Source: Actinomycetota bacterium (GTDB lineage Bacteria; Actinomycetota; Aquicultoria; Aquicultorales; Aquicultoraceae). Taken from it: a DNA stretch of 63,865 nt. The translations under genes and the position numbers were made by a program. The notes under the pieces are model-generated. The model searched no databases and was not told the DNA's origin. It worked only from the letters and a program-made list of their open reading frames with translations. Positions within the stretch are counted from its first letter, which is position 1; the number at the start of each line of letters is the position of its first letter. The DNA lies in the NCBI GenBank assembly GCA_030018005.1, contig JASEGT010000003.1, positions 1 to 63,865 of the forward strand. Direction: 5' to 3'. Shown piece after piece: positions 1 through 63,865 of the stretch.

Positions 1-346
1 GGGTGGCGTGGGCGCGCAGAGGGATCTCTTTGCCGCCGGCACTTCTTACGCGGGGCAGCTCGATCGGTACCCTCTGGCCGGCAATACGCACGCTTGCCGG
101 GTTGCTGCCATGGCGATAGGCCGTTGAAGTCTCGTCTTTGCGGGCATATCGCTCTCCCGCCAGAGCCCGAACCTCCTCGTCAAGAAGTTCCTGTATGTGC
201 ATAAGACCGATCGGAATCAAAGCGCGGATCAGCTCGACTTTGCTATCCAACTCCAACCTTTCGTACTGCTCGCGCTCGATGATGTCTACCTTCCCCAGGC
301 GCTTGGTTTTCCTCTTGCCTTCTTTAGCCGAACATAGGACACTCAT
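1..346 (-). CDS. IS256-family (mutator) transposase, N-terminal part, runs off left edge
   Basis: Reading the minus strand from an ATG at 346 gives an open frame to the window edge (about 115 residues). It carries the N-terminal signature of IS256-type transposases: a conserved LLDEEVRALAGERYARK stretch, then YRHGSNPASVRIAGQRVP and a RVPIELPRVR-like segment. The DDE catalytic residues would lie outside the window. Family knowledge: these enzymes move an insertion sequence by cut-and-paste or copy-out transposition. The 346-470 stretch should hold one terminal inverted repeat, but I could not define it because the other end is missing. Frame and motif match are clear; whether the element is intact cannot be judged. 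Confidence 0.85.
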   Translation of the reverse strand, partial: MSVLCSAKEGKRKTKRLGKVDIIEREQYERLELDSKVELIRALIPIGLMHIQELLDEEVRALAGERYARKDETSTAYRHGSNPASVRIAGQRVPIELPRVRSAGGKEIPLRAHAT

Positions 347-571
347 AAATGGCTCCTTTCTCTTGGGTTTGACTGGTCTACAACTCAATCAAACCACGAG
401 TTGGGAGCCGCTTCAATTTCAACTAAGTATAGGACACGCTCATTCATGATACCGGATTAGACATTATTCAAACCGCCGGGAAATGGTTTTGACGGGCTAT
501 TTTTTGTTTTTAGGTAAAGTTTGAATCCGATCCCCTGGTTTTCTAAGCTTTAGAAAAAATCTACTTGACCG

Positions 572-605
572 ATATTAATTATTAATATTAAATAATAATT
601 AATAT
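572..605 (+). promoter_or_regulatory. AT-rich inverted-repeat operator of the toxin-antitoxin pair
   Basis: A perfect 13-bp inverted repeat (572-584 against 593-605, arm ATATTAATTATTA, 8-bp spacer) lies between a TTGACC -35-like box (565-570) and the ribosome binding site GGAGG (611-615). Ribbon-helix-helix antitoxins commonly bind such palindromes over their own promoter, so autoregulation is inferred. Confidence 0.6.
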
Positions 606-620
606 TAATAGGAGGTGATT

Positions 621-869
621 ATGTTGGGCAAATACAAAGTCGTAACCTTATCCATGCCAGAAGAAATTTACGAGCAAGCAGATGAAATAGCCAAAGAAGA
701 AGGAAGAACTAGAAGCGAGCTTTTTAGAGAAGCCTTAAGACAGTATGTTGATACTAGAAAATGGCGCAAACTACAGCGAGAAACCGCTGAGAGAGCCAGA
801 AACCTAGGCATTACTTCAGATGCTGATGTTGAGCGCATCATTGGGGAACTACGCGAGCAGACATCATGA
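621..869 (+). CDS. Ribbon-helix-helix antitoxin (CopG/VapB-like)
   Basis: An 82-residue basic protein. The N-terminal half reads KVVTLSMPEEIYEQADEIAK followed by GRTRSELFREALRQYV, the strand-helix-helix pattern of ribbon-helix-helix DNA-binding proteins. The rest is a charged helical tail that would wrap the toxin. ATG 621 was chosen because GGAGG (611-615) sits 5 nt upstream; an in-frame GTG at 615 is inside that site. Its last four bases overlap the start of the PIN-domain gene (ATGA), the usual arrangement of a translationally coupled antitoxin-toxin pair. It probably represses its own promoter through the palindrome at 572-605. Confidence 0.85.
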   Translation: MLGKYKVVTLSMPEEIYEQADEIAKEEGRTRSELFREALRQYVDTRKWRKLQRETAERARNLGITSDADVERIIGELREQTS

Positions 870-1291
870 GATTCTTAAGACCAAAAGTTGTCTTAGATAC
901 CAATGTTCTTATTTCGGCTCTTGCTTTAATTAGCGAATCTTCTGACCAAGTCATTGAACTGGCCAGAAGGGGCGAGATCGAACTCTATATTTCCAAACCG
1001 ATCCTTATGGAATTTAAGCGTGTTCTCGTGGAGAAGTTTCATTATAGCGAAGACGAGGCAAATGAACGCTTGTATCTTATTATTAAAATAGCAAAGCTCG
1101 TTAATCCTAAAGAACGCTTTTCCGCTATTAAAGATGATGAATCCGATAACCGAATCCTCGAATGTGCCTTTGCTGCCAAAGCTAACTTTGTTATTTCAGG
1201 CGATAAACACCTCAAAAACCTTAAAGAATTTAAGAGTATAACAATTCTATCTCCCTCTGAATTTATCCGTGATTATTTTAGTGATCGCTAA
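866..1291 (+). CDS. PIN-domain toxin (VapC-like, TIGR00305-type PIN protein)
   Basis: A 141-residue protein beginning with the PIN signature VVLDTNVLISAL (first acidic residue D). Further acidic residues follow: an E around residue 50 in PILMEFKRVL, and the DDESDNRILECAFAAKANFVISGDKHL block, where the D/E residues complete the metal site. PIN proteins of this type are Mg-dependent RNases that usually cleave tRNA or rRNA and are inhibited by the upstream antitoxin. The gene overlaps the antitoxin by 4 bp and is AT-rich compared with the core genes downstream, consistent with acquisition. The cleavage target cannot be read from sequence. Confidence 0.85.
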   Translation: MRFLRPKVVLDTNVLISALALISESSDQVIELARRGEIELYISKPILMEFKRVLVEKFHYSEDEANERLYLIIKIAKLVNPKERFSAIKDDESDNRILECAFAAKANFVISGDKHLKNLKEFKSITILSPSEFIRDYFSDR

Positions 1292-1349
1292 TTACTTAGC
1301 TTTTTCTCCTATGCTAGCCTGCTCTTTTAGCGTGCTATAATTAAGTCAT

Positions 1350-1586
1350 ATGAACATTAATGCAGCAATCAAATTCGTTGAAGCAACAGGTGATAATGTA
1401 TTAAGTAAGCTAGCTTACCATGCTGTTGGTAGAATTAAGAAGGATGCGGCAATTGAGGCAATTTCTGCTTATCAGTTAAGCGATGGCGGATGGACCAAGA
1501 CTGATAAAGACGTCGAGGCGAACATTTCAATAATTTCCTCAACATGGGTCGCCATGCAGTGGCTTATTTGGTTACAAGTACCATAG
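1350..1586 (+). pseudogene. Truncated squalene-cyclase/prenyltransferase-like toroid fragment
   Basis: A 78-residue frame whose middle reads AISAYQLSDGGWTKTD followed by SIISSTWVAMQWL. QxxDGGW followed by a helix is the repeat of terpene-cyclase/prenyltransferase alpha-alpha barrels. Such proteins have several repeats; here only one remains and the frame stops at 1586, so I read it as a gene remnant. No good ribosome binding site precedes ATG 1350. Neighbouring bases to 1693 show no continuation I can support. Identification rests on one short repeat and is tentative. Confidence 0.4.
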
Positions 1587-1693
1587 AAGTGATATATCGG
1601 CCCCTGGAGTTTCTGTCGACGATTATTTAAGATTAAGAATCACTACCGTCCGGTAAAGATTCAAGAACACGATGACGATAGGGGAAATATTTT

Positions 1694-2116
1694 ATGGATC
1701 AATTTATTAAAAACAGAGAAAAACTGATTGATGATTGGGAAGTCGCCGTAAGCCATATCAAAGATGAATTTGGCATAGAGAAAGCAATTGGATATTTTGT
1801 CGGGGAGAAATTCTATAATCTTATAGAAGAAGTCAAGCGTTTACAAAGAGACAACGAGAATGACCCCGAAATCATAAATGGCCTTGAACGATTATTGTTT
1901 AGGTGTTCGCAAGGAATTATGCTAACATTCACGGAGCATGAGCTAAACAATTACTTCAGGTCAAATCCAAGATTTGGCGCACTGGGACATGTACTGACTG
2001 AAGATGGACATAGATTGTTTGTAGAACAAGAGGTAGTGGGGCATTCTATTGATAACGAAATCGAAGATGCTCTAATTATGGGGGAAATGAAGAAATATCT
2101 GAAAGTTCATCCATAG
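1694..2116 (+). CDS. Hypothetical protein, 140 aa
   Basis: I do not recognise the family. The protein is acidic, mostly helical by composition, with no signal peptide, membrane segment or Cys-rich motif (one Cys, about residue 77). A purine-rich AGGGG lies about 10 nt before ATG 1694. It is AT-rich like the toxin-antitoxin pair and unlike the por operon that follows on the other strand, so it belongs to the same accessory patch as the IS and toxin-antitoxin genes. Confidence 0.55.
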   Translation: MDQFIKNREKLIDDWEVAVSHIKDEFGIEKAIGYFVGEKFYNLIEEVKRLQRDNENDPEIINGLERLLFRCSQGIMLTFTEHELNNYFRSNPRFGALGHVLTEDGHRLFVEQEVVGHSIDNEIEDALIMGEMKKYLKVHP

Positions 2117-2168
2117 GTATGTAATGCAATTGCAGATTCCCCAGATTATTGTCTTTCTAAGGCTTGGA

Positions 2169-3125
2169 TTACTCCTCCTTCGTTTTAGTCTCTGCTGGCG
2201 CACTCTTATTGAGGAGCGCCTCCCAGACCGCATCCACATCGGCCTGCAGCTCATCAAGGAGCGGTTGCTGTTCTTCGGCGAGCAGATGGCGGAAGCGTCC
2301 CTGCAGCTCCAGGTATTCGGCAAGCGGCTTTTTCTGCTTCGGCTTTACCGTTACCCGGTAGACGCCGTCTACCACCTCATAGAGTGGCCAGTAGCAGGTC
2401 TCGACGGCGAGCTTTGCCGCCTTCATGCTTGCATGGGGCTCGATGCGCCAGCCCGGGACGCACGGCTGCAGGATATTCAGAAAGGAAGGCCCCTCGGTTG
2501 CAAGCGCCTTTTGCACCTTGGTCATCAGGTCGCGCCAATGGCCCGGTGCGGCCTGAGCCACGTACGGGATGCGGTGGGCTACAACGATATCGGTGAGTGG
2601 TTTTTTCCTTATCGTCTTGCCCCTGCCGACCTTGCCGAGCGGCGTGGTTGTAGTCCAGGAGCCGTAGGCGCTTGCGCTCGAGCGCTGCATCCCGGTGTTC
2701 ATATAAGCCTCGTTGTCGTAGCAGATATAGGTGAAGTTATGCCCGCGCTCGAGCGCACCCGAGAGCGCTTGCAGGCCGATATCGTAGGTGCCGCCGTCAC
2801 CGCCGATGGCGATAAAACGGATGTTCTCGGCTACCTTGCCTTCTTCTCTGAGCGCCTGGTAGACTGTTTCCACACCGGAGATTGTCGCCGCACTATTTTC
2901 AAAAGCGCTGTGGATCCAGGGCACCTTCCAGCTTGTGTAGGGGTAGATGCTGGACCCCACCTCCAGACAGCCGGTTGCATTCGAGATGACGACCGGGTTT
3001 TCGACCGCCATGAGCACTTGGCGAATTATAGTTGCGATGCCGCAGCCCGCGCAGAGCCGGTGCCCGCCGGTAAATAGCTCGGGTTTGTTTGTGAATTTCT
3101 TTAAGTTTACAACCACATCTACCAC
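2169..3125 (-). CDS. porB: Pyruvate:ferredoxin oxidoreductase, beta subunit
   Basis: 318 residues. It binds thiamine diphosphate and a [4Fe-4S] cluster and, with PorA, PorD and PorG, oxidises pyruvate + CoA to acetyl-CoA + CO2 with reduction of ferredoxin (reversible). Visible features: GGHRLCAGCGIATIIRQV near residue 20 (two cluster Cys), ATGCLEVGSS near 50 (third Cys), the ThDP motif IGGDGGTYDIGLQALSGALERGHN starting about residue 107 and ending in YDNEAYMNTGMQRS. The fourth cluster Cys is in LQPCVPGW near residue 222. Last gene of the minus-strand operon, 79 bp after porA. Length is normal for the four-subunit enzyme. The highly charged C-terminal tail ending in KTKEE is slightly longer than usual. 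Confidence 0.95.
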   Translation of the reverse strand: MVDVVVNLKKFTNKPELFTGGHRLCAGCGIATIIRQVLMAVENPVVISNATGCLEVGSSIYPYTSWKVPWIHSAFENSAATISGVETVYQALREEGKVAENIRFIAIGGDGGTYDIGLQALSGALERGHNFTYICYDNEAYMNTGMQRSSASAYGSWTTTTPLGKVGRGKTIRKKPLTDIVVAHRIPYVAQAAPGHWRDLMTKVQKALATEGPSFLNILQPCVPGWRIEPHASMKAAKLAVETCYWPLYEVVDGVYRVTVKPKQKKPLAEYLELQGRFRHLLAEEQQPLLDELQADVDAVWEALLNKSAPAETKTKEE

Positions 3126-3204
3126 CTCATAGACGTTGATTCTTTTATTCGCCTGCTTTCACTATCCTGCTACGCTGCTCTGCTAATCTCTTTGTCTCTT
3201 AAGC

Positions 3205-4386
3205 TTATTCTCGTAAGCTCAGGTAATACACCGGATCCGACATCTTGCCCGCATCGGTGGCTTTTTTGAGCTCGCCAAAGACTTCACGCACATCGTCGAC
3301 GCCGACGTCACGGCCGCCAAGCCCGTAGACGACATCGAGCAACAGTGGTCGGGCCTCGGTCTCGTAAAAGGCCGCTTTGACCTCAATACCGACCGGTCCG
3401 CCCCAACCGGAGAGGCTCTCAGACCGATCCATCACCGCAACCGCTTTTAGCGGTTCGAGGGCTTCGCGAATGGCGTCTTTTGGGAAGGGACGGAAGGTGC
3501 GAATTCTAAGCGCGCCCGCGGCGACGCCCTCGTCACGGAGTCGATCGACCGCATACTCGATGGTGCTCGCCGTAGAGCCCAGGCTTACCAGGGCGACCTC
3601 GGCATTATCGAGCCGGTATGCCTCTACCGCGCTATAGCGGCGCCCGGAGAGGGAAGCGTACTCCTCCGCGATCTCCCTAACAGCGCGCTCCGCGGTCGCC
3701 ATCGCCTCGACCTGCTGGCGGCGGTACTCGAAATAGAAGTCATAGAGGGCGAGGGGTCCGTAGGTGACCGGGTTCGCGATATCGAGCAGCGGGTACCGGG
3801 GTGTAAAGCGGCCGACAAAGCCCTTTACCTGCTCCTCAGCGAGCACCTCCAGGTCCATCAGGCTGTGTGAGACCGAGAAGCCGTCGTAGCAGACCATAAC
3901 CGGTAATCGCACCTCGTCATGCTCGGCGATGCGCACCGCCTGGATGAGGGTATCGTAGACCTCCTGGACGGTCTTGCAGTATAGCTGCACCCAACCGCTA
4001 TCACGCGCGCCCATGGTATCGGAGTGGTCGCCGTGGATGTTGATCGGGGCCGAGAGCGCCCGGTTGGCCACGCCCATCACGATGGGCAAGCGGAGTCCCG
4101 AGGCGATATACAGCATCTCCCACATGTAGGCGAGCCCCTGGGAAGCGGTTGTCGTCATCACTCGACCGCCCGCCGCCACGCCGCCGATACAGGCGCTCAT
4201 GGCGCTGTGCTCGCTCTCGACCGGTAGGAACTTCGTTTTTACCTTACCATCGGCGACGAACTTGGCGAATTCCTCGACCACCTCGGTTTGCGGGGTGATA
4301 GGGTAGGCCGCCACCATGTGTGGTTCCACCTGGCGCATTGCCTGTGCGCACGCCCCGTTTCCAGTGTATGCAACCCGTATGGCCAT
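3205..4386 (-). CDS. porA: Pyruvate:ferredoxin oxidoreductase, alpha subunit
   Basis: 393 residues. The N-terminus reads AYPITPQTEVVEEFAKF, the pyruvate-binding domain signature of 2-oxoacid:ferredoxin oxidoreductases, followed by ESEHSAMSACIGGVAAGGRVMTTTAS. The middle has MGVANRALSAPINIHGDHSD, seen in the pyruvate rather than the 2-oxoglutarate branch. The C-terminal half is the transketolase-C-like domain ending in VVYGLGGRDVGVDDV. ATG (4384-4386) overlaps the TAA of the upstream acidic ORF as TAATG, so translation is probably coupled. Complex partners are PorB, PorG and PorD encoded on either side. Confidence 0.95.
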   Translation of the reverse strand: MAIRVAYTGNGACAQAMRQVEPHMVAAYPITPQTEVVEEFAKFVADGKVKTKFLPVESEHSAMSACIGGVAAGGRVMTTTASQGLAYMWEMLYIASGLRLPIVMGVANRALSAPINIHGDHSDTMGARDSGWVQLYCKTVQEVYDTLIQAVRIAEHDEVRLPVMVCYDGFSVSHSLMDLEVLAEEQVKGFVGRFTPRYPLLDIANPVTYGPLALYDFYFEYRRQQVEAMATAERAVREIAEEYASLSGRRYSAVEAYRLDNAEVALVSLGSTASTIEYAVDRLRDEGVAAGALRIRTFRPFPKDAIREALEPLKAVAVMDRSESLSGWGGPVGIEVKAAFYETEARPLLLDVVYGLGGRDVGVDDVREVFGELKKATDAGKMSDPVYYLSLRE

Positions 4387-4760
4387 TATTCTTCATCCTC
4401 CCGACGTTCGCACCAGGGTGAGCTGTTGGGCTTATTGCGCGTGGGCGGCTCCCAGTTCTCGTCCTGGTCGAGTTCGGCCGAGGGCCAGAAATCGGGGTTG
4501 CCCGGCTCGGGGGACTCATCCTCCTCGCCGTGGCGCGCCACCTCTTCTCGTCCGCTATCGTGATGAAGTTTGTGCGACTCAGTGGTCGCCTTGCCCTTGG
4601 ATGGCCATTCACACCGGTACTCGGCCTTGTGCTCGGCCTCGGCACTCTTCTCGGGCTCACCCTTGTGGTGCGTCCCGTACACGTCGGTTTCTCCCTTGTC
4701 TGCCGGTTCATTGGGTAATTCATCTTCGGTTTTAGAAAATGTCACGGCTATCAGCCCCAA
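4386..4760 (-). CDS. Acidic, low-complexity hydrophilic protein between porD and porA
   Basis: A frame of about 124 codons between porD and porA, using the same GC-rich third positions as its neighbours and ending in the TAATG overlap with porA, which argues that it is translated. The product is dominated by E, D, K, P, G and H (for example ending PWCERREDEE), has only two Cys and almost no hydrophobic core, and so is predicted to be disordered. The start is uncertain: TTG 4760 or GTG 4745. I do not recognise it and standard por operons lack it. It could be an assembly factor or electrostatic ferredoxin docking element; this is speculation from position and charge. Confidence 0.6.
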   Translation of the reverse strand: MGLIAVTFSKTEDELPNEPADKGETDVYGTHHKGEPEKSAEAEHKAEYRCEWPSKGKATTESHKLHHDSGREEVARHGEEDESPEPGNPDFWPSAELDQDENWEPPTRNKPNSSPWCERREDEE

Positions 4761-4780
4761 TCCGCTTTATCCTGGCTTTG

Positions 4781-5134
4781 CTATGGCTCTTCGGTCATGG
4801 CTATCGCATCAACCGGGCACTGCTCGGCACAAACGCCACAACCTTTGCAACGGTCGTAGTTTATCCCGATAATCTTTTCGTTTTTTGTCAGGTATGCCCC
4901 GTCCGGGCAATACATCCAGCAGATCATTCACTGGATGCACCGTTCTTCTATCCAAATTGCCTTTTCAGTACGCCAGTCGCCGGTATGGTAGCGGTCGGCG
5001 TTTCCCGCATCCGCAATCACCGCGCCTTCGATGATCTCGCCCCAACCCGGTTTCCCCTTGATTCCCTCAATGGGCTCGCCATCATAGATGTGCAGATGGT
5101 CGCGCGCGTTTCCATAGGGACGCTCTTCGCTCAT
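4781..5134 (-). CDS. porD: Pyruvate:ferredoxin oxidoreductase, delta (2x[4Fe-4S] ferredoxin) subunit with in-frame TGA (candidate Sec)
   Basis: 117 codons if TGA 4928-4930 is read through. The first 68 codons hold the PorD N-terminal domain and end in EERCIQ. After TGA the same frame continues MICWMYCPDGAY and then CKGCGVCAEQCPVDAIA, stopping at TAG 4781-4783. PorD needs two CxxCxxCxxxCP motifs; here the first reads C-IQ-[TGA]-MI-C-WMY-CP, so TGA stands exactly at the second cluster ligand. A hairpin 23 nt downstream resembles a bacterial SECIS. I infer selenocysteine; a TGC-to-TGA mutation or sequencing error is the alternative. Sec at the same type of site is known in some HdrA proteins. 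It overlaps porG by 4 bp. A standard caller would report only the 68-residue fragment. Confidence 0.8.
4892..4913 (-). promoter_or_regulatory. Candidate bacterial SECIS hairpin in porD
   Basis: Starting 15 nt after the porD TGA, the coding strand forms GTA(T)TGCCC-GGACG-GGGCATAC: eight base pairs with one bulged T and a five-base loop starting GG. The loop starts 24 nt after TGA. Bacterial SECIS elements place a small loop with an early G at about 16-37 nt. Part of the stem is dictated by the conserved CPDGA codons, so this alone is weaker support than in the other three genes. Confidence 0.55.
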
Positions 5135-5694
5135 TCGCCGTGCACCTCCTCGTGCGCGCGCCGTAGCGCGTCAATGTTGGCCTGTAGCGCCTTGGGGCTT
5201 AGCTTCGGACCAAAGAGCGTTCGCAACTCCTCCTCGATAGCGTCAATACTCAGTATCGCAGTAGCTTTAATTAGCGCGCCGAGCATTGGCGTATTGGTGA
5301 TGGGCCGCCCCATGGTCTCGTTGGCAATGGTTGTCGCGTCAACGGCAAACACTTTACCGTGGCTAAGCCCGATCTCGTCGCGCAAGTGCTGAGCTGAGTG
5401 CCGGCAGTTGACGATTACCGTGCCATCCCCGACGAGTCCCTTAGTAAACGGGATTTTACCGACGAGCGTGCGGTCGAGAACAACGACGATGTGCGGCGAG
5501 GTAACGTGGGAGAAAAGCTTGATCGGATCGTCATCTATTCGCGTGAATGCCTGAACGGGCGCACCGCGCCGCTCCGGCCCATACTCGGGAAATGCCTGTA
5601 TATGCTTGTTCTGGGCCAGCGCCGCTGCGGCAAGCACCTTGGCGGCCGTCACCACGCCTTGGCCGCCCCTGCCATGCCAGCGTATCTCTACCAT
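5131..5694 (-). CDS. porG: Pyruvate:ferredoxin oxidoreductase, gamma subunit
   Basis: 187 residues, normal for the gamma subunit. It starts VEIRWHGRGGQGVVTAAKVLA, the signature of the 2-oxoacid oxidoreductase gamma domain, followed by QAFPEYGPERRGAPVQAFTRI and, near the C-terminus, MLGALIKATAILSIDAIEEEL. This subunit contributes to CoA binding and to the alpha-beta interface. First gene of the minus-strand operon porG-porD-ORF-porA-porB, sharing ATGA with porD. The promoter must lie in 5695-5990, which also contains a decayed deacetylase fragment on the other strand. Confidence 0.95.
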   Translation of the reverse strand: MVEIRWHGRGGQGVVTAAKVLAAAALAQNKHIQAFPEYGPERRGAPVQAFTRIDDDPIKLFSHVTSPHIVVVLDRTLVGKIPFTKGLVGDGTVIVNCRHSAQHLRDEIGLSHGKVFAVDATTIANETMGRPITNTPMLGALIKATAILSIDAIEEELRTLFGPKLSPKALQANIDALRRAHEEVHGE

Positions 5695-5871
5695 CGCATG
5701 CTCCTCAATAGCATTGAAGACCTATGGATGACCTACATTGTCGTCAATCTCGTGCTGTTTTTCGTAGACACCCCAATTGCGGGATTATAATCATGTCTCA
5801 AAATTTCGGTACTCAACGACAATTAGAATTACCGGCAATGGTTTATCACCTAAGAATCGTTGATTTCTGTC

Positions 5872-5979
5872 CAAAGAAACCCGGCCAGCTCTGCCATCCC
5901 GGTAATCGTGGCGACCCTCGAAGCGCAAGGCTACAGCTTTGTCACTGTCTCCGAGCTGCTCTCTTACGACAAGCAGTAA
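5872..5979 (+). pseudogene. C-terminal remnant of a polysaccharide deacetylase
   Basis: The plus-strand frame reads AIPVIVATLEAQGYSFVTVSELL and ends SYDKQ at TAA 5977-5979. This is the typical last helix and strand of NodB-type polysaccharide deacetylases. No start codon, NodB motifs or longer frame precede it, so it is a decayed tail left between the por operon and the arsR-like gene. Confidence 0.6.
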
Positions 5980-5990
5980 TCCGCTAAACC

Positions 5991-6038
5991 TTGACTATTA
6001 GCGATTCCCCGGCTTATAATATCAATGGAAATTGATAT
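5991..6038 (+). promoter_or_regulatory. Promoter with ArsR-type operator
   Basis: TTGACT (5991-5996) and TATAAT (6015-6020) are separated by 18 bp. A perfect inverted repeat, ATATCAAT-GGAA-ATTGATAT (6019-6038), overlaps the -10 end and contains ATCAA-N6-TTGAT, the classical ArsR/SmtB box. The regulator gene starts just downstream, so autorepression released by a metalloid or metal is inferred. Confidence 0.75.
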
Positions 6039-6075
6039 AACAGGCATTGATATGTTCAATCAGAATGGGGACGTC

Positions 6076-6444
6076 ATGGAGAAGTGTTGCGTCAAAGGGA
6101 CGACGGAATTCAAACAGCTCGAAGAACTCTCGACCTATCTGAGAATCATCGCCGACACCAACCGCCTGCAGATTCTTTGCCTCCTCAAGAAAGGCGAGCG
6201 CTGTGTCTGTAATATCCATGAACCGCTGGGTTTGCCGCAGAATCTCGTCTCCCATCATCTCAAGACCTTGCGGGATGCCGGTCTAGTCATCGCCCGCCGT
6301 GAAGGCAAGTGGGTGCACTATCGCATCGATATCGGGAAGCTTAACTACTTAACCGACCTATACAACCATGTGGTTTTAGGAGGATTTGATGAAAATCAGA
6401 GTATTGGGACCGGGATGTGCAAACTGCAAGAAGCTCGAAGCTAA
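6076..6444 (+). CDS. ArsR-family transcriptional repressor
   Basis: About 122 residues from ATG 6076, chosen because GGGGA (6067-6071) precedes it; ATG 6025 lies inside the operator. The winged-helix region contains RIIADTNRLQILCLLKKGERCVCNI followed by LGLPQNLVSHHLKTLRDAGLV and the wing RREGKWVHYRID. CVC in helix alpha3 is the As(III)/metal-sensing site of classical ArsR proteins, and CC near the N-terminus may add ligands. The stop overlaps the start of the mini-thioredoxin gene by 56 bp, in a different frame. With the permease downstream it forms a metalloid or metal export operon. Confidence 0.9.
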   Translation: MEKCCVKGTTEFKQLEELSTYLRIIADTNRLQILCLLKKGERCVCNIHEPLGLPQNLVSHHLKTLRDAGLVIARREGKWVHYRIDIGKLNYLTDLYNHVVLGGFDENQSIGTGMCKLQEARS

Positions 6445-6622
6445 CGTCTCTGAAGCCGCCGCCCAGCTCGAACTCGACGCTGATATCCAGAAGGTGGAGG
6501 ACATTCAAGAGATCATGAGCTACGGCGTACTATCGACGCCCGGGCTCGTCGTCGATGGCGTTGTCAAGATAAGCGGGCGCGTGCCGAGTGTTGCAGAGAT
6601 CATCGCTATTTTGAAGGGTTAG
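6389..6622 (+). CDS. Small thioredoxin-fold protein (redox-active disulfide protein 2 type)
   Basis: 77 residues from ATG 6389; AGGAGG (6378-6383) lies 5 nt upstream. It starts MKIRVLGPGCANCKKLEANV, a CxxC active site at residues 10-13, followed by the cis-Pro loop in VLSTPGLVVDGVVKISG. These mini-thioredoxins are found next to ArsR regulators and YraQ/ArsP permeases, where they are thought to handle thiols or reduce the substrate for the exporter. The start is nested in the end of the arsR-like gene. Confidence 0.9.
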   Translation: MKIRVLGPGCANCKKLEANVSEAAAQLELDADIQKVEDIQEIMSYGVLSTPGLVVDGVVKISGRVPSVAEIIAILKG

Positions 6623-6624
6623 AT

Positions 6625-7578
6625 ATGTGGCAGAAGGCTGTCGATTGGCTTGTATATAGCCTCTTTGGTTTTGGTAGGACGTCGATTTTGGGTGGAGCAA
6701 TCGATTTCTTTATCTATGACATGGTGAAGATACTCGTTATGTTAACCGTCATCATCTACGCGATGGCGATTGTCCGCTCGTTCGTACCGCCTGAAAAGGT
6801 GAGGGTCGTGCTGTCGAAGAAGAACGAATATGTCGGCAACGTGCCGGCCGCGCTCTTCGGTATCATCACGCCGTTTTGCTCGTGCTCGGCCGTGCCCCTC
6901 TTTATCGGATTTATCGAGGCGGGGGTGCCGCTCGGTGTGACCTTCTCGTTCTTAGTCGCTTCACCGATGATAAACGAGATAGCCGTGGGTCTCTTGTGGA
7001 CGCTCTTCGGCTGGAAAATCGCGCTTATCTATGTCGTCTCGGGCCTGGTCATCGCAGTCGCCGCCGGCATTCTTATCGGGCGCCTCGGCCTTGAGAAGTG
7101 GGTCGAGGATTTCGTCTATCAGATAAAAGTGGGCGCAAGCACTGGGGAGGCCATGCGGCTTACCTGGAAGAACCGCTCCGATGACGCAAAGGGCTATACT
7201 GTCGACCTAGTCAAGAAAATCGCCCCGTATATCGCGCTCGGTGTTGGTATCGGCGCCTTTATCCACGGCTACGCGCCGGAAGAGTTTATCTCGCGGGTGG
7301 CCGCTAAGACGAATCCGTTCGCGGTTCCGGTCGCCGTTCTCATCGGTATTCCGCTCTACTCGAATGCGGCCGGTACCATCCCGATTGTGACAACCCTTAT
7401 CGGCAAGGGAGTCCCCATGGGCACGGCTTTAGCCTTTATGATGTCGGTCACCGCCTTAAGCCTTCCCGAGCTGATAATCCTTCGAAAGGTGCTGAAGAAG
7501 CCGCTGCTCGCGACTTTTTTTGCAGTAGTCGGCGTTGCCATTATCTTTACCGGTTATCTTTTTAATCTGGTCATCTAG
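6625..7578 (+). CDS. ArsP/YraQ-type permease (UPF0718)
   Basis: 317 residues with about eight hydrophobic segments. The first repeat has the hallmark TPFCSCSAVPLFIGFIEAG, with vicinal cysteines, followed by FLVASPMINEIA. The second repeat has IPLYSNAAGTIPI and ALSLPELIILRKV. Characterised ArsP members export trivalent organoarsenicals and roxarsone; other family members are linked to copper or zinc, so the substrate stays open. It starts 2 bp after the mini-thioredoxin gene and lies in the operon of an ArsR with a CVC site, which favours arsenic. Confidence 0.85.
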   Translation: MWQKAVDWLVYSLFGFGRTSILGGAIDFFIYDMVKILVMLTVIIYAMAIVRSFVPPEKVRVVLSKKNEYVGNVPAALFGIITPFCSCSAVPLFIGFIEAGVPLGVTFSFLVASPMINEIAVGLLWTLFGWKIALIYVVSGLVIAVAAGILIGRLGLEKWVEDFVYQIKVGASTGEAMRLTWKNRSDDAKGYTVDLVKKIAPYIALGVGIGAFIHGYAPEEFISRVAAKTNPFAVPVAVLIGIPLYSNAAGTIPIVTTLIGKGVPMGTALAFMMSVTALSLPELIILRKVLKKPLLATFFAVVGVAIIFTGYLFNLVI

Positions 7579-7628
7579 GGGACGGGGCTCGTGCTGTTAG
7601 CATGCAAACCCTCACGCAGCGGCCCTCC

Positions 7629-8918
7629 TTACTTCAAGACAGGCCTTTTTCTGATGCGCAATTTCATCGTCAGGATTTTATCCGAGGAGAAAAGCCGGCC
7701 GGCAATGTATACAAACACAGTGAAAAAGGCTATCTCGTACGCGATACCGTAGAGAACGGCCCGGTAATCACCGAAAAACAGATTCGGCGCAGCGAGAAAC
7801 GAATGGCTGAACGGTATAGCGAGGACTATGTATCTCAGCACGGGGGAGACGGTGTTGATATCAAGGAACATCGCCAAGACATAGGGGACGAGAATCATAA
7901 TCATGAGCGGGGTTATCAACGCTTGGACGCTCTTCACATCTTCGGCGAAGGCACCTAAGGTGACTGCTATTACCAGCGCGCAAAGGATGCTGAAGAAGAG
8001 TGAGACACCGAGCAGCGTGTAGCCGGCAGGGTTTAAGACGAGCCCGAGTTCTCTTATCGCCTGGCTCATCGCGGCGCCGCCGGTGCCGGAGAGCGCGCCG
8101 CCCGTGACGCTTTCCATATAATATCTGAAGCTAAACAGATAGACGACCGCCGCTACTAGGGCGAACATACCCGCAGCGAACATCTTAGCCAAGACCAGCG
8201 TGGTCCTGCGCACCGGAGCTGAAAGCAATGTCTCGAGCATTTTGTTCTCTTTTTCGGTGGCGATTGCCGTGGCTATCATCGTGGCGGCGAGGATGATGAC
8301 GATAAATAGGATTATAGGGATGAACGTCGTTTGCGCCATAACGAAACCCGTCACTTCCGCAAGACTGGTCGCAGCCATTTTGTCGCCGACAATAACATAC
8401 TCCTTCACCTTGAAAGGGTTTTTGAGTATCTGGGGGTCTGTACCGGGAACCATCGAAGTCATCACCTTATCACTCAAGGATTCGTTGATAGACGCCAAAG
8501 CGAGTCCGGTCACCCCGGCTTGAAGCCGAGCGAAGGAGAAACCGCTTAATATGTTATAGGCTTCGATTTGCGGCAGCTTCGAGGCGGCTAAATCTTTCTC
8601 AAAGCCTTCGGGCAATACCAGAACGACAGTCCCTCGAGCCTTTTTCGTCGCCTTGATGACTGCATCAACGCTGGTGTCATGATATGCTTCTACCTCGAGA
8701 TTCACTTGTTCAAGCACGGCGGGGACGGCTTTGGACGCGGTTGTCATATCGAGGTCGAGAACCGATATGCTCTGCCTGGCCGACATCCGCTCACCCTCTG
8801 CGCCGATTACCTGGCCCATGAAAAGGAATAAGAACACGGTGAAGAAGAGGGGGATAATCGTCTGCGGGGTCAGCAGTTCTCTGATTTCTTTCCTAACGAG
8901 CACGAAGAACTTTCTCAT
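7629..8918 (-). CDS. ABC-2 type transporter permease (NatB-like)
   Basis: 429 residues. One N-terminal membrane segment (about residues 19-40) is followed by a large extracytoplasmic domain of about 160 residues and then five or six membrane helices, the topology of ABC-2 exporters such as NatB. TEKENKMLETLLSAPVRRTTLVLAKM, the coupling motif of the family, is at about residue 220. Its start overlaps the ATPase stop by 4 bp. NatAB exports Na+, but relatives export drugs or lipids, so the substrate is unknown. Confidence 0.85.
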   Translation of the reverse strand: MRKFFVLVRKEIRELLTPQTIIPLFFTVFLFLFMGQVIGAEGERMSARQSISVLDLDMTTASKAVPAVLEQVNLEVEAYHDTSVDAVIKATKKARGTVVLVLPEGFEKDLAASKLPQIEAYNILSGFSFARLQAGVTGLALASINESLSDKVMTSMVPGTDPQILKNPFKVKEYVIVGDKMAATSLAEVTGFVMAQTTFIPIILFIVIILAATMIATAIATEKENKMLETLLSAPVRRTTLVLAKMFAAGMFALVAAVVYLFSFRYYMESVTGGALSGTGGAAMSQAIRELGLVLNPAGYTLLGVSLFFSILCALVIAVTLGAFAEDVKSVQALITPLMIMILVPYVLAMFLDINTVSPVLRYIVLAIPFSHSFLAAPNLFFGDYRAVLYGIAYEIAFFTVFVYIAGRLFSSDKILTMKLRIRKRPVLK

Positions 8919-9637
8919 CTGGCCACCTCCGCAAAGACCTCTTCGAGATTGGCGGAGTCATATTTAGCCTTAAGCTCATCGGAGGTCCCGATATCGTGGA
9001 TTGTTCCTTTGTCGATAATTGCCACACGATCCGAGAGATACTCGATTTCGAGCATGTTATGGCTGGAGAGCAGGACCGAAGTCCCGGTTCTCGCAAACTC
9101 CCGTATCGTGTTTCTTATCTCCAGGGCGTTAATCACGTCGAGCCCGCTTGTCGGCTCATCGAGAATCGCAAGCTTGGGCTTGGTCATCAAAGCTCGCGCC
9201 AGAAGCAGCTTTCGCGTCATTCCCTTGCTATAGGTGCCGATTTTGTTTCCCAGCCGCTCGCCAAGGTTCGCGATGCCTCGGGCGGTTTCCAGATAGCCTT
9301 CTTGCTCTTTCTTATCACCGGAAAAAAGCGCGGCAATAAAACGCAGATAATATTCTCCGGTCAGGTTCTTGTAGACGCCTGCTTCCTCGGGTAGATAGCT
9401 TATGATTTCGCGGACCTTCTCGGCGTCTTCCTTAATATCTAGCCCGGCGACCTTTACAATGCCGGATGTGGGCTGCAGAATGGTGGCTATTAATCGGAGT
9501 GTGGTAGTCTTGCCCGCACCGTTCGGGCCGATCAAGGCAAAGATCTCCTTGTCTCTAACCTCGAAGCTGATGCCCCTCAAAGCCTCGAATCTGCCGTAAT
9601 TCTTCTTCAAATCCTTGACTGACAAAACATCATTCAT
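8915..9637 (-). CDS. ABC transporter ATP-binding protein (NatA-like)
   Basis: 240 residues. Walker A GPNGAGKTTT near residue 38, the Q-loop region in ISYLPEEAGVY, signature YSKGMTRKLLLARAL, Walker B LAILDEPTSGLD, and the switch His in LLSSHNM. The signature is YSKGM instead of the usual LSGGQ, as in many exporter ATPases of the DrrA/NatA group. Cytoplasmic partner of the overlapping permease; together a two-component exporter. Confidence 0.95.
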   Translation of the reverse strand: MNDVLSVKDLKKNYGRFEALRGISFEVRDKEIFALIGPNGAGKTTTLRLIATILQPTSGIVKVAGLDIKEDAEKVREIISYLPEEAGVYKNLTGEYYLRFIAALFSGDKKEQEGYLETARGIANLGERLGNKIGTYSKGMTRKLLLARALMTKPKLAILDEPTSGLDVINALEIRNTIREFARTGTSVLLSSHNMLEIEYLSDRVAIIDKGTIHDIGTSDELKAKYDSANLEEVFAEVAR

Positions 9638-10317
9638 CGCGCGAGTCCTTACATGTTGTTGTCGATTGGCTTAGAGTGTCTCTTGGCGCTCGTAAGTTTG
9701 TTCAAAGCATGGATTCTGCGAACGTTGGGGAGTCTCCTGCTTGTAGTACAATCTTCTCCATCGATTTAGTAATGCGGGGCTCTAAAGAGATACTCGAGAT
9801 GAGACGCAGGGTTTGTATAGATATGTTTGGTTCATTATTTTTGCTGGTAACACGCCTGTTCCCTAAAGCAATCGACCGGCTTGCCGATAAAAAATAGAAT
9901 ACATCTCGGCTTGTGGAAGGGGATGGCTTGCACACGATTCAGGTTAGGATAGTTGAGCAAGCGTCAATAGAGCCTACTGGAGATGTAACCGACCCTAAGC
10001 ATTGTTCCAAAAAGATGGTGCGAACGGGTTTTTTAAATGCCGGCGGCGGTCAGCCGTCCGGCGTCCAGGAAAAGCTCGTACGTATAGCCTAAGAGCGGTC
10101 GCTATTCACCCGAATGAGTTAATGGCTAGGTATAGATGTAAGCCGTTGATTCTTGTATAAACATAGAAAGCATTAAAACCGGCGAAGGCTTTTGAGAAAG
10201 CTGCTTCCTAAACCATGGAAGCCTTGTTTGGCCACATATAGATAGGAAAATGTAACTTTTGGGTAGCATATTGTCGATATACTTGATGTTATCCTTTGCT
10301 GAAATGGTGGTTTTAGG
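9638..10317. other. Long intergenic region, no firm gene
   Basis: About 680 bp separate the exporter from the GH65 fusion gene. Only one short frame with protein-like composition stands out: GTG 9913 to TAA 10092, about 59 codons, containing PTGDVTDPKHCSKK and NAGGGQPSGVQEKL. It has no convincing ribosome binding site and I do not recognise it; it may be a gene remnant. The last 100 bp are AT-rich and probably hold the promoter of the following gene. Confidence 0.35.
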
Positions 10318-13300
10318 TTGAATAATTGCACTAACTTATATCAGAGAGTAAAGAAGCATCCATTTAAAATCATCGCGTTTGACTGGGACGGCACAGCTGT
10401 GGCTAACCGCGAAGTCGATGCGCGGCCTGTCGCTGCAACCCTCGAAGAACTGATGAGGTTCGGCGTCCAAATCGTGGTTATAACCGGAACGAACTTCGGC
10501 AACATCGATCGCCAGTTTTGCTCTCTCATCACCGGGCCCCACAAACAGAATCTTTATGTCTGCACCGACAGGGGTTCCGAGGTGCACGGATTTGATGAGG
10601 ATTCTGAACCGGTACTCTTATACGGCCGCAAAGCCACCGACGAAGAAGAGGTTCTACTAAGCAAGGTCGCGGAAGCTGTAAAAAGCGATATTGAATCTCG
10701 CTCCAACGTCACCATAGATATAGTCTATAAGCGCCTTAACCGGCGAAAAATCGACCTAATACCCGAATGGGAGAATCCACCTAAATCACAGATCGGCGAG
10801 CTTCTCGAGAAGACCGAAACACGTCTGGTCGAAGGTGGTTTTAGTGGCGGGATAAAGGGCGCGTTCGCTATGACCGTTGAGTATTCGAAAAAACTCGGTC
10901 TCGCGGATGCCAGACTGACCACCGACGTCAAACATGTCGAGGTCGGGCTTACCGATAAGTCGGATTCCATCAAGTGGGTGTTGGAGGAGCTGTCAAATAA
11001 GCGAAACATACCCTCTACCGACACCTTAGTCTTGGGCGACGAGTTTGGCCCGATTGCCGGTTTCGAGGGGAGCGATTTTCTCACTTACCTGCCTGAAGCG
11101 GAAGGTATCGATTATATCTCCGTCGGTAAAGAGCCCAACGGGGTGCCGGAAGGCGTTATACACGTCGGCGGCGGCCCTGATTGTTTTCTAAGGCTGATGA
11201 AGGAGCAAGCCAAGATTTATCAAAAGCTCGCACTCACTGAGGACCCGACATTTCTATTGATTAGAGAAGGATTCGATGATATACGCGAACGTGAAGTGGA
11301 ATCGCTCCTAACGGTGGGCAACGGCTATCTCGGTGTAAGAGGCTCTATCGAAGAGCGGGTGTCGGGCTCGGAGCCCGCAACGCTCGTAGCCGGCATCTAT
11401 GACCGCGCGAAGGAGGGTGAGATAGAAGAGCTAGTGATAGCTCCTGACTGGCTCCATACACGAATATTCGTAGGGGGCGAACAGCTCCACCTAGACACCG
11501 GACATATCGTCGAGCACCGGCGCGTGCTCGATATGAAAAAGGGCGTTCTACGGCGAGAATGGCTCCACCGTGATGAGAGTGGCCGGATAACATCCGTTAA
11601 GTTTTTGCGGTTTGCGTCGCTGGCCGACCCGCATGTGCTGGCGCTCAAGATATCGATAACCGCCGAGAACCACCAAGAGGAGATTCGCGTGGAGACCGGA
11701 ATCGAGTTATGCCAAAAGATGGCGCTCATCGCTATCCCCGCCGATAGGCGTGTGCTCGAAGGAGACAGGGGCGTGGTCGCAGTTTCAAAGACCAATTTCA
11801 GCGACATCACCGTTGTGCAGGCGCAACGCAGTCGTATATCGACGGGAATCGTAAGGCCGGATTATCACACTCACATAGAGGAGTGCGGAGTAGGAGAAAT
11901 CTTGAGCTGGCAGGCGGAAGCCGGGCAGACGGTCGAGATTGAAAAAATCGTCAGTATTTATACGTCAAGAGATACCGATGACCCCGAGCGAGAGGCGGCC
12001 GACAGTCTCAGAGATTGCTGCATGCGCGGTGTCAACGAGCTCCTGCTCGAGCATATAGACGCCTGGCGCGCGCGGTGGGATATCGCGGCGATAACTATCG
12101 AAGGCGACGCAGAGGTCCAGAGTTGGCTGAATTTTGCCGCCTACCATTTGATCATTGCGGGCAATCCCCGCGATGAACGGGTTTCAATAAGTGCGAGGAC
12201 GCTTACAGGCACTATCTATAAGGGACATGTCTTCTGGGACGCGGATATGTTCATGCTGCCGTTCTTTGTCAGTTCGCATCCACCGACAGCGCGCGCAATG
12301 CTTATGTATCGTTATCACACACTGCCCGGGGCACGCCAAGAGGCACAAGACTTGAGCCTCAATGGGGCTCTTTACGCCTGGGAGTCGACGGTCACCGGTG
12401 AGGAGATGACACCGGAATTCGTGATAACGCCGACCGGTGAGGTCATCTTGATTCTTACCGGCAAGATGGAACAGCATATCAACACCTCGGTCTCTTACGG
12501 TGTATGGTCATACTGGATTACCACCCGCGACGAGGAGTTTTTTGTCAACGCTGGTGCCGAAATAATGATTGAGACGGCTCGTTTTTGGGTGAGCCGGGCC
12601 GAGGAAAAAGACGGCGAATTTCATATCTATAATGTCTGCGGACCCGATGAGTATCATGAAATCGTCAACGACAGCATCTATACGAATCTTAAAGCGGTAT
12701 GGAGTATTCACCGCGCTGCTGATTCGGTCGCGTATTTAAAAGAAGCCCATGCTCAGAAGTGGTTGGCATTGAAAGAGAGAATCGACTTCGACGACGGCGA
12801 GTTGCTCGAATGGGATAATGTCGCTTCACATATGTACAAAGATGCGCATCATGGGAACAATCTGATTGAGCAGTTTGCGGGATATTTCGCCCTTGAAGAT
12901 ATCGATGTTTATGAGTACGAGCCGCGGACCGTGCCGCTGGATATGATATTAGGCAGGGAGGAGACGGCCCTGACGCAGCTTGTCAAACAAGCCGATGTAG
13001 TCATGCTTCTTTACTTGTTGGAGAACGATTTTACTCCCGAGGCTATCGAGGAGAACTATAAATACTATGAGCGGCGTACCGGACACGGCAGCTCACTTTC
13101 ACCGAGCATGTACGGTTTAGTCGCGGCGCGTCTAGGGCTGGAAGACCTTGCCCGGCGCTATCTGCACCAGGCGGGTACCATCGATTTGGCCAACAATATG
13201 GGCAACGCGTCCGGCGGTGTCCATGCCGCGGCTCTCGGTGGTCTATGGCAGCAAGTTGTGATGGGCTTTGCGGGCGTGCGCGTTCAGGCCGACGGGATAT

Positions 13301-13548
13301 ATGTTTATCCGAGACTTTTGAAAGAATGGACTCGATTAGGGTTCAAGTTGATGTTCCATGGAAATGTGCTTGAATTCGATGTCGAGCGCGACCGTCAAAT
13401 CACGGTCGTCGTAGGCGAAAAATCGGGAGCGAGCATCGGCATATTTGGCGGATCTTTACAGGTATTGCAGCCCGGAGCGGTATATAAATCGTTGTGGGAC
13501 GGTAATACCTGGCACGAGTTTGCCAAAGTGGAAGAAGGTGCGGCATGA
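10318..13548 (+). CDS. HAD hydrolase fused to GH65 disaccharide phosphorylase
   Basis: 1076 residues, two enzymes in one chain. Residues about 15-290 are a HAD phosphatase domain: FDWDGTAVANR (nucleophile and acid Asp), ITGTNFG, and TLVLGDEFGPIAG (metal-binding motif IV), similar to sugar-phosphate or trehalose-phosphate phosphatases. Residues about 310-1060 are a GH65 (alpha/alpha)6 phosphorylase: LLTVGNGYLGVRGSIEE, FWDADMFMLPFF, NVCGPDEYHEIVNDSIYTN (general acid Glu) and YERRTGHGSSLSPSMYG (phosphate site). GH65 enzymes reversibly phosphorolyse trehalose, kojibiose, maltose or similar to beta-glucose-1-phosphate; specificity cannot be read here. The HAD part may dephosphorylate a sugar phosphate in the same pathway. 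TTG start follows GGTGG (10306-10310); no earlier in-frame start is possible. Confidence 0.9.
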   Translation: MNNCTNLYQRVKKHPFKIIAFDWDGTAVANREVDARPVAATLEELMRFGVQIVVITGTNFGNIDRQFCSLITGPHKQNLYVCTDRGSEVHGFDEDSEPVLLYGRKATDEEEVLLSKVAEAVKSDIESRSNVTIDIVYKRLNRRKIDLIPEWENPPKSQIGELLEKTETRLVEGGFSGGIKGAFAMTVEYSKKLGLADARLTTDVKHVEVGLTDKSDSIKWVLEELSNKRNIPSTDTLVLGDEFGPIAGFEGSDFLTYLPEAEGIDYISVGKEPNGVPEGVIHVGGGPDCFLRLMKEQAKIYQKLALTEDPTFLLIREGFDDIREREVESLLTVGNGYLGVRGSIEERVSGSEPATLVAGIYDRAKEGEIEELVIAPDWLHTRIFVGGEQLHLDTGHIVEHRRVLDMKKGVLRREWLHRDESGRITSVKFLRFASLADPHVLALKISITAENHQEEIRVETGIELCQKMALIAIPADRRVLEGDRGVVAVSKTNFSDITVVQAQRSRISTGIVRPDYHTHIEECGVGEILSWQAEAGQTVEIEKIVSIYTSRDTDDPEREAADSLRDCCMRGVNELLLEHIDAWRARWDIAAITIEGDAEVQSWLNFAAYHLIIAGNPRDERVSISARTLTGTIYKGHVFWDADMFMLPFFVSSHPPTARAMLMYRYHTLPGARQEAQDLSLNGALYAWESTVTGEEMTPEFVITPTGEVILILTGKMEQHINTSVSYGVWSYWITTRDEEFFVNAGAEIMIETARFWVSRAEEKDGEFHIYNVCGPDEYHEIVNDSIYTNLKAVWSIHRAADSVAYLKEAHAQKWLALKERIDFDDGELLEWDNVASHMYKDAHHGNNLIEQFAGYFALEDIDVYEYEPRTVPLDMILGREETALTQLVKQADVVMLLYLLENDFTPEAIEENYKYYERRTGHGSSLSPSMYGLVAARLGLEDLARRYLHQAGTIDLANNMGNASGGVHAAALGGLWQQVVMGFAGVRVQADGIYVYPRLLKEWTRLGFKLMFHGNVLEFDVERDRQITVVVGEKSGASIGIFGGSLQVLQPGAVYKSLWDGNTWHEFAKVEEGAA

Positions 13549-14384
13549 AAAATAGACCGGCGGTTATCATACCTTTAGATGGCTCTAAGACGGCAACCGT
13601 AGCGCTCGGCGCAGCGCAGGCGATGACGTTGACGATGGACGCAGTCCTCCATATCGTTTACGTTAGCGAGGATGCGATAGAGGAAAAGGATTTACTCGAG
13701 ACACTCAAAGTAGGCCGTCTCGACGTCAAGGATTTCTCGGTGCAAAGGATTACCGGCGCAACCGTGGTCGATGCGATACTGAAATTCGCCGCAAGCGTTG
13801 AAACAGAGATGATAGTAATGTCGAGTCACGGCTGGACATGCAATACTGAGCGCCTTCTAGGCAGCAACACGATGGGGGTAGTGCAACGCGCCATTGACCC
13901 GGTTATGGTTATTAGCCCTAGCATCACGGCGCTCCCGGAGCCGGATTGGAGGCCGAAAAAAATTCTTGTCCCGCAAGACGGGTCTCCAACGTCCGCGGCG
14001 GTTATTGACAGGGTTTTTCGACTTGCGGAGCTGATGAGTGCTGACATAGATATCTTAAACATAGGCGTTCTTGGGACGAAGCCGCCGTCCGAGGCGGGCA
14101 CGATTACAGTACCCAGATACTTAGATTACCCTAGATATGATTGGCCGGCATGGTCGCAGGAGTTTGTCGAGCGGTTCTATAAGCACCTGCCACCCGGCGT
14201 CGAACTTCACATCTTTGAGCGAGAAGGAGATCCGGCCGACGTCATGATCAAATTCGCAGCCGAAAACGGGGATGACTTCATAGCGTTCGGCTGGCACGGA
14301 CATTTAGAGAATGACCGTGCATTAATTGTCAAAAACCTGATCCGAAAGACCGATGTACCGCTTATATTTATCTGGTCGAGATAA
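13545..14384 (+). CDS. Tandem universal stress protein (two UspA domains)
   Basis: 279 residues. Domain 1 starts PAVIIPLDGSKTATVALGAA and has MIVMSSHGWTCNTERLLGSN. Domain 2 starts KKILVPQDGSPTSAAVID and ends FIAFGWHGHLENDRALIVKN. The (G)xxGx9G(S/T) ATP-binding loop is incomplete in both, especially in domain 2, so ATP binding is uncertain. It overlaps the GH65 fusion by 4 bp (ATGA), which suggests that both are made under the same stress or energy-storage conditions. Confidence 0.85.
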   Translation: MKNRPAVIIPLDGSKTATVALGAAQAMTLTMDAVLHIVYVSEDAIEEKDLLETLKVGRLDVKDFSVQRITGATVVDAILKFAASVETEMIVMSSHGWTCNTERLLGSNTMGVVQRAIDPVMVISPSITALPEPDWRPKKILVPQDGSPTSAAVIDRVFRLAELMSADIDILNIGVLGTKPPSEAGTITVPRYLDYPRYDWPAWSQEFVERFYKHLPPGVELHIFEREGDPADVMIKFAAENGDDFIAFGWHGHLENDRALIVKNLIRKTDVPLIFIWSR

Positions 14385-14551
14385 TAACACGATAAAATGG
14401 CGCCGGAATAGGCTCTCGTGATGTCTTATTGACCCAGGCTTAGCGCCTACCGAAAAATGGATGTTTCGGTCTGTGGTAGAATGCGTCATAATAGAGATGA
14501 TGTATCTACGGGTCGTGTTAGCATGTATTTTCGCGCTTGCAAGGGTGACAC

Positions 14552-14920
14552 ATGGATCAGGAGCCAAAGCTTAGAGTAACGATAATCTACGCGCACGTGC
14601 CCCGCTCGGGTTGAGGGCCTCGCTTTACAGCTGGTAGCTGTTTCGATGAGGACTTCGTGTCCCAAGCGCAGGCTCTTCACGACGACCTATCCACTAACTT
14701 TGGAGTGCAAATCGAGTGCGTCCTTCACAACATTTTCTTCGATAACCCTGCTGATGTCGGAGACCTGGCAGACAGGGTCGCCTGGGACGGTTTGAAGCTC
14801 CCAGTAGTTTTTATCGGCGACGAGCCGGAGCTTGTCGGCTATATCGACGAGCCGACGGTAAGCGAACTACTGATGGAACGCGGCTTGAAATCTAACCGCC
14901 AAGAACCGGACGAGCTCTAG
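14552..14920 (+). CDS. Thioredoxin-fold selenoprotein candidate (SGU...C type)
   Basis: 122 codons with in-frame TGA at 14612-14614 (codon 21). The N-terminus reads MDQEPKLRVTIIYAHVPRSG, then TGA, then GPRFTAGSCFDEDFVSQAQAL, with strand-helix-strand alternation and a possible cis-Pro segment LKLPVVFIGDEPELVGYID. This is a thioredoxin-like layout in which U21 and C29 would be the redox pair. Downstream of TGA is the best SECIS-like hairpin of the window (14618-14651). Without recoding only a fragment from GTG 14657 would be called, which has no proper N-terminus. I do not recognise a named family. It lies about 320 bp before the [NiFeSe] hydrogenase operon, same strand. Confidence 0.75.
14618..14651 (+). 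promoter_or_regulatory. bSECIS hairpin of the SGU protein
   Basis: A perfect six-pair stem ACAGCT-GGT-AGCTGT (14627-14641) has a GGT loop beginning 19 nt after TGA. A second helix, CCTC (14618-14621) with GAGG (14648-14651), closes below it. Loop GGU and the spacing match bacterial SECIS rules (G in the first two loop positions). Confidence 0.75.
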
Positions 14921-15241
14921 GCTTAGCCGGAGTCAATGCCAGAACCAAAACCAGGGCTTGAGTTGCTAAAGGGGCAGGTCCAGTCGACCCATCGACCCGC
15001 GTATGCCAGACGTACACCTCACCACAATAACCTGGATCAAATCGAAATATTTAAGAAAACCAAGGGACTAATGGACAAGCTATTGATATAATTGCGCCAA
15101 GTGTATTGGAGGTGTGTTGAAAGCGTTATGTACGGGTATATATGCGGTAGTAAAACCGGGGCATAAACCAAGTTGGTTTCATCAGTGATGTCGCGACGTG
15201 GCGCCCTCGTAGCGTTCTCAGAATTGGATGGAGGTGGGTTT
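14921..15241. other. Intergenic region before the hydrogenase operon
   Basis: About 320 bp with no supportable gene. The last part has the strong ribosome binding site GGAGG at 15230-15234 for the small subunit. An in-frame extension of the hydrogenase small subunit to 15173 exists but would displace the Tat signal from the N-terminus, so I rejected it. Confidence 0.5.
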
Positions 15242-16354
15242 ATGTCGACTACGGAGATCTCTATTTTTCCTCGACTGACACGGAGGGAATTTCTCAAGTA
15301 CTGCGGGACGCTGGCTGCATTAATTGGCGCGGGAGAGGCGGCGATTCCGGATATTGCCGCAGCACTTGAGAAACTCGCAAAGCGCCCGGCAGTAGTATGG
15401 TCGCTTTTCCAGGAGTGTCTCGGGTGCTCGGTTAGCTTGTTACAGAGCAGGACCCCGGATGTTGCCAACCTGATTTTGCGGCAGATATCCCTCGAATACC
15501 ATGAAGCGGTCATGGCCGCGGCCGGCGACCAGGCGCATAAACGTTTTGAGGACATGGTCGAAAGCGGCGATTTTTATTACGTTGTTGAGGGTGCTATTGC
15601 AACAAAGATTCCTGAGGCGATAACTATCCATGGTATTAGCGCTATGGAGCACGCTAAAGAAACGTACAAGAAGGCAAAAGCTACGATTGCGATTGGAAGC
15701 TGCGCCACCTTTGGAGGTATTCAGGCTGCGGCGCCCAACCCGACCGGCGCCAAAGGACTCGCCGCGTTCTTGCGTGAGGACGCGGGCGTTGCGAACCCGG
15801 TCGTCGTCAACATCTCGCGCTGTCCGGGCAATGCCGAAGACATGCTCGCCGCGCTCACTTACATCCTCGTCCACGGAAAACCGCCGGAACTCGATGCTGT
15901 CGGGCGGCCGATTTTTCTCTATGGACATCTTATCCATGACAACTGCGAACGCCGGGGCCATTTCGATGCCGGTGAGTTTGTCGAGGTCTTCGGCGATGAA
16001 GCGTCACAGGAACGTTGGTGTCTGTATAAAGTAGGCTGCAAGGGGCCGCAGACCTATGCTCCATGTCCAAAAACCCGCTGGAATGGCCATGTAAGCTGGT
16101 GTGTCCATAATGGCCCGTGTATCGGCTGTGCCGAGCCCGAATTCTGGGACAAACTAGCCCCGTTCTATGAGCGCGCGCAGAACGTGCAAATCCCCGGCAT
16201 CGGTGGTATATCGACGACCAAGATAGGTATGGCGCTCGGCGCCGCGACTGCGGTCGGGTTGGGCGCGCATCTCATCGGGCAAACGGCGACAGGGCGCTTA
16301 GGCAAGGGGGGACCTCCCGAGCCGGAGGAAGCACCGAGAGGAGGTCGTTCATAA
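15242..16354 (+). CDS. [NiFeSe] hydrogenase small subunit, Tat-exported and membrane-anchored
   Basis: 370 residues from ATG 15242, preceded by GGAGG. TRREFLKYCGTLAALIG near residue 11 is a twin-arginine signal, so the folded heterodimer is exported. Proximal cluster ligands: ECLGCSVSLL, GSCATFGG and SRCPGN. Distal and medial clusters: LIHDNCERRGHFDAGEF and the C-terminal WCLYKVGCKGPQTYAPCP to CVHNGPCIGCAEPEFWD block. A C-terminal hydrophobic helix (about residues 320-345, around KIGMALGAATAVGLG) anchors it beside the cytochrome b. Electrons from H2 pass through these clusters to the b-type cytochrome. First gene of the operon, directly abutting the large subunit gene. Confidence 0.93.
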   Translation: MSTTEISIFPRLTRREFLKYCGTLAALIGAGEAAIPDIAAALEKLAKRPAVVWSLFQECLGCSVSLLQSRTPDVANLILRQISLEYHEAVMAAAGDQAHKRFEDMVESGDFYYVVEGAIATKIPEAITIHGISAMEHAKETYKKAKATIAIGSCATFGGIQAAAPNPTGAKGLAAFLREDAGVANPVVVNISRCPGNAEDMLAALTYILVHGKPPELDAVGRPIFLYGHLIHDNCERRGHFDAGEFVEVFGDEASQERWCLYKVGCKGPQTYAPCPKTRWNGHVSWCVHNGPCIGCAEPEFWDKLAPFYERAQNVQIPGIGGISTTKIGMALGAATAVGLGAHLIGQTATGRLGKGGPPEPEEAPRGGRS

Positions 16355-17989
16355 ATGGCAAGAAAAAAAGTTATCATCGACCCGATTACGCGTATCGAAG
16401 GACATCTCCGCATCACTTGTATTGTCGAAGACGGCAAGGTGACCGAGGCGTGGAATACCGCGACGCTATTCCGGGGATTCGAGATTTTCATGAAAGGGCG
16501 TGACCCGCGGGACGCCTGGCACTTCTCGAGCCGCATCTGCGGCGTATGCCCGACACCGCACGCCTGGAATTCCGTGCGCGCAACGGAAGAGGCTTTTGGC
16601 ATCGACAAGATGGACGACAACACTCGCCTTATCCGCAATATGATGGAAGCGACACAGGTAGGCTACGACCACATCCTGTGGTTCTATATCCTCAATGCGT
16701 TTGATTTCGTCAACGTCCCCAACGCCCTCAATGCTAAACCGACCTTGCCGTCGCTCAAGGCCGTCCAGGAGCGCGTGCTGGCGGTGGTCAAATCCGGACA
16801 GCTCGGCCCCTTTGCGAATATGTATTGGGACCATCCCGGCTACAAGTTACCGGCCGAGCTCGACCTTGAGCTGACCGCACATTACCTCCAGTCTATAGAT
16901 GTCCAGCAGGCCGCAAATGATGCCGCCGCATTTATGGGTGGCAAGTTCCCGATGATAATGAATTATGCGCCTGGCGGCATCACCCAGCTCCCAAGTATCG
17001 ACGAGATACTCTATTATCAGGGCCGCATGCGCGAGGTCAAAGATTTTGTCGACAATGTTATGGTGCCCGACCTGCTGGCAATCGCGCCCTACTATATCGA
17101 TTTGGCGCAGACGGGGAAGGGAGTCGGCAATTATCTTACCTGGGGTCTTCTCGATGAGGCGAGCCAGGACCCGTACGACAGGCTTTTTCCGAGGGGCGCG
17201 ATTTTCGACGGTAAGCTACAGGTTGAGAAGGTCGACCCGAATGAGACCCGGATGTATACGAAGTACTCGTGGTTTGGTGATGATGTAGGCGGCGGCAAGC
17301 ACCCGCTCGATGTGGGGCAGGAGCCGATAGAGTTCACCAAGCTCGACCCGCTCGACAATGAAGGGCCGGTCGAGGGTAAGTACGACTGGACGCAGGCGGT
17401 GCGCTATGGCAAGGAAGACCGCCCGATGGAGGTCGGCCCGCTCGCGCAAATGCTCGTCGCCTACCTCGCGGGACGCGAGGACACAAAGAAGGTCGTCGAT
17501 GATACCCTGGCTGCCATTGGGGCCGCCGGCAAACCCGAAGTACTCATGTCCGACCTCGGCCGTATCGCGGCGCGCGTGCTAAAGGCTAAAGTAAATGCGG
17601 ATAATGCGCTTCGCTGGTCGGACGAGCTTCTAGCCAATATCGGCGCCGGTAAGACCAAAGTCTTTGAGTCGCGACCGGTTCCCGCTACCGGCGAGGGAAA
17701 AGGCGGCTGGGACGCGCCGCGCGGCGCGCTCTGCCACTATATGCGCATCAAGGACGGCAAAATCGACACCTATGCCGCAGTGCCCCCTTCTAACTGGAAT
17801 CTCTCACCGCGCGACGACAAAGGCGTGCGCGGGCCGGTCGAGGAGGCCTTAGTCGGGCAGAGCGTCGTCGACCCGGACAGGCCGCTTGAGATTTTGCGGG
17901 TAGTCCATTCGTTCGACCCGTGAATGGCGTGCGCGGTTCACGTGATTGAACCGAAATCCAACCGGATTCTAGAGTTCAGAGTCGGCTAG
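16355..17989 (+). CDS. [NiFeSe] hydrogenase large subunit (selenocysteine-containing)
   Basis: 544 codons with TGA at 17921-17923 read as Sec (position 523). The N-terminal active-site motif is SSRICGVCPTPHAWNSV (two Ni ligands). The C-terminal motif, always DPCxxCxxH, appears as HSFDP-[TGA]-MACAVH, followed by VIEPKSNRILEFRVG and TAG 17987-17989. TGA thus encodes the Sec ligand of [NiFeSe] enzymes, and the residues after the His are the extension removed by the maturation protease encoded downstream. A SECIS-like stem follows at 17934-17953. If TGA is taken as a stop the protein loses half its Ni ligands. Such enzymes are fast H2 catalysts that recover easily from O2. Partners: small subunit and cytochrome b. 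Confidence 0.93.
17934..17953 (+). promoter_or_regulatory. bSECIS hairpin of the hydrogenase large subunit
   Basis: A perfect 7-bp stem CGGTTCA/TGAACCG (17934-17940 with 17947-17953) and a six-base loop CGTGAT. The loop begins 18 nt after TGA and has G in position 2 followed by T. This fits the spacing and loop rule for bacterial SECIS elements. Confidence 0.8.
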
Positions 17990-18001
17990 GGGGCGATGGT
18001 G

Positions 18002-18703
18002 ATGCGAGAACATGAGACCAAACCGTTCAAACTCGGTATCAGCAAGCATGAAACCAGGGAAGAGCACCCGCTCATGGCGGTCGTGACCCACTGGATACAC
18101 CTTATTTCTATGATAGTGCTCATCGCAACGGGCTCCTTCATCCACTCGCCGTTTTATCAGGGCTCGATGATTCTAAACAAGACCGTTCACACACTCTTCG
18201 CGTTTATCCTAATCGCAACCGGTGTGGTCAGGATGTACTGGGCGTTTTTCGGCAAGGGGTCGGCACCCTGCGGCGGGCGTGCTAAGATACGCGATTATAA
18301 ATTCTTTCTTCCCCAGAAGGAGAATCGCGGCAAGCTGGTGCCGATGACAAAGTACTACCTCTTCTTGCGCGAGACACATCCGAGAACATTCAAGTATAAC
18401 CCGCTGCAAAAGACGGCCTACGTCTCGTTGATAGTGTTCATCACGATACAGATCGTCACCGGTTTCTCACTACTGACCGAGACCGCGCAGTTCTTCTTGC
18501 CGTTGACCTACCTGCTGGGGGGAACGGCTATGGTCCGTTCTATCCACTACCTGACGACATGGGGATTTATCTTTATCACGATAATTCACATATACTTGGC
18601 GCTCACTGAGACCATCCATGAGCTGCCCTTGATGTTTCTTTGGCGGGAGGTACATGTCATGGAAAGGTGGTATGGCCTCAAGCGTGACGAGTTAGAGGAG
18701 TGA
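18002..18703 (+). CDS. Ni/Fe-hydrogenase b-type cytochrome subunit
   Basis: About 233 residues with four hydrophobic segments: MAVVTHWIHLISMIVLIATG, TVHTLFAFILIATGVVRMYW, the segment around SLIVFITIQIVTGFSL and the one around YLTTWGFIFITIIHIYLAL. Histidines within them (THWIH, KTVHTL, SIHYL, IIHIY) are placed as the haem b ligands of HyaC/HydC-type cytochromes. It takes electrons from the small subunit and passes them to the quinone pool. ATG 18002 was preferred to 17996 because the AGGGGG ribosome binding site (17988-17993) would be too close to the latter. It follows the large subunit by 12 bp. Confidence 0.9.
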   Translation: MREHETKPFKLGISKHETREEHPLMAVVTHWIHLISMIVLIATGSFIHSPFYQGSMILNKTVHTLFAFILIATGVVRMYWAFFGKGSAPCGGRAKIRDYKFFLPQKENRGKLVPMTKYYLFLRETHPRTFKYNPLQKTAYVSLIVFITIQIVTGFSLLTETAQFFLPLTYLLGGTAMVRSIHYLTTWGFIFITIIHIYLALTETIHELPLMFLWREVHVMERWYGLKRDELEE

Positions 18704-18708
18704 TAGAT

Positions 18709-19197
18709 ATGTCCGACTCAAAGCCCATATCCAGGATCACGGTTCTGGGTGTCGGGAATACCCTGATGGGCGATGACGGTGTGGGTGTTGCCGTCGCGCG
18801 CGAGCTGGTCTCGGAACTGGAGGACTCGCCTGTAAATGTTGTCCTTGGAGAAACAGCCGGCATGGGGCTTATCAGGCATTTTAGGGAGTCGGAAGTGGTC
18901 ATCGTCATCGATGCGGTCGCGGCCGAGGCCGAGGCCGGAAGCATCTTTCGCTTTAATGCTGACGAGGCCGGTATCGTCCACTTGAGGTCGAACAATATCC
19001 ACGGCATGGGTGTCCCGCACCTTATCTCTAACGCGCGCCTCGCGGGGGCAGACCCGGAGGTCATCGTCTTCGGTATCCAGGTAGGGGATGTGCGCCCGCG
19101 CGATGAGACACTGACGGAGCCGGTAGCCGCAGCGGTGCCGCGAGTTCGAAAGCTCGTCATCGACGAACTGGTCAGGTTTGGCGCTGGTAGCTTGTAG
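18709..19197 (+). CDS. Hydrogenase maturation protease (HyaD/HycI family)
   Basis: About 162 residues. It begins ITVLGVGNTLMGDDGVGVAVARELV, with the Glu/Asp and Asp that bind Ni in this family, followed by VVIVIDAVAAEAEAGSIFRF and MGVPHLISNARLAG (third ligand, His). It cleaves the large subunit after the C-terminal active-site His, here DPUMACAVH, once Ni is inserted. ATG 18709 follows a GAGGAG site; GTG 18700 is possible but less likely. Last gene of the hydrogenase operon, 5 bp after the cytochrome gene. No hypA-F genes are in the window. Confidence 0.92.
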   Translation: MSDSKPISRITVLGVGNTLMGDDGVGVAVARELVSELEDSPVNVVLGETAGMGLIRHFRESEVVIVIDAVAAEAEAGSIFRFNADEAGIVHLRSNNIHGMGVPHLISNARLAGADPEVIVFGIQVGDVRPRDETLTEPVAAAVPRVRKLVIDELVRFGAGSL

Positions 19198-19400
19198 CGG
19201 GTCCATGAGGGAGAGCAGGTAATCATGGATACTTCAGCCGCCCTTTTATTTTGATACGCTAAAGCCCAGGCTGATGAAGTCACGGACGGGGTCTGGTATC
19301 GCGGCGTCCGCAGTTAGTATCTCTTTGAGCTCATAAGATATTGCGGTGCCGGTGAGCAGAGCATGGCGTGTTTGCCCCGGTCGCATCTAGGTGATTCCGA

Positions 19401-19697
19401 TTGCGAGACCTTTGGCGAGCAATAGAATGCATCGCCATCACCTTCTTTATCGCAGAATTCGGGGACAAGACGCAGCTTGCTACCGTATCTCTAGCCGCTA
19501 AATATAACTCTTTTGTCGGAGTGTGGTTGGGGTCGACCTTCGGCATGATAACCGCAGATGGTCTTGCTTTAATAGTAGGAGTCGCCGCCGGCAAGAGGCT
19601 TCCCCAGGAGCGCATAAAATATATCTCAGCCGGCATCTTCATACTTTTCGGAATCATCACGCTGGCTCAAGCTCTCCTATTAACCAGCACTAGCTAA
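19401..19697 (+). CDS. Single-domain GDT1/TMEM165-like (UPF0016) membrane protein
   Basis: 98 residues, three hydrophobic segments. The motif FFIAEFGDKTQLATVSLAAKY carries the ExGDKT signature of the UPF0016 family, which transports Mn2+ or Ca2+. Most members have two such repeats; this has one, so it would have to dimerise or is paired with another half-size gene outside the window. TTG start with an AGGTG site. The 200 bp upstream contain no second half that I can find. Transport function is from family knowledge. Confidence 0.75.
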   Translation: MRDLWRAIECIAITFFIAEFGDKTQLATVSLAAKYNSFVGVWLGSTFGMITADGLALIVGVAAGKRLPQERIKYISAGIFILFGIITLAQALLLTSTS

Positions 19698-19926
19698 ACG
19701 CATGCTGGTCGCGCATCGACCGCAGGCTATTTCGGAGGACTAGAGGCTCATGTCGTCATATACAACGATACACGCTACAAAACAACGTTTTTACGTGATA
19801 TAACGCTAAACAATATTAAGGCGCCATTATTTATGCTGTCTGTAGCGCGCGTAAAATAAGCCGGTTAGAGCCGCGCGCGCATGGGAATAATGTATTCGGA
19901 AGCCGGCAATTCCATTAGGAGATCGC

Positions 19927-20247
19927 ATGGACATCGAGTTGTTGTATTTTACAGGCTGACCGAAGTTCGAGGATGCGCAGGATGTGCTGGCGGAAGCATT
20001 GCAAGAACTCGGTATCGACCAACCTGTTCGCATCATTAACGTCCAGGACGACGAGGAAGCGCGTTCAAAGCGTTCCCTGGGCTCGCCGACAATACGCATA
20101 AACGGGCTCGATGTCGACCCGCTCGCCCGAGCATCCACGGATTTTGCGATGAAATGCCGAATCTATCGGGTCGGTGACGGCATACAAGGATATCCCAGCA
20201 AAGACATGGTAGTAGCGGCACTGAAAGAAGCTCTGGACGCGATCTGA
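19927..20247 (+). CDS. Thioredoxin-like selenoprotein (FTGUP type)
   Basis: 106 codons with in-frame TGA at 19957-19959 (codon 11). It begins MDIELLYFTG-[TGA]-PKFEDAQDVLAEAL, where related thioredoxin-fold proteins have GCP. The rest has RSLGSPTIRINGLDVDPLA with the cis-Pro loop and KCRIYRVGDGIQGYPSKD. TAGGAG (19915-19920) is correctly placed for ATG 19927, upstream of the TGA, so ribosomes must meet the TGA to make the conserved domain. A short SECIS-like stem follows. A thiol/selenol redox or peroxide-reducing role is likely by family, but no substrate can be named. A standard caller would report only codons after TGA. Confidence 0.82.
19975..19987 (+). promoter_or_regulatory. Candidate bSECIS hairpin of the FTGUP protein
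   Basis: GCGCA-GGA-TGTGC forms five pairs (one G-T) with loop GGA starting 21 nt after TGA. Spacing and early loop G fit, but the stem is short, so the call is less firm than for the hydrogenase. Confidence 0.5.
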
Positions 20248-20253
20248 TATCAT

Positions 20254-22989
20254 CTATTCAGCCGCACGTCTCTTAAGCTCCGCGAGCGTGTCCTCTAGTT
20301 TCTTAAGCTCTTCACCGTAACCCGTCCAATCTCCGGCACGCGACTTCTTCTGGGCGTTCTCGAAGAACGTCGAGGCCTGGTCGGTGAGTTCTTTTATAGA
20401 ACTCGGAATTTCGGGTTGCGCAGACTCTCCATCTTTGGCCGGTCGAGGTGGCTCTTGGCCCTTGCCAAAGATAGCGTTGAGCGCTGTGCTGAGATCGGAT
20501 TCCATCGCGATCTTAGAACCATACGCGACGATGACCCGTTTCAGCTCCGGCAGCTCTGTCTGTTCGGCTTGGAGATAGAGCGGTTCGATATAGAGGATGG
20601 AGTCCTCTACCGGTATCACAAAGAGATTGCCCCGCAAGACCTTTGAACCGCTCTGATTCCACAGTGAAAGCTGCTGCGATATATCGGGTGTCTGGTCGAT
20701 GCGTGCCTCTATCTGAAGTGGCCCGTAGATGAGCTTTTGTTTCGGGAACTTGTAGACCAGCAGTTGCCCATATTCGGCGGGGTCGCTTTTGGCGGTCATC
20801 CATGCAATCATATTATTCTTTTTGACGGGCGTAAACGGCGTCATTATCATGAACTTCTCTCGCTCTTCACCGGGGAGTCTCATCATCATATAGTACGGTT
20901 CTATCTCCTGTTGCTCGCTGCCGATAATCTCTTTGGAGATGCTCCAGAGGTCTTCCTTGTTGTAGAAGACCTGCGGGTCGGTCATATGGAAGGTCGCAAA
21001 CATCTGGTTCTGGATACTAAAGAGCCCTTCCGGGTATCGGACATGGGCTTTGAGGCCCTCCGGCATCTTCGAACTGTCTTTAAATAGCCCGGGGAAGGCT
21101 TTCTTATATGTCTTTATGAGCGGGTCTTCCTTATCGAATATATAATAGTCGATTGTCCCGTTGTAGGCATCGATGACGACCTTCACCGAATTTCGGATGT
21201 AGTTGTCATTGCCGGCGAAAGGCTGCGAATACGGATAGCGGTCATCGACGGTGTAGGCATCGAGCATCCAGAAGAGTCTTCCATTATCTATTACGATATA
21301 GGGGTCGTTTTCATATCTGAGAAACGGCGCCACAAGCCGGACGCGCTCGGTGATATTGCGGTTAAAGACGATTCTGCTTTTGTCTGTGAGCGAATCCGCG
21401 AGCAGCAGCTTCATGCTATTAAAGCGCCACGCAAAGGCGGCCTTTTTCACAATGCCATCCATCGTCACTCCGCCGGTTCCCTCGTATATTGTATAGCTGT
21501 TCTCGTTGCCCATCGGGAAGTCGAACTCGCGCGTCTTAGTGCCGACGACGATATAATCGTTACCAGTCTCGCCAAAATATATTTCGGGGCGCGTGACGTC
21601 GATGCTCGGTATGCTGGTCTTCGGCGGGATGTCTTTTAGTATCAGCCTCGGCATGCCGTCTTCTGTGAACTCATTTACCCTGTTCGCTATTATCCCATAC
21701 CCATGTGTGTAGACCAAGTGCTGGTTCATCCAAGTTTTGGCGTTTTCGGAGAGATTGTCCGCGTTGAATTCGCGCGCGGCTATGGCCACTTGCCGCAGCG
21801 CACCATCAATCGGATACCGGTCGACGTCGACATCGGAGAAGTTGTAGTAAGGGCGAATACTCTGTATCTGGTTATACGTCTTGAGAAGCGGTTGCCAATC
21901 CCAGAGACGGATATTGTCGATGGTCTGCCGGTTCTCGCTCAGGTCTTTAGTGGTAAGCACCTGCTCGGCCGGGAAGAGCTTTTCCTCGATCTTGTCGAGT
22001 CCGTACGAGCGGTTGGTGAATTCGATGGACTTCTTTATGTACGGTGTTTCTTTTTCTATCTCGTTCGGTGAGACGCTGTATTGTTGAACCAGAGCCGGGT
22101 AGACACCGCCGGCAAGGATGCTGACACCCATGATAAAGGCGATACTGGCGGCCGGCAGGCGCCAGCCTTTAAAGTGCAGATTGACCATGAACATTACCGC
22201 CGCGATGAGCGACGAGTAGAAGAGCACGGTCAGCGCCGGCAGTTTGGCGTGGATATCAGTATATCCAGCGCCGAAGATGACACCGGTGTTCGATAGCAGC
22301 AGGTCATACGAGTTCAATTTATACGAGAGTCCGACCAAGACGAAGAACAAACCGAACAGGACCGAAAGATGGGCCTTCGTGTGCGGCGCGAATCTCTGCA
22401 TATCCGGACGGAGTGTGATGCCGCCGTTTATCCAGTGTACCGCACTCGTAAGGATTATTGAGATAACGATAGTCTGAAAACCAAGACTCAGCAAAGCTCG
22501 GTAAAACGGGACTGAAAAGACATGAAATGAGAGGTCGAGATTGAAGACGGGGTCGTTAATCCCGTACGGAACCTGGTTGAGGAATTTTAGCACGATGTCC
22601 CAATAACCCGTTGCCGAAGCGCCGATTATAAACGCGAACCCGAAAGCGACTGCGAACAACACAAGGTTAAAGAAACGCATAAACGCCGGAGATTTGATAA
22701 ACTTCAGCACTTCATAAAGAGGGTCGTCTTGTGAACCGAACCAGTACGGGAAAGGCGGCGCCATTTTTCTGGCTATGAGCATATTAGCGTAGAGGAAGAC
22801 AAAAAAGGCAAGGCCGGACGCGACCCATAGTCCCAACTTTAGCGAGAGTATGTCGACAAAAACGCCGTCATAGGCGACCTCTTTAAACCAGAGCCAATCG
22901 GTAAAGAGGTTAACGAGTGCCTTTGAGGAGACTATTATCACAAAAAGTACGGTGAATAGTGCGTAAGTTATGACCTTCCCAGTTTTCAA
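20254..22989 (-). CDS. UPF0182-family large membrane protein
   Basis: 911 residues. About seven hydrophobic helices lie in the first third (the first at residues about 9-28), followed by a large domain of about 550 residues on the outer face (NRSYGLDKIEEKLFPAEQ, VYTHGYGIIANRVNEFTEDG, RPEIYFGETGNDYIVVGTK are family hallmarks). The C-terminal 75 residues are a charged helical tail around SIKELTDQASTFFENAQKK. The family is widespread in Actinomycetota, some Firmicutes and cyanobacteria; its function is unknown. Full length. It is transcribed away from the DUF3365 gene and ends 6 bp from the FTGUP selenoprotein gene on the opposite strand. Confidence 0.92.
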   Translation of the reverse strand: MKTGKVITYALFTVLFVIIVSSKALVNLFTDWLWFKEVAYDGVFVDILSLKLGLWVASGLAFFVFLYANMLIARKMAPPFPYWFGSQDDPLYEVLKFIKSPAFMRFFNLVLFAVAFGFAFIIGASATGYWDIVLKFLNQVPYGINDPVFNLDLSFHVFSVPFYRALLSLGFQTIVISIILTSAVHWINGGITLRPDMQRFAPHTKAHLSVLFGLFFVLVGLSYKLNSYDLLLSNTGVIFGAGYTDIHAKLPALTVLFYSSLIAAVMFMVNLHFKGWRLPAASIAFIMGVSILAGGVYPALVQQYSVSPNEIEKETPYIKKSIEFTNRSYGLDKIEEKLFPAEQVLTTKDLSENRQTIDNIRLWDWQPLLKTYNQIQSIRPYYNFSDVDVDRYPIDGALRQVAIAAREFNADNLSENAKTWMNQHLVYTHGYGIIANRVNEFTEDGMPRLILKDIPPKTSIPSIDVTRPEIYFGETGNDYIVVGTKTREFDFPMGNENSYTIYEGTGGVTMDGIVKKAAFAWRFNSMKLLLADSLTDKSRIVFNRNITERVRLVAPFLRYENDPYIVIDNGRLFWMLDAYTVDDRYPYSQPFAGNDNYIRNSVKVVIDAYNGTIDYYIFDKEDPLIKTYKKAFPGLFKDSSKMPEGLKAHVRYPEGLFSIQNQMFATFHMTDPQVFYNKEDLWSISKEIIGSEQQEIEPYYMMMRLPGEEREKFMIMTPFTPVKKNNMIAWMTAKSDPAEYGQLLVYKFPKQKLIYGPLQIEARIDQTPDISQQLSLWNQSGSKVLRGNLFVIPVEDSILYIEPLYLQAEQTELPELKRVIVAYGSKIAMESDLSTALNAIFGKGQEPPRPAKDGESAQPEIPSSIKELTDQASTFFENAQKKSRAGDWTGYGEELKKLEDTLAELKRRAAE

Positions 22990-23338
22990 GGTAACCTCCG
23001 GTTTAAGGAATGGAGCCGGCGGCGGTCGCGCCTGTTGTCTCAGGGTGCTTTGATACTGTTGGAGCCGGCTTATTTTTATTTAACTAGAAGCTGGATTTAA
23101 AAGCAAATCCGAACCGGATTTCTTGCGCCGGCACGTTATGTATAGCCTTAAATAGATAGCCAACAAAGCCGGTAGTCCGGCATAAACATAATTCGAAAAT
23201 ATTAGATAAACCTTCGTGAAAATTGTAAAGAGCATGAGCGATACGCCGATATTCGATGAGAGGCCTGCTAAACGTGGAGTTTCTAGCAGAAAACCTTGTC
23301 GAAAAGGAATAAATAACAATACTGGAGGGAACATCTAA
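22990..23338. other. Divergent intergenic region between UPF0182 and the haem sensor
   Basis: About 350 bp between two divergent genes; promoters for both must be here. An 84-codon minus-strand frame at 23080-23334 is rich in hydrophobic residues but covers the ribosome binding site of the plus-strand gene and lacks its own, so I do not call it. Confidence 0.4.
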
Positions 23339-24211
23339 ATGAAGCTTAAGACAAGAATGATTCTAGCAATCGGTGCGGTACTGCTGGGAGCTTTGGTAGC
23401 CACATTTATGTTTGTGGCGAATTCCCAGAAGACCCAATCGGAGTCGCTCTACTACAACCAGGCGAAATCGATTAACTCCTCGCTATCGTTGGTGAGGACC
23501 GTAGTATCCGGCCATGGCGGCGTTTTCGCCAAGCAGAAGGACGGTTTTGGTGTAAATCCGTTTTTGGCTGCTATTCCTGAAGTAAAAGCTGAGATGTCGA
23601 ACGCGAAAGGTGATAAGTTCGCGTTGATCAACGGATTCAGCTTCATGCAAGAGATGTCGGATATCTCACAAAAAGAAGGCAAGACTGCGTTTACCTATCG
23701 CGCGCCGAGTGACAAACCGATTAATCCCATCAATAAGCCGAGCGACAAAGAGCTTAAGGTTCTGCAAAGTATGAAAGGCGGTGCCTTCGCCGAGGAGCAT
23801 ACCAAAGCGGTCGGCGAGGACGGCAAGAAGTACTACGTCTACAACGCCGCGATGGTGACTAAAGAAGAGTGCATGAAGTGCCACCCGGAATATACCGTGG
23901 GCAAAGTAGACGGCATGATGAGCATTTCGCTCCCAATCGACGAGGCCGAAGCGCGAAATGCCGCAAGTATGCTGAACCTCGGTTATATTTTTGCCGCAGC
24001 TCTTCTTATAGTCATCGGTGTAACCTATATTTTGGCAAGCCGTGTTACAGCGCCTATAAAGCATCTCGCAGAGGTTGCCGATAAGGTCAGCAAGGGTGAG
24101 ATGGATGTCGTTATCGACATCAACAGGAAAGACGAAATCGGCGAGCTGGCCGAGGCTTTCAACAGGCTCATCGCCAGCATCAAGATTCTAAGTATGACGA
24201 ACGACCAATAA
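23339..24211 (+). CDS. DUF3365 (Tll0287-like) haem-binding sensor with HAMP domain
   Basis: 290 residues. Membrane helix at about 8-27, periplasmic domain at about 30-205 with the DUF3365 pattern (SFMQEMSDISQKEGKTAFTYR, KYYVYNAAMVTKEECMKCH), second helix at about 213-233, then a HAMP domain (SRVTAPIKHLAEVADKVSKG, DEIGELAEAFNRL). CMKCH at about residue 178 is a CxxCH covalent haem c site. There is no kinase, cyclase or methyl-accepting domain after HAMP, so the signal must pass to a partner. The 75-residue gene 33 bp downstream is a candidate. The haem may sense redox state or a gas ligand (inference). Confidence 0.88.
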   Translation: MKLKTRMILAIGAVLLGALVATFMFVANSQKTQSESLYYNQAKSINSSLSLVRTVVSGHGGVFAKQKDGFGVNPFLAAIPEVKAEMSNAKGDKFALINGFSFMQEMSDISQKEGKTAFTYRAPSDKPINPINKPSDKELKVLQSMKGGAFAEEHTKAVGEDGKKYYVYNAAMVTKEECMKCHPEYTVGKVDGMMSISLPIDEAEARNAASMLNLGYIFAAALLIVIGVTYILASRVTAPIKHLAEVADKVSKGEMDVVIDINRKDEIGELAEAFNRLIASIKILSMTNDQ

Positions 24212-24244
24212 TGATGTTGACCTAAAATCTTGTGGGGGGATACG

Positions 24245-24472
24245 ATGTCAGATTTATCGAACCAGGTTTTAAATATTGCGGTAGCCTATTTGGGGCCAGC
24301 TGCCAAACAATTCCTCGAGAGGCAATGCAGTGCTCATCTGAACACATCATTCGATAACCTCTCGGCCGGCGAAATCCCTGAATTGGGTAAATGGATAAAC
24401 ATATCGGCCGGCCTGGTAATCGGCAAGGACAAGGCCGAAGAGTTCTCAAACAAGGTCTTGGGGTTAAAGTAG
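24245..24472 (+). CDS. Small conserved-looking protein, 75 aa
   Basis: ATG 24245 with a GGGGGGA-like site upstream. The protein is helical and neutral, with a single Cys in RQCSAHL and the segment GEIPELGKWINISAGLVIGKDKAEEF. I do not recognise it. It follows the DUF3365-HAMP sensor by 33 bp on the same strand and is closed by a terminator, so the two are likely co-transcribed; a role as partner of the output-less sensor is a guess. Confidence 0.65.
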   Translation: MSDLSNQVLNIAVAYLGPAAKQFLERQCSAHLNTSFDNLSAGEIPELGKWINISAGLVIGKDKAEEFSNKVLGLK

Positions 24473-24499
24473 AGTATCAACGATACAGACCCATCATCG

Positions 24500-24534
24500 A
24501 AGGCGGGTGGCAGAAGGCCATCCGCCTTTTTAAT
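24500..24534 (+). terminator. Rho-independent terminator after the sensor pair
   Basis: Stem AAGGCGG(G)TGGC / GCCA(T)CCGCCTT with a short AGAAG loop, followed by TTTT. Confidence 0.85.
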
Positions 24535-24594
24535 ATTACTTTGCGCTGCAGAGTGCAGGGCATCCATGTTTAGAAGTATGTCCGCTTGGCGATC

Positions 24595-25251
24595 TTATCT
24601 TTGGTGTTCGAAGAGTGGCAGCACGAGCGGTAATATCGCGGCAATATCATCGATTATGTGGTCTGGGCAGCTCTTCAGTATCTCGAGTCCGTGGAACCCA
24701 TAGGTAACGCCTATCGTCAACGTACCGGCGCTCTTTCCGGCGGCGATGTCGACGTCGGTGTCGCCGACCATGACTGCGGCATCGGGATGTGAATCAAGAA
24801 CGTCCAGAGTTTTCAAAATCGGCTCGGGGTGCGGTTTTGAGTTCTCGACGTCTTCGAACGCGACAACGTGGTCCAAATAAGTCGCCAACCCGGTAAGACT
24901 CAACGTCGCCAGTGTTGACGCCCTGGCCCGTGTCGTGACCACACCGATTCTCAGGCCGGACTCTTTCAAAGTCTCCAGCGTCTCTCGGGCTCCCGGGTAC
25001 GCCTGTGCTAAATCGATATGTTCGATCTGGAACGCGCGGTGCATAGCGCTCAAATCCAACACGTCTTCGACGCCGGTCAGTACCTTGTAACACAGATCCA
25101 GCGGCTTTCCGACTAAGCGTGCCATTTCTTCGCGGCTTTTCTCGGGAAAACCGGCACGCTCCAGAGCATACTCAAAAGCTTGAAAGATGAATTCGCTCGT
25201 ATCTAGCAGGGTTCCGTCGACATCAAATAAAATCGCTTTAAATGCTTGCAT
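24595..25251 (-). CDS. HAD-family phosphatase (Gph/PpaX-like)
   Basis: 218 residues. Motif I ILFDVDGTLLDTSEFIFQAF (nucleophile Asp), motif II VVTTRARAS (Thr), motif III Lys in VENSKPHPEPIL, motif IV MVGDTDVDIAAGKSAG. A helical cap lies between motifs I and II (subclass IA). Candidates are phosphoglycolate phosphatase or pyrophosphatase PpaX; sequence alone does not separate them. Single gene, convergent with the sensor pair. Confidence 0.88.
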   Translation of the reverse strand: MQAFKAILFDVDGTLLDTSEFIFQAFEYALERAGFPEKSREEMARLVGKPLDLCYKVLTGVEDVLDLSAMHRAFQIEHIDLAQAYPGARETLETLKESGLRIGVVTTRARASTLATLSLTGLATYLDHVVAFEDVENSKPHPEPILKTLDVLDSHPDAAVMVGDTDVDIAAGKSAGTLTIGVTYGFHGLEILKSCPDHIIDDIAAILPLVLPLFEHQR

Positions 25252-25478
25252 GGAAACATTATATCAAATGGGCCGCCCTCCAAGCACCCCCAAATGTCCG
25301 TCGCCGCCTTCGCGCGCCTGATACCGGTCGACTAGGTCTAAGCTGTATGGCAATCCAATTCGACAGCTGCTCTCCGCTCAATATTCACCTACTCCAATGC
25401 TGAGGATATATAGTTCTGGGAATAACAACAATATAAGCCGAGTGAGTCCGGTTATGTTTATCAAAAAGGATGGCTTCC

Positions 25479-27698
25479 ATGAAACTAATTTACTCCTACG
25501 ACGAGGTGCGACCCGAGCAAATACTCTTGGCCGGCGGCAAGGGGCTAAACGTCGCACTCATCCATCAGGCAGAACTATTGGTGCCCCGGGGGTTCATACT
25601 CTCGGCCGAAGCGTTTCGCATGGTTATCGCGGAGCGTGGGCTGGGTGACTCGCTAGCGGCGTTTTTAGGCACCGACACATCGCCTGACGTTATCGCAGAA
25701 GTTTGTGAGAGACTGAAGGACGCGGTAATCGCGGTCCGCCTTGAAGACGAGATACGGGTCTCCCTTAGCCAAGCTTTTGAGGAACTTTCGCCAACAAGTC
25801 CGGCCGGTCTTATAGTTCGCAGTTCAGCTACGGTCGAGGATTCGCCCAAGGCAAGCTTTGCAGGTCTTTTGGCGTCTTTTCCGAATGTCCATGATTTTGA
25901 TGACTTAATGGTCGCGGTGCGCAAATGCTGGGCATCGATTTTTACCCCGGAGACACACATTTACCTAAAGGAACAAGGGTTACTTGAGGCGGATGTCGGC
26001 GTAGCCGTCTTGGTTCAGGCGATGGTCCCGGCCGAACGTTCAGGCCTAGTGTTCTCCATGGACCCGGTGACGGGTGACAGCGATAAGGTCGTCATCGAGG
26101 CTATTTTGGGCTTCGGCGAGGAAATAGTCTCGGGTGAGGTCACCCCCGAGCGCTATCTCTACTCTAGAAAACGGCGGATGGTGGTTAGCCGCAAGCTCGG
26201 TCGGCAATCCGAGTTTATCTCACCCACGGGTGAGAGAAAAAAGGTCTTCGAAGAGCTTGAATTGACCCCAAGGCTCAGTGAACAAGAGGTCTTTGAGCTG
26301 GCTAGCGCGGGGATTAAGCTTGCGGAGATCTTCGGAAGCCCGCAAGACATCGAGTGGGCCTATAGCGGAGGCGAGTTTTTTATCCTGCAATCCCGGCCTA
26401 TCGTCATCGGCGAGCGTTACGAAAAGCTCTTTCCGCAAATCGGTGAGCACACGGTATTGTTAAGGGGCAGCGGCGTAAGTCCGGCGATGGGGTCGGGTAG
26501 GGTTAAAATCATCGAGCCCGACGAGGTCCCCGACACCGACCGCAACACCATAATCGTTGCGAAGCGCATAACCAATGACTTAGCGGTTCACCTACGGCGC
26601 GCGGCAGCGGTCGTCACTGACGAAGGCGGGGCCACGAGTCACGGAGCAAATATATTGCGCGAGTTCAACGTGCCCTGCGTGCTGGCTACCGCAAACGCTA
26701 CCGAGAAGCTAAAAGAAGGCCAGGTAGTAACCGTAGACGGTTTTAGGGGCGCGGTATACGAAGGAGACCTGGCGGTAAGGACGAACCAGAGCGCCGACGT
26801 TCCCGATACCCTGACCAAGGTCTTCATCTCGGTGCTCGTTCCCGAGAAAGCGCGCAACGTCGCGCCTTTCGCCGATGGAGTCTCATCGTTGCGCAACGAT
26901 TACTTCATGCTTGAATCAGGAGTTCATCCGATTAAGATGATCAAAGAAGGTCTCGGTGTTTATCTTGAGGAGAGCATTGCCAACGGTATCGTCCAAACCC
27001 TCCAGCTATTTAAAGGTAAACCGGTCTGGTATAAAACTATGGACGCGCCCACCGATGAGTTTAGGCGTCTCAAAGGCGCGGACGATCCCGAAGAACGCAA
27101 CCCGCTTTTCGGTTGGCGCGGTATCGGGCGAGAACTCGAAGAACGCGAGATGCTCGAACTGGAATTTAGGGCGGTTTCCAGAGCGCTTGAGACAACCGGC
27201 GGCGATTTGGGCATAAAACTCCCGTTCATCCGCTTTGTCGATGAATTGCGCGCCGCTAAAGAGGTCATGCGCGATGTGGGATTACGCCCGCATGAAGACG
27301 TCAAGGTTGGGATATCCGTTGAAAATCCGGCGACGGTATTCACCTTACCCGACTTCATCGACGAAGGCATCGATTTTATCAGCATCGGCATGAGTGACCT
27401 CGTGATGTGTACGCTGGCGCTCGATAGGGAGAGCCAAAAGGTAGCCCGCATATTCAGGCCGAACCATGCTGCTGTCTTGCGCCTTCTCGACGAGGTGGCG
27501 ATGGTCGCCGACGAGTATAACATATTCACGTGCGTAGCCGGAGAGAGTGCCCGGGACCCGTCGGTTCTCCCATATCTGGTCTCCGCCGGCTTCGAAGCAA
27601 TCGGCGTTTCGCCGGCTTTCTTCGCGGAGGTTAAAAACGAGATAGCGCGGATAGAAAGGGAGCCCCAGGGGGGAACCCGTAGAGCCTCGCGGTTGTAG
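25479..27698 (+). CDS. PEP synthase-like phosphotransferase
   Basis: About 739 residues from ATG 25479 (AAGGA at 25465-25470 fits this start better than ATG 25470). Layout: ATP-grasp domain (GGKGLNVALIHQ, IVRSSATVEDSPKASFAGLLAS, VLVQAMVPAERSGLVFSMDP), swivelling phospho-His domain (TDEGGATSHGANILREFNVP, catalytic His), and a PEP/pyruvate TIM barrel (ISVENPATVFTLPDF, ISIGMSDLVM). It would convert pyruvate + ATP to PEP + AMP + Pi, a gluconeogenic partner of the pyruvate:ferredoxin oxidoreductase. Oddity: where PEP synthases have the proton-donating Cys followed by Gly-Gln/Glu, this reads FTCVAGESARDPSVLPYLV, with the Cys shifted two residues upstream. The activity could therefore differ. Confidence 0.85.
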   Translation: MKLIYSYDEVRPEQILLAGGKGLNVALIHQAELLVPRGFILSAEAFRMVIAERGLGDSLAAFLGTDTSPDVIAEVCERLKDAVIAVRLEDEIRVSLSQAFEELSPTSPAGLIVRSSATVEDSPKASFAGLLASFPNVHDFDDLMVAVRKCWASIFTPETHIYLKEQGLLEADVGVAVLVQAMVPAERSGLVFSMDPVTGDSDKVVIEAILGFGEEIVSGEVTPERYLYSRKRRMVVSRKLGRQSEFISPTGERKKVFEELELTPRLSEQEVFELASAGIKLAEIFGSPQDIEWAYSGGEFFILQSRPIVIGERYEKLFPQIGEHTVLLRGSGVSPAMGSGRVKIIEPDEVPDTDRNTIIVAKRITNDLAVHLRRAAAVVTDEGGATSHGANILREFNVPCVLATANATEKLKEGQVVTVDGFRGAVYEGDLAVRTNQSADVPDTLTKVFISVLVPEKARNVAPFADGVSSLRNDYFMLESGVHPIKMIKEGLGVYLEESIANGIVQTLQLFKGKPVWYKTMDAPTDEFRRLKGADDPEERNPLFGWRGIGRELEEREMLELEFRAVSRALETTGGDLGIKLPFIRFVDELRAAKEVMRDVGLRPHEDVKVGISVENPATVFTLPDFIDEGIDFISIGMSDLVMCTLALDRESQKVARIFRPNHAAVLRLLDEVAMVADEYNIFTCVAGESARDPSVLPYLVSAGFEAIGVSPAFFAEVKNEIARIEREPQGGTRRASRL

Positions 27699-27927
27699 GC
27701 ACAGCAAACAGCCGCTTTATTTTAGAGCGCTGAACCATATCTTTATTCCGAGGAAGGCTTGCTGCTCCAGGCTTATATCACAGCTAGCGATACATAATTC
27801 ACTGTCGCGAGAGTTTGAATCTCTTAAATCAGGGGAATCATCGAAATGTAATGGTATGTTTCCGGCTCAACCTAGGTTGCCGGAGACATGGGGGTTCTCA
27901 GTGTAGAGGTTTTAGGAGGTGAGAGCA

Positions 27928-28209
27928 GTGCAAGGCAGACTTAACTGGCTGGATTGGACAGCGATGACGGTAACGGTTATTGGCGCGCTAAACTGGGGTT
28001 TGGTTGGCTTTTTCAACTTCGACCTGGTTAGGGCCATCTTTGGCGATGGTAGTCTCGGGACATCCGCGATTAGTACGGCATCCCGCGTGATCTTCGCAGT
28101 CGTAGGCGTCGCAGGTCTGTACTCTATCTACTCGCTGACAAAGGCAGCTTCGGCACAGTCGCGCTTGATGCCCGTTGAAGAGCGGGAGCGCATGAGAAAG
28201 GTCGCGTAG
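27928..28209 (+). CDS. DUF378 membrane protein
   Basis: 93 residues from GTG 27928; AGGAGGT (27914-27920) lies 7 nt upstream. LDWTAMTVTVIGALNWGLVGFFNFDLV is typical of DUF378, followed by a second hydrophobic helix VIFAVVGVAGLYSIYSL and a charged tail. Two membrane segments, function unknown. It is closed by a strong terminator and seems to be a single-gene unit. Confidence 0.85.
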   Translation: MQGRLNWLDWTAMTVTVIGALNWGLVGFFNFDLVRAIFGDGSLGTSAISTASRVIFAVVGVAGLYSIYSLTKAASAQSRLMPVEERERMRKVA

Positions 28210-28234
28210 CCTATATTCGTGTCCTGATAGCAAG

Positions 28235-28260
28235 GCGGGCGCGACGCGCCCGCTTTTTTT
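28235..28260 (+). terminator. Rho-independent terminator after DUF378
   Basis: GCGGGCG-CGACG-CGCCCGC followed by seven T (28254-28260). Confidence 0.92.
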
Positions 28261-28279
28261 ACTTAAAGGAGAAATCGAT

Positions 28280-28576
28280 ATGCCGGAGTTTGTAAACCCA
28301 TTTTCTGGTATGGTGCCGCGCAAAATGACCAAAGATGAGCTGATTAGGGCGATAAGGCTAAATATCAGCGCCGAGCATGAGGCAACCCATCTGTATATGG
28401 CGCATGCCGATGCTACCGATGATCCTCTTGCCAAAAAGGTTCTTACCGACATCGCTAACGAAGAGCGTGAACATATCGGCGAGTTTCAGCAGCTGTTGCG
28501 AATTCTAGACCCGGAGGAAGACAAGTACTTAGAAAACGGCGTCAAAGAGGTCGAGGAGATGCGCAAGGAGTTATAG
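28280..28576 (+). CDS. Small ferritin-like protein (encapsulated-ferritin type)
   Basis: 98 residues; AAAGGAG precedes ATG 28280. Two helices carry NISAEHEATHLYMAHADATD and ANEEREHIGEFQQLL: a first-helix Glu and a second-helix E-x-x-H that, in EncFtn-type proteins, form the di-iron site across a dimer interface. Length and motif match the encapsulin-cargo ferritin family, but no encapsulin shell gene follows, and the short acidic C-terminus (ending EEMRKEL) lacks an obvious shell-targeting peptide. A role in iron oxidation/storage or O2 protection is inferred. Confidence 0.75.
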   Translation: MPEFVNPFSGMVPRKMTKDELIRAIRLNISAEHEATHLYMAHADATDDPLAKKVLTDIANEEREHIGEFQQLLRILDPEEDKYLENGVKEVEEMRKEL

Positions 28577-28604
28577 GTTAAAACATCGTAGCTGAGTTGT
28601 CATA

Positions 28605-28840
28605 GCCCGTCGGAAGCACCGGTAAATCGCGGTTCATAGCTATCCCCATTCGGGCGCCGGTCGTTGAGCCCGAGCACCCCTGCCAACGACGTTCTCGGGT
28701 TTGCTTTCGCCTCAGAATGAAGATACGATAAGTCGTAAGATCATGTGCCGGTACGCGGCAACGGCCAGCCGGGAAGACACAGCCCTGAAAGACCGACGGA
28801 AAGCCTTGCCCCGTAGTGCGGTCGCTAAGCTTCAGGTTTT
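28605..28840 (+). ncRNA. Structured intergenic RNA with H-type pseudoknot (unknown class)
   Basis: This stretch has no plausible protein frame but dense, perfect base pairing. GTCGTTG (28660-28666) pairs with CAACGAC (28684-28690), and AGCCCGAG (28667-28674) pairs with CTCGGGTT (28694-28701): interleaved helices that make an H-type pseudoknot. Further on, CTGAA/TTCAG (28785-28789, 28831-28835), GACCG/CGGTC (28791-28795, 28819-28823) and ACGG/CCGT (28796-28799, 28811-28814) nest in one hairpin. Some short blocks (CGGAAGCACCGG, AGCCGGGAAGAC) weakly recall cobalamin riboswitch boxes, but I cannot confirm this. It lies upstream of the zinc-ribbon gene at 28927 and could be its leader or an independent RNA. 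Confidence 0.45.
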
Positions 28841-28926
28841 GTAAGTCCGCTCTCGTGTTGGCCTGCTGTTCCCTATTTGCATGTGTCCCGATATCCGTTA
28901 AGTGTGAATGTGTTAGGAGTTTTGTT

Positions 28927-29175
28927 ATGTCCACTAAGTGTCCGGGTTCTGATATGAGAAACATCACCGCAGGTATTTATGCTTGCCCCAGCTGTGGTGA
29001 GGCCGTAGAGATCTTTTCGGATGAGATGAGAAGAAGGTGTCCGAAGTGCAAGGAGTGGGTTGCGAAAAAAGAGACGCCATCGTGTGTTCAGTGGTGTTCG
29101 TCCGCACGTTCTTGTCTCGGCGAGGACCGCTGGCAGGCCGTCATGGAAGCTTTGGGCAAAGACTCTGATAAATAG
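28927..29175 (+). CDS. Zinc-ribbon small protein with Cys-rich tail
   Basis: 82 residues from ATG 28927, preceded by TTAGGAG. Two CxxC pairs, YACPSCGEAVEI and RRCPKCKEWV, form a zinc or iron ribbon of rubredoxin-like spacing. The C-terminal part CVQWCSSARSCLGEDRWQAV adds three further Cys. I do not know the function. An in-frame upstream extension to 28816 exists but has no ribosome binding site and runs through the structured RNA. Position after the ferritin-like gene may hint at iron or redox homeostasis. Confidence 0.75.
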   Translation: MSTKCPGSDMRNITAGIYACPSCGEAVEIFSDEMRRRCPKCKEWVAKKETPSCVQWCSSARSCLGEDRWQAVMEALGKDSDK

Positions 29176-29275
29176 CCGCTTCCGCTAAAAACTTCGAATC
29201 CGCTATCGAGAATCCTTGCGTGCTGCCGATAACATTTTTGTATGTGAAAAAGACTTTCCGGCAAGGAGGCAAAGG

Positions 29276-29848
29276 ATGTCAAGTTCAGAAGGGTTCGGAG
29301 TAGGGGATACGGATTTAGCGAAGGCTAAGCGTTATATAAGGTCGACCGGGAAGGTCTCGATCGCCCGGTCTTATTTCAAAGAAACGCATTGCTCGGTCGA
29401 GAACGCCGAAATCGACAGCGAGGGTCTATACTGTTTTGAGAAACTCATACGAATGGCTTTCATCGCGATAATGGGCGAAGACGCGGTCTTGGGTCGCCAG
29501 GACGGGTTTATAGAATACATAAAAGGGTTGAGTGATAGTTTCGAGAGCCCCATTATTAACGACTGGTCGCCCGAGCAATCGTCGCGAAGGGCGGGCGATT
29601 TTATGGTCAGTTTCTATAATATCTATAGCTACCAGTGGAAACGACATGGTCGCCCTATCGACAAAACACTAACAAGTTTTCTTACGATCATGCGCGAGTG
29701 CCTCGATTACAGTTACACGCGCTTGAGTGAGAAACTCGATTCTTTGCCGGTGAGCATCAGGAACAATATCGATAAGGCGTTCTTCTTGACGAACGGTATT
29801 ATCGATAGCTGGTATGATGAGAAGGCGGGGGAATTAGAGGCGGCATAG
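29276..29848 (+). CDS. Hypothetical helical protein, 190 aa
   Basis: ATG 29276 with AAGGAGG (29262-29268). Soluble, largely helical protein with alternating charged and aromatic residues (SSRRAGDFMVSFYNIYSYQW, SIRNNIDKAFFLTNGIIDSWY). No signal peptide or recognised domain. Codon use resembles the core genes, so it is probably genuine. It ends before a strong terminator and stands alone. I do not recognise the family. Confidence 0.7.
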   Translation: MSSSEGFGVGDTDLAKAKRYIRSTGKVSIARSYFKETHCSVENAEIDSEGLYCFEKLIRMAFIAIMGEDAVLGRQDGFIEYIKGLSDSFESPIINDWSPEQSSRRAGDFMVSFYNIYSYQWKRHGRPIDKTLTSFLTIMRECLDYSYTRLSEKLDSLPVSIRNNIDKAFFLTNGIIDSWYDEKAGELEAA

Positions 29849-29892
29849 GGCTCAATCGATAATATCGAATCGCCCAATTAGTGAATAGTTTT

Positions 29893-29920
29893 AAAGCGGT
29901 CGCAACGCGGCCGCTTTTTT
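29893..29920 (+). terminator. Rho-independent terminator
   Basis: AAAGCGGTCGC-AAC-GCGGCCGCTTT, eleven pairs with one G-T, continuing into a run of T. Confidence 0.9.
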
Positions 29921-30066
29921 GTGGTGGCGCGCCCAGTTCAGGCTTGATGTTAGCTCATTCTCGCTGATGGGTATAGATAAATTGTTTCAGGGTCGAGTCG
30001 ATATCGCCTCGGACGTGCTCGATCTTAGCCTGCATTGTCTGCTTTATGGCAGAGAAAGGAGTTATT

Positions 30067-30438
30067 ATGCCTCGCGTAGTCCATTTCGAGTTGCCCGTCG
30101 ACGACCCCGACCGGGCGATAGCGTTTTACCGAGCGGTCTTCGGCTGGAAGATAGAAAAATGGGAAGGACCGGACGATTACTGGCTTGTCATGACTGGAGC
30201 GGCGGGTGAACCGGGTATAGACGGCGCTTTAGCGAGACGCTCTGCAGAGCTGAAGTCAACGCAGAATACTATAGACGTGCTATCTCTGGATGAGGCGATT
30301 GCTAAAGTCATCGAGGGTGGCGGTACGGTGGTGGCGCCGCGGACGACAATCCCGGGCGTCGGCTATTTCGCTTATTGTAGCGATACGGAAGGAAACATCT
30401 TTGGGATGATGGAGAGCGACGAATCGGCCAGTCTATAG
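30067..30438 (+). CDS. VOC-family (glyoxalase/bleomycin-resistance fold) protein
   Basis: 123 residues from ATG 30067 with AAAGGAG upstream. It begins RVVHFELPVDDPDRAIAFYRAVFGWKIEKW (first metal-binding His position in VHFE) and ends GVGYFAYCSDTEGNIFGMME (Asp-Thr-Glu-Gly-Asn with the terminal Glu), the two beta-alpha-beta3 halves of the VOC fold. Members include glyoxalase I-like enzymes and resistance proteins; substrate unknown. Convergent with the MarR gene, 29 bp apart. Confidence 0.88.
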   Translation: MPRVVHFELPVDDPDRAIAFYRAVFGWKIEKWEGPDDYWLVMTGAAGEPGIDGALARRSAELKSTQNTIDVLSLDEAIAKVIEGGGTVVAPRTTIPGVGYFAYCSDTEGNIFGMMESDESASL

Positions 30439-30467
30439 CGCTCGATGATGATGGGGGCGTGCGAGCG

Positions 30468-30887
30468 CTAAACGCTGCCCATCTTCTTTAGTATTCGGAT
30501 AAGCTCTTCTTGCTCTTCAGGTGTGAGTCTTTCAATATAGGGTACCATGATGGCGCGGTGCGCTTCTCGTGAGCGTTCAACTATGTCGCGCCCCGCGTCG
30601 GTCAAGTGCAGGCGGGTGACTCGCCGGTCGTTTACGCACGGGGTTCTGGTCACGAAGCACGCCTCTACCAGCCGGTCCACCGTTACAGTCGCGGTCGGCT
30701 GCCTCACGCCCACATTCGCCGCGAATGTCGAAATATCGCAACCCTCGTTTGCCGAGAGAATACGGAGCGCGTGGTGCTCGGCGCGACCTATTCCGAGAAT
30801 CTTGCTTACATACTGCGGGCGCGATTTGCGCAGCACGCTCAAAAGCCTCTCCAGTATCTCATCTGTATTGCGATCTATAGACTGCAT
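30468..30887 (-). CDS. MarR-family transcriptional regulator
   Basis: 139 residues, winged helix. RAEHHALRILSANEGCDIST, recognition region NVGVRQPTATVTVDRLVEACFVTRT and wing NDRRVTRLHLTDAGRDIVERS match MarR (the DxRxxRxxLTxxG block). AGGAG lies 9 nt before the ATG. It probably represses itself through the palindrome 18 bp upstream of its start codon; a phenolic or redox ligand is typical of the family but not evident here. Confidence 0.9.
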   Translation of the reverse strand: MQSIDRNTDEILERLLSVLRKSRPQYVSKILGIGRAEHHALRILSANEGCDISTFAANVGVRQPTATVTVDRLVEACFVTRTPCVNDRRVTRLHLTDAGRDIVERSREAHRAIMVPYIERLTPEEQEELIRILKKMGSV

Positions 30888-30904
30888 CTTGCATTTCTCC
30901 TAAA

Positions 30905-30921
30905 ACTTAGATAAACTAAGT
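30905..30921 (-). promoter_or_regulatory. MarR operator candidate
   Basis: Perfect palindrome ACTTAG-ATAAA-CTAAGT immediately upstream of the MarR ribosome binding site. Confidence 0.6.
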
Positions 30922-31100
30922 ATATCATGCTTCTGTGAATTGTCCATAGACTCATAAAAGCAGGTTAGCAAGGTATAGTTATCATCAGAACAGAATCATG
31001 CTTTAATTATATTATTTAGATACTAGAACTTATAGATATACTATGTAATGTTTTGCAGGCCCCTGATTTATGGCTGCAAGAGCTTGAAAGGAGCACGAAA

Positions 31101-32135
31101 ATGGCTTTTAACGATCGTTTCTTAAAGGCGTGCCGGCGTGAGCCCGTCGACGCCACACCGGTTTGGCTGATGCGCCAGGCTGGTCGCTACATGAAGGAGT
31201 ACCGCGCCATCCGCGCCAAGTACGATTTCTTGACGATGTGCAAGAAGCCCGAGGTGGCTGCCGAAATAACACTTCAACCCATCGATGTGCTCGGCGTCGA
31301 CGCGGCGATTCTCTTCGCGGACATCCTGCTTCCATTTGAAGGGATGGGCATCGACCTGGAATTCGCAAAAGGAGAAGGACCGGTCATTCATAATCCGGTG
31401 CGCAATGTGGCCGATGTCGCCAACGTTCGCGTTATCGACGCGGAGGAAGCGACGCCATATGTCGCCGAGGCCATTAAAATACTCCGGCGGGAGCTTGAAA
31501 ACAGGGTTCCGCTTATAGGTTTCTCGGGTGCTCCGTTTACGCTCGCAAGCTATGTTATAGAAGGCTCGGGCTCGCGCGACTATCGTTACGCGAAAGCGAT
31601 GATGTACGAGGCTCCCCAGGCATGGCACGCGCTCATGGAGAAGCTGGCCGAAATAGTTACCCGGTACTTGAAGATGCAGATAGCCGCCGGTGCTCAGGCT
31701 GTACAGATGTTTGATTCTTGGGTCGGCGCGCTAAACCCGAACGATTACCGGGAATTCGTCATGCCCTACAGCAAGCTGGTCATGGACAACTTGGCCGATG
31801 AGGGAGTACCGCGAATCCACTTTGCGAACAATGCCTCGACCCTTCTCGAGCTTGTATCCGAAGCGGGCGGCGATGTGGTAGGCATCGACTGGCGCATCAA
31901 TCTCGACGAAGCCTGGCGGAGAATCGGATACGATAAGGCCATCCAGGGTAATTTCGACCCCATAGCGCTCTTCGGGCCCGTTGAAAGCATCGAAGCGCGG
32001 GTAAAGGACATTCTCGACAGAACCGACGGGAGGCCCGGACATATCTTCAATCTCGGCCACGGTATTCACAAAGAGACTCCGGTCGAGCACGCCAAAGCAC
32101 TCGTCGATGCCGTGCACAAGCTGAGCAAGAAATAA
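31101..32135 (+). CDS. hemE: Uroporphyrinogen decarboxylase
   Basis: 344 residues from ATG 31101 (GAAAGGAG upstream). Signature 1 PVWLMRQAGRYMKEYRAIR and signature 2 IGFSGAPFTLASYVIEGSGS are intact, and ILFADILLPFEGMGI holds the catalytic Asp. It removes the four acetate carboxyls of uroporphyrinogen III to give coproporphyrinogen III. First of three haem genes on the plus strand. Cytochromes encoded in this window (hydrogenase cytochrome b, DUF3365 sensor) are haem consumers. Confidence 0.97.
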   Translation: MAFNDRFLKACRREPVDATPVWLMRQAGRYMKEYRAIRAKYDFLTMCKKPEVAAEITLQPIDVLGVDAAILFADILLPFEGMGIDLEFAKGEGPVIHNPVRNVADVANVRVIDAEEATPYVAEAIKILRRELENRVPLIGFSGAPFTLASYVIEGSGSRDYRYAKAMMYEAPQAWHALMEKLAEIVTRYLKMQIAAGAQAVQMFDSWVGALNPNDYREFVMPYSKLVMDNLADEGVPRIHFANNASTLLELVSEAGGDVVGIDWRINLDEAWRRIGYDKAIQGNFDPIALFGPVESIEARVKDILDRTDGRPGHIFNLGHGIHKETPVEHAKALVDAVHKLSKK

Positions 32136-32199
32136 TTGATTCTGTGTAAGCGGGGCGAAAGCCCTGAGCTACTCGTATAACCGAGGAGGAACAGCAGCT

Positions 32200-33177
32200 T
32201 TGTCTTCAGAAATAACAGGGTCTCGCAACGAGACTATCGGTGTCATGCTCATGGCCTTTGGTGGGCCCGACTCGCTCGATTCGGTCGAACCGTTCATGGA
32301 GCGGCTTATGAAGGGTAGAAAGCCGACACCCGAGATAATCGAGCGCGCAAAGAATAAATACCGGCTCATAGGCGGAAAATCACCGCTTCCGGCGATTACG
32401 CAGAGACAAGCCGACGCGCTCGAGGCAAAGCTCAATGAGAGCTGCGCAGATGCGCGACGCTTTAAAACCTACGTCGGGATGCGTTACTGGCACCCCTTCA
32501 TTGAAGAGACCATCGAGAAAATGGCGGCCGATGGCATAACGCGCGCGTTCGCCATAAGTATGTCGCCTCACCACTCGCGGGTCAGCACAGGCGCATATGC
32601 CGAGGAGATCAAGAGGGTGGTCGGCGAGCGGGGGTTGGACATAACTATCGATATGGTCGAGGGCATGTACAAGCACCCGGCTTTCATCGATGCGATTGCG
32701 GAAAAAGTCACGGCTGCGATAAAGAGGTTTCCCGAAGAGAGGCGCCCCCGGGTCCAAATCGTTTTCAGCGCGCATAGCCTTCCGATGTCTTACATCGAAG
32801 CCGGCGACCCTTATGTCGACGAGATAAAGATGACTATTGATAAAGTTTTAAATAAGATAGCCCCGCATTCCTGGCGTGTCGCCTACCAGAGTAAGGGCAA
32901 CATCCCCGGCGCGTGGTTGGGCCCCACCGTCGAAGAGGTCTACGAGGACCTAGTCGGGGAGGAGCGCCAAGACGTCCTTATCGTACCGGTCGGCTTCGCG
33001 GCGGACCATGTCGAAACGCTTTGGGACCTGGATATCCACCACAAGCGCCAGGCCGAAGAGCTTGGGCTTACCTACGAACGCGCCGACGCGCTCAACGACT
33101 CACCCAGGTTTATGGAAGCGCTCGCAGATATGGTATGCGAAGCTCTTAACCGTGAAGAGACCGGATCCAAACGCTAA
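32200..33177 (+). CDS. hemH: Ferrochelatase (probably coproporphyrin ferrochelatase)
   Basis: 325 residues from TTG 32200 preceded by GAGGAGGA. Core motifs: GVMLMAFGGPDSLDSVEPFM, GMRYWHPFIEETIEKM (metal-site His region), VQIVFSAHSLPMSYIEAGDPY and NIPGAWLGPTVEEV. It inserts Fe2+ into a porphyrin. The neighbouring hemY type and gram-positive-like order suggest the coproporphyrin-dependent pathway (CpfC), but hemQ is not in the window, so this is an inference. Confidence 0.93.
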   Translation: MSSEITGSRNETIGVMLMAFGGPDSLDSVEPFMERLMKGRKPTPEIIERAKNKYRLIGGKSPLPAITQRQADALEAKLNESCADARRFKTYVGMRYWHPFIEETIEKMAADGITRAFAISMSPHHSRVSTGAYAEEIKRVVGERGLDITIDMVEGMYKHPAFIDAIAEKVTAAIKRFPEERRPRVQIVFSAHSLPMSYIEAGDPYVDEIKMTIDKVLNKIAPHSWRVAYQSKGNIPGAWLGPTVEEVYEDLVGEERQDVLIVPVGFAADHVETLWDLDIHHKRQAEELGLTYERADALNDSPRFMEALADMVCEALNREETGSKR

Positions 33178-33208
33178 CGTCTGTTAGCTAATAAATGAGG
33201 TGTTTATT

Positions 33209-34672
33209 TTGAAAACAGTGGCCATAATCGGAGGCGGAATAACCGGTCTTTCGGCGGCCTTGGCGCTCGAGAACGCGCGGAAAGCAGGCGCCGAAGTAGA
33301 TTATATCGTCCTCGAGAAGAGTCTTAGGCTCGGCGGCAAAATCCGCACCGAGCGGACGAAAGAAGGCTTTATAGTCGAAGGCGGCCCCGATTGCTTTGTC
33401 TCGACCAAACCATGGGTCTTCGAACTTTGCCGGAAACTCGATTGCGAAGATACTCTCATCGGCAGCAACGATGAGCTTAAGAAGACCTTCATTCTCGTAA
33501 AGAACAAGATGCGCGAGATGCCCGACGGCATAATGATCATGGTCCCGACAAAAATAATGCCCTTTTTGACGACCGACCTGTTCTCTTGGCCCGGCAAAAT
33601 CCGCATGGCCATGGACTGGTTTATCCCGAAGAAAAAAGAGGCGGGGGATGAGACTCTGGCGAGCTTCGTAGATCGTCGTCTCGGACGCGAAGCGCTCGAC
33701 AGAATAGCCGAGCCGCTGGTAGCCGGGATACATGCCGGGGATCCCGAGACCATGAGCCTGGCCGCGACCTTTCCCAATCTCCTCGATATGGAGCAAAAAT
33801 ACGGCAGCCTTATCAAAGGCATGCTGGCCGCGATGAAAGCGCGCCAGGGAGGTGCACCGCACGGAGCCGCCGCAGCGAAACCGAAAGGGCCACAGCGGAC
33901 GTTTTTCATGTCGTTCAAACGGGGCATGCTCGATCTTATCGAGGAAGTCCTAAGCGCGCTCGATAAAGAAAAAATCATGCTCGAAGCCTCAGTGGACCGC
34001 GTGACACAGGCCAAGCAGATAGAAGGGAGCATGCAATATCGATTGCATTTAGAATCCGGGTCGACAATCGATGTCGACGCCGTCATCATAACGTCTCCGT
34101 CTAACATTGCTGCGGACATCATCGACGAGCTGGATGACTCGCTCGCCACCGCTCTACGCGAAATTCCGATGGTATCGTCAGCCACCGTCTCGCTCGCGTT
34201 CCGCAGAAAGGACGTCAAGCACGACTTCAAGGGCTTCGGGTTTATCGTGCCTATGGCCGAGGGCCGTAAAATCATGGCCTGTACGTGGAGTTCGAGCAAA
34301 TGGAGCGGGCGGGTGCCGAACGAAGAGCATGTTCTGGTGCGCGCTTTTGTCGGCGGCGCGCGCAACCAGCATCTCGCCACCGTCCCGGATGACGAGATGC
34401 TGGCCATGGTCAAGTCCGAATTAAAGGATTTGATGGGAATAGATGCCGAGCCGGTCGATACGTGGATATTCAGGTGGCCGGGCGGTATGCCGCAATACAC
34501 CATGGGCCATCTCGACAGGGTCGCCAAAATCGACGAGCTTGTCGCCAAACACCCCGGTTTATATGTCGCGGGCGGTTCATATCGCGGCGTCGGTGTGCCT
34601 GATTGTATAAACTCGGGTACCAAAGCCTCGGAAGCCGCCATGGAATATATATCAAGTAGCGGTTCCCGATAG
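33209..34672 (+). CDS. hemY: Coproporphyrinogen/protoporphyrinogen III oxidase (HemY-type, FAD)
   Basis: About 487 residues. FAD Rossmann motif VAIIGGGITGLSAALALENA, then EKSLRLGGKIRTERTKEGFIVEGGPDCF, both classical for HemY/CgoX. The C-terminal FAD segment is GLYVAGGSYRGVGVPDCINSG. TTG 33209 chosen; GTG 33200 in frame is possible. It oxidises coproporphyrinogen III (or protoporphyrinogen IX). HemY usually uses O2, which is odd in an anaerobe; other acceptors are possible. About 30 bp after hemH; third gene of the haem cluster. Confidence 0.92.
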   Translation: MKTVAIIGGGITGLSAALALENARKAGAEVDYIVLEKSLRLGGKIRTERTKEGFIVEGGPDCFVSTKPWVFELCRKLDCEDTLIGSNDELKKTFILVKNKMREMPDGIMIMVPTKIMPFLTTDLFSWPGKIRMAMDWFIPKKKEAGDETLASFVDRRLGREALDRIAEPLVAGIHAGDPETMSLAATFPNLLDMEQKYGSLIKGMLAAMKARQGGAPHGAAAAKPKGPQRTFFMSFKRGMLDLIEEVLSALDKEKIMLEASVDRVTQAKQIEGSMQYRLHLESGSTIDVDAVIITSPSNIAADIIDELDDSLATALREIPMVSSATVSLAFRRKDVKHDFKGFGFIVPMAEGRKIMACTWSSSKWSGRVPNEEHVLVRAFVGGARNQHLATVPDDEMLAMVKSELKDLMGIDAEPVDTWIFRWPGGMPQYTMGHLDRVAKIDELVAKHPGLYVAGGSYRGVGVPDCINSGTKASEAAMEYISSSGSR

Positions 34673-34838
34673 CATTTCGCGTTTACAGGGAGTTCCCGCA
34701 GTGCTAGAAGTGTAATATAATAATCTCATCAGACGATTTCTTTGCCGGCCAATTCCATGTTATTATGTTAATTATTATGTCAGGCATTTTGCTCGGCTTT
34801 CCGATGTTCGTTTCAATACTGGGGAAGGTTGGCGTCTG

Positions 34839-37700
34839 ATGAAGACAGCAGACTCGAATGGCGCGGCGACTAAAGATAAGTTTATCAGAGGCAAAATCTT
34901 GCCTATCGTTGCCGCCGTAACCGTTCTTGTGGGGCTCTACGCATCGAGCTTCTACAGCTACCTTCTCTTTCACAGCCTGGCCGAGCTGTTCAGCGTTGTA
35001 ATAGCGGCGGGCATATTCATGGTTGCCTGGAATTCCCGCAAATTCATAGAAAACGACTGCCTGCTTCTTCTAGGTATCGCGTATCTATTCGTCGGCGGTC
35101 TTGATCTAATCCATATGCTCGCATACAAGGGGATGAACATCTTCCCGGGTTACGACGCGAACCTGCCAACGCAGCTCTGGATATTAGCGCGGTATATGCA
35201 GAGTTTCTCGCTCCTTCTGGCACCGGCCTTTCTCACCCGGAAACTTAACTACCGTATAGCAGTAATCGCTTACGCGGGAGTATCCGTTCTCGCGCTGCTC
35301 GCGATTTTCGTGTGGGGCGTATTTCCAGATGCGTTTGTCGAAGGCGTCGGTCTGACGGCATTTAAAGTCGCGAGTGAGTACATCATCTCAACGATATTGC
35401 TCGCCTCGCTCTATCTGATTTACAAACGCAGGGAGTATTTTGACGCCGGGGTTTTGCGTCTGCTTGCCGCATCGATTCTCGTCACCGTCGCGTCCGAGAT
35501 GGCGTTTACCCTCTACATCGACCCCTACGGTTTCTCGAATCTGGCCGGGCATTTCCTTAAGATAGTCGCGTTTTACTTCGTTTACAGAGCGCTCATCGAG
35601 ACCGGTCTAGCGCGTCCGTACGGCCTTCTGTTCAGGAATCTCAAGCTGAGCGAAGAGGCTTTGCGCGAGAGCGAAGACAAATATCGCAATCTCTTCACCA
35701 GCATGAACGAGGGGGCTATCCTCCACGAGATCATCTACGATGAAGATGGCCGCGCCGTCGATTATCTTATCAAAGACGTCAATCCAAGGTTCGAATCTAT
35801 CTTGGGAATAAAGCCGGCGGATGCCGAGGGCAAGAGGGCGACCGTGCTGTATGGCACCGATAAGGCGCCATATCTGGATGTCTATACGAAGGTCGCCGAG
35901 ACTGGGGAGCCGGTCCAATTCGAGACCTACTTCCCACCGATGGAAAAGTACTTCAGCATATCGGTCTTTTCACCGACTCCCGGCCAATTCGCGACCATCT
36001 TTACGGATATTACGACGCGCAAGCGCTCAGAAGAGGAGATACACCTGTTGACGAACAGGATGCGCTTGCTGCTCGAGTCGACAGATGAGGGTATTTATGG
36101 CATCGACCTCGAAGGTAGCTGCACGTTCTGCAATCTTGCGGCGGCGGAGATGCTCGGCTATAAGCCCGAAGAAGTTCTGGGCGAGAAGATGCACGAGCTT
36201 ATGCACCACAGCAAGAGCGATGGCTCCCCGTACCCGGTCGAGGAATGTCCTGTGTATAACGCGGCGCACACCGGGCACGGCGCGCGCGTCGATGACGAGG
36301 TCTTCTGGCGAAAAGATGGTAGCGCGTTTTCCATCGAGTACTCCTCGTACCCGATTTTCGAGGACACCGCTATCAGCGGTGCAGTTGTCACGTTTGTCGA
36401 TATCACCGAGCGTAAGCAAGCACAAGAGTTGAGTGATGCTCTCAACAACATCAATGCGGCAATCAACTCGACGCTCGATTTTGACGAGATCATGGAGCGC
36501 GTTGTCGTAGAATCGGCGAAAGCGGTCGGCGCGGAGACGGCCGCGGTCGCTCTGCGCGAAGACGACGACTGGGTGGTCAGGTATGTCTTTGGATTTGAGC
36601 CCGAGCTGGTGGGGACGCGACTTACCGATGAAGATAATCCGCATGCCATGCTTGCGGTGAACCGGCGGGCGCCGGTCGCCATTGACGATGCGTACAATGA
36701 TGAGCGTGTGAACCGGAGAGTGATGGAGAACTTTAAGATTCGCTCCGTTTTGGTATCCCCGCTTGTAATAAGAGAAGAGGTGATCGGAGTCCTGTTTTTC
36801 AATTATCATTCAACGGCCGTCCATTTTTCTGAGGCTCAGGTCGATTTCGCGAACAAGCTTTCGGCCTCGGTCTTGCTTGCCCTGGAGAACGCGCGCCTGT
36901 ATGAAACTGAGCGTAAAATCGCCGACACACTACAGACCGCCATATTGACCGTCCCCAGGCAGGTTGCGGGCGTTGATTTCGGGTATATGTATCGCTCCGC
37001 TACGGAAATAGCCAGAATAGGCGGGGATTTTTACGATATCTTCGAACTCGACGAGCCGCTTATCGGGTTTGTCATCGGCGATGTATCGGGTAAAGGTCTC
37101 GGGGCTGCGACGACCACATCTATAGTCAAAAGCACAATCCGAGCTTTTGCCTATCGCGACTTTGACCCGCGGCAGGTGCTGACAAAGACGAACCAAGCTA
37201 TCGAGCGACAGATGAAAGAGGGACAATTTGTGACCGCGGTCTACGGAGTAATAAATACCTCAACCGGTGAGGTCGCTATGGCGAGCGCCGGCCATCCGGA
37301 CCCGTTTGTATGTACCTCACGCGGGTGTTTCAAAGCAACCGCGAGAAGAAATCCGCCGCTCGGCGTTTTTCCAAACGTTCAATATTCGGAGTTTACAGCG
37401 AAACTGTGTCTCGGAGACACGCTAGTGCTATATACCGACGGGCTACTAGAGGCGCGTCACGGGGGCGAGTTCTTCGGCGACGAGCGGGTAGGAATGGTGC
37501 TTGATGCAGTTCATGCGTCGCCGACCAGAGATATGGTCGAAGCGTTGCTGGCCGCCGCATCGGAGTTTTCGATGCATAAACTGACCGATGACATCGCCGT
37601 CGTCGCCATCCGTTATACAAGAAGTGATATCTGCAACGATAGCGGGGCCGACACGGTCGCAAGTGAGGCCGAAAATACAGCAAACCATCCGGTCTCCTGA
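34839..37700 (+). CDS. MASE3-PAS-PAS-GAF-PP2C (RsbU/SpoIIE-type) sensor phosphatase
   Basis: 953 residues. Residues about 20-260: seven hydrophobic segments with LLGIAYLFVGGLDLIHMLAYKGMNIF-like MASE3 features. About 280-400: PAS domain (ESEDKYRNLFTSMNEGAI). About 405-530: second PAS (LLLESTDEGIYGIDLEGSCT, ending VVTFVDITERKQ). About 545-690: GAF. About 705-930: PP2C phosphatase with IGGDFYDIFELDEPLIGFVIGDVSGKGLGAA (metal Asp), ASAGHPDP and TLVLYTDGLLEAR. It would dephosphorylate a phospho-STAS anti-anti-sigma factor in response to a membrane signal; a STAS/anti-sigma pair is at 58.9 kb. The start codon context is weak. Confidence 0.9.
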   Translation: MKTADSNGAATKDKFIRGKILPIVAAVTVLVGLYASSFYSYLLFHSLAELFSVVIAAGIFMVAWNSRKFIENDCLLLLGIAYLFVGGLDLIHMLAYKGMNIFPGYDANLPTQLWILARYMQSFSLLLAPAFLTRKLNYRIAVIAYAGVSVLALLAIFVWGVFPDAFVEGVGLTAFKVASEYIISTILLASLYLIYKRREYFDAGVLRLLAASILVTVASEMAFTLYIDPYGFSNLAGHFLKIVAFYFVYRALIETGLARPYGLLFRNLKLSEEALRESEDKYRNLFTSMNEGAILHEIIYDEDGRAVDYLIKDVNPRFESILGIKPADAEGKRATVLYGTDKAPYLDVYTKVAETGEPVQFETYFPPMEKYFSISVFSPTPGQFATIFTDITTRKRSEEEIHLLTNRMRLLLESTDEGIYGIDLEGSCTFCNLAAAEMLGYKPEEVLGEKMHELMHHSKSDGSPYPVEECPVYNAAHTGHGARVDDEVFWRKDGSAFSIEYSSYPIFEDTAISGAVVTFVDITERKQAQELSDALNNINAAINSTLDFDEIMERVVVESAKAVGAETAAVALREDDDWVVRYVFGFEPELVGTRLTDEDNPHAMLAVNRRAPVAIDDAYNDERVNRRVMENFKIRSVLVSPLVIREEVIGVLFFNYHSTAVHFSEAQVDFANKLSASVLLALENARLYETERKIADTLQTAILTVPRQVAGVDFGYMYRSATEIARIGGDFYDIFELDEPLIGFVIGDVSGKGLGAATTTSIVKSTIRAFAYRDFDPRQVLTKTNQAIERQMKEGQFVTAVYGVINTSTGEVAMASAGHPDPFVCTSRGCFKATARRNPPLGVFPNVQYSEFTAKLCLGDTLVLYTDGLLEARHGGEFFGDERVGMVLDAVHASPTRDMVEALLAAASEFSMHKLTDDIAVVAIRYTRSDICNDSGADTVASEAENTANHPVS

Positions 37701-37714
37701 AGACTAACGCCGTT

Positions 37715-38014
37715 ATGGAAGATATCAAGCAAGCGGTTAGGACGGTAGCTGCCGGCGACATATACATAGACCCCGTAATATCGGATGCGTTGCTCGATGG
37801 GAACATAGAGGAACAAGGGGTAAGGCTCTCTAACCGGCAACTGCAGATCTTGAAGATGATATGCGAGGGGTTTACAAATAAGCGTATCTCTTTTGAGCTC
37901 GGCATCAGTGAAGATACCGTCAAGACGCATGTCCGCAGCATTCTCAAAAAGCTGGGCGCAGCCGATAGGGCGCAGGCAGTCTCAAAAGCCTACGAGAGCG
38001 CAATACTAAAGTAA
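37715..38014 (+). CDS. LuxR/NarL-type HTH protein lacking the receiver domain
   Basis: 99 residues. The N-terminus, MEDIKQAVRTVAAGDIYIDPVISDALL, looks like the linker that follows a response-regulator receiver. The rest is a complete LuxR HTH: LSNRQLQILKMICEGFTNKRI, SEDTVKTHVRSILKKLGAADRAQAV. The receiver domain is absent because the upstream sequence belongs to the phosphatase gene that stops 14 bp earlier. It may be a truncated response regulator or a small GerE-like regulator. No strong ribosome binding site was found. Confidence 0.75.
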   Translation: MEDIKQAVRTVAAGDIYIDPVISDALLDGNIEEQGVRLSNRQLQILKMICEGFTNKRISFELGISEDTVKTHVRSILKKLGAADRAQAVSKAYESAILK

Positions 38015-38115
38015 CGCAAGGCAAACCCTCGTCAACCCTCGATCACCTGTTGATTGGCTAAAGTATCCTCAGATGTGGACAGGCAATCATCCCAACTCCG
38101 ACAAAAAGAATGTTC

Positions 38116-38144
38116 TTGACAGCATACCATGCGGGGTATAGTAT
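38116..38144 (+). promoter_or_regulatory. Promoter with ATACC-N6-GGTAT palindrome
   Basis: TTGACA (38116-38121) is followed by ATACCATGCGGGGTAT (38124-38139), a 5-bp inverted repeat, and a TATAGTAT -10 region. The palindrome recalls copper-type (CsoR) or ArsR-type metal operators. The ArsR-family gene starts at 38301. Confidence 0.5.
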
Positions 38145-38300
38145 TAGTTATCATGTTAGCGTGATGCGACTCAAGGTAGGCCTGGTTGTTTCTGGCCGAG
38201 TATCTGATGAAGCCGACCGCGGCCACTCCATAGCTGTGTGATCGGTAAGTGCTTTGTGTCTTATGAAGATATCGCATTGGCTCATCTGGAGGAACGTTCT

Positions 38301-38582
38301 GTGAAGCAGTTATTTAAAGCCCTTGCCAATCCCGCCAGGGTGGAGATTCTTAAATTGTTGAGTGCTGCTCAGAATGGGCAAGGTGAAAAAGTTTCTAACG
38401 GCGAGACTAGTGTGAATATGATCGTCGATAAAATACCATTGTCCCCATCGACCGTCTCTCACCATCTAAATGTTCTAAAAAAAGCCGGTGTTATCCACGC
38501 GCGGAAAGAGCGTCAGTGGATATTCTATTCCATCAACAGAGAGCCCCTCGAGAAGATGAGGGAGTTTCTGGCCAGTCTCTAG
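38301..38582 (+). CDS. ArsR-family transcriptional regulator
   Basis: 93 residues from GTG 38301, with GGAGG at 38288-38292; an earlier GTG at 38238 has no such site. VKQLFKALANPARVEILKLL, then IPLSPSTVSHHLNVLKKAGVIHARKERQWIFYSIN form the winged helix. There are no Cys in the protein, so it is not a classical thiol metal sensor; redox- or small-molecule-responsive ArsR relatives are possible. Closed by a hairpin at 38634. Confidence 0.88.
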   Translation: MKQLFKALANPARVEILKLLSAAQNGQGEKVSNGETSVNMIVDKIPLSPSTVSHHLNVLKKAGVIHARKERQWIFYSINREPLEKMREFLASL

Positions 38583-38633
38583 CCACATGGCATAGCTCTT
38601 ACCGTTAGCCTGTCTTATCCCCGGCGAACCGGA

Positions 38634-38664
38634 ATCGCCCGCTTGACATTTATAAGCGGGCGAT
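38634..38664 (+). terminator. Terminator hairpin after the ArsR gene
   Basis: Perfect 11-bp stem ATCGCCCGCTT / AAGCGGGCGAT with a 9-nt loop, followed by TTATTG. The T-run is short, so termination strength is uncertain. Confidence 0.65.
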
Positions 38665-38677
38665 TTATTGTGACATA

Positions 38678-38693
38678 ATGAGCATATGCTCAT
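38678..38693 (+). promoter_or_regulatory. 16-bp perfect palindrome before the DUF134 gene
   Basis: ATGAGCATATGCTCAT is fully self-complementary and sits about 20 bp before the start of a helix-turn-helix DUF134 gene. Autoregulatory operator inferred. Confidence 0.55.
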
Positions 38694-38715
38694 AAAGCTT
38701 GAAAGGAACACGTTC

Positions 38716-39150
38716 ATGCCGAGGCCGGTCAAGTGTCGCCGGATAGAATCAAAACCCGATGTCGAGTTGTTTAAGCCGCGAGGCATACCGGCGTTCATGC
38801 TCGAGGAGGTCGTGCTCGGTTTCGAGGAACTCGAAGCGGTGCGCTTGAAAGACCTTGAAGGGCTAGACCAGGCATCGGCCGCAGCACGCATGGATATCTC
38901 AAGGCCGACGTTTCAGAGAATCCTGCGCTCGGCCAGGGCAAAGATCAGCGACGCCCTGGTCAATGGGAAAGCGATTCGCATTGAAGGCGGCAACTACGAG
39001 ATAACGTCGGATGTATGCAACTGTCGTGTTTGTGGGCACCTATGGCGGACAAGAGAGACCGGCGGATGCCCTGAGTGTTCCGGGAACGATATAGAGCGAA
39101 GTGTTCCAAAACGACGAGGATGCTCCGTCGAAGTGCCGGAGTGTATATAA
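38716..39150 (+). CDS. DUF134 (UPF0251) DNA-binding protein
   Basis: 144 residues from ATG 38716 with GAAAGGAA upstream. MPRPVKCRRIESKPDVELFKP-like start, VVLGFEELEAVRLKDLEGLD and the HTH SAAARMDISRPTFQRILRSAR are diagnostic of DUF134. The C-terminal CNCRVCGHLW and CPECSGNDI add a zinc-ribbon-like pair of CxxC motifs. The family is regularly linked to NifX/NifB-like iron-molybdenum cofactor proteins, as here (next gene 20 bp downstream). Confidence 0.92.
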   Translation: MPRPVKCRRIESKPDVELFKPRGIPAFMLEEVVLGFEELEAVRLKDLEGLDQASAAARMDISRPTFQRILRSARAKISDALVNGKAIRIEGGNYEITSDVCNCRVCGHLWRTRETGGCPECSGNDIERSVPKRRGCSVEVPECI

Positions 39151-39170
39151 AACCAACGGAGGTAAGCAAG

Positions 39171-39587
39171 ATGAGAATAGCAGTATCTACGGAGGATGGC
39201 TTGCAGATCTGCGGCCACCTAGGTCATGTAAGCAAGTTCTTGGTATATGAGGTGGATAACGGTTCGATTGTATCAAAAGAGATTCGCAGCGTCACACCAG
39301 TACATAGCCCGCAAGAACGTCAAAACTACGGAGAACACGATCACAACCGCGCGGATCACAATGGCGACCACCACGGAGGCCTAGTCGGGTCGATATCTGA
39401 TGTCTCGGCGGTGATAACCAACGGCGCAGGTGGCGGCATGATTGCGGCCCTGAAAGGGGCCGGGATAGACCCGGTCGTTACGTCGGAGAGCGACCCGGAT
39501 GTCGCGGTCATGGCGTATGTCGCGGGTACGCTGGCACGCTCTAGCGGCGGCTGCAAGGGATGCGGAGGCGGCCACCACAACCATTAA
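39171..39587 (+). CDS. NifX/NifB-like dinitrogenase iron-molybdenum cofactor family protein
   Basis: 138 residues from ATG 39171 with GGAGGTAAG upstream. MRIAVSTEDGLQICGHLGHVSKFLVYEV and ISDVSAVITNGAGGGMIAALKGAGI are the RNase-H-like cofactor-binding fold. A His-rich insert (HDHNRADHNGDHHGG) and a C-terminal GGCKGCGGGHHNH tail are suited to metal binding. No nitrogenase genes are present, so it more likely handles a metal or Fe-S/Mo cluster, as orange-protein relatives do. Operon with DUF134. Confidence 0.9.
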   Translation: MRIAVSTEDGLQICGHLGHVSKFLVYEVDNGSIVSKEIRSVTPVHSPQERQNYGEHDHNRADHNGDHHGGLVGSISDVSAVITNGAGGGMIAALKGAGIDPVVTSESDPDVAVMAYVAGTLARSSGGCKGCGGGHHNH

Positions 39588-39658
39588 GTCGAAAAAGCGT
39601 TATTCTAAAAGCGGTTTCTGTCGATGCATCGATAAAGGGGGATATCGGAGAACCTGCG

Positions 39659-40093
39659 ATGGCTAATGACTACACGATCAGTAATCTAAAACAAGACCTG
39701 TGGCCGGTTCTTAAACGGATGCCGGCCTACGCCCGGCTTATCAGGCTGCTCGCCTCAGACCCGCGCCTCTCCGGCAAGCAAAAGACCAAGCTTGCCGCGG
39801 GGCTGGGCTACATGGTCTCGCCCATCGACCTCGTTCCCGGTTTCATCCCGGTCCTAGGTCAGCTCGATGACGTCCTCGCGGTTCTTTTGCTGCTGCGAAA
39901 TGTCCTTCGCACATCGCCCCGTGAGATCATCGAGCCGTATCTTATCCAGACCGAGCTGACCCGCGAGTTAATAGACGAAGACATCCGCACTTCGGCGCGC
40001 GTACTAAGAGCCGCTTCTATCACATTAGCGAAGAAGACTGCCCGTGGCTTGATGAAATTTGGACGGTTTATAGCTAAGAAGCTCAGAGCGTAA
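39659..40093 (+). CDS. YkvA-like DUF1232 protein
   Basis: 144 residues from ATG 39659 (GGAGAACCTGCG upstream). Core LSGKQKTKLAAGLGYMVSPIDLVPGFIPVLGQLDDVLAVLLLL is the DUF1232 signature (SPIDLxPxFIPxxGxxDD), an amphipathic membrane-associated hairpin. The rest is basic helices. Function unknown in the family. Confidence 0.88.
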   Translation: MANDYTISNLKQDLWPVLKRMPAYARLIRLLASDPRLSGKQKTKLAAGLGYMVSPIDLVPGFIPVLGQLDDVLAVLLLLRNVLRTSPREIIEPYLIQTELTRELIDEDIRTSARVLRAASITLAKKTARGLMKFGRFIAKKLRA

Positions 40094-40400
40094 ATAACAC
40101 ATACTTCTGCAAACGATAACAATCACACATTAGATAATCTAGTGGCTTAGTTATATATTACTGACTATCTTTAAGCTCCTTCTAATTATCGACTGCGACG
40201 TAAAACCCCCTAATAATAAAGGTATATGCCAACTCCTCTCAACAACACCCGTAAGCAATTTGATCAAACCCTACTTATGAAGAACAGATTGCTTGCATTT
40301 ATAATAAGCAGATAGTATAGTATTTATAACAAACGCTAACTTATATCAGAAATCCGCAACCGTATATCATGTAATCTATGAGTGTTCAAGGAGGAAACAC
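40094..40400. other. AT-rich intergenic region
   Basis: About 300 bp, more AT-rich than surrounding genes. No gene or clear hairpin found. It ends in AAGGAGGAAAC, the ribosome binding site of the dehydratase-like gene, and presumably contains its promoter. Confidence 0.5.
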
Positions 40401-41696
40401 ATGTCTGAAGATTACCGCAAAATGTGGGAAGACCTCGGGCTCGACCTCGAAGCCCACGACCAGTTGCTCGCCGTGATACCCCAGATGTACGGGGATGTCT
40501 ACATGAGCCAGAAGAACCGCCCGGAAGGAATGTCCTATCTAGACTTTGTGATGTCAGAGATTCATGGTCTCAGGGTCAAGGAACTTCTTGACCTCAAGGC
40601 CGCCGGCGGCAAAGTCGTCGGGGCGTTCTGCCTCTATGTGCCGGAAGAGGTCGTCCTCGCCGGCGGCGCGGCCTGTGTCGGCATTTGCGGCGGCGCCGAC
40701 TGGGGTGCGGCGGAAGCCGAGAAGGTGCTGCCCAGAAACTTGTGCCCGCTCATCAAGTCGTTTATGGGCTTTAAGCTGACCAAGGTCTGCCCTTATTTCG
40801 AGTCGAGCGACATGATAGTCGGCGAGACCACCTGCGATGGTAAAAAGAAGACCTACGAGGTTCTCGGCGAGTATACCAATGTCCACGTTATGCATACACC
40901 GCAGACGAAAGACGAGTCGAGCAGCAAGCTCTGGCTCGAAGAGGTTAAGAAATTCAAAGAGACGATGGAAGAGCTTACCGGAAATACCATCGATGCGGCG
41001 GCGCTCGCGCAGGGTGTCGCAACCGTAAACGCGAAGCGGGCCGCACTCAGGCGTATGAATGAGGCACGCAAAGCGAGTCCGGTTCCCATCAGCGGCAAAG
41101 ACGCGCTCCTTATCGAGCAGGTCGCTTTCTACGACGACCCGGTGCGTTTCACCCAGATGATAAACAAGGTAAGTGACGAACTCGAGCAGCGAATCGCCGA
41201 TGGTACCGGTGTGGCCCCGGCGGATGCGCCGCGCATCCTTATATCGGGTTGCCCCATGGCCATCCCGAACTGGAAAATGCACCACATCGTCGAGTCGACC
41301 GGCGCCGTCATCGTTGGCGAGGAGGCCTGTATCGGCCATCGCTACTTCAGGGACATGGTCGACGAGAGCCCGAGCGACCTCGAGGGTGAACTCACGGCAG
41401 TCGCCGACCGCTACATGAAGCTCGACTGCGCGTGCTTCACGCCGAACAAGGAGCGTCTCGAAAACATCATGCAGCTTGTCAAAGACTACAACGTTGACGG
41501 CGTCATCCACTATGCGCTCCAGTTTTGCGACCCGTTCACTGTGGAGTATAATAGCGTTGAGAGGACTCTCAAGGAAGCAGGCGTGCCGGTTTTAAAGATA
41601 GAGACCGACTACAGCATGGAGGATGCCGGCCAACTCTCGACGAGAGTCGAGGCGTTCATGGAGCAAATCAAAGAGATGCAAGGAGCGATTGTTTAA
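40401..41696 (+). CDS. 2-hydroxyacyl-CoA dehydratase/benzoyl-CoA reductase-type protein (YjiM-like; candidate double-cubane cluster protein)
   Basis: 431 residues, single-chain HgdB/BcrC-family fold. Cys-containing blocks: GAFCLYVPEEVVLAGGAACVGICGG, RNLCPLIKS, KVCPYFESSD, ETTCDGKKK, ISGCPMAIP, GEEACIGHR, DCACFTP and LQFCDPFT. Such single-subunit members paired with one ATPase (E. coli YjiM/YjiL, Carboxydothermus DCCP) carry a double-cubane [8Fe-9S] cluster and perform ATP-driven low-potential reductions. Neighbouring acyl-CoA genes that would suggest a dehydratase substrate are absent, so the double-cubane role is favoured. GGAGG precedes the ATG; TAA abuts the GTG of the ATPase. Confidence 0.85.
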   Translation: MSEDYRKMWEDLGLDLEAHDQLLAVIPQMYGDVYMSQKNRPEGMSYLDFVMSEIHGLRVKELLDLKAAGGKVVGAFCLYVPEEVVLAGGAACVGICGGADWGAAEAEKVLPRNLCPLIKSFMGFKLTKVCPYFESSDMIVGETTCDGKKKTYEVLGEYTNVHVMHTPQTKDESSSKLWLEEVKKFKETMEELTGNTIDAAALAQGVATVNAKRAALRRMNEARKASPVPISGKDALLIEQVAFYDDPVRFTQMINKVSDELEQRIADGTGVAPADAPRILISGCPMAIPNWKMHHIVESTGAVIVGEEACIGHRYFRDMVDESPSDLEGELTAVADRYMKLDCACFTPNKERLENIMQLVKDYNVDGVIHYALQFCDPFTVEYNSVERTLKEAGVPVLKIETDYSMEDAGQLSTRVEAFMEQIKEMQGAIV

Positions 41697-42443
41697 GTGT
41701 TTGTCGGTATCGATATAGGGTCACGCAGTATCAAAGTTGTCGCATTAAACGGAGAGGGGATTGCGGACTATAATATCGTCGATACCGGGTTTAACCCACA
41801 CGAGCGCTCACTCGAGCTTATAAAGCCTTATAACGCGCAGAAGATAGTGGCGACCGGTTACGGTCGCCACTTCGCGCGCGAAGACTTCGCCGACAGCGTG
41901 ATAACCGAGATAAAGGCGCACGGCGTCGGTTCGCACTATCTCTTCTCGAACTGCCGCACCATCATCGACATCGGTGGACAGGACAGCAAGGTCATCGCCC
42001 TCGACGAGCGGGGAAGAGTCGCCGATTTTCAGATGAACGACCGCTGTGCGGCCGGCACCGGTAAATTTCTTGAAATCATGGCGAGGACTCTCGGTTTTTC
42101 GCTTGAAGCGTTCGGTAGCGAGTCACTCAAAGCCGACAAAGCGGTCAAGGTGAACAGCATGTGTACCGTCTTCGCGGAATCGGAGGTCGTCTCGCTTCTC
42201 GCCAAGAAAGAAGACCCGCGCAAAATCGCGCTCGGTTTGCACCAGTCAATAGTGGAGAGAGTAAGCTCGATGCTCCACCGCGTCGGAATCACCGATGACA
42301 TCGTGCTCTCGGGCGGCGTGGGGCGCAACCCCTGCATCAAGAAGCTTTTCGAGCAAAAACTTGGTCGCACCCTCTACCGCTATGAGAACCCCGAGATAGC
42401 CGGCGCCCTCGGCGCGGCGCTCACCGCCCGGGAACAATCATAG
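41697..42443 (+). CDS. BadF/HgdC-type ATPase activator (archerase; YjiL-like)
   Basis: 248 residues from GTG 41697, directly after the TAA of the partner gene. ASKHA ATPase motifs: VGIDIGSRSIKVVAL, IIDIGGQDSKVIAL, SGGVGRNPCIKKLF. Cluster Cys: RCAAGTGKFLE and NSMCTVFAESEVV, which bind one [4Fe-4S] across the homodimer. It uses ATP hydrolysis to fire electrons from ferredoxin into the partner protein. Reduced ferredoxin could come from the pyruvate oxidoreductase encoded in the same window. Confidence 0.93.
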   Translation: MFVGIDIGSRSIKVVALNGEGIADYNIVDTGFNPHERSLELIKPYNAQKIVATGYGRHFAREDFADSVITEIKAHGVGSHYLFSNCRTIIDIGGQDSKVIALDERGRVADFQMNDRCAAGTGKFLEIMARTLGFSLEAFGSESLKADKAVKVNSMCTVFAESEVVSLLAKKEDPRKIALGLHQSIVERVSSMLHRVGITDDIVLSGGVGRNPCIKKLFEQKLGRTLYRYENPEIAGALGAALTAREQS

Positions 42444-42468
42444 GCTTCGATCTTGCATTATTCGGTTC

Positions 42469-43749
42469 TTAGTTGAGCCAGTTCATCGGGTTATGTGGTG
42501 AACCATTAACCCGAACCTCAAAATGAAGGTGTGGCCCCGTAGAAAGACCGGTAGAGCCCGCGTTCGCGATGGCGTCGCCTCTCTCCACATCCTGGCCGAC
42601 ACTCACGTGCAACTGTGAATTATGCGCATATAGTGTTGAAAGCCCGCCCCCGTGGCTTATGACCACGGTTTTGCCGTAGCCGCCCATTCTGCCGGCTATG
42701 ATAACAGTTCCGCTATGCGCTGCGTAGATGGGAGAGCCGAGTGCCGCACCGAAGTCGACCCCGGTATGCATGCGCGAGTAGCCGAGTATCGGGTGACGGC
42801 GCATACCGTATCCGGATGTAATCGATCCCGAGCTGGGTCTCATGAAACCGACCCCCGAGATGCGGCGGCTGTAGGCATGGTCTATCGAGCCACCCTGTTC
42901 AAGCGTTCTTATCTCCGCCGCTACCAGCCGTGACGACGACTCGAGCATATCTTCCGTTATTTTCAGGCGGTTCTGCTCGCGCTCGATGCGCGCGAGCATG
43001 TTCTCCTGGCGCTTTAACTCTTTTCTGAAAAGCTCATGTTTGACAGCGACCTGCTTGCCGGCTTTGCGTATCGCGTTTGCTTGGTCGATGAGGACGAGGC
43101 GGTCTTTAGCGACGACCTTTCTGTCGGCATCAAGCCGTTCGCGGTGGTCCTCTACGGCCACCTTGATTTCATAGACGTTCGCTACTAGCTTAGAATCGTT
43201 TCTCGCTATCAGCTCTACGAAGCCAATTCGCCTAAACAAGTCACCGAGGTCCGATGCACTCAGGAGCACTTCAAGGGTGCTGGTGGAACCTTTCTTGTAA
43301 ATCGCGGCGACCCGTTTATTGAAAACAGCCCTCTTGTAGGCGAGCTCCTTCTCGGTGACGAGTAATTCTGCCTCAGCGGCCGTAAGCTCTTTCTCGAGCC
43401 TGGCGAGCTTGAGTTCTAATTGGTTTCTGCCGGCGACCTTTCTATCGAGCTGTGCTTTAAGCTCGTCAAGCTCATCCTGGAGCTCAATGATTTTGCGGTC
43501 GTTGGCTTGTATCTCGCGCACGACGTCGGCTTCGCGTTTCTCCGTAGCGTCGAGAAGCCGTTTATTGGCTTCTAATTGTTTCTTGATATCGACCTGCTCG
43601 CTGCGCTTGGAGTCTATCTGGGACGCAAAAGATGGAGTAGCGAGAAGAGAGAGCGCTATGATACTTGCTATGATTATTCTTGTACAATAAAACCTCTGTA
43701 ATAACCTCATGCAGTTATAGAATTTAACCATTGGGTTAAGGCTAGTCAA
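42469..43749 (-). CDS. Coiled-coil M23 peptidase (EnvC/NlpD-like)
   Basis: About 420 residues. N-terminal signal helix IIIASIIALSLLATPSFA, long coiled coil at about residues 45-300, then an M23/LytM domain: SGYGMRRHPILGYSRMHTGVDFGA (His and Asp ligands) and STGPHLHFEVRVNG (HxH). All zinc ligands are present, so it should be an active murein endopeptidase or an amidase activator at cell division, exported to the envelope. Start uncertain (TTG 43749 or in-frame ATG codons just after). Convergent with the ATPase gene, 25 bp apart. Confidence 0.9.
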   Translation of the reverse strand: MTSLNPMVKFYNCMRLLQRFYCTRIIIASIIALSLLATPSFASQIDSKRSEQVDIKKQLEANKRLLDATEKREADVVREIQANDRKIIELQDELDELKAQLDRKVAGRNQLELKLARLEKELTAAEAELLVTEKELAYKRAVFNKRVAAIYKKGSTSTLEVLLSASDLGDLFRRIGFVELIARNDSKLVANVYEIKVAVEDHRERLDADRKVVAKDRLVLIDQANAIRKAGKQVAVKHELFRKELKRQENMLARIEREQNRLKITEDMLESSSRLVAAEIRTLEQGGSIDHAYSRRISGVGFMRPSSGSITSGYGMRRHPILGYSRMHTGVDFGAALGSPIYAAHSGTVIIAGRMGGYGKTVVISHGGGLSTLYAHNSQLHVSVGQDVERGDAIANAGSTGLSTGPHLHFEVRVNGSPHNPMNWLN

Positions 43750-43889
43750 CCTTCCCGCAAAGCAATTGATATCTCAGGAGAGCTTGAGCAGGGATGACGG
43801 GTGAAGCGGGTGCTAGCTTGTCTGTAACAGACAATCCATTACTACTGCATTACATGCGCTTGCTTAACAAGCAAATAAAGTGTTCGCCC

Positions 43890-44366
43890 TTATTTAAAAA
43901 CAAGCCACTCGTTGCCTTTGCCCTTTTTGGTGTGGACGAGATGGAATTCGCCTTCCAGCCGCTTGCCCTTGAGGACGATTTTGAGACTGCTAGGCTTCTT
44001 CTGGGCGACCTCGAAGGTGCCGGTGTCCCAAATAGTGACGGTGCCGGCTCCATACTGACCCTCAGGAATCGTTCCCTCGAAATCGATATAGTCGACCGGG
44101 TGGTCCTCGACCATGATAGCGAGTCGCTTGACTCCCATAGAGATAGATATTCCTTTGGGGACGGCCCAGCTCTTAAGAACCATCTCCCCCGAGGGTTCAT
44201 CCGACTCAAAGTAGTCGGCCGGGAGCTCGAGGCGGAAGTCATAATGGTGATGACTGGCGTGATGGTCTTGGACGACAAACCGCCCACCATGCTCCGTGCC
44301 GGATTCGCCGCTCGGCTCAGGGGTCTTATCAAAACTTCTTTTCTGCTTATAATCCTCGAGTGCCAT
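43890..44366 (-). CDS. Stand-alone LigD-type 3'-phosphoesterase
   Basis: 158 residues, matching the PE domain of bacterial ligase D. GRFVVQDHHASHHHYDFRLEL holds the catalytic His residues, SWAVPKGIS and VEDHPVDYIDFEGTIPEGQYG the rest of the site. The enzyme trims 3'-phosphate or ribonucleotide from DNA ends in end joining. No ligase, polymerase or Ku gene is adjacent, so it may work with partners elsewhere or in single-strand break repair. Confidence 0.92.
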   Translation of the reverse strand: MALEDYKQKRSFDKTPEPSGESGTEHGGRFVVQDHHASHHHYDFRLELPADYFESDEPSGEMVLKSWAVPKGISISMGVKRLAIMVEDHPVDYIDFEGTIPEGQYGAGTVTIWDTGTFEVAQKKPSSLKIVLKGKRLEGEFHLVHTKKGKGNEWLVFK

Positions 44367-44465
44367 GAGGATATTATATGGACAAACAACCTTTGAAGAC
44401 CAGCACTATCTGATACATTCAGGCAGAGTTCTCTCTTTTTTGCCGGATCGCTTTGTTGTATCCTT

Positions 44466-44500
44466 AAACCAGCGCGAGTGATGCTTATTCGCGCTGGTTT
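44466..44500. repeat. 12-bp inverted repeat, probable terminator
   Basis: AAACCAGCGCGA (44466-44477) and TCGCGCTGGTTT (44489-44500) are perfect complements separated by 11 nt, in the 267-bp gap between the divergent phosphoesterase and M42 peptidase genes. It lacks a proper T-run, so it may instead be an operator. Confidence 0.5.
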
Positions 44501-44633
44501 AAATATTACACGCTGGAACGCTAAAAGTTAAGTATCTTTGCGTCGTAATCAATGCCTTTGTTTCCACCTTGCGGCTCAAGGGCAAATTTTATTGTTAAAG
44601 CGGGTATCGTAAACCGTGAAAGGGGAGCTGTGA

Positions 44634-45704
44634 ATGTCCGATTCAATCTTGCTCGTTGAAGAGCTGGTAAATGCATCAGGTGTATCCGGTTTTGAGGCGG
44701 AGGTAAGGGAGGTCGTCAGGCGCCATCTCGAACCGCTGACGGAGATTTCCATCGACAATCTTGGAAGTATCATCGCGAAAAAAGCGGGGGCCGCCTCGGA
44801 GCCGCGTATCATGATTGCCGGTCATATGGACGAAATCGGCCTTATGGTCTCAAGCATAAGCAAAGAAGGTTTTATCATGTTTCAACCTTTGGGAGGCTGG
44901 TGGGACCAGGTCATGCTGGCCCATCGTGTTGTAGTTAAGGGCGGCAAAGGCGATGTGCCGGGTGTGATAGGCTCAAAGCCACCGCATCTGCTCGCGCCTG
45001 AGGAGCGCAAGAAAGTCGTAGAGATGAGGGAGATGTTTATCGACATCGGTGCCTCCAGCAGCGAAGACGTCAAAGAGATGGGGGTAAAGCCCGGCGACCC
45101 GATAGTAGTCGACAGCCCTCTGACTAGGATGAAGAAAGAGAACTTGCTTATGGGAAAAGCTATGGACGACCGGGTAGGCTGCGCGGTCTTTATCGAGGTC
45201 ATCAAGCGGCTGAAAGATATCGAGCATCCCAATACGGTTTATGCTGTCGGCACGGTGCAGGAAGAGGTCGGTTTGCGCGGCGCGAAGACGAGTGCGGCTG
45301 TCATCAATCCCGATGTGGCGATTGCGGCAGAGGTCTCTATCGCAGGGGATACGCCCGGAGTGCGGGAAAACGACGCCCAAGCCAGGTTAGGCAAAGGGCC
45401 GGCCATCGTCGTTCTCGACGGATCGATGATACCAAATACGAAGCTGCGGGACTTTATTGTAAATGTTGCCGAAGAACACGGGGTTCCCCACCAGTTCCAG
45501 GCGGGGACCAGGGGAGGTACTGATGCCGGCAGAATCCATCTGCATAGCATCGGTGTGCCCAGCATCGTCATCGGTGTGCCGACGCGCTATATACACAGCC
45601 ACGTCGCCGTCATCGACCATAACGATTTCGAGAATACAGTCAAGCTCATGGTAGAAGTAATTAAAAAGATGGATGTCGCAACAGCCGAGGGCTTAAGGCC
45701 ATAG
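44634..45704 (+). CDS. M42-family metallo-aminopeptidase
   Basis: 356 residues. Di-zinc site residues are visible: IAGHMDEIGLMV (His), GKAMDDRVGCAVF (bridging Asp), TVQEEVGLRGAKT (catalytic Glu-Glu), AAEVSIAGDTPG and RYIHSHVAVID (His). M42 enzymes (glutamyl aminopeptidase, TET peptidase) form dodecameric cytoplasmic particles that degrade short peptides. The start has GGGGAGCTG upstream. Single gene. Confidence 0.93.
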   Translation: MSDSILLVEELVNASGVSGFEAEVREVVRRHLEPLTEISIDNLGSIIAKKAGAASEPRIMIAGHMDEIGLMVSSISKEGFIMFQPLGGWWDQVMLAHRVVVKGGKGDVPGVIGSKPPHLLAPEERKKVVEMREMFIDIGASSSEDVKEMGVKPGDPIVVDSPLTRMKKENLLMGKAMDDRVGCAVFIEVIKRLKDIEHPNTVYAVGTVQEEVGLRGAKTSAAVINPDVAIAAEVSIAGDTPGVRENDAQARLGKGPAIVVLDGSMIPNTKLRDFIVNVAEEHGVPHQFQAGTRGGTDAGRIHLHSIGVPSIVIGVPTRYIHSHVAVIDHNDFENTVKLMVEVIKKMDVATAEGLRP

Positions 45705-45754
45705 GTAGTTCCCAGCGAGTCATAAATTCGATACCGTCTATAGTGTGTTAGCGA

Positions 45755-46147
45755 TTACGACTGGAGCTTATTACGGAGTTCTAAGATTTCTGCGACTTCT
45801 TCTTCACCATTGAGCTTTAAGAGATGAGAGATAATTGGGCTTGCCGAGCCGCCTAGGATCCTATCGATAACGTTGTCGACAATGTTATTCGCCATGTCTG
45901 TGCTACTAATAGCCGGCTTGTAAGAGTAAGTCTTATTTTTCTTATCCTGCTTCAGGATGCTTTTCCGGGCAAGATTATTCATTGCCGCCATGACCGTTGT
46001 GTACGGTATGTAACCCTTCAAGAGTAGTTCTTCGTGGAGTTCACGTACGGTTGTCCTTCCTCTCGTCCACGCTATCTGCATTATCTCAGCTTCAAGCTCG
46101 TTCAAGCCGCTCAGCCGTACGCTGCGTTTTCTTATAGTTTGTGCCAA
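45755..46147 (-). CDS. BlaI/MecI-family repressor (second copy)
   Basis: 130 residues from TTG 46147, with GGAGG 8 nt upstream. LSGLNELEAEIMQIAWTRGRTTVREL and GYIPYTTVMAAMNNLARKSILKQDKKNKTYSY are the BlaI winged helix; the dimerisation part contains NIVDNVIDRILGGSASPIISHLLKL. It closely resembles the BlaI protein at 49006-49410 along its whole length, so they are paralogues. It lies downstream of the radical SAM operon terminator with its own start signals. No M56 sensor is adjacent to this copy; it may answer to the one at 47.9 kb. Confidence 0.9.
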   Translation of the reverse strand: MAQTIRKRSVRLSGLNELEAEIMQIAWTRGRTTVRELHEELLLKGYIPYTTVMAAMNNLARKSILKQDKKNKTYSYKPAISSTDMANNIVDNVIDRILGGSASPIISHLLKLNGEEEVAEILELRNKLQS

Positions 46148-46321
46148 TATAACAACCTCCGCTTTTCCTATAGCACACCTATCGTGACACTAGGGCTAAA
46201 TTTGCGCACATCAAGCCAAGACTGCGCTGGGCTGCATGGATACTAAACGAATAATAGCTCAGAAAACAATTATAGAGTATATGATATTGGTTTATCAAGA
46301 GAAGTCCGCACATTGTTTGAA

Positions 46322-46358
46322 TAGAAAAAGCGGGGTCCAACCATACGGACCCCGCTTT
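46322..46358 (-). terminator. Terminator of the RiPP-like operon
   Basis: On the minus strand AAAGCGGGGTCC-GTATGGTT-GGACCCCGCTTT, 12 bp, followed by TTTTT, 9 bp after the radical SAM stop codon. Confidence 0.92.
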
Positions 46359-46366
46359 CCGTGTTT

Positions 46367-47737
46367 CTAGGCACTTGCTTTGTCGGCTAGATCCGCTTTG
46401 ATGTAGTCAAGGTAAGCGAATATGGTCTCCCGAGCGTTGTTGCAGACGGGCTCGTTGATATCGCCGTTTACGACAAGAGCGGAGTATGCACAGCCGCCTC
46501 CGCAGAGAAGGGCAATGTCGCACTCCCGGCACTTGTTCATCCGCAGGACATTGCGACCATTCCACATCTTCACAACGTCATCGAACATCTCGAGTTCGGG
46601 ACGGAATTTACCCATCGCCAAATCAGGTCGACCCAGGCATTCGGTACAGGGATAAATATATCCGTCTGGCCCGAAAACAATGTGTTCGAGATTGTTGGCT
46701 TCGCAGTAGTGGAGAAGCGGAAGCACTGGTCGGCTTGTGCTCACGACTGACTTGATATGCTTCAAGTTTCGAAAGAGACCTAATCTGAACGCATCTGCCA
46801 TCTCTGGTGATTCTTTGACTTGATCATAGAATTCCTTCACTAGCAGATTCTCTGGAAGGAAGAACTCATACGTTCCACTGCACGAATGGTCCTCTACGGG
46901 TGATAGGCTGCATCCAAAGTCGGGGTTATCCACCCACCTTTTTGTCACTAACAGGTCAAAGTGCTCACGTAATCGACCAATATTTTGCATATCTAAATTG
47001 GTGCGGACGTTGATTTTGATATTCTTAGCGAGAAACATTTCGATAGCAGCGCAGACATCATCAAAGCTGCCACGTCCATCGTGAGACTTTCGTCTCGAGT
47101 CGTGTATCTCCTTAGACCCGTCAAGTGTTACCTGTGCTGCTACAATGACGTCCTCAAACTCATCAAACAGGTCGGCATAGTTGTTAGCGTAAGTGCCGTT
47201 TGTTACAGCACTAACCGGCAAAGACCTTTGACGCGCTTCAGTGAGCACATGACGTATGGCTTGCTTGTTGCGAGGTAGTAAGGGTTCACCGCCAAATAGC
47301 TTGATCAGCTTACGATGCTTACTATATCCATCGCTTAGCTCATCAATAGCGGCAAAGACATGTTGAACATCATCGATGTCCATGTAGTTTCTGCGGGTAT
47401 AAGTCAAGTCACCCTCAAAACAATAGGCGCATCTTAAGTTGCAGTTATAAGTCAGGCTCACGATATAGTCGAGAGTTTTTTCTTGCTTGCCGTGAGCATC
47501 CTTAATAAGCTGCAGCCAGCGCGTCTCGTCCTCTGGGCTATCGAAAATGTAGCCCCTTTTTCTTAGCCGTTCCTTCGTGAATTCATCGAGAGTTGAATGT
47601 TGTGCAGCAGAGAAGTTCTTGAGTGTATCATAGACGTGCGGGGTGATAATGTCGATTGCTCCAGTTAATGTGTTTAGCAGCAGAAACGCTTCTTCTGAGA
47701 TACGGTAGGTTAATATTCGCTTATTGACTCTCATCAC
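46367..47737 (-). CDS. Radical SAM/SPASM peptide maturase
   Basis: 456 residues. The N-terminal 90 residues (RILTYRISEEAFLLLNTLTG) resemble the substrate-recognition front end of peptide maturases. Radical SAM core: VSLTYNCNLRCAYCFEG (CxxxCxxC binding the SAM [4Fe-4S]) and KLFGGEPLLPR. C-terminal SPASM: YPCTECLGRPDLAMGKF, then KCRECDIALLCGGGCAY and a final Cys in EPVCNNA, enough for two auxiliary clusters. Members install thioether, C-C or other links in ribosomal peptides or mature sulfatases. Its start lies 9 bp after the stop of a 34-residue Cys-rich peptide gene, which is the likely substrate. Fourth gene of the BlaI-M56-peptide-maturase operon. Confidence 0.9.
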   Translation of the reverse strand: MMRVNKRILTYRISEEAFLLLNTLTGAIDIITPHVYDTLKNFSAAQHSTLDEFTKERLRKRGYIFDSPEDETRWLQLIKDAHGKQEKTLDYIVSLTYNCNLRCAYCFEGDLTYTRRNYMDIDDVQHVFAAIDELSDGYSKHRKLIKLFGGEPLLPRNKQAIRHVLTEARQRSLPVSAVTNGTYANNYADLFDEFEDVIVAAQVTLDGSKEIHDSRRKSHDGRGSFDDVCAAIEMFLAKNIKINVRTNLDMQNIGRLREHFDLLVTKRWVDNPDFGCSLSPVEDHSCSGTYEFFLPENLLVKEFYDQVKESPEMADAFRLGLFRNLKHIKSVVSTSRPVLPLLHYCEANNLEHIVFGPDGYIYPCTECLGRPDLAMGKFRPELEMFDDVVKMWNGRNVLRMNKCRECDIALLCGGGCAYSALVVNGDINEPVCNNARETIFAYLDYIKADLADKASA

Positions 47738-47746
47738 AACCTTCTC

Positions 47747-47851
47747 CTAGCCCCAACAAATGGCCCAACAGCAGGAAGCCGCGTTTTCCGCGCATAGCTC
47801 CTCCGCGACGATTGCATCCCAAAGCATGTCGTCCCTATTAAGAGATAGCAC
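47747..47851 (-). CDS. Candidate RiPP precursor peptide, 34 aa, Cys/Trp-rich C-terminus
   Basis: A short frame missed by length cut-offs. GTG 47851 is preceded by TAAGGAGGTG with 8 nt spacing, the best ribosome binding site of the operon. The peptide begins MLSLNRDDMLWDAIVAEEL (leader-like, acidic amphipathic) and ends CAENAASCCWAICWG, giving four Cys and three Trp in 34 residues. The C-terminal core CCWAICWG offers Cys or Trp side chains for radical cross-links. It sits between the M56 peptidase gene (62 bp upstream) and the radical SAM/SPASM gene (9 bp downstream). The core sequence matches no RiPP class that I can name. Assignment as precursor is inference from position, size and composition. 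Confidence 0.75.
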   Translation of the reverse strand: MLSLNRDDMLWDAIVAEELCAENAASCCWAICWG

Positions 47852-47913
47852 TTAACTCACCTCCTTATTGGTTGTAAGAGTAGGAATAAAACGAGAAGAG
47901 ATAGGTATAGAGA

Positions 47914-48963
47914 TTAGCGAAGAAAGATATTGTGGCCACCGATATTAACGATGACGCCGATTTGCACGTAGACAAGGAGGACAAAGAGGGCGGTTCTTAA
48001 TAAGGTTCGCAGATAGGAGGATTTCTTCATTCGTTGCGGCTGTTTGACCGAGTTTATTCTATGCTCAAGCTTGGATTGGCGCATCAGAAGGCCTTTAGCG
48101 AGCGCTGGATAGGTTTGATGCTGAAGCGCCGGTTGTTTCCTGTAGAAGAGTGCCACATCTACAAGCATGTTTGCGGCTGTTTCAGGTGCGGCGTTCGTGA
48201 CGTTAAGGGCTAGCCTGTCACAGGCTTTTTCCTTTTCGTCCTCAAGCTTACTATAGATATAGTGAATGACAGGATTTATGAACATAAGATCCCGCAACAT
48301 AAGCGCGAGCCAACTCGTAAGATAGTCTTTCCGTCGCATATGCGCTAGCTCGTGGGCCAGCATTATTTCAAGCTGCTCTTCTGGAAATTCGGCGAGAAAC
48401 TCTTTTGATATTGCGACTATCGGCACCCTATAGCCGACACTAAAGGGTACAAATTGGAATTTCTTGGAATATACAACGCGGGGATATGCGACTCCAAGCA
48501 CAGGCACGAGCCTATCGAGGATTTCATAAATCTGCGGATACTCAGCCCTGTTCAGAGGTTTCTCATGCTTGAAATGATTAAAGAAGAGAAACAACTGAAG
48601 CCACCTGGCTGCGATAATTGCAAGCACTGAGACTCCCATGACCAGCAGGACTAAAACGACGGCGTTAGAGCTGTAACTGAACTCCGCGACCTCATTTAAG
48701 GGCGATGTTATAAGATTCAAAGGGTCGGGAAAGCGAAGTATCTTTTGGAATGCTTTCTCTGATTGCAGCAACTGCACTTGAGACGGGTTATCGAACAAGA
48801 TCAGAAAAGGCTTCACGATAGGCAAAAAGAGAAACATAAACCTGGTCGCCGGATTTTTTACCCGAAATACTTTAAAGATTACAAGGACAAGCAGCAGCGT
48901 AATTGCCGCATTAAAGATAGATGGCATGATGTGGTTAAATAAAAGCGCTTGCCAGACCGGCAC
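47914..48963 (-). CDS. M56-family membrane metallopeptidase (BlaR1/MecR1-like)
   Basis: 349 residues. Three or four membrane helices in the first 120 residues, then the zinc protease motif IMLAHELAHMRRKDYLTSW (HExxH) with the downstream DEKEKACDRLAL Glu, and a final helix ALFVLLVYVQIGVIVNIGG. There is no C-terminal penicillin-binding sensor domain, so it is not a beta-lactam receptor; the chain ends 6 residues after that helix. In BlaR systems the protease causes inactivation of BlaI. Here it follows a BlaI gene by 42 bp and could sense the mature peptide or membrane stress (inference). Confidence 0.9.
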   Translation of the reverse strand: MPVWQALLFNHIMPSIFNAAITLLLVLVIFKVFRVKNPATRFMFLFLPIVKPFLILFDNPSQVQLLQSEKAFQKILRFPDPLNLITSPLNEVAEFSYSSNAVVLVLLVMGVSVLAIIAARWLQLFLFFNHFKHEKPLNRAEYPQIYEILDRLVPVLGVAYPRVVYSKKFQFVPFSVGYRVPIVAISKEFLAEFPEEQLEIMLAHELAHMRRKDYLTSWLALMLRDLMFINPVIHYIYSKLEDEKEKACDRLALNVTNAAPETAANMLVDVALFYRKQPALQHQTYPALAKGLLMRQSKLEHRINSVKQPQRMKKSSYLRTLLRTALFVLLVYVQIGVIVNIGGHNIFLR

Positions 48964-49005
48964 AGTCGACCGCCTTATCAGTCGAAACTCGTCTTCGCGG
49001 AACAG

Positions 49006-49410
49006 CTATTTATTCAATTTTTTCTTTAACTCAAGTAGTTTCTCGACATCATCGTCGCTCTTAAGTTTGAGTAAGTGCGAAACGAGCGGTGTTGAAACGC
49101 CGCCAAGAATTCGGTTGACGACCGAATCGACAATCGCCTTTGCCGTATTGTCCCGCGATATCGAAGCCGAGTAGACATATGCCTTACCATCTTTGTTCTG
49201 CTTCAACAGTCCTTTCTGAGACATATTGTTCATGGCGGCCATAACGGTCGTATAGGGTATGTAGCCTTCTTCAAGCATCGTCTCATGGACCTCTCGAACG
49301 GTGATTTTCTTGTGCTGCCAGACGATATCCAGGATATCGGCTTCGAGTGTGCTAAGGCCGTTAATGCCTAACTTCTTAGACCTCTTGCGGGTCCGCGATT
49401 CCTTTTCCAC
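49006..49410 (-). CDS. BlaI/MecI-family repressor
   Basis: 134 residues. Winged helix LSTLEADILDIVWQHKKITVREVHETML and GYIPYTTVMAAMNNMSQKGLLKQ, then the dimer domain AIVDSVVNRILGGVSTPLVSHLL. Basic N-terminal extension (RTRKRSKK). First gene of the operon blaI-M56-peptide-radical SAM; probably represses that operon by binding palindromes in the 49447-49534 region. A close paralogue lies at 45755-46147. Family rule: M56 protease activation leads to BlaI cleavage and derepression. Confidence 0.92.
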   Translation of the reverse strand: MEKESRTRKRSKKLGINGLSTLEADILDIVWQHKKITVREVHETMLEEGYIPYTTVMAAMNNMSQKGLLKQNKDGKAYVYSASISRDNTAKAIVDSVVNRILGGVSTPLVSHLLKLKSDDDVEKLLELKKKLNK

Positions 49411-49757
49411 TATAAGTCCTCCTTTTAGGGCGTTTAATACGTAGAGTTTATTTGTTAAACGCTAAATAGTCAAGCGACGGAACCCTATCATCCTGCAATA
49501 ATCTATAGTTTACGGCAATATTTCTACTGTAAACAATATGATATTGAAATATGATATAAGAATAACACGCAGATGTTGCCATGTTAAGCATATTTGCGGC
49601 ATGATTTGCCTGGATAAGCGTCGAGGCTCTAATGCTTTAACGGCATTGTTCTTATTCAGTCTGTTCTGCGGCGGGCAAGTGCAAAGCCGTAGTCTTTATG
49701 TTATAACCTGAATGGGAATCATATAAACGGAAACACTATCGGCGCAAAGGAGAGATT
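49411..49757 (-). promoter_or_regulatory. Promoter/operator region of the RiPP-like operon
   Basis: About 350 bp, AT-rich. GTTTA-TTTGT-TAAAC (49447-49461) and GTTTAC-N15-GTAAAC (49508-49513 and 49529-49534) share the GTTTA/TAAAC half-site and are good BlaI operator candidates. The divergent rubrerythrin gene starts at 49758, so its promoter must also be here. No protein gene is evident. Confidence 0.5.
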
Positions 49758-50315
49758 GTGGAAGTCTACAAGTGCCGCATATGCGGCGACCCGTATTTGG
49801 GAAGCAGTGTCCCGAGCCATTGTCCATTCTGTGGCGCTGAGGCCAAATATATTGCGCTCGCCAAGGAATGGCGCGATCCGGACGATTTCGAACTCTCAGA
49901 GGTCTCTGAGGCGAATTTACAGCACGCGCTCATGCTTGAGAACAATAATTCGCGTTTTTATCGATGTTCGTTTGAGGTGTCGATGGATGTAGAGCTTATG
50001 GCTATGTTTAAAGCGCTTTCTAAAGTCGAAGCCGAACACGCGTCTGTCATACGGAAGCTTCTCGGACTACCGAAGGAGAGCCAAGAAGAGGATACCAGGG
50101 GCCGGTGCCACGCCATAGAATCCGAGAACTTGAAAGAGGCTCATGACCGTGAAAAAAAAGCGATAGATTTCTACGCCAAAGCTGCGGAAGTCGCTAGCGA
50201 GCCCAGGGTTAAAGAGGTTTTTGCAGCATTTGTAGAAATCGAGAAGACTCATCTTGAGCTAAACAAGAAAGCGATGGAAGCTTTTCCCGGAATGTTTAAT
50301 GGCCCGATAGTTTAG
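49758..50315 (+). CDS. Reverse rubrerythrin (N-terminal rubredoxin domain)
   Basis: 185 residues from GTG 49758 (AAAGGAG upstream). The N-terminus is a rubredoxin-like Fe(Cys)4 domain, YKCRICGDPYLG and SHCPFCGAEAKY. Then comes a four-helix bundle with LSKVEAEHASVIRK (ExxH) and AFVEIEKTHLELNKK (second ExxH) plus Glu residues on helices 1 and 3, forming the di-iron site. The domain order is opposite to classical rubrerythrin. Such proteins reduce H2O2 or O2 in anaerobes. Confidence 0.9.
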   Translation: MEVYKCRICGDPYLGSSVPSHCPFCGAEAKYIALAKEWRDPDDFELSEVSEANLQHALMLENNNSRFYRCSFEVSMDVELMAMFKALSKVEAEHASVIRKLLGLPKESQEEDTRGRCHAIESENLKEAHDREKKAIDFYAKAAEVASEPRVKEVFAAFVEIEKTHLELNKKAMEAFPGMFNGPIV

Positions 50316-50329
50316 GGGATGCGACTGTC

Positions 50330-50880
50330 GCACTTATTTTACCACTATAGAGTCGCCGGCCATGTCGGTTATTGGCAACTGGACCTCTTCTTAGCCGAAG
50401 AGTTCGCGTATAAGCCGGAGAGAATCTTCTCCGCGCGCCAGACTTTATGCGTGGCCTTACCGGTCTCATCGGCCGCAACGGTAGTGTACACAATCGATTT
50501 CTTTTCAATGGAGCCGTCTTTGTTCAACTCGCCTGAAGAGAAGAGAGTCTTTCCGGACCCATAATCACCGCTTTGCCGGGATTTGGTTTAGTCGCGCCGG
50601 GGCCGGGTGTCATGTGACAATCCCGGCACTGGATACCATTTTTTGCGATTTCGCTCAATTTAGACCCGTCCGGGGGAGGAATCTCGCCCGGACATAAAGC
50701 CTACCGGACCATGGCAAACAATGCAGAAATCCTCTACGACGCGATCCCCGTCAGTGTCTTTTACCGCAGCTGATAAACTTTCTGGAAGACCGGGTCTTTA
50801 AAGGCATTGTTGTGCGTTGAGCCGCTCTATCCAGATGCGGAAGGAGGGTGGGCTATAAAGGTGACAAGAACGCTTCGTTT
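50330..50880 (-). pseudogene. Decayed multihaem cytochrome c
   Basis: No long frame is left, but minus-strand fragments in different frames line up: THNNAFKDPVFQKVYQ, then after a shift AAVKDTDGDRVVEDFCIVCHG (CxxCH), GFMSGRD, then after a stop and another shift EIAKNGIQCRDCHMTPGPGA (CxxCH), followed by SIVYTTVAADETGKATHKVW. Two haem c motifs and at least two frame changes show a former periplasmic multihaem cytochrome. The end toward 50330 is fuzzy. Confidence 0.7.
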
Positions 50881-50916
50881 TAGCAGGGCTTAAGTTGTGT
50901 TCTCAGCAGGGGTATT

Positions 50917-51825
50917 TTAGATGCAGGACCATTTGGCGGCATCATTAGTGTTTTCCGGGGTGTCACCGGTAGATTGTTCTACGGCCGGCATGTATAGTTT
51001 TATGCGGTTGCCGCCCTCATGCTTTGCGGCATACATTGCCTGGTCTGCGAGCTTTAGAAAACGTTTCGGGTTTTTGCTGTCGCACCCGCGGCACGGGATA
51101 AGCCCCATGCTCACCTGGATGTCGTATTCATTTAGCTTGTTAAGGATTCTCCGGGCTACGACAAGAGCGTGCTCCCTCTTGAGGTCGGGGAGGATAATCG
51201 TAAATTCGTCGCCTCCGTACCGACAGCCGATGTCGATATGGGTACGTATGCTTTCTCTAATGGTCTTGCCGACGATTTGCAGCGCTTTATCGCCCGCGAG
51301 GTGACCGTACGTGTCGTTGTAGTCTTTGAATTTATCTACATCGAAAAGGAGGAGAAAAACCTGACTGTTTTGTCTATTTGCGCGATACGATTCTTCTTCG
51401 AGCTTTTTATAGAAATATCGCTGATTGAAAAGGCCGGTGAGGTTATCGGTGACCGACAGCGTCTCGAGTTCCTCGGTTCTGAGCTTGACCTCTTCCTCGA
51501 GATGGTCAACGTGGCGTCTGATTTCTTTGTTAAGCTTGGCTACCTGGGAGAAGATTTTATGATTCAGACTTGTTATGAAGAACACGAAGACCGAGCCTAA
51601 GAACAAGATAGCCGTGATCATGGATCGCTGGTTTGAGATTTGGTAACCTGCTATAAGCGAGTAACCATACACAGCATATGCAACGATGAAAAACCATATC
51701 AGCGCCAGGAGCAGTTTCCAGTTCTTGCTGTAGTGGACTTCTTCGATGAGGGACATGCATTTTCTATAGCGGTTGAGTGCGCAGAACATGATGATCATGC
51801 TTCCCGCGATTATTAAGACAGACAC
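50917..51825 (-). CDS. Membrane-anchored diguanylate cyclase (GGDEF)
   Basis: 302 residues. Two or three N-terminal membrane helices (about 1-95), a coiled linker (AKLNKEIRRHVDHLEEEVKLRTEELETLS), then a GGDEF domain: VTDNLTGLFNQRYFYKKLE, LLFDVDKFKDYNDTYGHLAGD, CRYGGDEFTIILPDL. The active site is intact, so it should make c-di-GMP. The inhibitory I-site RxxD five residues before GGDEF reads THID, so feedback inhibition is probably lost. GTG start. Confidence 0.92.
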   Translation of the reverse strand: MSVLIIAGSMIIMFCALNRYRKCMSLIEEVHYSKNWKLLLALIWFFIVAYAVYGYSLIAGYQISNQRSMITAILFLGSVFVFFITSLNHKIFSQVAKLNKEIRRHVDHLEEEVKLRTEELETLSVTDNLTGLFNQRYFYKKLEEESYRANRQNSQVFLLLFDVDKFKDYNDTYGHLAGDKALQIVGKTIRESIRTHIDIGCRYGGDEFTIILPDLKREHALVVARRILNKLNEYDIQVSMGLIPCRGCDSKNPKRFLKLADQAMYAAKHEGGNRIKLYMPAVEQSTGDTPENTNDAAKWSCI

Positions 51826-52215
51826 TCAGCACTCTCCCCCTTGTGGACGATGACAAGATACCTATACCAGTATACATATAGTATTATTCTTGGTATCGGC
51901 TGTTTTTCCGTAGTTCTTAGCCGTGCGCGCATCATTTTGGAAACATTTCTCATATATTTAAGCATACGTCAAGCCAAACCATTATTAGCCCTGGATAGAC
52001 GAAAACATGATTCTCTGCTTTGCAGCTCAAGCTCGCCGTTGAATCCTTGATACACCTAAAACATCTTCGGCGCCGCGCACCTATGAGCTATCGGCGCGCG
52101 CCGACAAATCGACATCGGCAAGAAATTCGCAATATCTACACCTCGTCTTCACAAGCTCTTCACATCTGGACGGTATATTAGGTATTGCAAGGATTATTCG
52201 AGAGGAGGTGTTGAG
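51826..52215. other. Intergenic region with OmpR-type direct repeat
   Basis: About 390 bp between divergent genes. A 69-codon frame (51841-52050) has no ribosome binding site or protein-like character and is not called. The supportable signal is the direct repeat at 52147-52164 near the start of the secreted protein gene. Confidence 0.45.
52147..52179 (+). promoter_or_regulatory. OmpR/PhoB-type binding site and promoter
   Basis: CTTCACA occurs twice (52147-52153 and 52158-52164) exactly one helical turn (11 bp) apart, followed 9 bp later by TATATT (52174-52179). This is the layout of activator sites for OmpR-family regulators that replace a -35 box. Such a regulator is encoded at 53019. Confidence 0.6.
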
Positions 52216-52770
52216 ATGAGATTTTCAAGAAAGCTTTTAGTCGGGTTGCTCGTGGTTTCGATATCACTTGTAACGGTTGCGGGCATATCCTTCGCCGCGG
52301 AGGATAGCGACACAGGGACTGCTACTTCGGCGATTGTCAGTGGTTGCCGTGGTTTCTTTGGCGGCGCGGCGGATGAGTTGGCAAAACTTCTAGGACTTAA
52401 GTCCGAGGAGATTGTCGAGAAGCGCAATGCGGGACAGAGCTTGGCGGATATCGCCAAGGAGCAGGGTGTAGAAAAGGACAAAGTAGTAGACACGATCGTG
52501 GATGCGCGCGAGCAATTCCTCGATGAGAAAGTTGAAGCAGGTTACTTAACTGAAGAGCAAAAGAACCAAATGTTGGAGAGAATGAAGTCAAGAGTGCAGG
52601 AACGCGTAGAAGACCCTGCGGTCGGCCCCGGCGCCGGTAGAGGCGGCTGTGGCGGCGGCGGCGGTTGCGGTATGGGTGGCCCCGGTGGCGGTGGCCCGGG
52701 CATGAGGGGCGGCAACGGCCCTGGTGCTGGATTTGGCGGTGCTTCGGCTGTCACACCGACCAATCTCTAG
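52216..52770 (+). CDS. Secreted DUF2680-like protein with Gly/Cys-rich tail
   Basis: 184 residues; GAGGAGG precedes ATG 52216. Signal peptide at about 1-27 (LLVGLLVVSISLVTVAGISFA). Middle: SIxDIAKEQG-type repeat logic, GQSLADIAKEQGVEKDKVVD and GYLTEEQKNQMLERMK, as in YckD/DUF2680 envelope proteins. The tail is almost all Gly, Met, Pro, Cys and Arg (GRGGCGGGGGCGMGGPGGGG), possibly a metal-binding or flexible linker segment. Position upstream of a two-component system and its OmpR-type site suggests an envelope-stress target or sensor accessory. Confidence 0.8.
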   Translation: MRFSRKLLVGLLVVSISLVTVAGISFAAEDSDTGTATSAIVSGCRGFFGGAADELAKLLGLKSEEIVEKRNAGQSLADIAKEQGVEKDKVVDTIVDAREQFLDEKVEAGYLTEEQKNQMLERMKSRVQERVEDPAVGPGAGRGGCGGGGGCGMGGPGGGGPGMRGGNGPGAGFGGASAVTPTNL

Positions 52771-53018
52771 GTTGACAATAAATGAGCTGACCGAATGTGT
52801 TGGCAAGTGGTAGCAACAATCGGCTTCACGGTGAGCGCTTCAAGGTAACATGCTCATAGTGATGCCGATTGCTGCATTTTAACGTGTTCCTGCAGGTCGA
52901 TGCGGTGGCCTGTATCAAGATGTTTCGGTAAGTTCCGAAATAGTATATATTGGGGACGAACGGCACGAATCGGTTTTCCGTGGTTTTAGGCCAGGGTTTA
53001 ATATAAGGCGTTGATTTA

Positions 53019-53717
53019 TTGGTGGGCAAGAATACAATACTCGTCGTCGACGATGAAAAGGAGATAGTCGAGGTTTTAGCGGCCTATTTGGAGCGCGAAG
53101 ATTACGAGGTCTTGAAGGCTTATGATGGCCAGGCAGCTCTCGAAATCGCGCGACGCGATGAGCCCGACCTCATCTTGCTCGATTTGATGCTCCCCGAGGT
53201 CAACGGATTTGAGGTCTGCAAGTTGTTGCGTGTGACCTCATCGGTTCCGATAATCATGCTCACTGCGCGCGACGAAGAGACCGATAAGATCTTATGTTTA
53301 GAGGTAGGCGCGGACGACTATATCACGAAACCATTTAGTCCGCGCGAGGTGTTAGCAAGGGTGAGAGCGGTATTGCGGCGCGCGGTTGGCGAGGTTGCCA
53401 GTGCGGAAAAGTTGCGGCTAGGCGAAATCGCCATAGACTTTGCCAAGCATGAGGTGACTAAAACGGGTGAGGCCATTGCCCTTACGCCGACGGAATTTAA
53501 GTTGCTTGAAGCGTTGGCAAGAAATCCCGGCAGGGTCTTTACCAGGCTTCAACTCATCGATTATATACAAGGGTATTCTTTCGAAGGATATGAACGGACG
53601 ATCGATGCGCATGTAAAGAATCTCCGCCAGAAGATAGAGGCTAATCCGAAGACGCCGCGGTATATCGTCACTGTGTTCGGTGTCGGCTATAGAATGGAGG
53701 AAAGCGATGATGCGTAG
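53019..53717 (+). CDS. OmpR-family response regulator
   Basis: About 232 residues. Receiver: TILVVDDEKEIVEVLAAYLE (acidic pocket), LILLDLMLPEVNG (phosphorylated Asp), IIMLTARDEETDK, ADDYITKPFSPREVL (Lys). C-terminal winged helix: LTPTEFKLLEALARNPGRVFTR and RTIDAHVKNLRQKIEANP. TTG 53019 or GTG 53022 start. Operon with the histidine kinase, whose start lies inside its end. Probable target: the promoter at 52147. Confidence 0.93.
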   Translation: MVGKNTILVVDDEKEIVEVLAAYLEREDYEVLKAYDGQAALEIARRDEPDLILLDLMLPEVNGFEVCKLLRVTSSVPIIMLTARDEETDKILCLEVGADDYITKPFSPREVLARVRAVLRRAVGEVASAEKLRLGEIAIDFAKHEVTKTGEAIALTPTEFKLLEALARNPGRVFTRLQLIDYIQGYSFEGYERTIDAHVKNLRQKIEANPKTPRYIVTVFGVGYRMEESDDA

Positions 53718-54903
53718 CTTAGCCGCGAGGCTGACGATTACGTTTACGCTGATCGCACTGGTTTCGATAACCGCGGTCTCAGCGATAATCAACAGGGTAA
53801 TCGGTCTGCAATTCAACGACTATCTTATGAATGGGCCGCTTGCCGGGCAGGCGGCGTCCGGGCATGGCGGCATGCGTGCGCGGATGCTGGCTAACCTTAT
53901 CGGTCCGCTGGAGGAAGGTTTCCTGCAGTCGGTCAACGAATGGATTTGGATTACCGGCATAGTGACCGCGTTAATCGCGGCGCTACTCGGCGTCCTTTTC
54001 GCTCAACGCTTAACAGCGCCGTTGCATGAGCTTGCAGTCGCCGCAAAGACAATAGCTCAGGGTGACTTAACCCATCGCGTCGAGGTGGACACGAAAGACG
54101 AAATAGGGCAGTTGGCGATCTCTTTCAATAAGATGGCTATGAGCATCGAGAGGAATAATCAGCTTCGCCACAGGCTTCTCGGAGACATCGTTCACGAGCT
54201 AAAGACACCGTTGACTGTGGTGCGCGGCAATATAGAGGCTATGATGGACGGGGTGATAGAGCCGAGCCAAAAGAAACTAGCCGCCATCCATACAGAGACT
54301 TTGCTTCTGTCGAGGCTTCTAAATGATTTAAGAGACCTCGCACTGGCCGAGGAGAAGCAACTCCGACTCGAGAAGGAGCGTGCCAATATCGGCTATATCA
54401 TCCGGCAGGTAGTCGAGATGTTCAGGCCGAGGGCTGTCGAGGAGTCGAAACATCTCGAAGTAGAGATAGGTGAGGACTTGCCGCCGGTCAATGTCGACAG
54501 CGACAGGATTAGCCAGGTGCTCTATAATCTAATCGCCAACGCGTTTCAGTATACGGCAGAGGGGGACACGGTCAAGATCAGCGCTAATGTCGACCGCACA
54601 ATAGGTGGCGGAGTCGATCATCCCGCGGTTTTAGTTTCGGTCGAGGATTCGGGAGAAGGGATATCCAAAGAAGACCTCCCGTATGTGTTCAATCATTTCT
54701 ATAGGGTCGATGAGTCGCGCGCGCGCGTGTCGGGTGGCTCCGGCATTGGCCTGGCGATAGTCAAACATCTGGTCGAGGCGCACGGTGGACGGGTCTGGGC
54801 GAAGAGCGAGCTGGAAGCAGGCAGCACTTTCTCGTTTACGCTCCCCACAATCCAGGGCAGCGAGAACAATGATGGTGAGACAAGGGAGCGGGCGGCTGTT
54901 TAG
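53707..54903 (+). CDS. Sensor histidine kinase (BaeS-like)
   Basis: About 398 residues from ATG 53707 with GGAGG at 53696-53700, overlapping the regulator stop by 11 bp. Membrane helices at about 7-27 and 80-100, short periplasmic loop with GHGGMRARM, HAMP (QRLTAPLHELAVAAKTIAQG), H-box LLGDIVHELKTPLTVVRGN, N-box LIANAFQYTAEG, G1 VEDSGEGI, F-box and G2 GGSGIGLAIVKHLVEAHGG. Complete kinase that phosphorylates the OmpR-type regulator; envelope signal inferred. Confidence 0.93.
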   Translation: MMRSLAARLTITFTLIALVSITAVSAIINRVIGLQFNDYLMNGPLAGQAASGHGGMRARMLANLIGPLEEGFLQSVNEWIWITGIVTALIAALLGVLFAQRLTAPLHELAVAAKTIAQGDLTHRVEVDTKDEIGQLAISFNKMAMSIERNNQLRHRLLGDIVHELKTPLTVVRGNIEAMMDGVIEPSQKKLAAIHTETLLLSRLLNDLRDLALAEEKQLRLEKERANIGYIIRQVVEMFRPRAVEESKHLEVEIGEDLPPVNVDSDRISQVLYNLIANAFQYTAEGDTVKISANVDRTIGGGVDHPAVLVSVEDSGEGISKEDLPYVFNHFYRVDESRARVSGGSGIGLAIVKHLVEAHGGRVWAKSELEAGSTFSFTLPTIQGSENNDGETRERAAV

Positions 54904-55073
54904 TCACCAAGCTATTCTCATAAAGAGCGAAGCAGGCCTACGTCTTATTGTTAGGCATAGGCTTGTTTTTAGCGGGCAGGTCGGGTATGTTTTTAACCAG
55001 AACGAAAGTTCGCGATAACGTCGATAGCAGCCGATTAGATAAAGCATAAGTCGTAGCAATAGACGGTGAATTG

Positions 55074-55622
55074 ATGGCAAACCTCACGAAGAAAGTCAAA
55101 AAGAAAAAGAGCCGCAAAGCCAAGGCTAAGTTTACCTCGCTGGTCATAATCGCCACAACTGTCGCTTTTCTCAACGCCGCCGCCGCGGTATATCTGCGCG
55201 AGATTTATAACATAAAGACCCTGCTTCCGTCGTGGGGCCTTAACAAGCAGGACATTGTTTTTAAATTCGGCGACCTTATGGTATTAAAGCAGGACCTCGC
55301 TCTTAAGATACTTGTCGATATGAACCTTCTGGTAACGGAGCAAATACGCCAAATCGCCATGTTGGCGCTGGTAGGAGCCGCCGTATATATGATAGGGAAG
55401 AAGTGGAGCGAGCGCGTCTATTTGCTGCTTTTTGTCGTCGGATTGTGGGGCATTCTTTACTACGCGTTTCTCTATGCTATTATCAAATGGCCGACCTCTC
55501 TGCTGTCTAAAGACGTCATCGCGCTAGTGCCGATGCCGGTTATCGTCCCTGTGTACATGCCCCTACTTCTGAGCGCGCTCACCTTTGTGGGGGGCCTCTT
55601 CCTTATCCTCAGGAGCAAATAA
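55074..55622 (+). CDS. Hypothetical membrane protein, 182 aa
   Basis: A very basic N-terminus (KKVKKKKSRKAKAK) is followed by four predicted membrane helices (about 22-42, 97-115, 122-143 and 155-180, the last ending in LTFVGGLFLILRSK). I do not recognise the family. It ends 11 bp before the AcuC-like gene on the same strand and probably shares its transcript. Confidence 0.7.
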   Translation: MANLTKKVKKKKSRKAKAKFTSLVIIATTVAFLNAAAAVYLREIYNIKTLLPSWGLNKQDIVFKFGDLMVLKQDLALKILVDMNLLVTEQIRQIAMLALVGAAVYMIGKKWSERVYLLLFVVGLWGILYYAFLYAIIKWPTSLLSKDVIALVPMPVIVPVYMPLLLSALTFVGGLFLILRSK

Positions 55623-55633
55623 GGTGGTGAGTA

Positions 55634-56860
55634 ATGCATCAGAAGGATTTATGTGGCGGCGGCGCCGACGAATCGGTCGCGTTTATCTATGGCGATGAAT
55701 TCTTGGAGTACAACTTTTCACCTTCTCACCCACTTCAGCCTATCCGCCTTAAGTTGACCTATGAATTATTGAAGGCCTATGGCGTCTTCTACAAGCCCCA
55801 TATAAAGCTGTTGCCTGGGCGCTTGGCCACCGATGAAGAGCTGCTCGGTGTCCACACAGCCGGCTATGTTGAGGCGGTCAAGAAGATAAGCGAAACCGGT
55901 GACGCGTTCGGAGACTCGTCGATGTACGGCGGGGATGAATCGGTGTACGGGCCGAAGTTTGGCATCGGCGCGGGTGACAACCCGGCTTTCAAAGGTATGC
56001 ACGGAGCGGCGAGCCTTATCACTGGAAGCGCGATAGAGGCGACGGAGATGGTAATGAGTGGGCAGGTGGCTCACGCGGTCAGCATCTCGGGCGGGCTTCA
56101 TCATGCCCTTGCCGACCGGGCCTCGGGTTTTTGCGTCTATAACGACCCCGCTTGCGCCATCGATTATGCCGTCAAGTACTACGGCGCCCGCGTTCTATAC
56201 ATCGATATCGATGCCCACCACGGCGACGGTGTCCAATGGGCGTTTTATGATCGCTCCGATGTCCTGACCCTATCGTTACATGAGAGCGGACGGTACCTTT
56301 TCCCCGGGACCGGATTTATCGAAGAGATAGGAACGGGTGAGGGGGAGGGCTATTCCGTAAACGTACCCTTCGAGCCCGGGATTTACGACGAGCTATACCT
56401 GCACGCCTTCGACGAGATTGTCCCGCCGGTTATCCGGGCGTTTAAACCCGATTTGATTGTCTCGCAGAACGGTTGCGATTCGCATTATACCGACCCGCTG
56501 GCGAGCATGGGGCTTACGACCAATGCCTTTGAATATATGTACGGGCGCATCCACGAGCTGGGTCACGAGGTTTCAGGAGGGAAACTGGTCGCTCTCGGTG
56601 GCGGCGGATATCAGATATATGAGGTCGTGCCGCGGGCATGGACGCTCCTTACCGCCGAGGTAGCCTCGGTCGGCTTAGACGATGAGCTTCCGGGGCCGTG
56701 GCGCGAAATGTGTGCCGGTCACTCCCGTTCTGAATGTCCGCGCAAGTTGCGGGATGAGCCGATTGAGGGGGCCGCCGCCAACCTTCAAGCAAAGACCGAG
56801 CAGACCATCGAGCAGGTAAAGCAGAAGCTCTTCCCATATTTGGGATTGGGTACCGGCTAA
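55634..56860 (+). CDS. acuC: Histone-deacetylase-superfamily protein (AcuC-like)
   Basis: 408 residues. Starts with an unusual Gly/Cys extension, then FIYGDEFLEYNFSPSHPLQPIR. Catalytic site: SISGGLHHALADRASGFCVYND (His-His dyad), VLYIDIDAHHGDGVQWAFYD (zinc Asp and His) and a later Asp in QNGCDSHYTDPLASM, with GGGGYQ. AcuC enzymes deacetylate acetyl-CoA synthetase and so control acetate activation; given pyruvate oxidation to acetyl-CoA this fits, but substrate is not shown. AAGGTGG precedes the ATG. Confidence 0.9.
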   Translation: MHQKDLCGGGADESVAFIYGDEFLEYNFSPSHPLQPIRLKLTYELLKAYGVFYKPHIKLLPGRLATDEELLGVHTAGYVEAVKKISETGDAFGDSSMYGGDESVYGPKFGIGAGDNPAFKGMHGAASLITGSAIEATEMVMSGQVAHAVSISGGLHHALADRASGFCVYNDPACAIDYAVKYYGARVLYIDIDAHHGDGVQWAFYDRSDVLTLSLHESGRYLFPGTGFIEEIGTGEGEGYSVNVPFEPGIYDELYLHAFDEIVPPVIRAFKPDLIVSQNGCDSHYTDPLASMGLTTNAFEYMYGRIHELGHEVSGGKLVALGGGGYQIYEVVPRAWTLLTAEVASVGLDDELPGPWREMCAGHSRSECPRKLRDEPIEGAAANLQAKTEQTIEQVKQKLFPYLGLGTG

Positions 56861-56961
56861 ACCGCAAGGGTTCGCTCGGAGGCTCTCCATCTTAGCGCGA
56901 TGCGTGAGGCGCTTGGCGCCGCGTGTTGACAAAAGAGACTAAGCGCAATACTCTTTTTACC

Positions 56962-57447
56962 ATGAGCAAATACTCGATACATGTCGAAAAAGATTATTTA
57001 AAATTCAGCTCCGCTCATTTCTTGATATTCGGCGAGAAGTGCGAGCGTCTTCATGGGCACAATTATGCGGTATCCGTCGATTTGGAGGGTGAACTCGACG
57101 ATATCGGCTACATATTCGACTTTACGGTCCTTAAGGAATTTGCGGAGAACCACTGCAACGAACTCGACCATAAGACGCTTATACCGTCCAAGAACGACCT
57201 GGTCGCCATAACTGAAGCGAACGGCACTGTTGAGGTGGTCTTTAGAGATAAACGGTTCATCTTTCCGGCATCGGATGTTTTGATTTTGCCGATAAAGAAC
57301 TGCACAGCCGAATTGCTCGCGTTTTATCTGTCGGAGAAGATACGCGAGGACCTTCTCGATATGCAGGCGGACAACATAACCTCGATTACGGTAGGCGTCG
57401 AGGAATCACCGGGTCAGACTGCATATTATAAAAGGGATATGCTGTAA
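56962..57447 (+). CDS. queD: 6-pyruvoyl-tetrahydropterin synthase/QueD family
   Basis: 161 residues from ATG 56962 (an in-frame GTG at 56923 is possible). FSSAHFLIFGEKCERLHGHNY gives zinc His residues (AHF, HGH) and the catalytic Cys spaced CxxxHGH, which marks the 6-carboxy-tetrahydropterin synthase branch. The C-terminus SITVGVEESPGQTAYYK holds the substrate Glu. QueD makes 6-carboxy-tetrahydropterin for queuosine or other 7-deazaguanines. No other que genes are adjacent. Confidence 0.88.
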   Translation: MSKYSIHVEKDYLKFSSAHFLIFGEKCERLHGHNYAVSVDLEGELDDIGYIFDFTVLKEFAENHCNELDHKTLIPSKNDLVAITEANGTVEVVFRDKRFIFPASDVLILPIKNCTAELLAFYLSEKIREDLLDMQADNITSITVGVEESPGQTAYYKRDML

Positions 57448-57549
57448 AGCAGGTTATTTCGCAGAATCGGCGCAGAATCGATCCCGGTTCACCATTTAAT
57501 CTAGCGCCAACAGATATGCCATCGCGACTAGTCACACTATCGGAGAGCT

Positions 57550-58572
57550 ATGGACACAGTAAATCTCGCACTACTCGCGCTTGTCGCGGCACTGGTTATC
57601 GCCGTAATCTCTCTGGCATTTCGAAAGGCCCCTTCGGATACCTCCGCGCTCCGCGATACGCTTGAGCGGCAAAACCTCCTAATCCAAGAGATGAAATCGA
57701 GCGTCGAGTTCGGCGACCGGTCGCAGAACGTTATTCGCGAAGAGATACTCAAGACCCAGCGGACCATAGAAAACCTGAAAACCGATTACGAGGCCCGCAA
57801 GCATCTCGAAGAGGAGAGCCGCAATGTCGTAAAGCGCCTGGAAAGCGTAATAGTCGGGAGCTATTCCAAGGGGCAAGCGGGTGAGAATATATTAAACGAG
57901 ATATTCAAGCTCTTTCCGCACGATATGATTGCGCACAACTTCAGCGTAAACGGCAAAGTCGTCGAGTTTGGCCTCATCCTGTCGGACCGGCGGGTTCTCC
58001 CGATAGACTCGAAGTGGCCGGCGAGCAATCTTTTAATAGCGCTCGAAGAGGAGAGGGACGAGCGGGTTCGTCTCGGTTTAATCGACCAGATAGAGCGCGA
58101 AACGACCCGTCGTGTAAAAGAGGTCTGCCAGTATATCGACCCCGATGTCACGGCTCCATGGGCGGTAGCCGCGGTTCCCGATGCCGTCTTTACTGTCTGC
58201 AAGCGTGCCTACCTTGAAGCCTACAAGAGGCAGGTCATCTTGATGTCATATAGCATGACCATACCGTATGTCTTGACCTTCTACAGCCTCCACCTTCAGT
58301 ATTCACGCTCCATCGACATGGAGAACTTGCAGAGCCACCTGATAACGATAGGGCGCCAGCTCGACGAGATGGAGCAAGTCCTCGAGAACAAAATCGCCCG
58401 GGGCGCTACGATGATAAACAACGCCTACGGCGAGTACAAGCAGATAATCTCGCGCTTGCGAGCATCTGTGGTATACCTGCAGTCATCCGAGAGCGAGCAC
58501 GCCTTGGAAGAGCGCGTCGACCCCGAAGAGCGCGACCCCTACGGGATAGCCGGTCATAGCCGGGACGCGTAA
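57550..58572 (+). CDS. rmuC: RmuC-family protein
   Basis: 340 residues. N-terminal membrane helix (LALLALVAALVIAVISLAF), coiled coil at about 35-105, then the RmuC nuclease-like core: VEFGLILSDRRVLPIDSKWP, ERETTRRVKEVCQYIDPDVT, and VILMSYSMTIPYVLTFYSLH. RmuC limits recombination at inverted repeats. The chain is on the short side for the family. GGAGAGCTATGG start context. Confidence 0.88.
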   Translation: MDTVNLALLALVAALVIAVISLAFRKAPSDTSALRDTLERQNLLIQEMKSSVEFGDRSQNVIREEILKTQRTIENLKTDYEARKHLEEESRNVVKRLESVIVGSYSKGQAGENILNEIFKLFPHDMIAHNFSVNGKVVEFGLILSDRRVLPIDSKWPASNLLIALEEERDERVRLGLIDQIERETTRRVKEVCQYIDPDVTAPWAVAAVPDAVFTVCKRAYLEAYKRQVILMSYSMTIPYVLTFYSLHLQYSRSIDMENLQSHLITIGRQLDEMEQVLENKIARGATMINNAYGEYKQIISRLRASVVYLQSSESEHALEERVDPEERDPYGIAGHSRDA

Positions 58573-58883
58573 CCGAGCCGCCCGATAAGTTCATCGATAT
58601 CAGGCATTGCCGGAATTATTATCATGCGGTTGCTTATTTCATGCTAAAAATGGGAACATACTTTGATATCTGTACTTGGAAAATCGCTAGTTATGTGAGC
58701 TACGGATATGCATTATTTCAAGCAATTATTCCGTTTAAGGGTGAAGCTCGACTCATATATGCCGAATCATAAAGAAGAGTGCAGCTTTCCAGTGTGCCGC
58801 GTTGGTGTTAAAACGGCAGGTATTATTGGGTAAAAAGGAACTGACATGTTATTGGAATTGTTTTTGCGAATAGGAGCAGGGAC
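58573..58883. other. Intergenic region before the STAS gene
   Basis: About 310 bp, AT-richer than its surroundings, with no gene I can support. It presumably contains the promoter of the STAS/anti-sigma pair; TAGGAG at 58871-58876 is the ribosome binding site. Confidence 0.45.
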
Positions 58884-59240
58884 TTGGATGTTCAAATAAA
58901 GCCTGGCGATATTCCGATAATCGATGTGGGCGGAGAGATAGACCATTTCGCCGTACCCGAGCTTGAGCACAGGGTCATGGAGTTTATCGACACAGGCCAT
59001 GCGTCGATTATCTTTGATTTCTCAGATGTTAGTTATATCGATAGCGCGGGTGTCGCCCTGATAATTCTGAGTATTCAAAGAACGACGCCGCTGGGCGGGA
59101 AAGTCGGACTTATCGTAATCGATAAGAATGTCTTGAAAATTCTCGAAATCGTCGGCATAACCAAGCTCGTTCAGGCTTTTGCGATGTATTCATCGCTCGA
59201 GGAAGCGCTCGCGGATATGTCTGGAGACGATCGTGGTTAA
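58884..59240 (+). CDS. STAS-domain anti-anti-sigma factor (RsbV/SpoIIAA-like)
   Basis: 118 residues from TTG 58884. IDVGGEIDHFAVPELEHRVMEFI and the phosphorylation loop FDFSDVSYIDSAGVALIILS (Ser in D-S-A-G) are typical. Unphosphorylated, it binds the anti-sigma kinase; the PP2C phosphatase at 34.8 kb is a candidate reactivator. It overlaps the kinase gene by 8 bp, the usual coupled order. Confidence 0.92.
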   Translation: MDVQIKPGDIPIIDVGGEIDHFAVPELEHRVMEFIDTGHASIIFDFSDVSYIDSAGVALIILSIQRTTPLGGKVGLIVIDKNVLKILEIVGITKLVQAFAMYSSLEEALADMSGDDRG

Positions 59241-59679
59241 GAATGAACCCGTTTTCGTAAAAGAACTTAAGCTGGATAGCCATACTAAGAACCTCTCCTT
59301 AATAAGAGACGAGGTCGAGGCGATGGCTGCATCTTGCGGCTTTGATGATAATGAGCTGTATCAACTGAAGGTGGCGGTGAGTGAGGCTGCAGCCAACGCG
59401 ATAGAGCATGGTTCGCCGCAAGGTGAGCAGAGCACTATTACGGTATTTATAGAATGCGATTTCGAAAAAATATCGATAGAAGTCACCGATGAGGGTGTTT
59501 TCAAAGCTCGCCTGCCGGTGACGGATGGAAGGCCGAGCCACCGCGGCCGGGGGATATTCTTGATGACCGCATTGATGGATGAAGTAAACATCACCGAAGG
59601 CCTAACGGGCACCAGGGTTCGTTTGGTCAAGGTAAAAGACAAAGCCGCGCTCGATGTGCCAGAGCGAACCACTGTGTGA
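59233..59679 (+). CDS. Anti-sigma factor serine kinase (RsbW/SpoIIAB-like)
   Basis: 148 residues from GTG 59233, with GGAGA 5 nt before it. GHKL ATPase motifs: LKVAVSEAAANAIEHGSPQG (N-box), IEVTDEGVF (G1) and PSHRGRGIFLMTALMDEV (G2). It would phosphorylate the upstream STAS protein and hold a sigma factor; no sigma factor gene follows, so the partner is elsewhere. Confidence 0.9.
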   Translation: MVKNEPVFVKELKLDSHTKNLSLIRDEVEAMAASCGFDDNELYQLKVAVSEAAANAIEHGSPQGEQSTITVFIECDFEKISIEVTDEGVFKARLPVTDGRPSHRGRGIFLMTALMDEVNITEGLTGTRVRLVKVKDKAALDVPERTTV

Positions 59680-59833
59680 TATTCTCCAAGCCCCCACTAC
59701 TATTGCCGCTGTATGGGCTTCCCGTGGTTTACTATTACGGGGGTCACTATAATCCGTTGCGCTTGTCGTTGAAAGGCACGATAAGATATTTACATCTATG
59801 GTTCTCATGCTATGGTATATGCGGTGATGTGCG

Positions 59834-60769
59834 GTGGTAGCCGGATATGTCGAACTCTACAAAAAGGGAATACTGGAGGCCAGGGCCGAGAAAGCGCTTG
59901 CGGCACTTGAGGCTTGCGAGCTGTGCCCCTGGGCGTGCGGCGTCGACCGGACGGCGGGCGAGAACGGAGTCTGCCGCACTGGGCGGGATGCTATCGTAAG
60001 CAGCTTTGGGCCGCACTTTGGGGAGGAGCGCCCACTGGTCGGGCGGGGAGGCTCGGGCACGATCTTTTTTGCATCATGCAACATGCGCTGCCTCTTTTGC
60101 CAGAACTACGATATCAGCCAGCTTCGCCATGGTCGCGCGACGAGTGCGGAAGAGCTGGCGAAGATGATGCTCGATTTGCAGGATAGCGGCTGTCATAACA
60201 TCAACTTCGTTACCCCGAGCCATGTAGTCGCCCAGACGCTCGAGGCGCTGGTAATCGCGGCTCGGCGGGGTTTACGGGTGCCGCTCGTCTACAACACGGG
60301 CGGCTACGATAGCCTCGAGGCTTTGGCGTTGCTCGACGGCGTGGTCGACATATACATGCCGGACATCAAGTATATGGACGCGGCTATCGCCAAGCGCTTG
60401 TCGGGTATTAAGGATTACCCGGGGGTCGTCAAAGCCGCTGTAAGGGAGATGCATCGCCAAGTCGGTGACCTTGTTGTCGATGAGCGAGGCATAGCGGTGC
60501 GCGGCCTTCTTGTGCGCCACCTCGTGCTGCCGGAAGGGCTTGCGGGTACGCCCGAGACCATGAAGTTTCTCGCCCAAGAGGTGTCAAGAGACACCTACGT
60601 CAACGTGATGGATCAGTATTATCCGTGCTACAAGGCGCATGACAATCCGCCGCTCGACAGAAGGGTTACTAAGCAGGAGTTCACGGCGGCGGTCGACGCA
60701 GCGCTCGCGGCCGGTTTGACTAGGCTCGACCACCTCGAACCACGCGCCGGGCGATTCCGCGGCGACTAG
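59834..60769 (+). CDS. Radical SAM protein, pyruvate-formate-lyase-activase-like
   Basis: 311 residues from GTG 59834. N-terminal CELCPWACGVDRTAGENGVC is a Cys motif typical of the AmmeMemoRadiSam-linked PflA-like proteins. Radical SAM site: FFASCNMRCLFCQNYDISQ (CxxxCxxC). Then VPLVYNTGGYDS and MPDIKYMD. No glycyl-radical enzyme or AMMECR1/MEMO gene lies next to it, so the substrate is unknown. Confidence 0.88.
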   Translation: MVAGYVELYKKGILEARAEKALAALEACELCPWACGVDRTAGENGVCRTGRDAIVSSFGPHFGEERPLVGRGGSGTIFFASCNMRCLFCQNYDISQLRHGRATSAEELAKMMLDLQDSGCHNINFVTPSHVVAQTLEALVIAARRGLRVPLVYNTGGYDSLEALALLDGVVDIYMPDIKYMDAAIAKRLSGIKDYPGVVKAAVREMHRQVGDLVVDERGIAVRGLLVRHLVLPEGLAGTPETMKFLAQEVSRDTYVNVMDQYYPCYKAHDNPPLDRRVTKQEFTAAVDAALAAGLTRLDHLEPRAGRFRGD

Positions 60770-60926
60770 AATGATTGAGACAGGCAGGCTAATCGCACTT
60801 GATTTTCAACTCCGGTCTTGCTAAAGTTTATATGCCGAATCCTGGCGTGGTTGCTTCTGCAAGGGGTTGCTTTTGCAAGTGATGTGCGCGAGGATTTAAA
60901 TTATTGAATTGCGATAATCGCATAAC

Positions 60927-61000
60927 GGGCCCTTAGCTCAGCTGGTCAGAGCAGGGGACTCATAATCCCTTGGTCGTAGGTTCGAATCCTACAGGGCCCA
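60927..61000 (+). tRNA. tRNA with CAU anticodon, probably tRNA-Ile2 (lysidine type)
   Basis: 74 nt cloverleaf: acceptor GGGCCCT/AGGGCCC, D-arm with TAGCTCAGCTGGTC, anticodon loop CTCATAA (CAT at 60961-60963), T-arm GTAGGTTCGAATCCTAC. The GGACTCATAATCCCTTGGTCG pattern matches the tRNA-Ile2(CAU) of E. coli more than elongator Met; the difference can only be settled by model scoring. CCA is not encoded. Its 3' end is the probable attachment site of the integrated element. Confidence 0.9.
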
Positions 61001-61017
61001 CAGAGTAAAACAGCATG

Positions 61018-61046
61018 TAGCGAGCCTAGATAGGCTCGCTATTTTG
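61018..61046 (+). terminator. Terminator after the tRNA
   Basis: TAGCGAGCCT-AGAT-AGGCTCGCTA, 10 bp, followed by TTTTG. Confidence 0.85.
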
Positions 61047-61314
61047 TATTTATATGGAAGAAACTGTAGCGCGATGGGTCAAAAATGGGTCAGAATTGAT
61101 GCCTAGCAATTCATGCGATGCGGGCTATGCGGTTTGTGCTTCGCGTAATTTAAGATGTGCTTCGCCGGTAGCATTCGGCGCACTAACAATGCCTTGTTTA
61201 TAATTAGGGCAATAATTCAAAGCGATTCTCTGGCGGGTATCCCGCATGGAGCTCTTCGCACATTCGTAGTAATATGGTCATAGCAATTTAGTAGCGGATA
61301 CGAAAGGAGCGCCC

Positions 61315-61806
61315 TTGTCTCTGATTGAGCCGAAGGAAGTCTGCGAACTTGTCACAATTGAGGAGGATGCTGATTTTCGAGCCTTTAGCAAAGATAATCC
61401 AACAGGATTGGTAATGGTTCCGGAGGAGTTTGGTGAGTCTAAGGAACTTGTCATATCGGACGATGGCATGTTTTTTGCAAAGTGGCTCAAAATGCACAAC
61501 CCCGAAGTAAACGTTGAAGTTCGTAAAGCTGATAAAATGCTGGCTTTACGGTCAAGCGATTACTGGTTTCCTTTGGTCTACTTAGCCAATGATATCGCGC
61601 TCCCCATATTTTTGGGCTTAGTGGCCAATTACCTGTACGATAAGATGAAAGGTGCTCTTAAGGGTGAGATTGCTCGTGTGCAATTAAGTGCTGAATTTGA
61701 AGACCAAACAACAGGTACAATCAAGCGCTTTAACTTTGAAGGGGATACCGAGGCGTTACAGAAGGCAATCAAGCAATTTGACTTGAATGAGTTTCTAAAT
61801 GACTAG
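61315..61806 (+). CDS. Hypothetical protein of the element, 163 aa
   Basis: TTG start with AAAGGAG upstream. An N-terminal soluble half is followed by a hydrophobic stretch FPLVYLANDIALPIFLGLVANYLYDKMKG at about residues 82-110, then a charged C-terminus. It might associate with membrane. I do not recognise it. It overlaps the SEC-C gene by 8 bp, so the two form a coupled cassette. Confidence 0.65.
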   Translation: MSLIEPKEVCELVTIEEDADFRAFSKDNPTGLVMVPEEFGESKELVISDDGMFFAKWLKMHNPEVNVEVRKADKMLALRSSDYWFPLVYLANDIALPIFLGLVANYLYDKMKGALKGEIARVQLSAEFEDQTTGTIKRFNFEGDTEALQKAIKQFDLNEFLND

Positions 61807-62665
61807 GCCGCTTCTAACCGATACGGCGCTCGGCGTGCTTCAGCGCCTAAACCCGCTAATCAAGGCTCTTTTGGCGGCTTATAACCAGCACCGCTTTGAT
61901 GCAAATGAAGAAGCGCTGCTCGAAATCCATAATGTACTCGAGGTAACACGGACAACAGCCGCTATAGAGGAAGATGACTTCCTGACGGACCTATACGTCC
62001 TTGATAGGTATGCTGACCTGCTTGAGACTTATGGGGTACTTTGGAACCAGATTCTTAATCAGCAATTCTCGGCTTCATGGAGTACGCTACAAGGCGCTCT
62101 CAATCTTCTTAGGCTGATCAAGAGATTCTCGGGTCTGGATGTGCGGTTTTTTGAAGATCAGCTTCTTGAGCTTGAGCAAGCTTATCCGTACAACATATTC
62201 TTGAGCATTGGTGCGACTGTTGAGGTGTTTGAGTGCAGTATTTGTGGGCAGGATATGACCTCGCCGGAATGTCCGCACATATGCGGTGACTTGTATAAGG
62301 GTGTTATGGCGCGGCGCATAGTGCGAAATATTTCGGAGCTTGATCATGTATCTTTTGTAACCCATCCAGAGGACAAACGCTGCGTTGTAATATATGAGGA
62401 TACAGCCGAGCAGTTCAAAATCATTCGCTATATAGCTGAACTGATCAATACAAGAGGGCTCCGCGTTTTGGATTTCGACCGGATTCGCTTTACAAAACGC
62501 AACATTCCGAATCCTGAATATGTGCAACTGGGTCGCAATGATCTTTGTTACTGCGGAAGCGGTAATAAGTTTAAGAAGTGCTGTATGCCCAAGGAAAACG
62601 TTGAAAGCAATCGCGCCGATATTGTTTTTGGAACCACGAGCATTGAAGACATCGTTGCCGTATAG
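61799..62665 (+). CDS. SEC-C motif protein of the element, 288 aa
   Basis: Helical N-terminal 150 residues of unknown type, a middle Cys block ECSICGQDMTSPECPHICG, and a C-terminal SEC-C zinc motif LGRNDLCYCGSGNKFKKCC (residues about 245-265). SEC-C motifs bind zinc and occur in SecA and many nucleic-acid or chaperone-related accessory proteins. Coupled to the upstream membrane-prone protein. Possible defence or stress cassette; function unknown. Confidence 0.75.
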   Translation: MTRPLLTDTALGVLQRLNPLIKALLAAYNQHRFDANEEALLEIHNVLEVTRTTAAIEEDDFLTDLYVLDRYADLLETYGVLWNQILNQQFSASWSTLQGALNLLRLIKRFSGLDVRFFEDQLLELEQAYPYNIFLSIGATVEVFECSICGQDMTSPECPHICGDLYKGVMARRIVRNISELDHVSFVTHPEDKRCVVIYEDTAEQFKIIRYIAELINTRGLRVLDFDRIRFTKRNIPNPEYVQLGRNDLCYCGSGNKFKKCCMPKENVESNRADIVFGTTSIEDIVAV

Positions 62666-62736
62666 AGCGTCTCCACGTAAATTATGAAACCGCTACTCAT
62701 AGATACATTTGGCAACTATATTAGACAAGGAGTTCC

Positions 62737-63303
62737 ATGCTCGAAGCAATTAATGCTTATGATCACCTGATAGCTAGAGCTAACAAGCTAATTGTAACCT
62801 TCAAAATCTACCCAAAGGTTTTAGACAAAGAGGAGCATAAGTACCTTCACCCCATATGTGATAAAGGGCTGTTTAACGCGCTAAACATGGTTGATCTAAT
62901 TATGGGGCTTAAGTATTTAGACGTAAGCAATGCGGTTCAGAACCAATCTGAAGCTAACTATTTTGCTCGCATTGTTGCTCATAGCGCATACGAAATCCTG
63001 AACCACCAGAATAAAATTCTAGGGATAGAAGTTATCAGACTTGTTGAAGAACGCCTGACTGGAGAAGCCCTGTCAGACGTTCAAGAGAGTATGAAGGCAT
63101 TGAGGCGAATTAAAAAAGAGCACTTCGCATACCTAAAATTTATCAGGAACAACCTTTTCGGCCATAAGCTTGGATGTGGCATTATATTAGCGGAAAGCAT
63201 GCTGGAAATAGATAATGCAAAAACCTATAGCATTGGTAAAGAGATTCTTATGTTCCAGGTGAGCTTGCTGAGTAACCTAGCGATATTAATTGGGGACATG
63301 TGA
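62737..63303 (+). CDS. HEPN-like helical protein, 188 aa
   Basis: AAGGAG precedes ATG 62737. All-helical composition, with KFIRNNLFGHKLG at about residues 138-150. RNNLFGH is an Rx5H motif (RN...H), the catalytic signature of HEPN RNases found in toxins and abortive-infection systems. Other segments (NYFARIVAHSAYEILNHQ) also fit. AT-rich and inside the integrated element, next to the integrase. HEPN assignment is from the motif only. Confidence 0.6.
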   Translation: MLEAINAYDHLIARANKLIVTFKIYPKVLDKEEHKYLHPICDKGLFNALNMVDLIMGLKYLDVSNAVQNQSEANYFARIVAHSAYEILNHQNKILGIEVIRLVEERLTGEALSDVQESMKALRRIKKEHFAYLKFIRNNLFGHKLGCGIILAESMLEIDNAKTYSIGKEILMFQVSLLSNLAILIGDM

Positions 63304-63352
63304 TGGCGGTATAGCCGAGCGGATATTCTTAGAACCAAGTAATCGAACTATG

Positions 63353-63865
63353 TCAGCTGTGTTTAATCTGTATTCCAGGAGAAAAAATCGCATCGAGACG
63401 CTTAGCGGTACTAGACGCGGACTCAGGAAGCACATGGGCGTAGACTCGAAGGGTAATACTGGGGTCGGCGTGGCCCAAAAGCCTCGAGACGTTTTGTATC
63501 GGCTCGCCGGCCGAAAGTAGCGCCGAAGCATATGAGTGGCGCATTGCATGCGGGGTGATGCGCCGCAAGCCTGCTTTTTCGAGTGCCGGCTCGAAGTAGC
63601 GGCGCGTGAAGTTCTGGTAGTTTAAATGCCTGCCGTGCAAGTTGGTGAAGGCAAGGTCGTGCTCGTTGTGCTCGATCCACTCCCGCTGCCAGGCGAGGTG
63701 TTTTAGCAGTATATCGACAAGAAACGAGGGCATCGGCACATCCCGCCGGCTACTTCTACTTTTTGGCTCAAAGAAAGTGCCTTTCTGTAGGTTCTGCCGA
63801 ACACGAAGGACTCCTTTAGCCAGGTTAACATCGCTCCATTTAAGCCCGAAGAGCTCGGAAATTCT
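63353..63865 (-). CDS. Tyrosine recombinase/integrase, C-terminal catalytic part (runs off right edge)
   Basis: The frame is open from the right edge to the stop at 63353 (about 170 residues in the window). It reads ISELFGLKWSDVNLAKGVL (region of catalytic Arg I), LAFTNLHGRHLNYQNF, PHAMRHSYASALL (HxxR), SRLLGHADPSITLRVYAHV (H and nucleophile Tyr). All visible catalytic residues are intact. It would integrate and excise the element at the tRNA. The N-terminal arm-binding domain lies outside. Confidence 0.92.
   Translation of the reverse strand, partial: RISELFGLKWSDVNLAKGVLRVRQNLQKGTFFEPKSRSSRRDVPMPSFLVDILLKHLAWQREWIEHNEHDLAFTNLHGRHLNYQNFTRRYFEPALEKAGLRRITPHAMRHSYASALLSAGEPIQNVSRLLGHADPSITLRVYAHVLPESASSTAKRLDAIFSPGIQIKHS

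Follow-up and report, generated by a model that had tools for sequence, protein, structure and literature searches.

The delta subunits of four-subunit pyruvate:ferredoxin oxidoreductases (POR), which contain two CxxCxxCxxxCP motifs and are encoded in operons with porC, porA, and porB (TIGR02179; 9bt4 chain G), are the closest described relatives of the protein analyzed here, which is like them in sequence, motifs, and operon. It differs from known PorD proteins in motif 1, where a putative selenocysteine (Sec) stands for the second Cys, and by an additional gene, coding for a small protein, between porD and porA. The usual places of Sec are catalytic sites and sites of thiol redox chemistry, whereas in PorD it would ligate a ferredoxin-type cubane, with a structural role and a part in electron transfer. 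Sec is only rarely known as an Fe-S cluster ligand, HdrA being such a case. The 119 prokaryotic selenoprotein families and subfamilies listed in a review of May 2026 include Sec forms of HdrA, of the HgcB ferredoxin, and of an Fe-S cluster domain protein, but neither PorD nor any other POR subunit (PMC13188914). Hence, Sec in Fe-S proteins is not new as such. A literature search for Sec together with POR or PorD, or with Aquicultor, returned nothing relevant (the match for PorD was a porphyranase). A previous sequence-only reading of this DNA knew of no described Sec-containing PorD, in agreement with the absence of PorD from the 119 families. The Sec-PorD described below is thus a predicted new selenoprotein family, with Sec at a ligand position in a ferredoxin-type subunit of a central-carbon enzyme.

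The window, i.e., the whole stretch of 63,865 nucleotides that was analyzed, contains on its reverse strand a porD gene (4781..5134) for the delta subunit of a 2-oxoacid (pyruvate):ferredoxin oxidoreductase of 117 residues, including Sec69. The reading frame starts with ATG at 5134 and stops with TAG at 4781-4783, and its sole in-frame interruption is a TGA codon (4928..4930, reverse strand), around which the translation reads ...RTEKAIWIEERCIQ-U-MICWMYCPDGAYLTKNEKIIGINYDRCKGCGVCAEQCPVDAIAMTEEP. This codon occupies the second Cys position of motif 1 (C66-x2-U69-x2-C72-x3-C76-P). Both CxxCxxCxxxCP motifs are present (C66/U69/C72/C76 and C96/C99/C102/C106), Sec replacing one Cys. By the motif logic of 2[4Fe-4S] ferredoxins, cluster I would be held by C66, U69, C72, and C106, and cluster II by C96, C99, C102, and C76. 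The translated protein qualifies as a member of TIGR02179 (PorD_KorD; 98 bits for a curated cut-off of 60.05) and stays below the cut-off of the narrower model NF040684 (PorD_Arch; 99.9 versus 120). It also aligns to the delta subunit of a solved POR structure, 9bt4_G (E 1e-18), which has Cys at the site of Sec69.

The neighboring genes on the same strand complete the enzyme. Upstream, porC (gamma subunit; 5131..5694; TIGR02175, 209 bits) overlaps porD by 4 nt. Downstream lie a gene for a small acidic protein of 124 aa without family match (4386..4760), porA (alpha subunit; 3205..4386; NF040682, 488 bits, below the cut-off of 550), and porB (beta subunit, with TPP and the proximal cluster; 2169..3125; NF008819, 368 bits, below the cut-off of 405). 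The order porC-porD-orf-porA-porB is observed in the genome of the window (G000) and in three others (G001, G005, and G007), so that porD shares an operon with the genes of the other three subunits, as expected of a PorD. The small acidic protein is kept in every operon of this POR type, and its homologs are found only in these four genomes and, as a fragment, in G011. The Sec lineages retain two of its Cys (YRCEWP and SSPWCER), and the fragment of G011, a genome with a Cys-PorD, reads SSPWEER. On sequence grounds, the Cys of SSPWCER may be linked with the Sec of PorD. Adjoining the por operon, on the forward strand (6025-7578), there is a cassette coding for an ArsR/SmtB regulator, a thioredoxin-like protein, and an SaoE/SO_0444-like permease, probably for the efflux of a metal or metalloid.

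Orthologs were searched in 99 relatives and then in 396 genomes of the phylum. Exactly one TGA is found in the orthologs of G000, G001 (97% identical), G007 (80%), and G005 (78%), i.e., in three genera of one family of uncultured anaerobic bacteria (Candidatus Aquicultoraceae, Actinomycetota), and it is the same codon in all four, which come from four separate assemblies. A pattern search of the 11 family genomes examined found Sec-PorD in exactly these four; in the other seven, the Sec-type por operon is missing and the only POR is of Cys type. Sec-PorD is therefore dispensable. The four genomes with Sec-PorD also have a second, Cys-type POR operon, whose porA, porB, and porC are ∼50-57% identical to the Sec-type ones. 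In G011, which is placed in the same order but in a sister family, the orthologous operon is spread over two contigs (64% identity for porC, 68% for porA, and 70% for porB) and has Cys (TGC) at the site. As selB is found in G011, the Cys of its PorD is not due to a lack of Sec machinery. All the Cys-type homologs that were read have Cys (TGC or TGT) at position 69 of PorD. The sequence-only reading would have been refuted by TGC or TGT alone at this position, without TGA in any strain; instead, TGA is found in all four family orthologs and Cys only in the ortholog of the sister family.

The phylogenetic tree of PorD places the four Sec proteins in one clade (99/96), with the Cys protein of G011 as its sister (99/97) and Cys in all other branches. 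Since the Sec clade is monophyletic and nested among Cys homologs, a single replacement of Cys by Sec is the simplest history. Comparisons between genera give a dS of 0.66-1.9 or saturation. The dN/dS past the TGA is 0.05-0.10, and it is equally low before it. A frame left untranslated after the TGA would not show such purifying selection.

A degenerate CxxUxxCWxxCP codon pattern was also scanned over 84,980 species genomes, giving 75 stretches in which every frame was read. The sole PorD is that of the Candidatus Aquicultor primus MAG (contig MELI01000084.1), apparently one of the four genomes. This pattern fixes Ile/Val/Met after the first Cys and Trp after the third, and a Sec-PorD with CTxU or without the Trp would escape it. 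The remaining stretches are chance matches, apart from one ferredoxin-like ORF in an Acholeplasmataceae MAG (JAAYAE010000280, 4300-4520, reverse strand). It codes for a single-cluster ferredoxin with TGA, possibly a Sec codon, at the second cluster Cys (CIG-TGA-GACWAICP), a ligand position identical to that of PorD, and no tRNA-Sec was found above the cut-off in this genome.

The machinery for Sec insertion is encoded in the genome of the window, where tRNA-Sec/selC (72.6 bits, anticodon UCA), selB (381 bits), selA (624 bits), and selD (358 bits) lie side by side (contig C48, 1610-6342). The selD gene has one in-frame TGA of its own (...KSG-U-AAK). Among the 42 tRNA genes that could be typed (one weak extra match gave no gene), tRNA-Sec is the only one with a UCA anticodon; tRNA-Trp has CCA, and the single tRNA-Cys, of 75 nt with GCA, is of the ordinary kind. 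The typed set contains no second gene resembling tRNA-Sec. TGA is a normal stop for other genes of the window. Additional SelB-like proteins are found in some relatives, beside or instead of a full-length SelB (G007:C5:69417-70289 and 86119-86991, G009:C31:84081-84959 and 100726-101598, G010:C42:73-945, and G011:C60:11501-12628). These have 398-429 aa (633 aa in G011) and match mainly the first 266 positions of SelB (359 in G011).

Three other genes of the window, all on the forward strand, are of Sec type. They emerged when frames were extended past TGA codons at gene ends and in gaps, and a codon-usage scan missed all three. One is the large subunit of a [NiFeSe]-type hydrogenase (16355-17986, TGA at 17921-17923), with the C-terminal sequence ...HSFDP-U-MACAVH; its operon partners are the small subunit, a cytochrome b, and a maturation protease, and standard gene calling would cut the large subunit at the TGA. 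Another is a DF-family selenoprotein (19927-20244, TGA at 19957-19959; NF049942, 109 bits for a cut-off of 70) with the motif TG-U-P. The third is a small protein (14549-14917, TGA at 14612-14614; ...VPRSG-U-GPRF...) without NCBIfam match, with a hairpin with a GGU loop 18 nt downstream, which is possibly an undescribed selenoprotein family. The sequence-only reading had put the TGA where the first CxxCxxCxxxCP has its second Cys, with the frame open through both motifs, had counted three further genes of Sec type in the window, and had held that the organism very likely inserts Sec. The reading frame and the alignment of homologs agree with the first of these, and the three genes just described are those of the second. 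As for the last, selA, selB, selC, and selD are all present, and their absence, which would have refuted the reading of Sec in PorD, is excluded.

Downstream of the TGA, the porD transcript can form a bSECIS-like element (4892..4913, reverse strand), GUAU-U(bulged)-GCCC[GGACG]GGGC-AUAC, whose loop begins 23 nt after the UGA. The core hairpin is UGCCC[GGACG]GGGCA, and the best fold extends the stem, with a bulged U. The bulged-U arrangement is reminiscent of the Escherichia coli fdhF element. The rules for bSECIS elements demand a loop of 3-9 nt with G in the first two positions, a stem of 4-16 bp, a loop 16-37 nt after the UGA, and an energy of −7.5 kcal/mol or lower (PMC13188914). They are met in three of the four genomes (−8.3 kcal/mol in G000 and G001, −7.6 in G007, loop at 23 nt). 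The element of G005 is weak: its best rule-conforming hairpin has −3.4 kcal/mol, with one mismatch per half, and misses the strict energy limit. No comparable element was found in any of 21 Cys-type homologs (best −5.4, at a different place in the sequence). In G007, a U-A pair of the lower stem has become C-G through one synonymous substitution on either side (Tyr TAT to TAC and Ala GCA to GCG), a single compensatory change. The hairpin energy is reached by 2.4% of the codon-weighted synonymous shuffles made for the window, by 9% of those for G007, and by 3.7% of those for G005, and the 8-pair form of the stem arises in 8% of synonymous shuffles. Because the Cys-Pro-Asp-Gly-Ala codons favor the stem, the hairpin is not an independent proof. 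The position and the GG at the loop start had been correctly described from the sequence alone, but the hairpin, partly dictated by the invariant C-P-D coding sequence and weak in one of four species, is only moderate evidence, supportive and not decisive. A TGA at 4967 and further TGAs let through by a loose SECIS filter were dismissed as lying in shadow frames.

Other explanations of this codon must be weighed. All the genomes are draft assemblies with many contigs, which leaves room for a sequencing or assembly error, or for a strain-specific mutation. This is refuted by the identical TGA in four separate species genomes, one apparently that of Candidatus Aquicultor primus (MELI01000084), so the chance of such an error is negligible. 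If UGA were a true stop, PorD would be split or decayed into an N-terminal piece of 68 residues and a reinitiated C-terminal piece with one cluster. An ATG directly follows the TGA (TGAATG) in all four genomes, and the same genomes have a second, intact Cys-type POR, as such a decay would allow. Yet the C-terminal piece would lose two ligands of cluster I, whereas C72 and C106 are kept; selection is equally strong on either side of the codon; there is no drift to TAA or TAG, though synonymous sites are near saturation between genera; and every homolog has Cys at the site, the three genera have an intact operon, and the genome encodes Sec machinery. We consider a true stop very improbable.

Special tRNAs that recode UGA as Cys have been described in clostridia, and Cys is the ancestral residue here, so one could imagine that UGA is read as cysteine (tRNA-ReC type), or else as tryptophan. 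Given that, of the tRNA genes found, only tRNA-Sec carries the UCA anticodon, that tRNA-Trp and the lone tRNA-Cys are conventional, and that TGA is a normal stop in the window, there is scarcely any support for this. It may also be that Sec is inserted but that the iron it binds is labile, with either a [3Fe-4S] form or an oxidation-sensing Se-S redox switch as the outcome. The second-ligand position is naturally variable in ferredoxins, being Asp in some archaeal ones. Furthermore, cluster I of the Sulfolobus ferredoxin is [3Fe-4S] (PMC5020499). Nothing speaks directly against a labile iron, but no other ligand and no fold motif is altered, and we hold it to be unlikely. That PorD is a selenoprotein is, in our judgment, highly probable, with Sec insertion in the cell being inferred, as protein or transcript evidence is lacking.

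As a selenoprotein, PorD would be made by decoding UGA codon 69 as Sec through SelA-SelB-SelC-SelD, aided by the stem-loop just downstream. The selenolate of Sec69 would take the place of the second Cys thiolate in [4Fe-4S] cluster I; this binding to iron is inferred from the alignment with Cys homologs and solved structures. Cluster I would probably be the medial cluster, accepting electrons from the proximal cluster of PorB ahead of the exit cluster. In a model of Sulfolobus ferredoxin with OFOR, cluster I of the dicluster ferredoxin adjoins the proximal cluster (14 Å), with contacts via residues beside its ligands (PMC5020499), and the medial position of Sec69 is inferred by homology with it. 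The replacement would have occurred once, in an ancestor within Aquicultoraceae, and the Sec-type POR would be a second isoenzyme next to the Cys-type POR encoded elsewhere in the genome. Because the Sec-PorD genomes keep the Cys-type operon, the two isoenzymes could possibly be exchanged according to selenium supply; fmdB of Methanopyrus kandleri is a Sec/Cys pair that responds to selenium (PMC4807772). The explanation as a whole, with PorD a selenoprotein, Sec69 on cluster I, and Cys replaced once within Aquicultoraceae, seems to us well supported. That this is a natural selenolate-ligated [4Fe-4S], the medial cluster of POR, and that the single replacement was kept for a functional gain is likely, if with more reserve.

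The role of selenium is less clear. That Sec could tune the potential of the cluster, as had been suggested from the sequence alone, is speculation and unproven. In a [4Fe-4S] peptide maquette, Sec in place of one Cys ligand had little effect on the potential (PMC10946529), which argues against a large shift and leaves the advantage of Sec unexplained. We therefore prefer, only tentatively, that the benefit of selenium lies in shielding the cluster from irreversible oxidation or in faster electron transfer at it. Protection from over-oxidation has been argued for [NiFeSe] hydrogenase (PMC13188914).

Sec-PorD adds a family to the catalog of selenoproteins, and in the Aquicultoraceae lineage standard gene calling would presumably cut PorD short. 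The Cys-type isoenzyme of the same cell and the Cys ortholog of the sister family are natural controls, and the effect of one selenium ligand on a [4Fe-4S] cluster, previously approached with synthetic maquettes and Se-substituted clusters, becomes testable in a real enzyme. Among known systems, the HdrA selenoprotein (NF040770, CxxU) is likewise an Fe-S subunit that transfers electrons within an anaerobic enzyme and has Sec in place of a Cys; it also exists in Sec and Cys forms, but it belongs to another enzyme with another fold, in methanogens and some bacteria. The HgcB ferredoxin (NF040864, GVGU) and the Fe-S cluster domain protein (NF005503, UxxC) are ferredoxin-like with a predicted Sec, as is PorD, but these are other families with another motif context, and neither is a POR subunit. 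The maquette Mq6 (PMC10946529) also has one Cys ligand of a ferredoxin-type [4Fe-4S] changed to Sec, but it is a synthetic peptide, with Sec at the first ligand and not the second, and little change in potential. In [NiFeSe] hydrogenase, one of which is encoded in the same window, Sec is a metal ligand in anaerobic redox metabolism, as predicted for PorD; there, however, it is bound to the active-site Ni and not to an electron-transfer cubane.

Follow-up and report, generated by a model that had tools for sequence, protein, structure and literature searches.

Four consecutive minus-strand genes at 46367-49410 of the window (the whole 63,865-nucleotide stretch of actinomycetotal DNA that was analysed) encode a BlaI repressor, an M56 membrane protease, a 34-residue peptide and a radical SAM/SPASM enzyme. 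We think it reasonably probable that these genes form a chromosomal RiPP cassette, in which the maturase modifies the core of the peptide, the product is a substrate or an activator of M56, and BlaI links these steps to transcription. The general kind, a radical-SAM RiPP, is known; the precursor family and its coupling to a sensorless BlaR1-type protease appear to be new. The proposal in the earlier note that this is an undescribed RiPP-like operon stands. No paper linking M56 or BlaI to a radical-SAM RiPP was found in the literature searched, most subscription journals lying outside the search. Searches of the literature for the NCBIfam family names returned only unrelated papers.

Organization of the operon

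The gene order is blaI1 > M56 > 34-aa ORF > radical SAM/SPASM gene. The four consecutive genes with a closing terminator, as described earlier, were confirmed by ORF calls, Pfam and a scan for stems. The features of the locus are as follows.

49445-49473, minus strand: operon promoter TTGACT-N17-TAAACT, from a pattern scan and conservation 5′ of blaI1
49446-49460, minus strand: candidate BlaI operator GTTTAacaaaTAAAC, over the promoter −10, kept with variations in family genomes
49006-49410, minus strand: blaI1, BlaI/Penicillinase_R winged-helix repressor, first gene of the operon (Pfam PF03965, 1e-25)
47914-48963, minus strand: M56 membrane zinc protease, BlaR1 N-terminal part only (PF05569, Peptidase_M56, 3e-22)
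48721-48735: R[FLIM]PDP motif, M56 residues 77-81, in a predicted outer loop
47747-47851, minus strand: precursor peptide MLSLNRDDMLWDAIVAEELCAENAASCCWAICWG, 30 homologues, with W11, C27, C28 and C32 invariant where complete
46367-47737, minus strand: radical SAM/SPASM peptide maturase with an N-terminal RRE-like domain (Pfam Radical_SAM, 4e-15; SPASM by TIGR04085)
46327-46358, minus strand: intrinsic terminator 3′ of the maturase gene, with a GC-rich stem of 12 bp and, in minus-strand sense, a T5 tail
46298-46269, minus strand: blaI2 promoter-like site TTGATA-N18-TATAAT, from a pattern scan
45755-46147, minus strand: blaI2, a second BlaI just past the terminator, 53% identical to blaI1

The TTGACT element was found at the same place 5′ of blaI1 in 10 of 10 family genomes, and the candidate operator is a dyad, GTTTA-N5-TAAAC, that overlaps the −10 of the blaI1 promoter. 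The blaI2 gene, which was missing from the earlier reading of the locus, lies 3′ of the maturase gene in all nine family genomes whose contig reaches there. A second M56 gene was observed near the blaI2 counterpart in one genome (G009, L042:5729-6763). A stand-alone LigD-type 3′-phosphoesterase domain gene (PF13298, 1.6e-33) was also noted at 43890-44366 of the window.

The 34-residue peptide belongs to a conserved family

The 34-codon ORF has a GTG start, a ribosome site GGAGGTGA and the C-terminal end SCCWAICWG. With ORF and ribosome site found and the family conserved, the peptide gene with a CCWAICWG C-terminus that had been read from the sequence is borne out. The ORF is one of 30 peptides from Aquicultoria and two other families of the phylum, which have in common the leader motif M-[KR]-S-[LI]-N-x4-L-W and the core motif CC[WF]-x(2-4)-C. 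In an alignment of 25 peptides W11, C27, C28 and C32 were invariant. Of the 29 complete peptides, 25 have W and 4 have F at the third core position, and the gap between CC and the last C is 2, 3 or 4 residues. Synonymous and non-synonymous differences in the 34-codon gene gave only small counts. No polar residue after CC is conserved in these 29 peptides, many of which have no polar residue there, and the core neighbours of the Cys residues are aromatic or aliphatic. Pfam and NCBIfam models gave no convincing match to the 25 peptides. In three genomes (G319, G254 and G388; L086, L087 and L090) the peptide carries a C-terminal extension of about 14 residues past the CCW core (GMSANPDEPLPQVS and similar), which is possibly a trimmed follower.

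The ORF pattern CC[WFY]x(1-5)C near a stop was found nowhere else in the loci than at the cassette position. Because the pattern is confined to the cassette and the profile counts of the peptide match those of the maturase, the short ORF is not a product of chance.

Peptide and maturase occur together

Of the 36 genomes that represent the class, 18 contain relatives of the maturase, as do 12 others from the phylum, which gives 31 loci in all (two contig-split fragments of G026 were counted as one). Whether homologous maturase loci keep the small ORF was the check that the earlier note had called for, and the peptide was present at 29 of the 31. The two exceptions are damaged or cut: the contig of G376 starts inside the maturase, and in G219 the end of M56 runs into mid-maturase, a deletion or misassembly. 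In the latter locus (L088, about 6028-6100) the M56 3′ end joins an internal part of the maturase coding sequence, and the peptide is missing. The G006 peptide is broken across the ends of two contigs.

When the whole class was searched with a peptide profile, each genome gave as many peptides as maturases, with two in G011. The genomes of the class without a maturase gave no match to the peptide profile except G034 (74% complete), where M56 and the peptide lie on a short contig and no maturase was found. The presence and absence of peptide and maturase matched with a Fisher p of 1e-7 among genomes at least 90% complete, a value uncorrected for kinship. A homologue search of genome contigs with a single protein returned only two Aquicultor loci, which are the G003 and G001 contigs. 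With Candidatus Aquicultor as the source of the nearest named loci, the window falls in class Aquicultoria of the Actinomycetota. When plasmid-borne relatives were sought, the matches listed included only maturases of at most 29% identity.

The maturase resembles CteB in fold

In the enzyme, the radical SAM motif reads CNLRCAYC and the SPASM domain contains seven Cys. C99, C103 and C106 of the former and Cys 345, 364, 403, 406, 412, 416 and 432 of the latter were invariant in 19 homologues; with all ten Cys kept, the assignment of radical SAM and SPASM clusters as in peptide maturases proved correct. In the AF2 model (pLDDT 89.7) the N-terminal unit consists of three strands and three helices, like the RRE of CteB, and the best PDB match by fold and by profile was CteB (5why/5wgg). 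The nearest NCBIfam maturase families have cutoffs of 340-855 bits; the window maturase scored 97-143 on them, and all 19 homologues matched the same set of families. As these scores are far under the cutoffs, the maturase belongs to none of the nearest named NCBIfam families. Judged from the sequences, it probably modifies the precursor core. Since the core has no usual acceptor and three invariant Cys stand beside aromatics, the maturase may form an unusual linkage. Candidates are a thioether that ends on an aromatic or backbone carbon and a C-C link in which Trp takes part.

The M56 protease has a BlaR1-type site and no sensor domain

The catalytic residues of BlaR1 are H201ExxH, D210, E242xxxD246 and R294 (PMC9834060). 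Their counterparts in M56 are H204-E205-H208, D213, E245/D249 and R302, a HExxH...ExxxD gluzincin site in a multi-helix membrane protein, as in the BlaR1 type. HExxH, D213, D249 and R302 were present in 27 of 27 M56 homologues, and E245 in 26. The best match of the AF2 model was BlaR1 (8exq). In this model the protein ends about 16 residues past the last predicted helix, and the distance from HExxH to the end is 142-165 residues in all homologues, indicating that the beta-lactam sensor domain is absent in all of them, as had been claimed for the window protein. Most homologues have a conserved R[FLIM]PDP; the loop that carries it corresponds to the BlaR1 extracellular loop EL1 and is a candidate ligand or inhibitory loop.

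BlaI1 is 78-99% identical across the family. It was more conserved than M56 in every pair tested, and M56 was either less conserved than the maturase or differed from it by no more than a point. A separate BlaI-M56 pair was seen elsewhere in the genome of the window (L114, G000:C32, 5193-6586). The genes next to it are multihaem cytochrome-like and CcdA-like, and no maturase gene was evident in the vicinity.

Association of M56 with the peptide and maturase across gene orders

M56 is in the locus wherever the contig reaches, adjoining the peptide or the maturase, across three gene orders. Most loci have the order BlaI>M56>pep>rSAM, and BlaI leads the operon in 20 loci. In G015, G030, G026 and G021, M56>pep is divergent from rSAM, and in one G011 copy (G011a) pep>rSAM is convergent with M56. 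BlaI is not adjacent in six loci (G015, G030, G026, G180 and both G011 copies); any BlaI is there elsewhere in the genome or was not found, and M56 is still located with the other two genes. The only genes that recur across families are those for BlaI, M56, peptide and maturase, while the flanks (rubrerythrin, M42 peptidase and others) change. No transporter recurs in the flanks across 30 loci, and the remark that the operon has none continues to hold.

The genome of the window (G000) was compared with a congener, G002 (L036), whose contig ends after the maturase. Protein identity was 98% for BlaI and 90-93% for the flanks, 61% for M56, and 62% for both peptide and maturase. Immediately past blaI1, nucleotide identity fell to about 0.63 from about 0.90, and it was low through M56, peptide and maturase. 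In this one pair, the step at the blaI1/M56 junction marks window 46367-49000 as replaced or fast-diverged as a block. In agr and comQXP, pheromone and receptor genes show linked variation. The divergence of M56, peptide and maturase resembles such linked variation, with one sharp example. Moreover, rSAM and M56 distances correlated at 0.94 over 25 loci, which is partly species kinship. On the other hand, the M56 proteins of the two G011 copies are 24% identical whereas their maturases are 67% identical, and the strict pairing of M56 and maturase is therefore not absolute. On comparison of the loci, peptide, maturase and M56 show the sequence behavior of one functional unit.

Comparison with known systems

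The ranthipeptide systems CteB/SCIFF and PapB (5wgg/5why; TIGR03974, NF047865) share with the cassette a radical SAM and SPASM enzyme, an N-terminal RRE-like domain and a small Cys-containing precursor beside the enzyme. CteB and PapB join Cys to a side-chain carbon of Thr or of Asp/Glu (PMC8326336, PMC9413430). In the cassette precursor, by contrast, three Cys are conserved, CX3D is absent and no Asp/Glu/Thr/Asn acceptor is conserved in the core; the cassette also includes M56 and BlaI. Assignment to SCIFF or PapB was rejected, with 97 bits against 425 for SCIFF, about 123 against 340 for PapB, and neither Cys-Xn-Asp/Glu nor Cys-Xn-Thr/Asn motifs in the precursor. The maturases of CefB (NF038107), TIGR04463, geopeptide (TIGR04280) and Clo7bot (TIGR04334) were among the best NCBIfam scores, with nearly full-length matches. 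They were set aside with 117-143 bits for the window protein against 400-600, and the cassette precursor is unrelated to the NCBIfam families.

BlaR1-BlaI and MecR1-MecI share the M56 gluzincin site, a helical membrane part and a BlaI repressor partner. The cargo of the cassette is, however, a RiPP pair and not a beta-lactamase or PBP2a, and a beta-lactam receptor of the BlaR1/MecR1 kind was excluded by the missing C-terminal penicillin-binding sensor domain. The best scores of the two BlaI proteins were to the copper repressor CopY, but reached only 52 and 50 of 122 bits. BlaI1 and BlaI2 have no Cys, thus no C-terminal Cys metal-binding motif, and are not CopY.

The epipeptide operon epeXEPAB of Bacillus subtilis, likewise of the radical SAM RiPP kind, encodes EpeP, a membrane metalloprotease that processes the modified epipeptide (PMC10885120, PMC12871923). 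It differs in that EpeP is an M50 protease, EpeE is an epimerase, epeAB is an ABC transporter and BlaI is absent. With M56 instead of M50 and no recurring transporter in 30 loci, the cassette was not assigned to the epipeptides.

Discussion

In the reading that we favor, the leader (MxSLN....LW) would be held by the RRE-like domain of the maturase, which would modify the CC[WF]x(2-4)C core, probably by links between at least one of its three Cys and residues close by. M56, which lacks the sensor, would be the membrane partner of the product, either removing the leader and releasing a hydrophobic product or being activated by the product. Where BlaI is present, M56 would cleave it, and the level of product would be coupled to operon expression, raised by the cleavage. 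At the level of sequence, comparison of the loci establishes the coupling of M56, peptide and maturase, the active site is intact and the promoter is conserved; we infer the crosslink chemistry, the cleavage of leader and of BlaI by M56, and the feedback loop. What speaks against this reading is the core without a conserved polar acceptor, the low identity of the two G011 M56 proteins and the six loci in which BlaI is not adjacent. The peptide- or envelope-responsive switch suggested in the earlier note is plausible.

A tentative extension, possible rather than probable, is peptide self-sensing: the modified CCW peptide would be processed and perceived by the sensorless BlaR1-type protease, BlaI would then be cleaved, and M56, peptide and maturase would co-vary as matched ‘pherotypes’, in the manner of agr or comQXP.

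It is rather doubtful that BlaI and M56 only regulate, with M56 using its membrane part or outer loop to sense a signal from the envelope or membrane and cleaving BlaI, and the RiPP acting as an antimicrobial or envelope effector that leaves by a general exporter. BlaI-M56 pairs are classic regulators, BlaI heads 20 of the operons behind a promoter conserved in the family of the window, and R[FLIM]PDP is conserved in the predicted outer loop. However, M56 keeps with peptide and maturase where BlaI is not adjacent, and the G002 M56 diverges with these two and not with BlaI. The gene orders, the BlaI-free loci and the G000/G002 step fit pure regulation less easily than they fit the favored reading.

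That the peptide provides the scaffold of a group with redox or metal-binding function, a cofactor-like product as with PQQ or mycofactocin that M56 cuts out, seems unlikely. The three invariant Cys beside aromatics, the usually single copy per genome with broad presence in the class, and the lack of immunity or export genes would suit it, but no conserved partner enzyme is there to use the cofactor and the core varies in length (x2-4, C-terminal extensions), unlike the PqqA and MftA cores, which are near-fixed in length. Very improbable is a small regulatory membrane peptide or leader ORF that is no maturase substrate: short and with a hydrophobic C-terminus as it is, the ORF has moved, together with M56, off the maturase promoter in four genomes and is still conserved, its leader and Cys conservation are typical of RiPP precursors, and the enzyme has an RRE-like domain and the CteB fold.

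The cassette adds a precursor family without a Pfam or NCBIfam match, and in the literature searched no M56 protease has been tied to a RiPP. Its hosts are little-studied, uncultivated bacteria, and a protease of the kind that senses antibiotics in staphylococci, BlaR1, is found here without its sensor part. As M56 accompanies the peptide even where BlaI is missing, a three- or four-gene system becomes available in which the stimulus of sensorless BlaR1-like proteases is directly testable. Peptide self-sensing, if true, would say what sensorless BlaI-M56 pairs sense.
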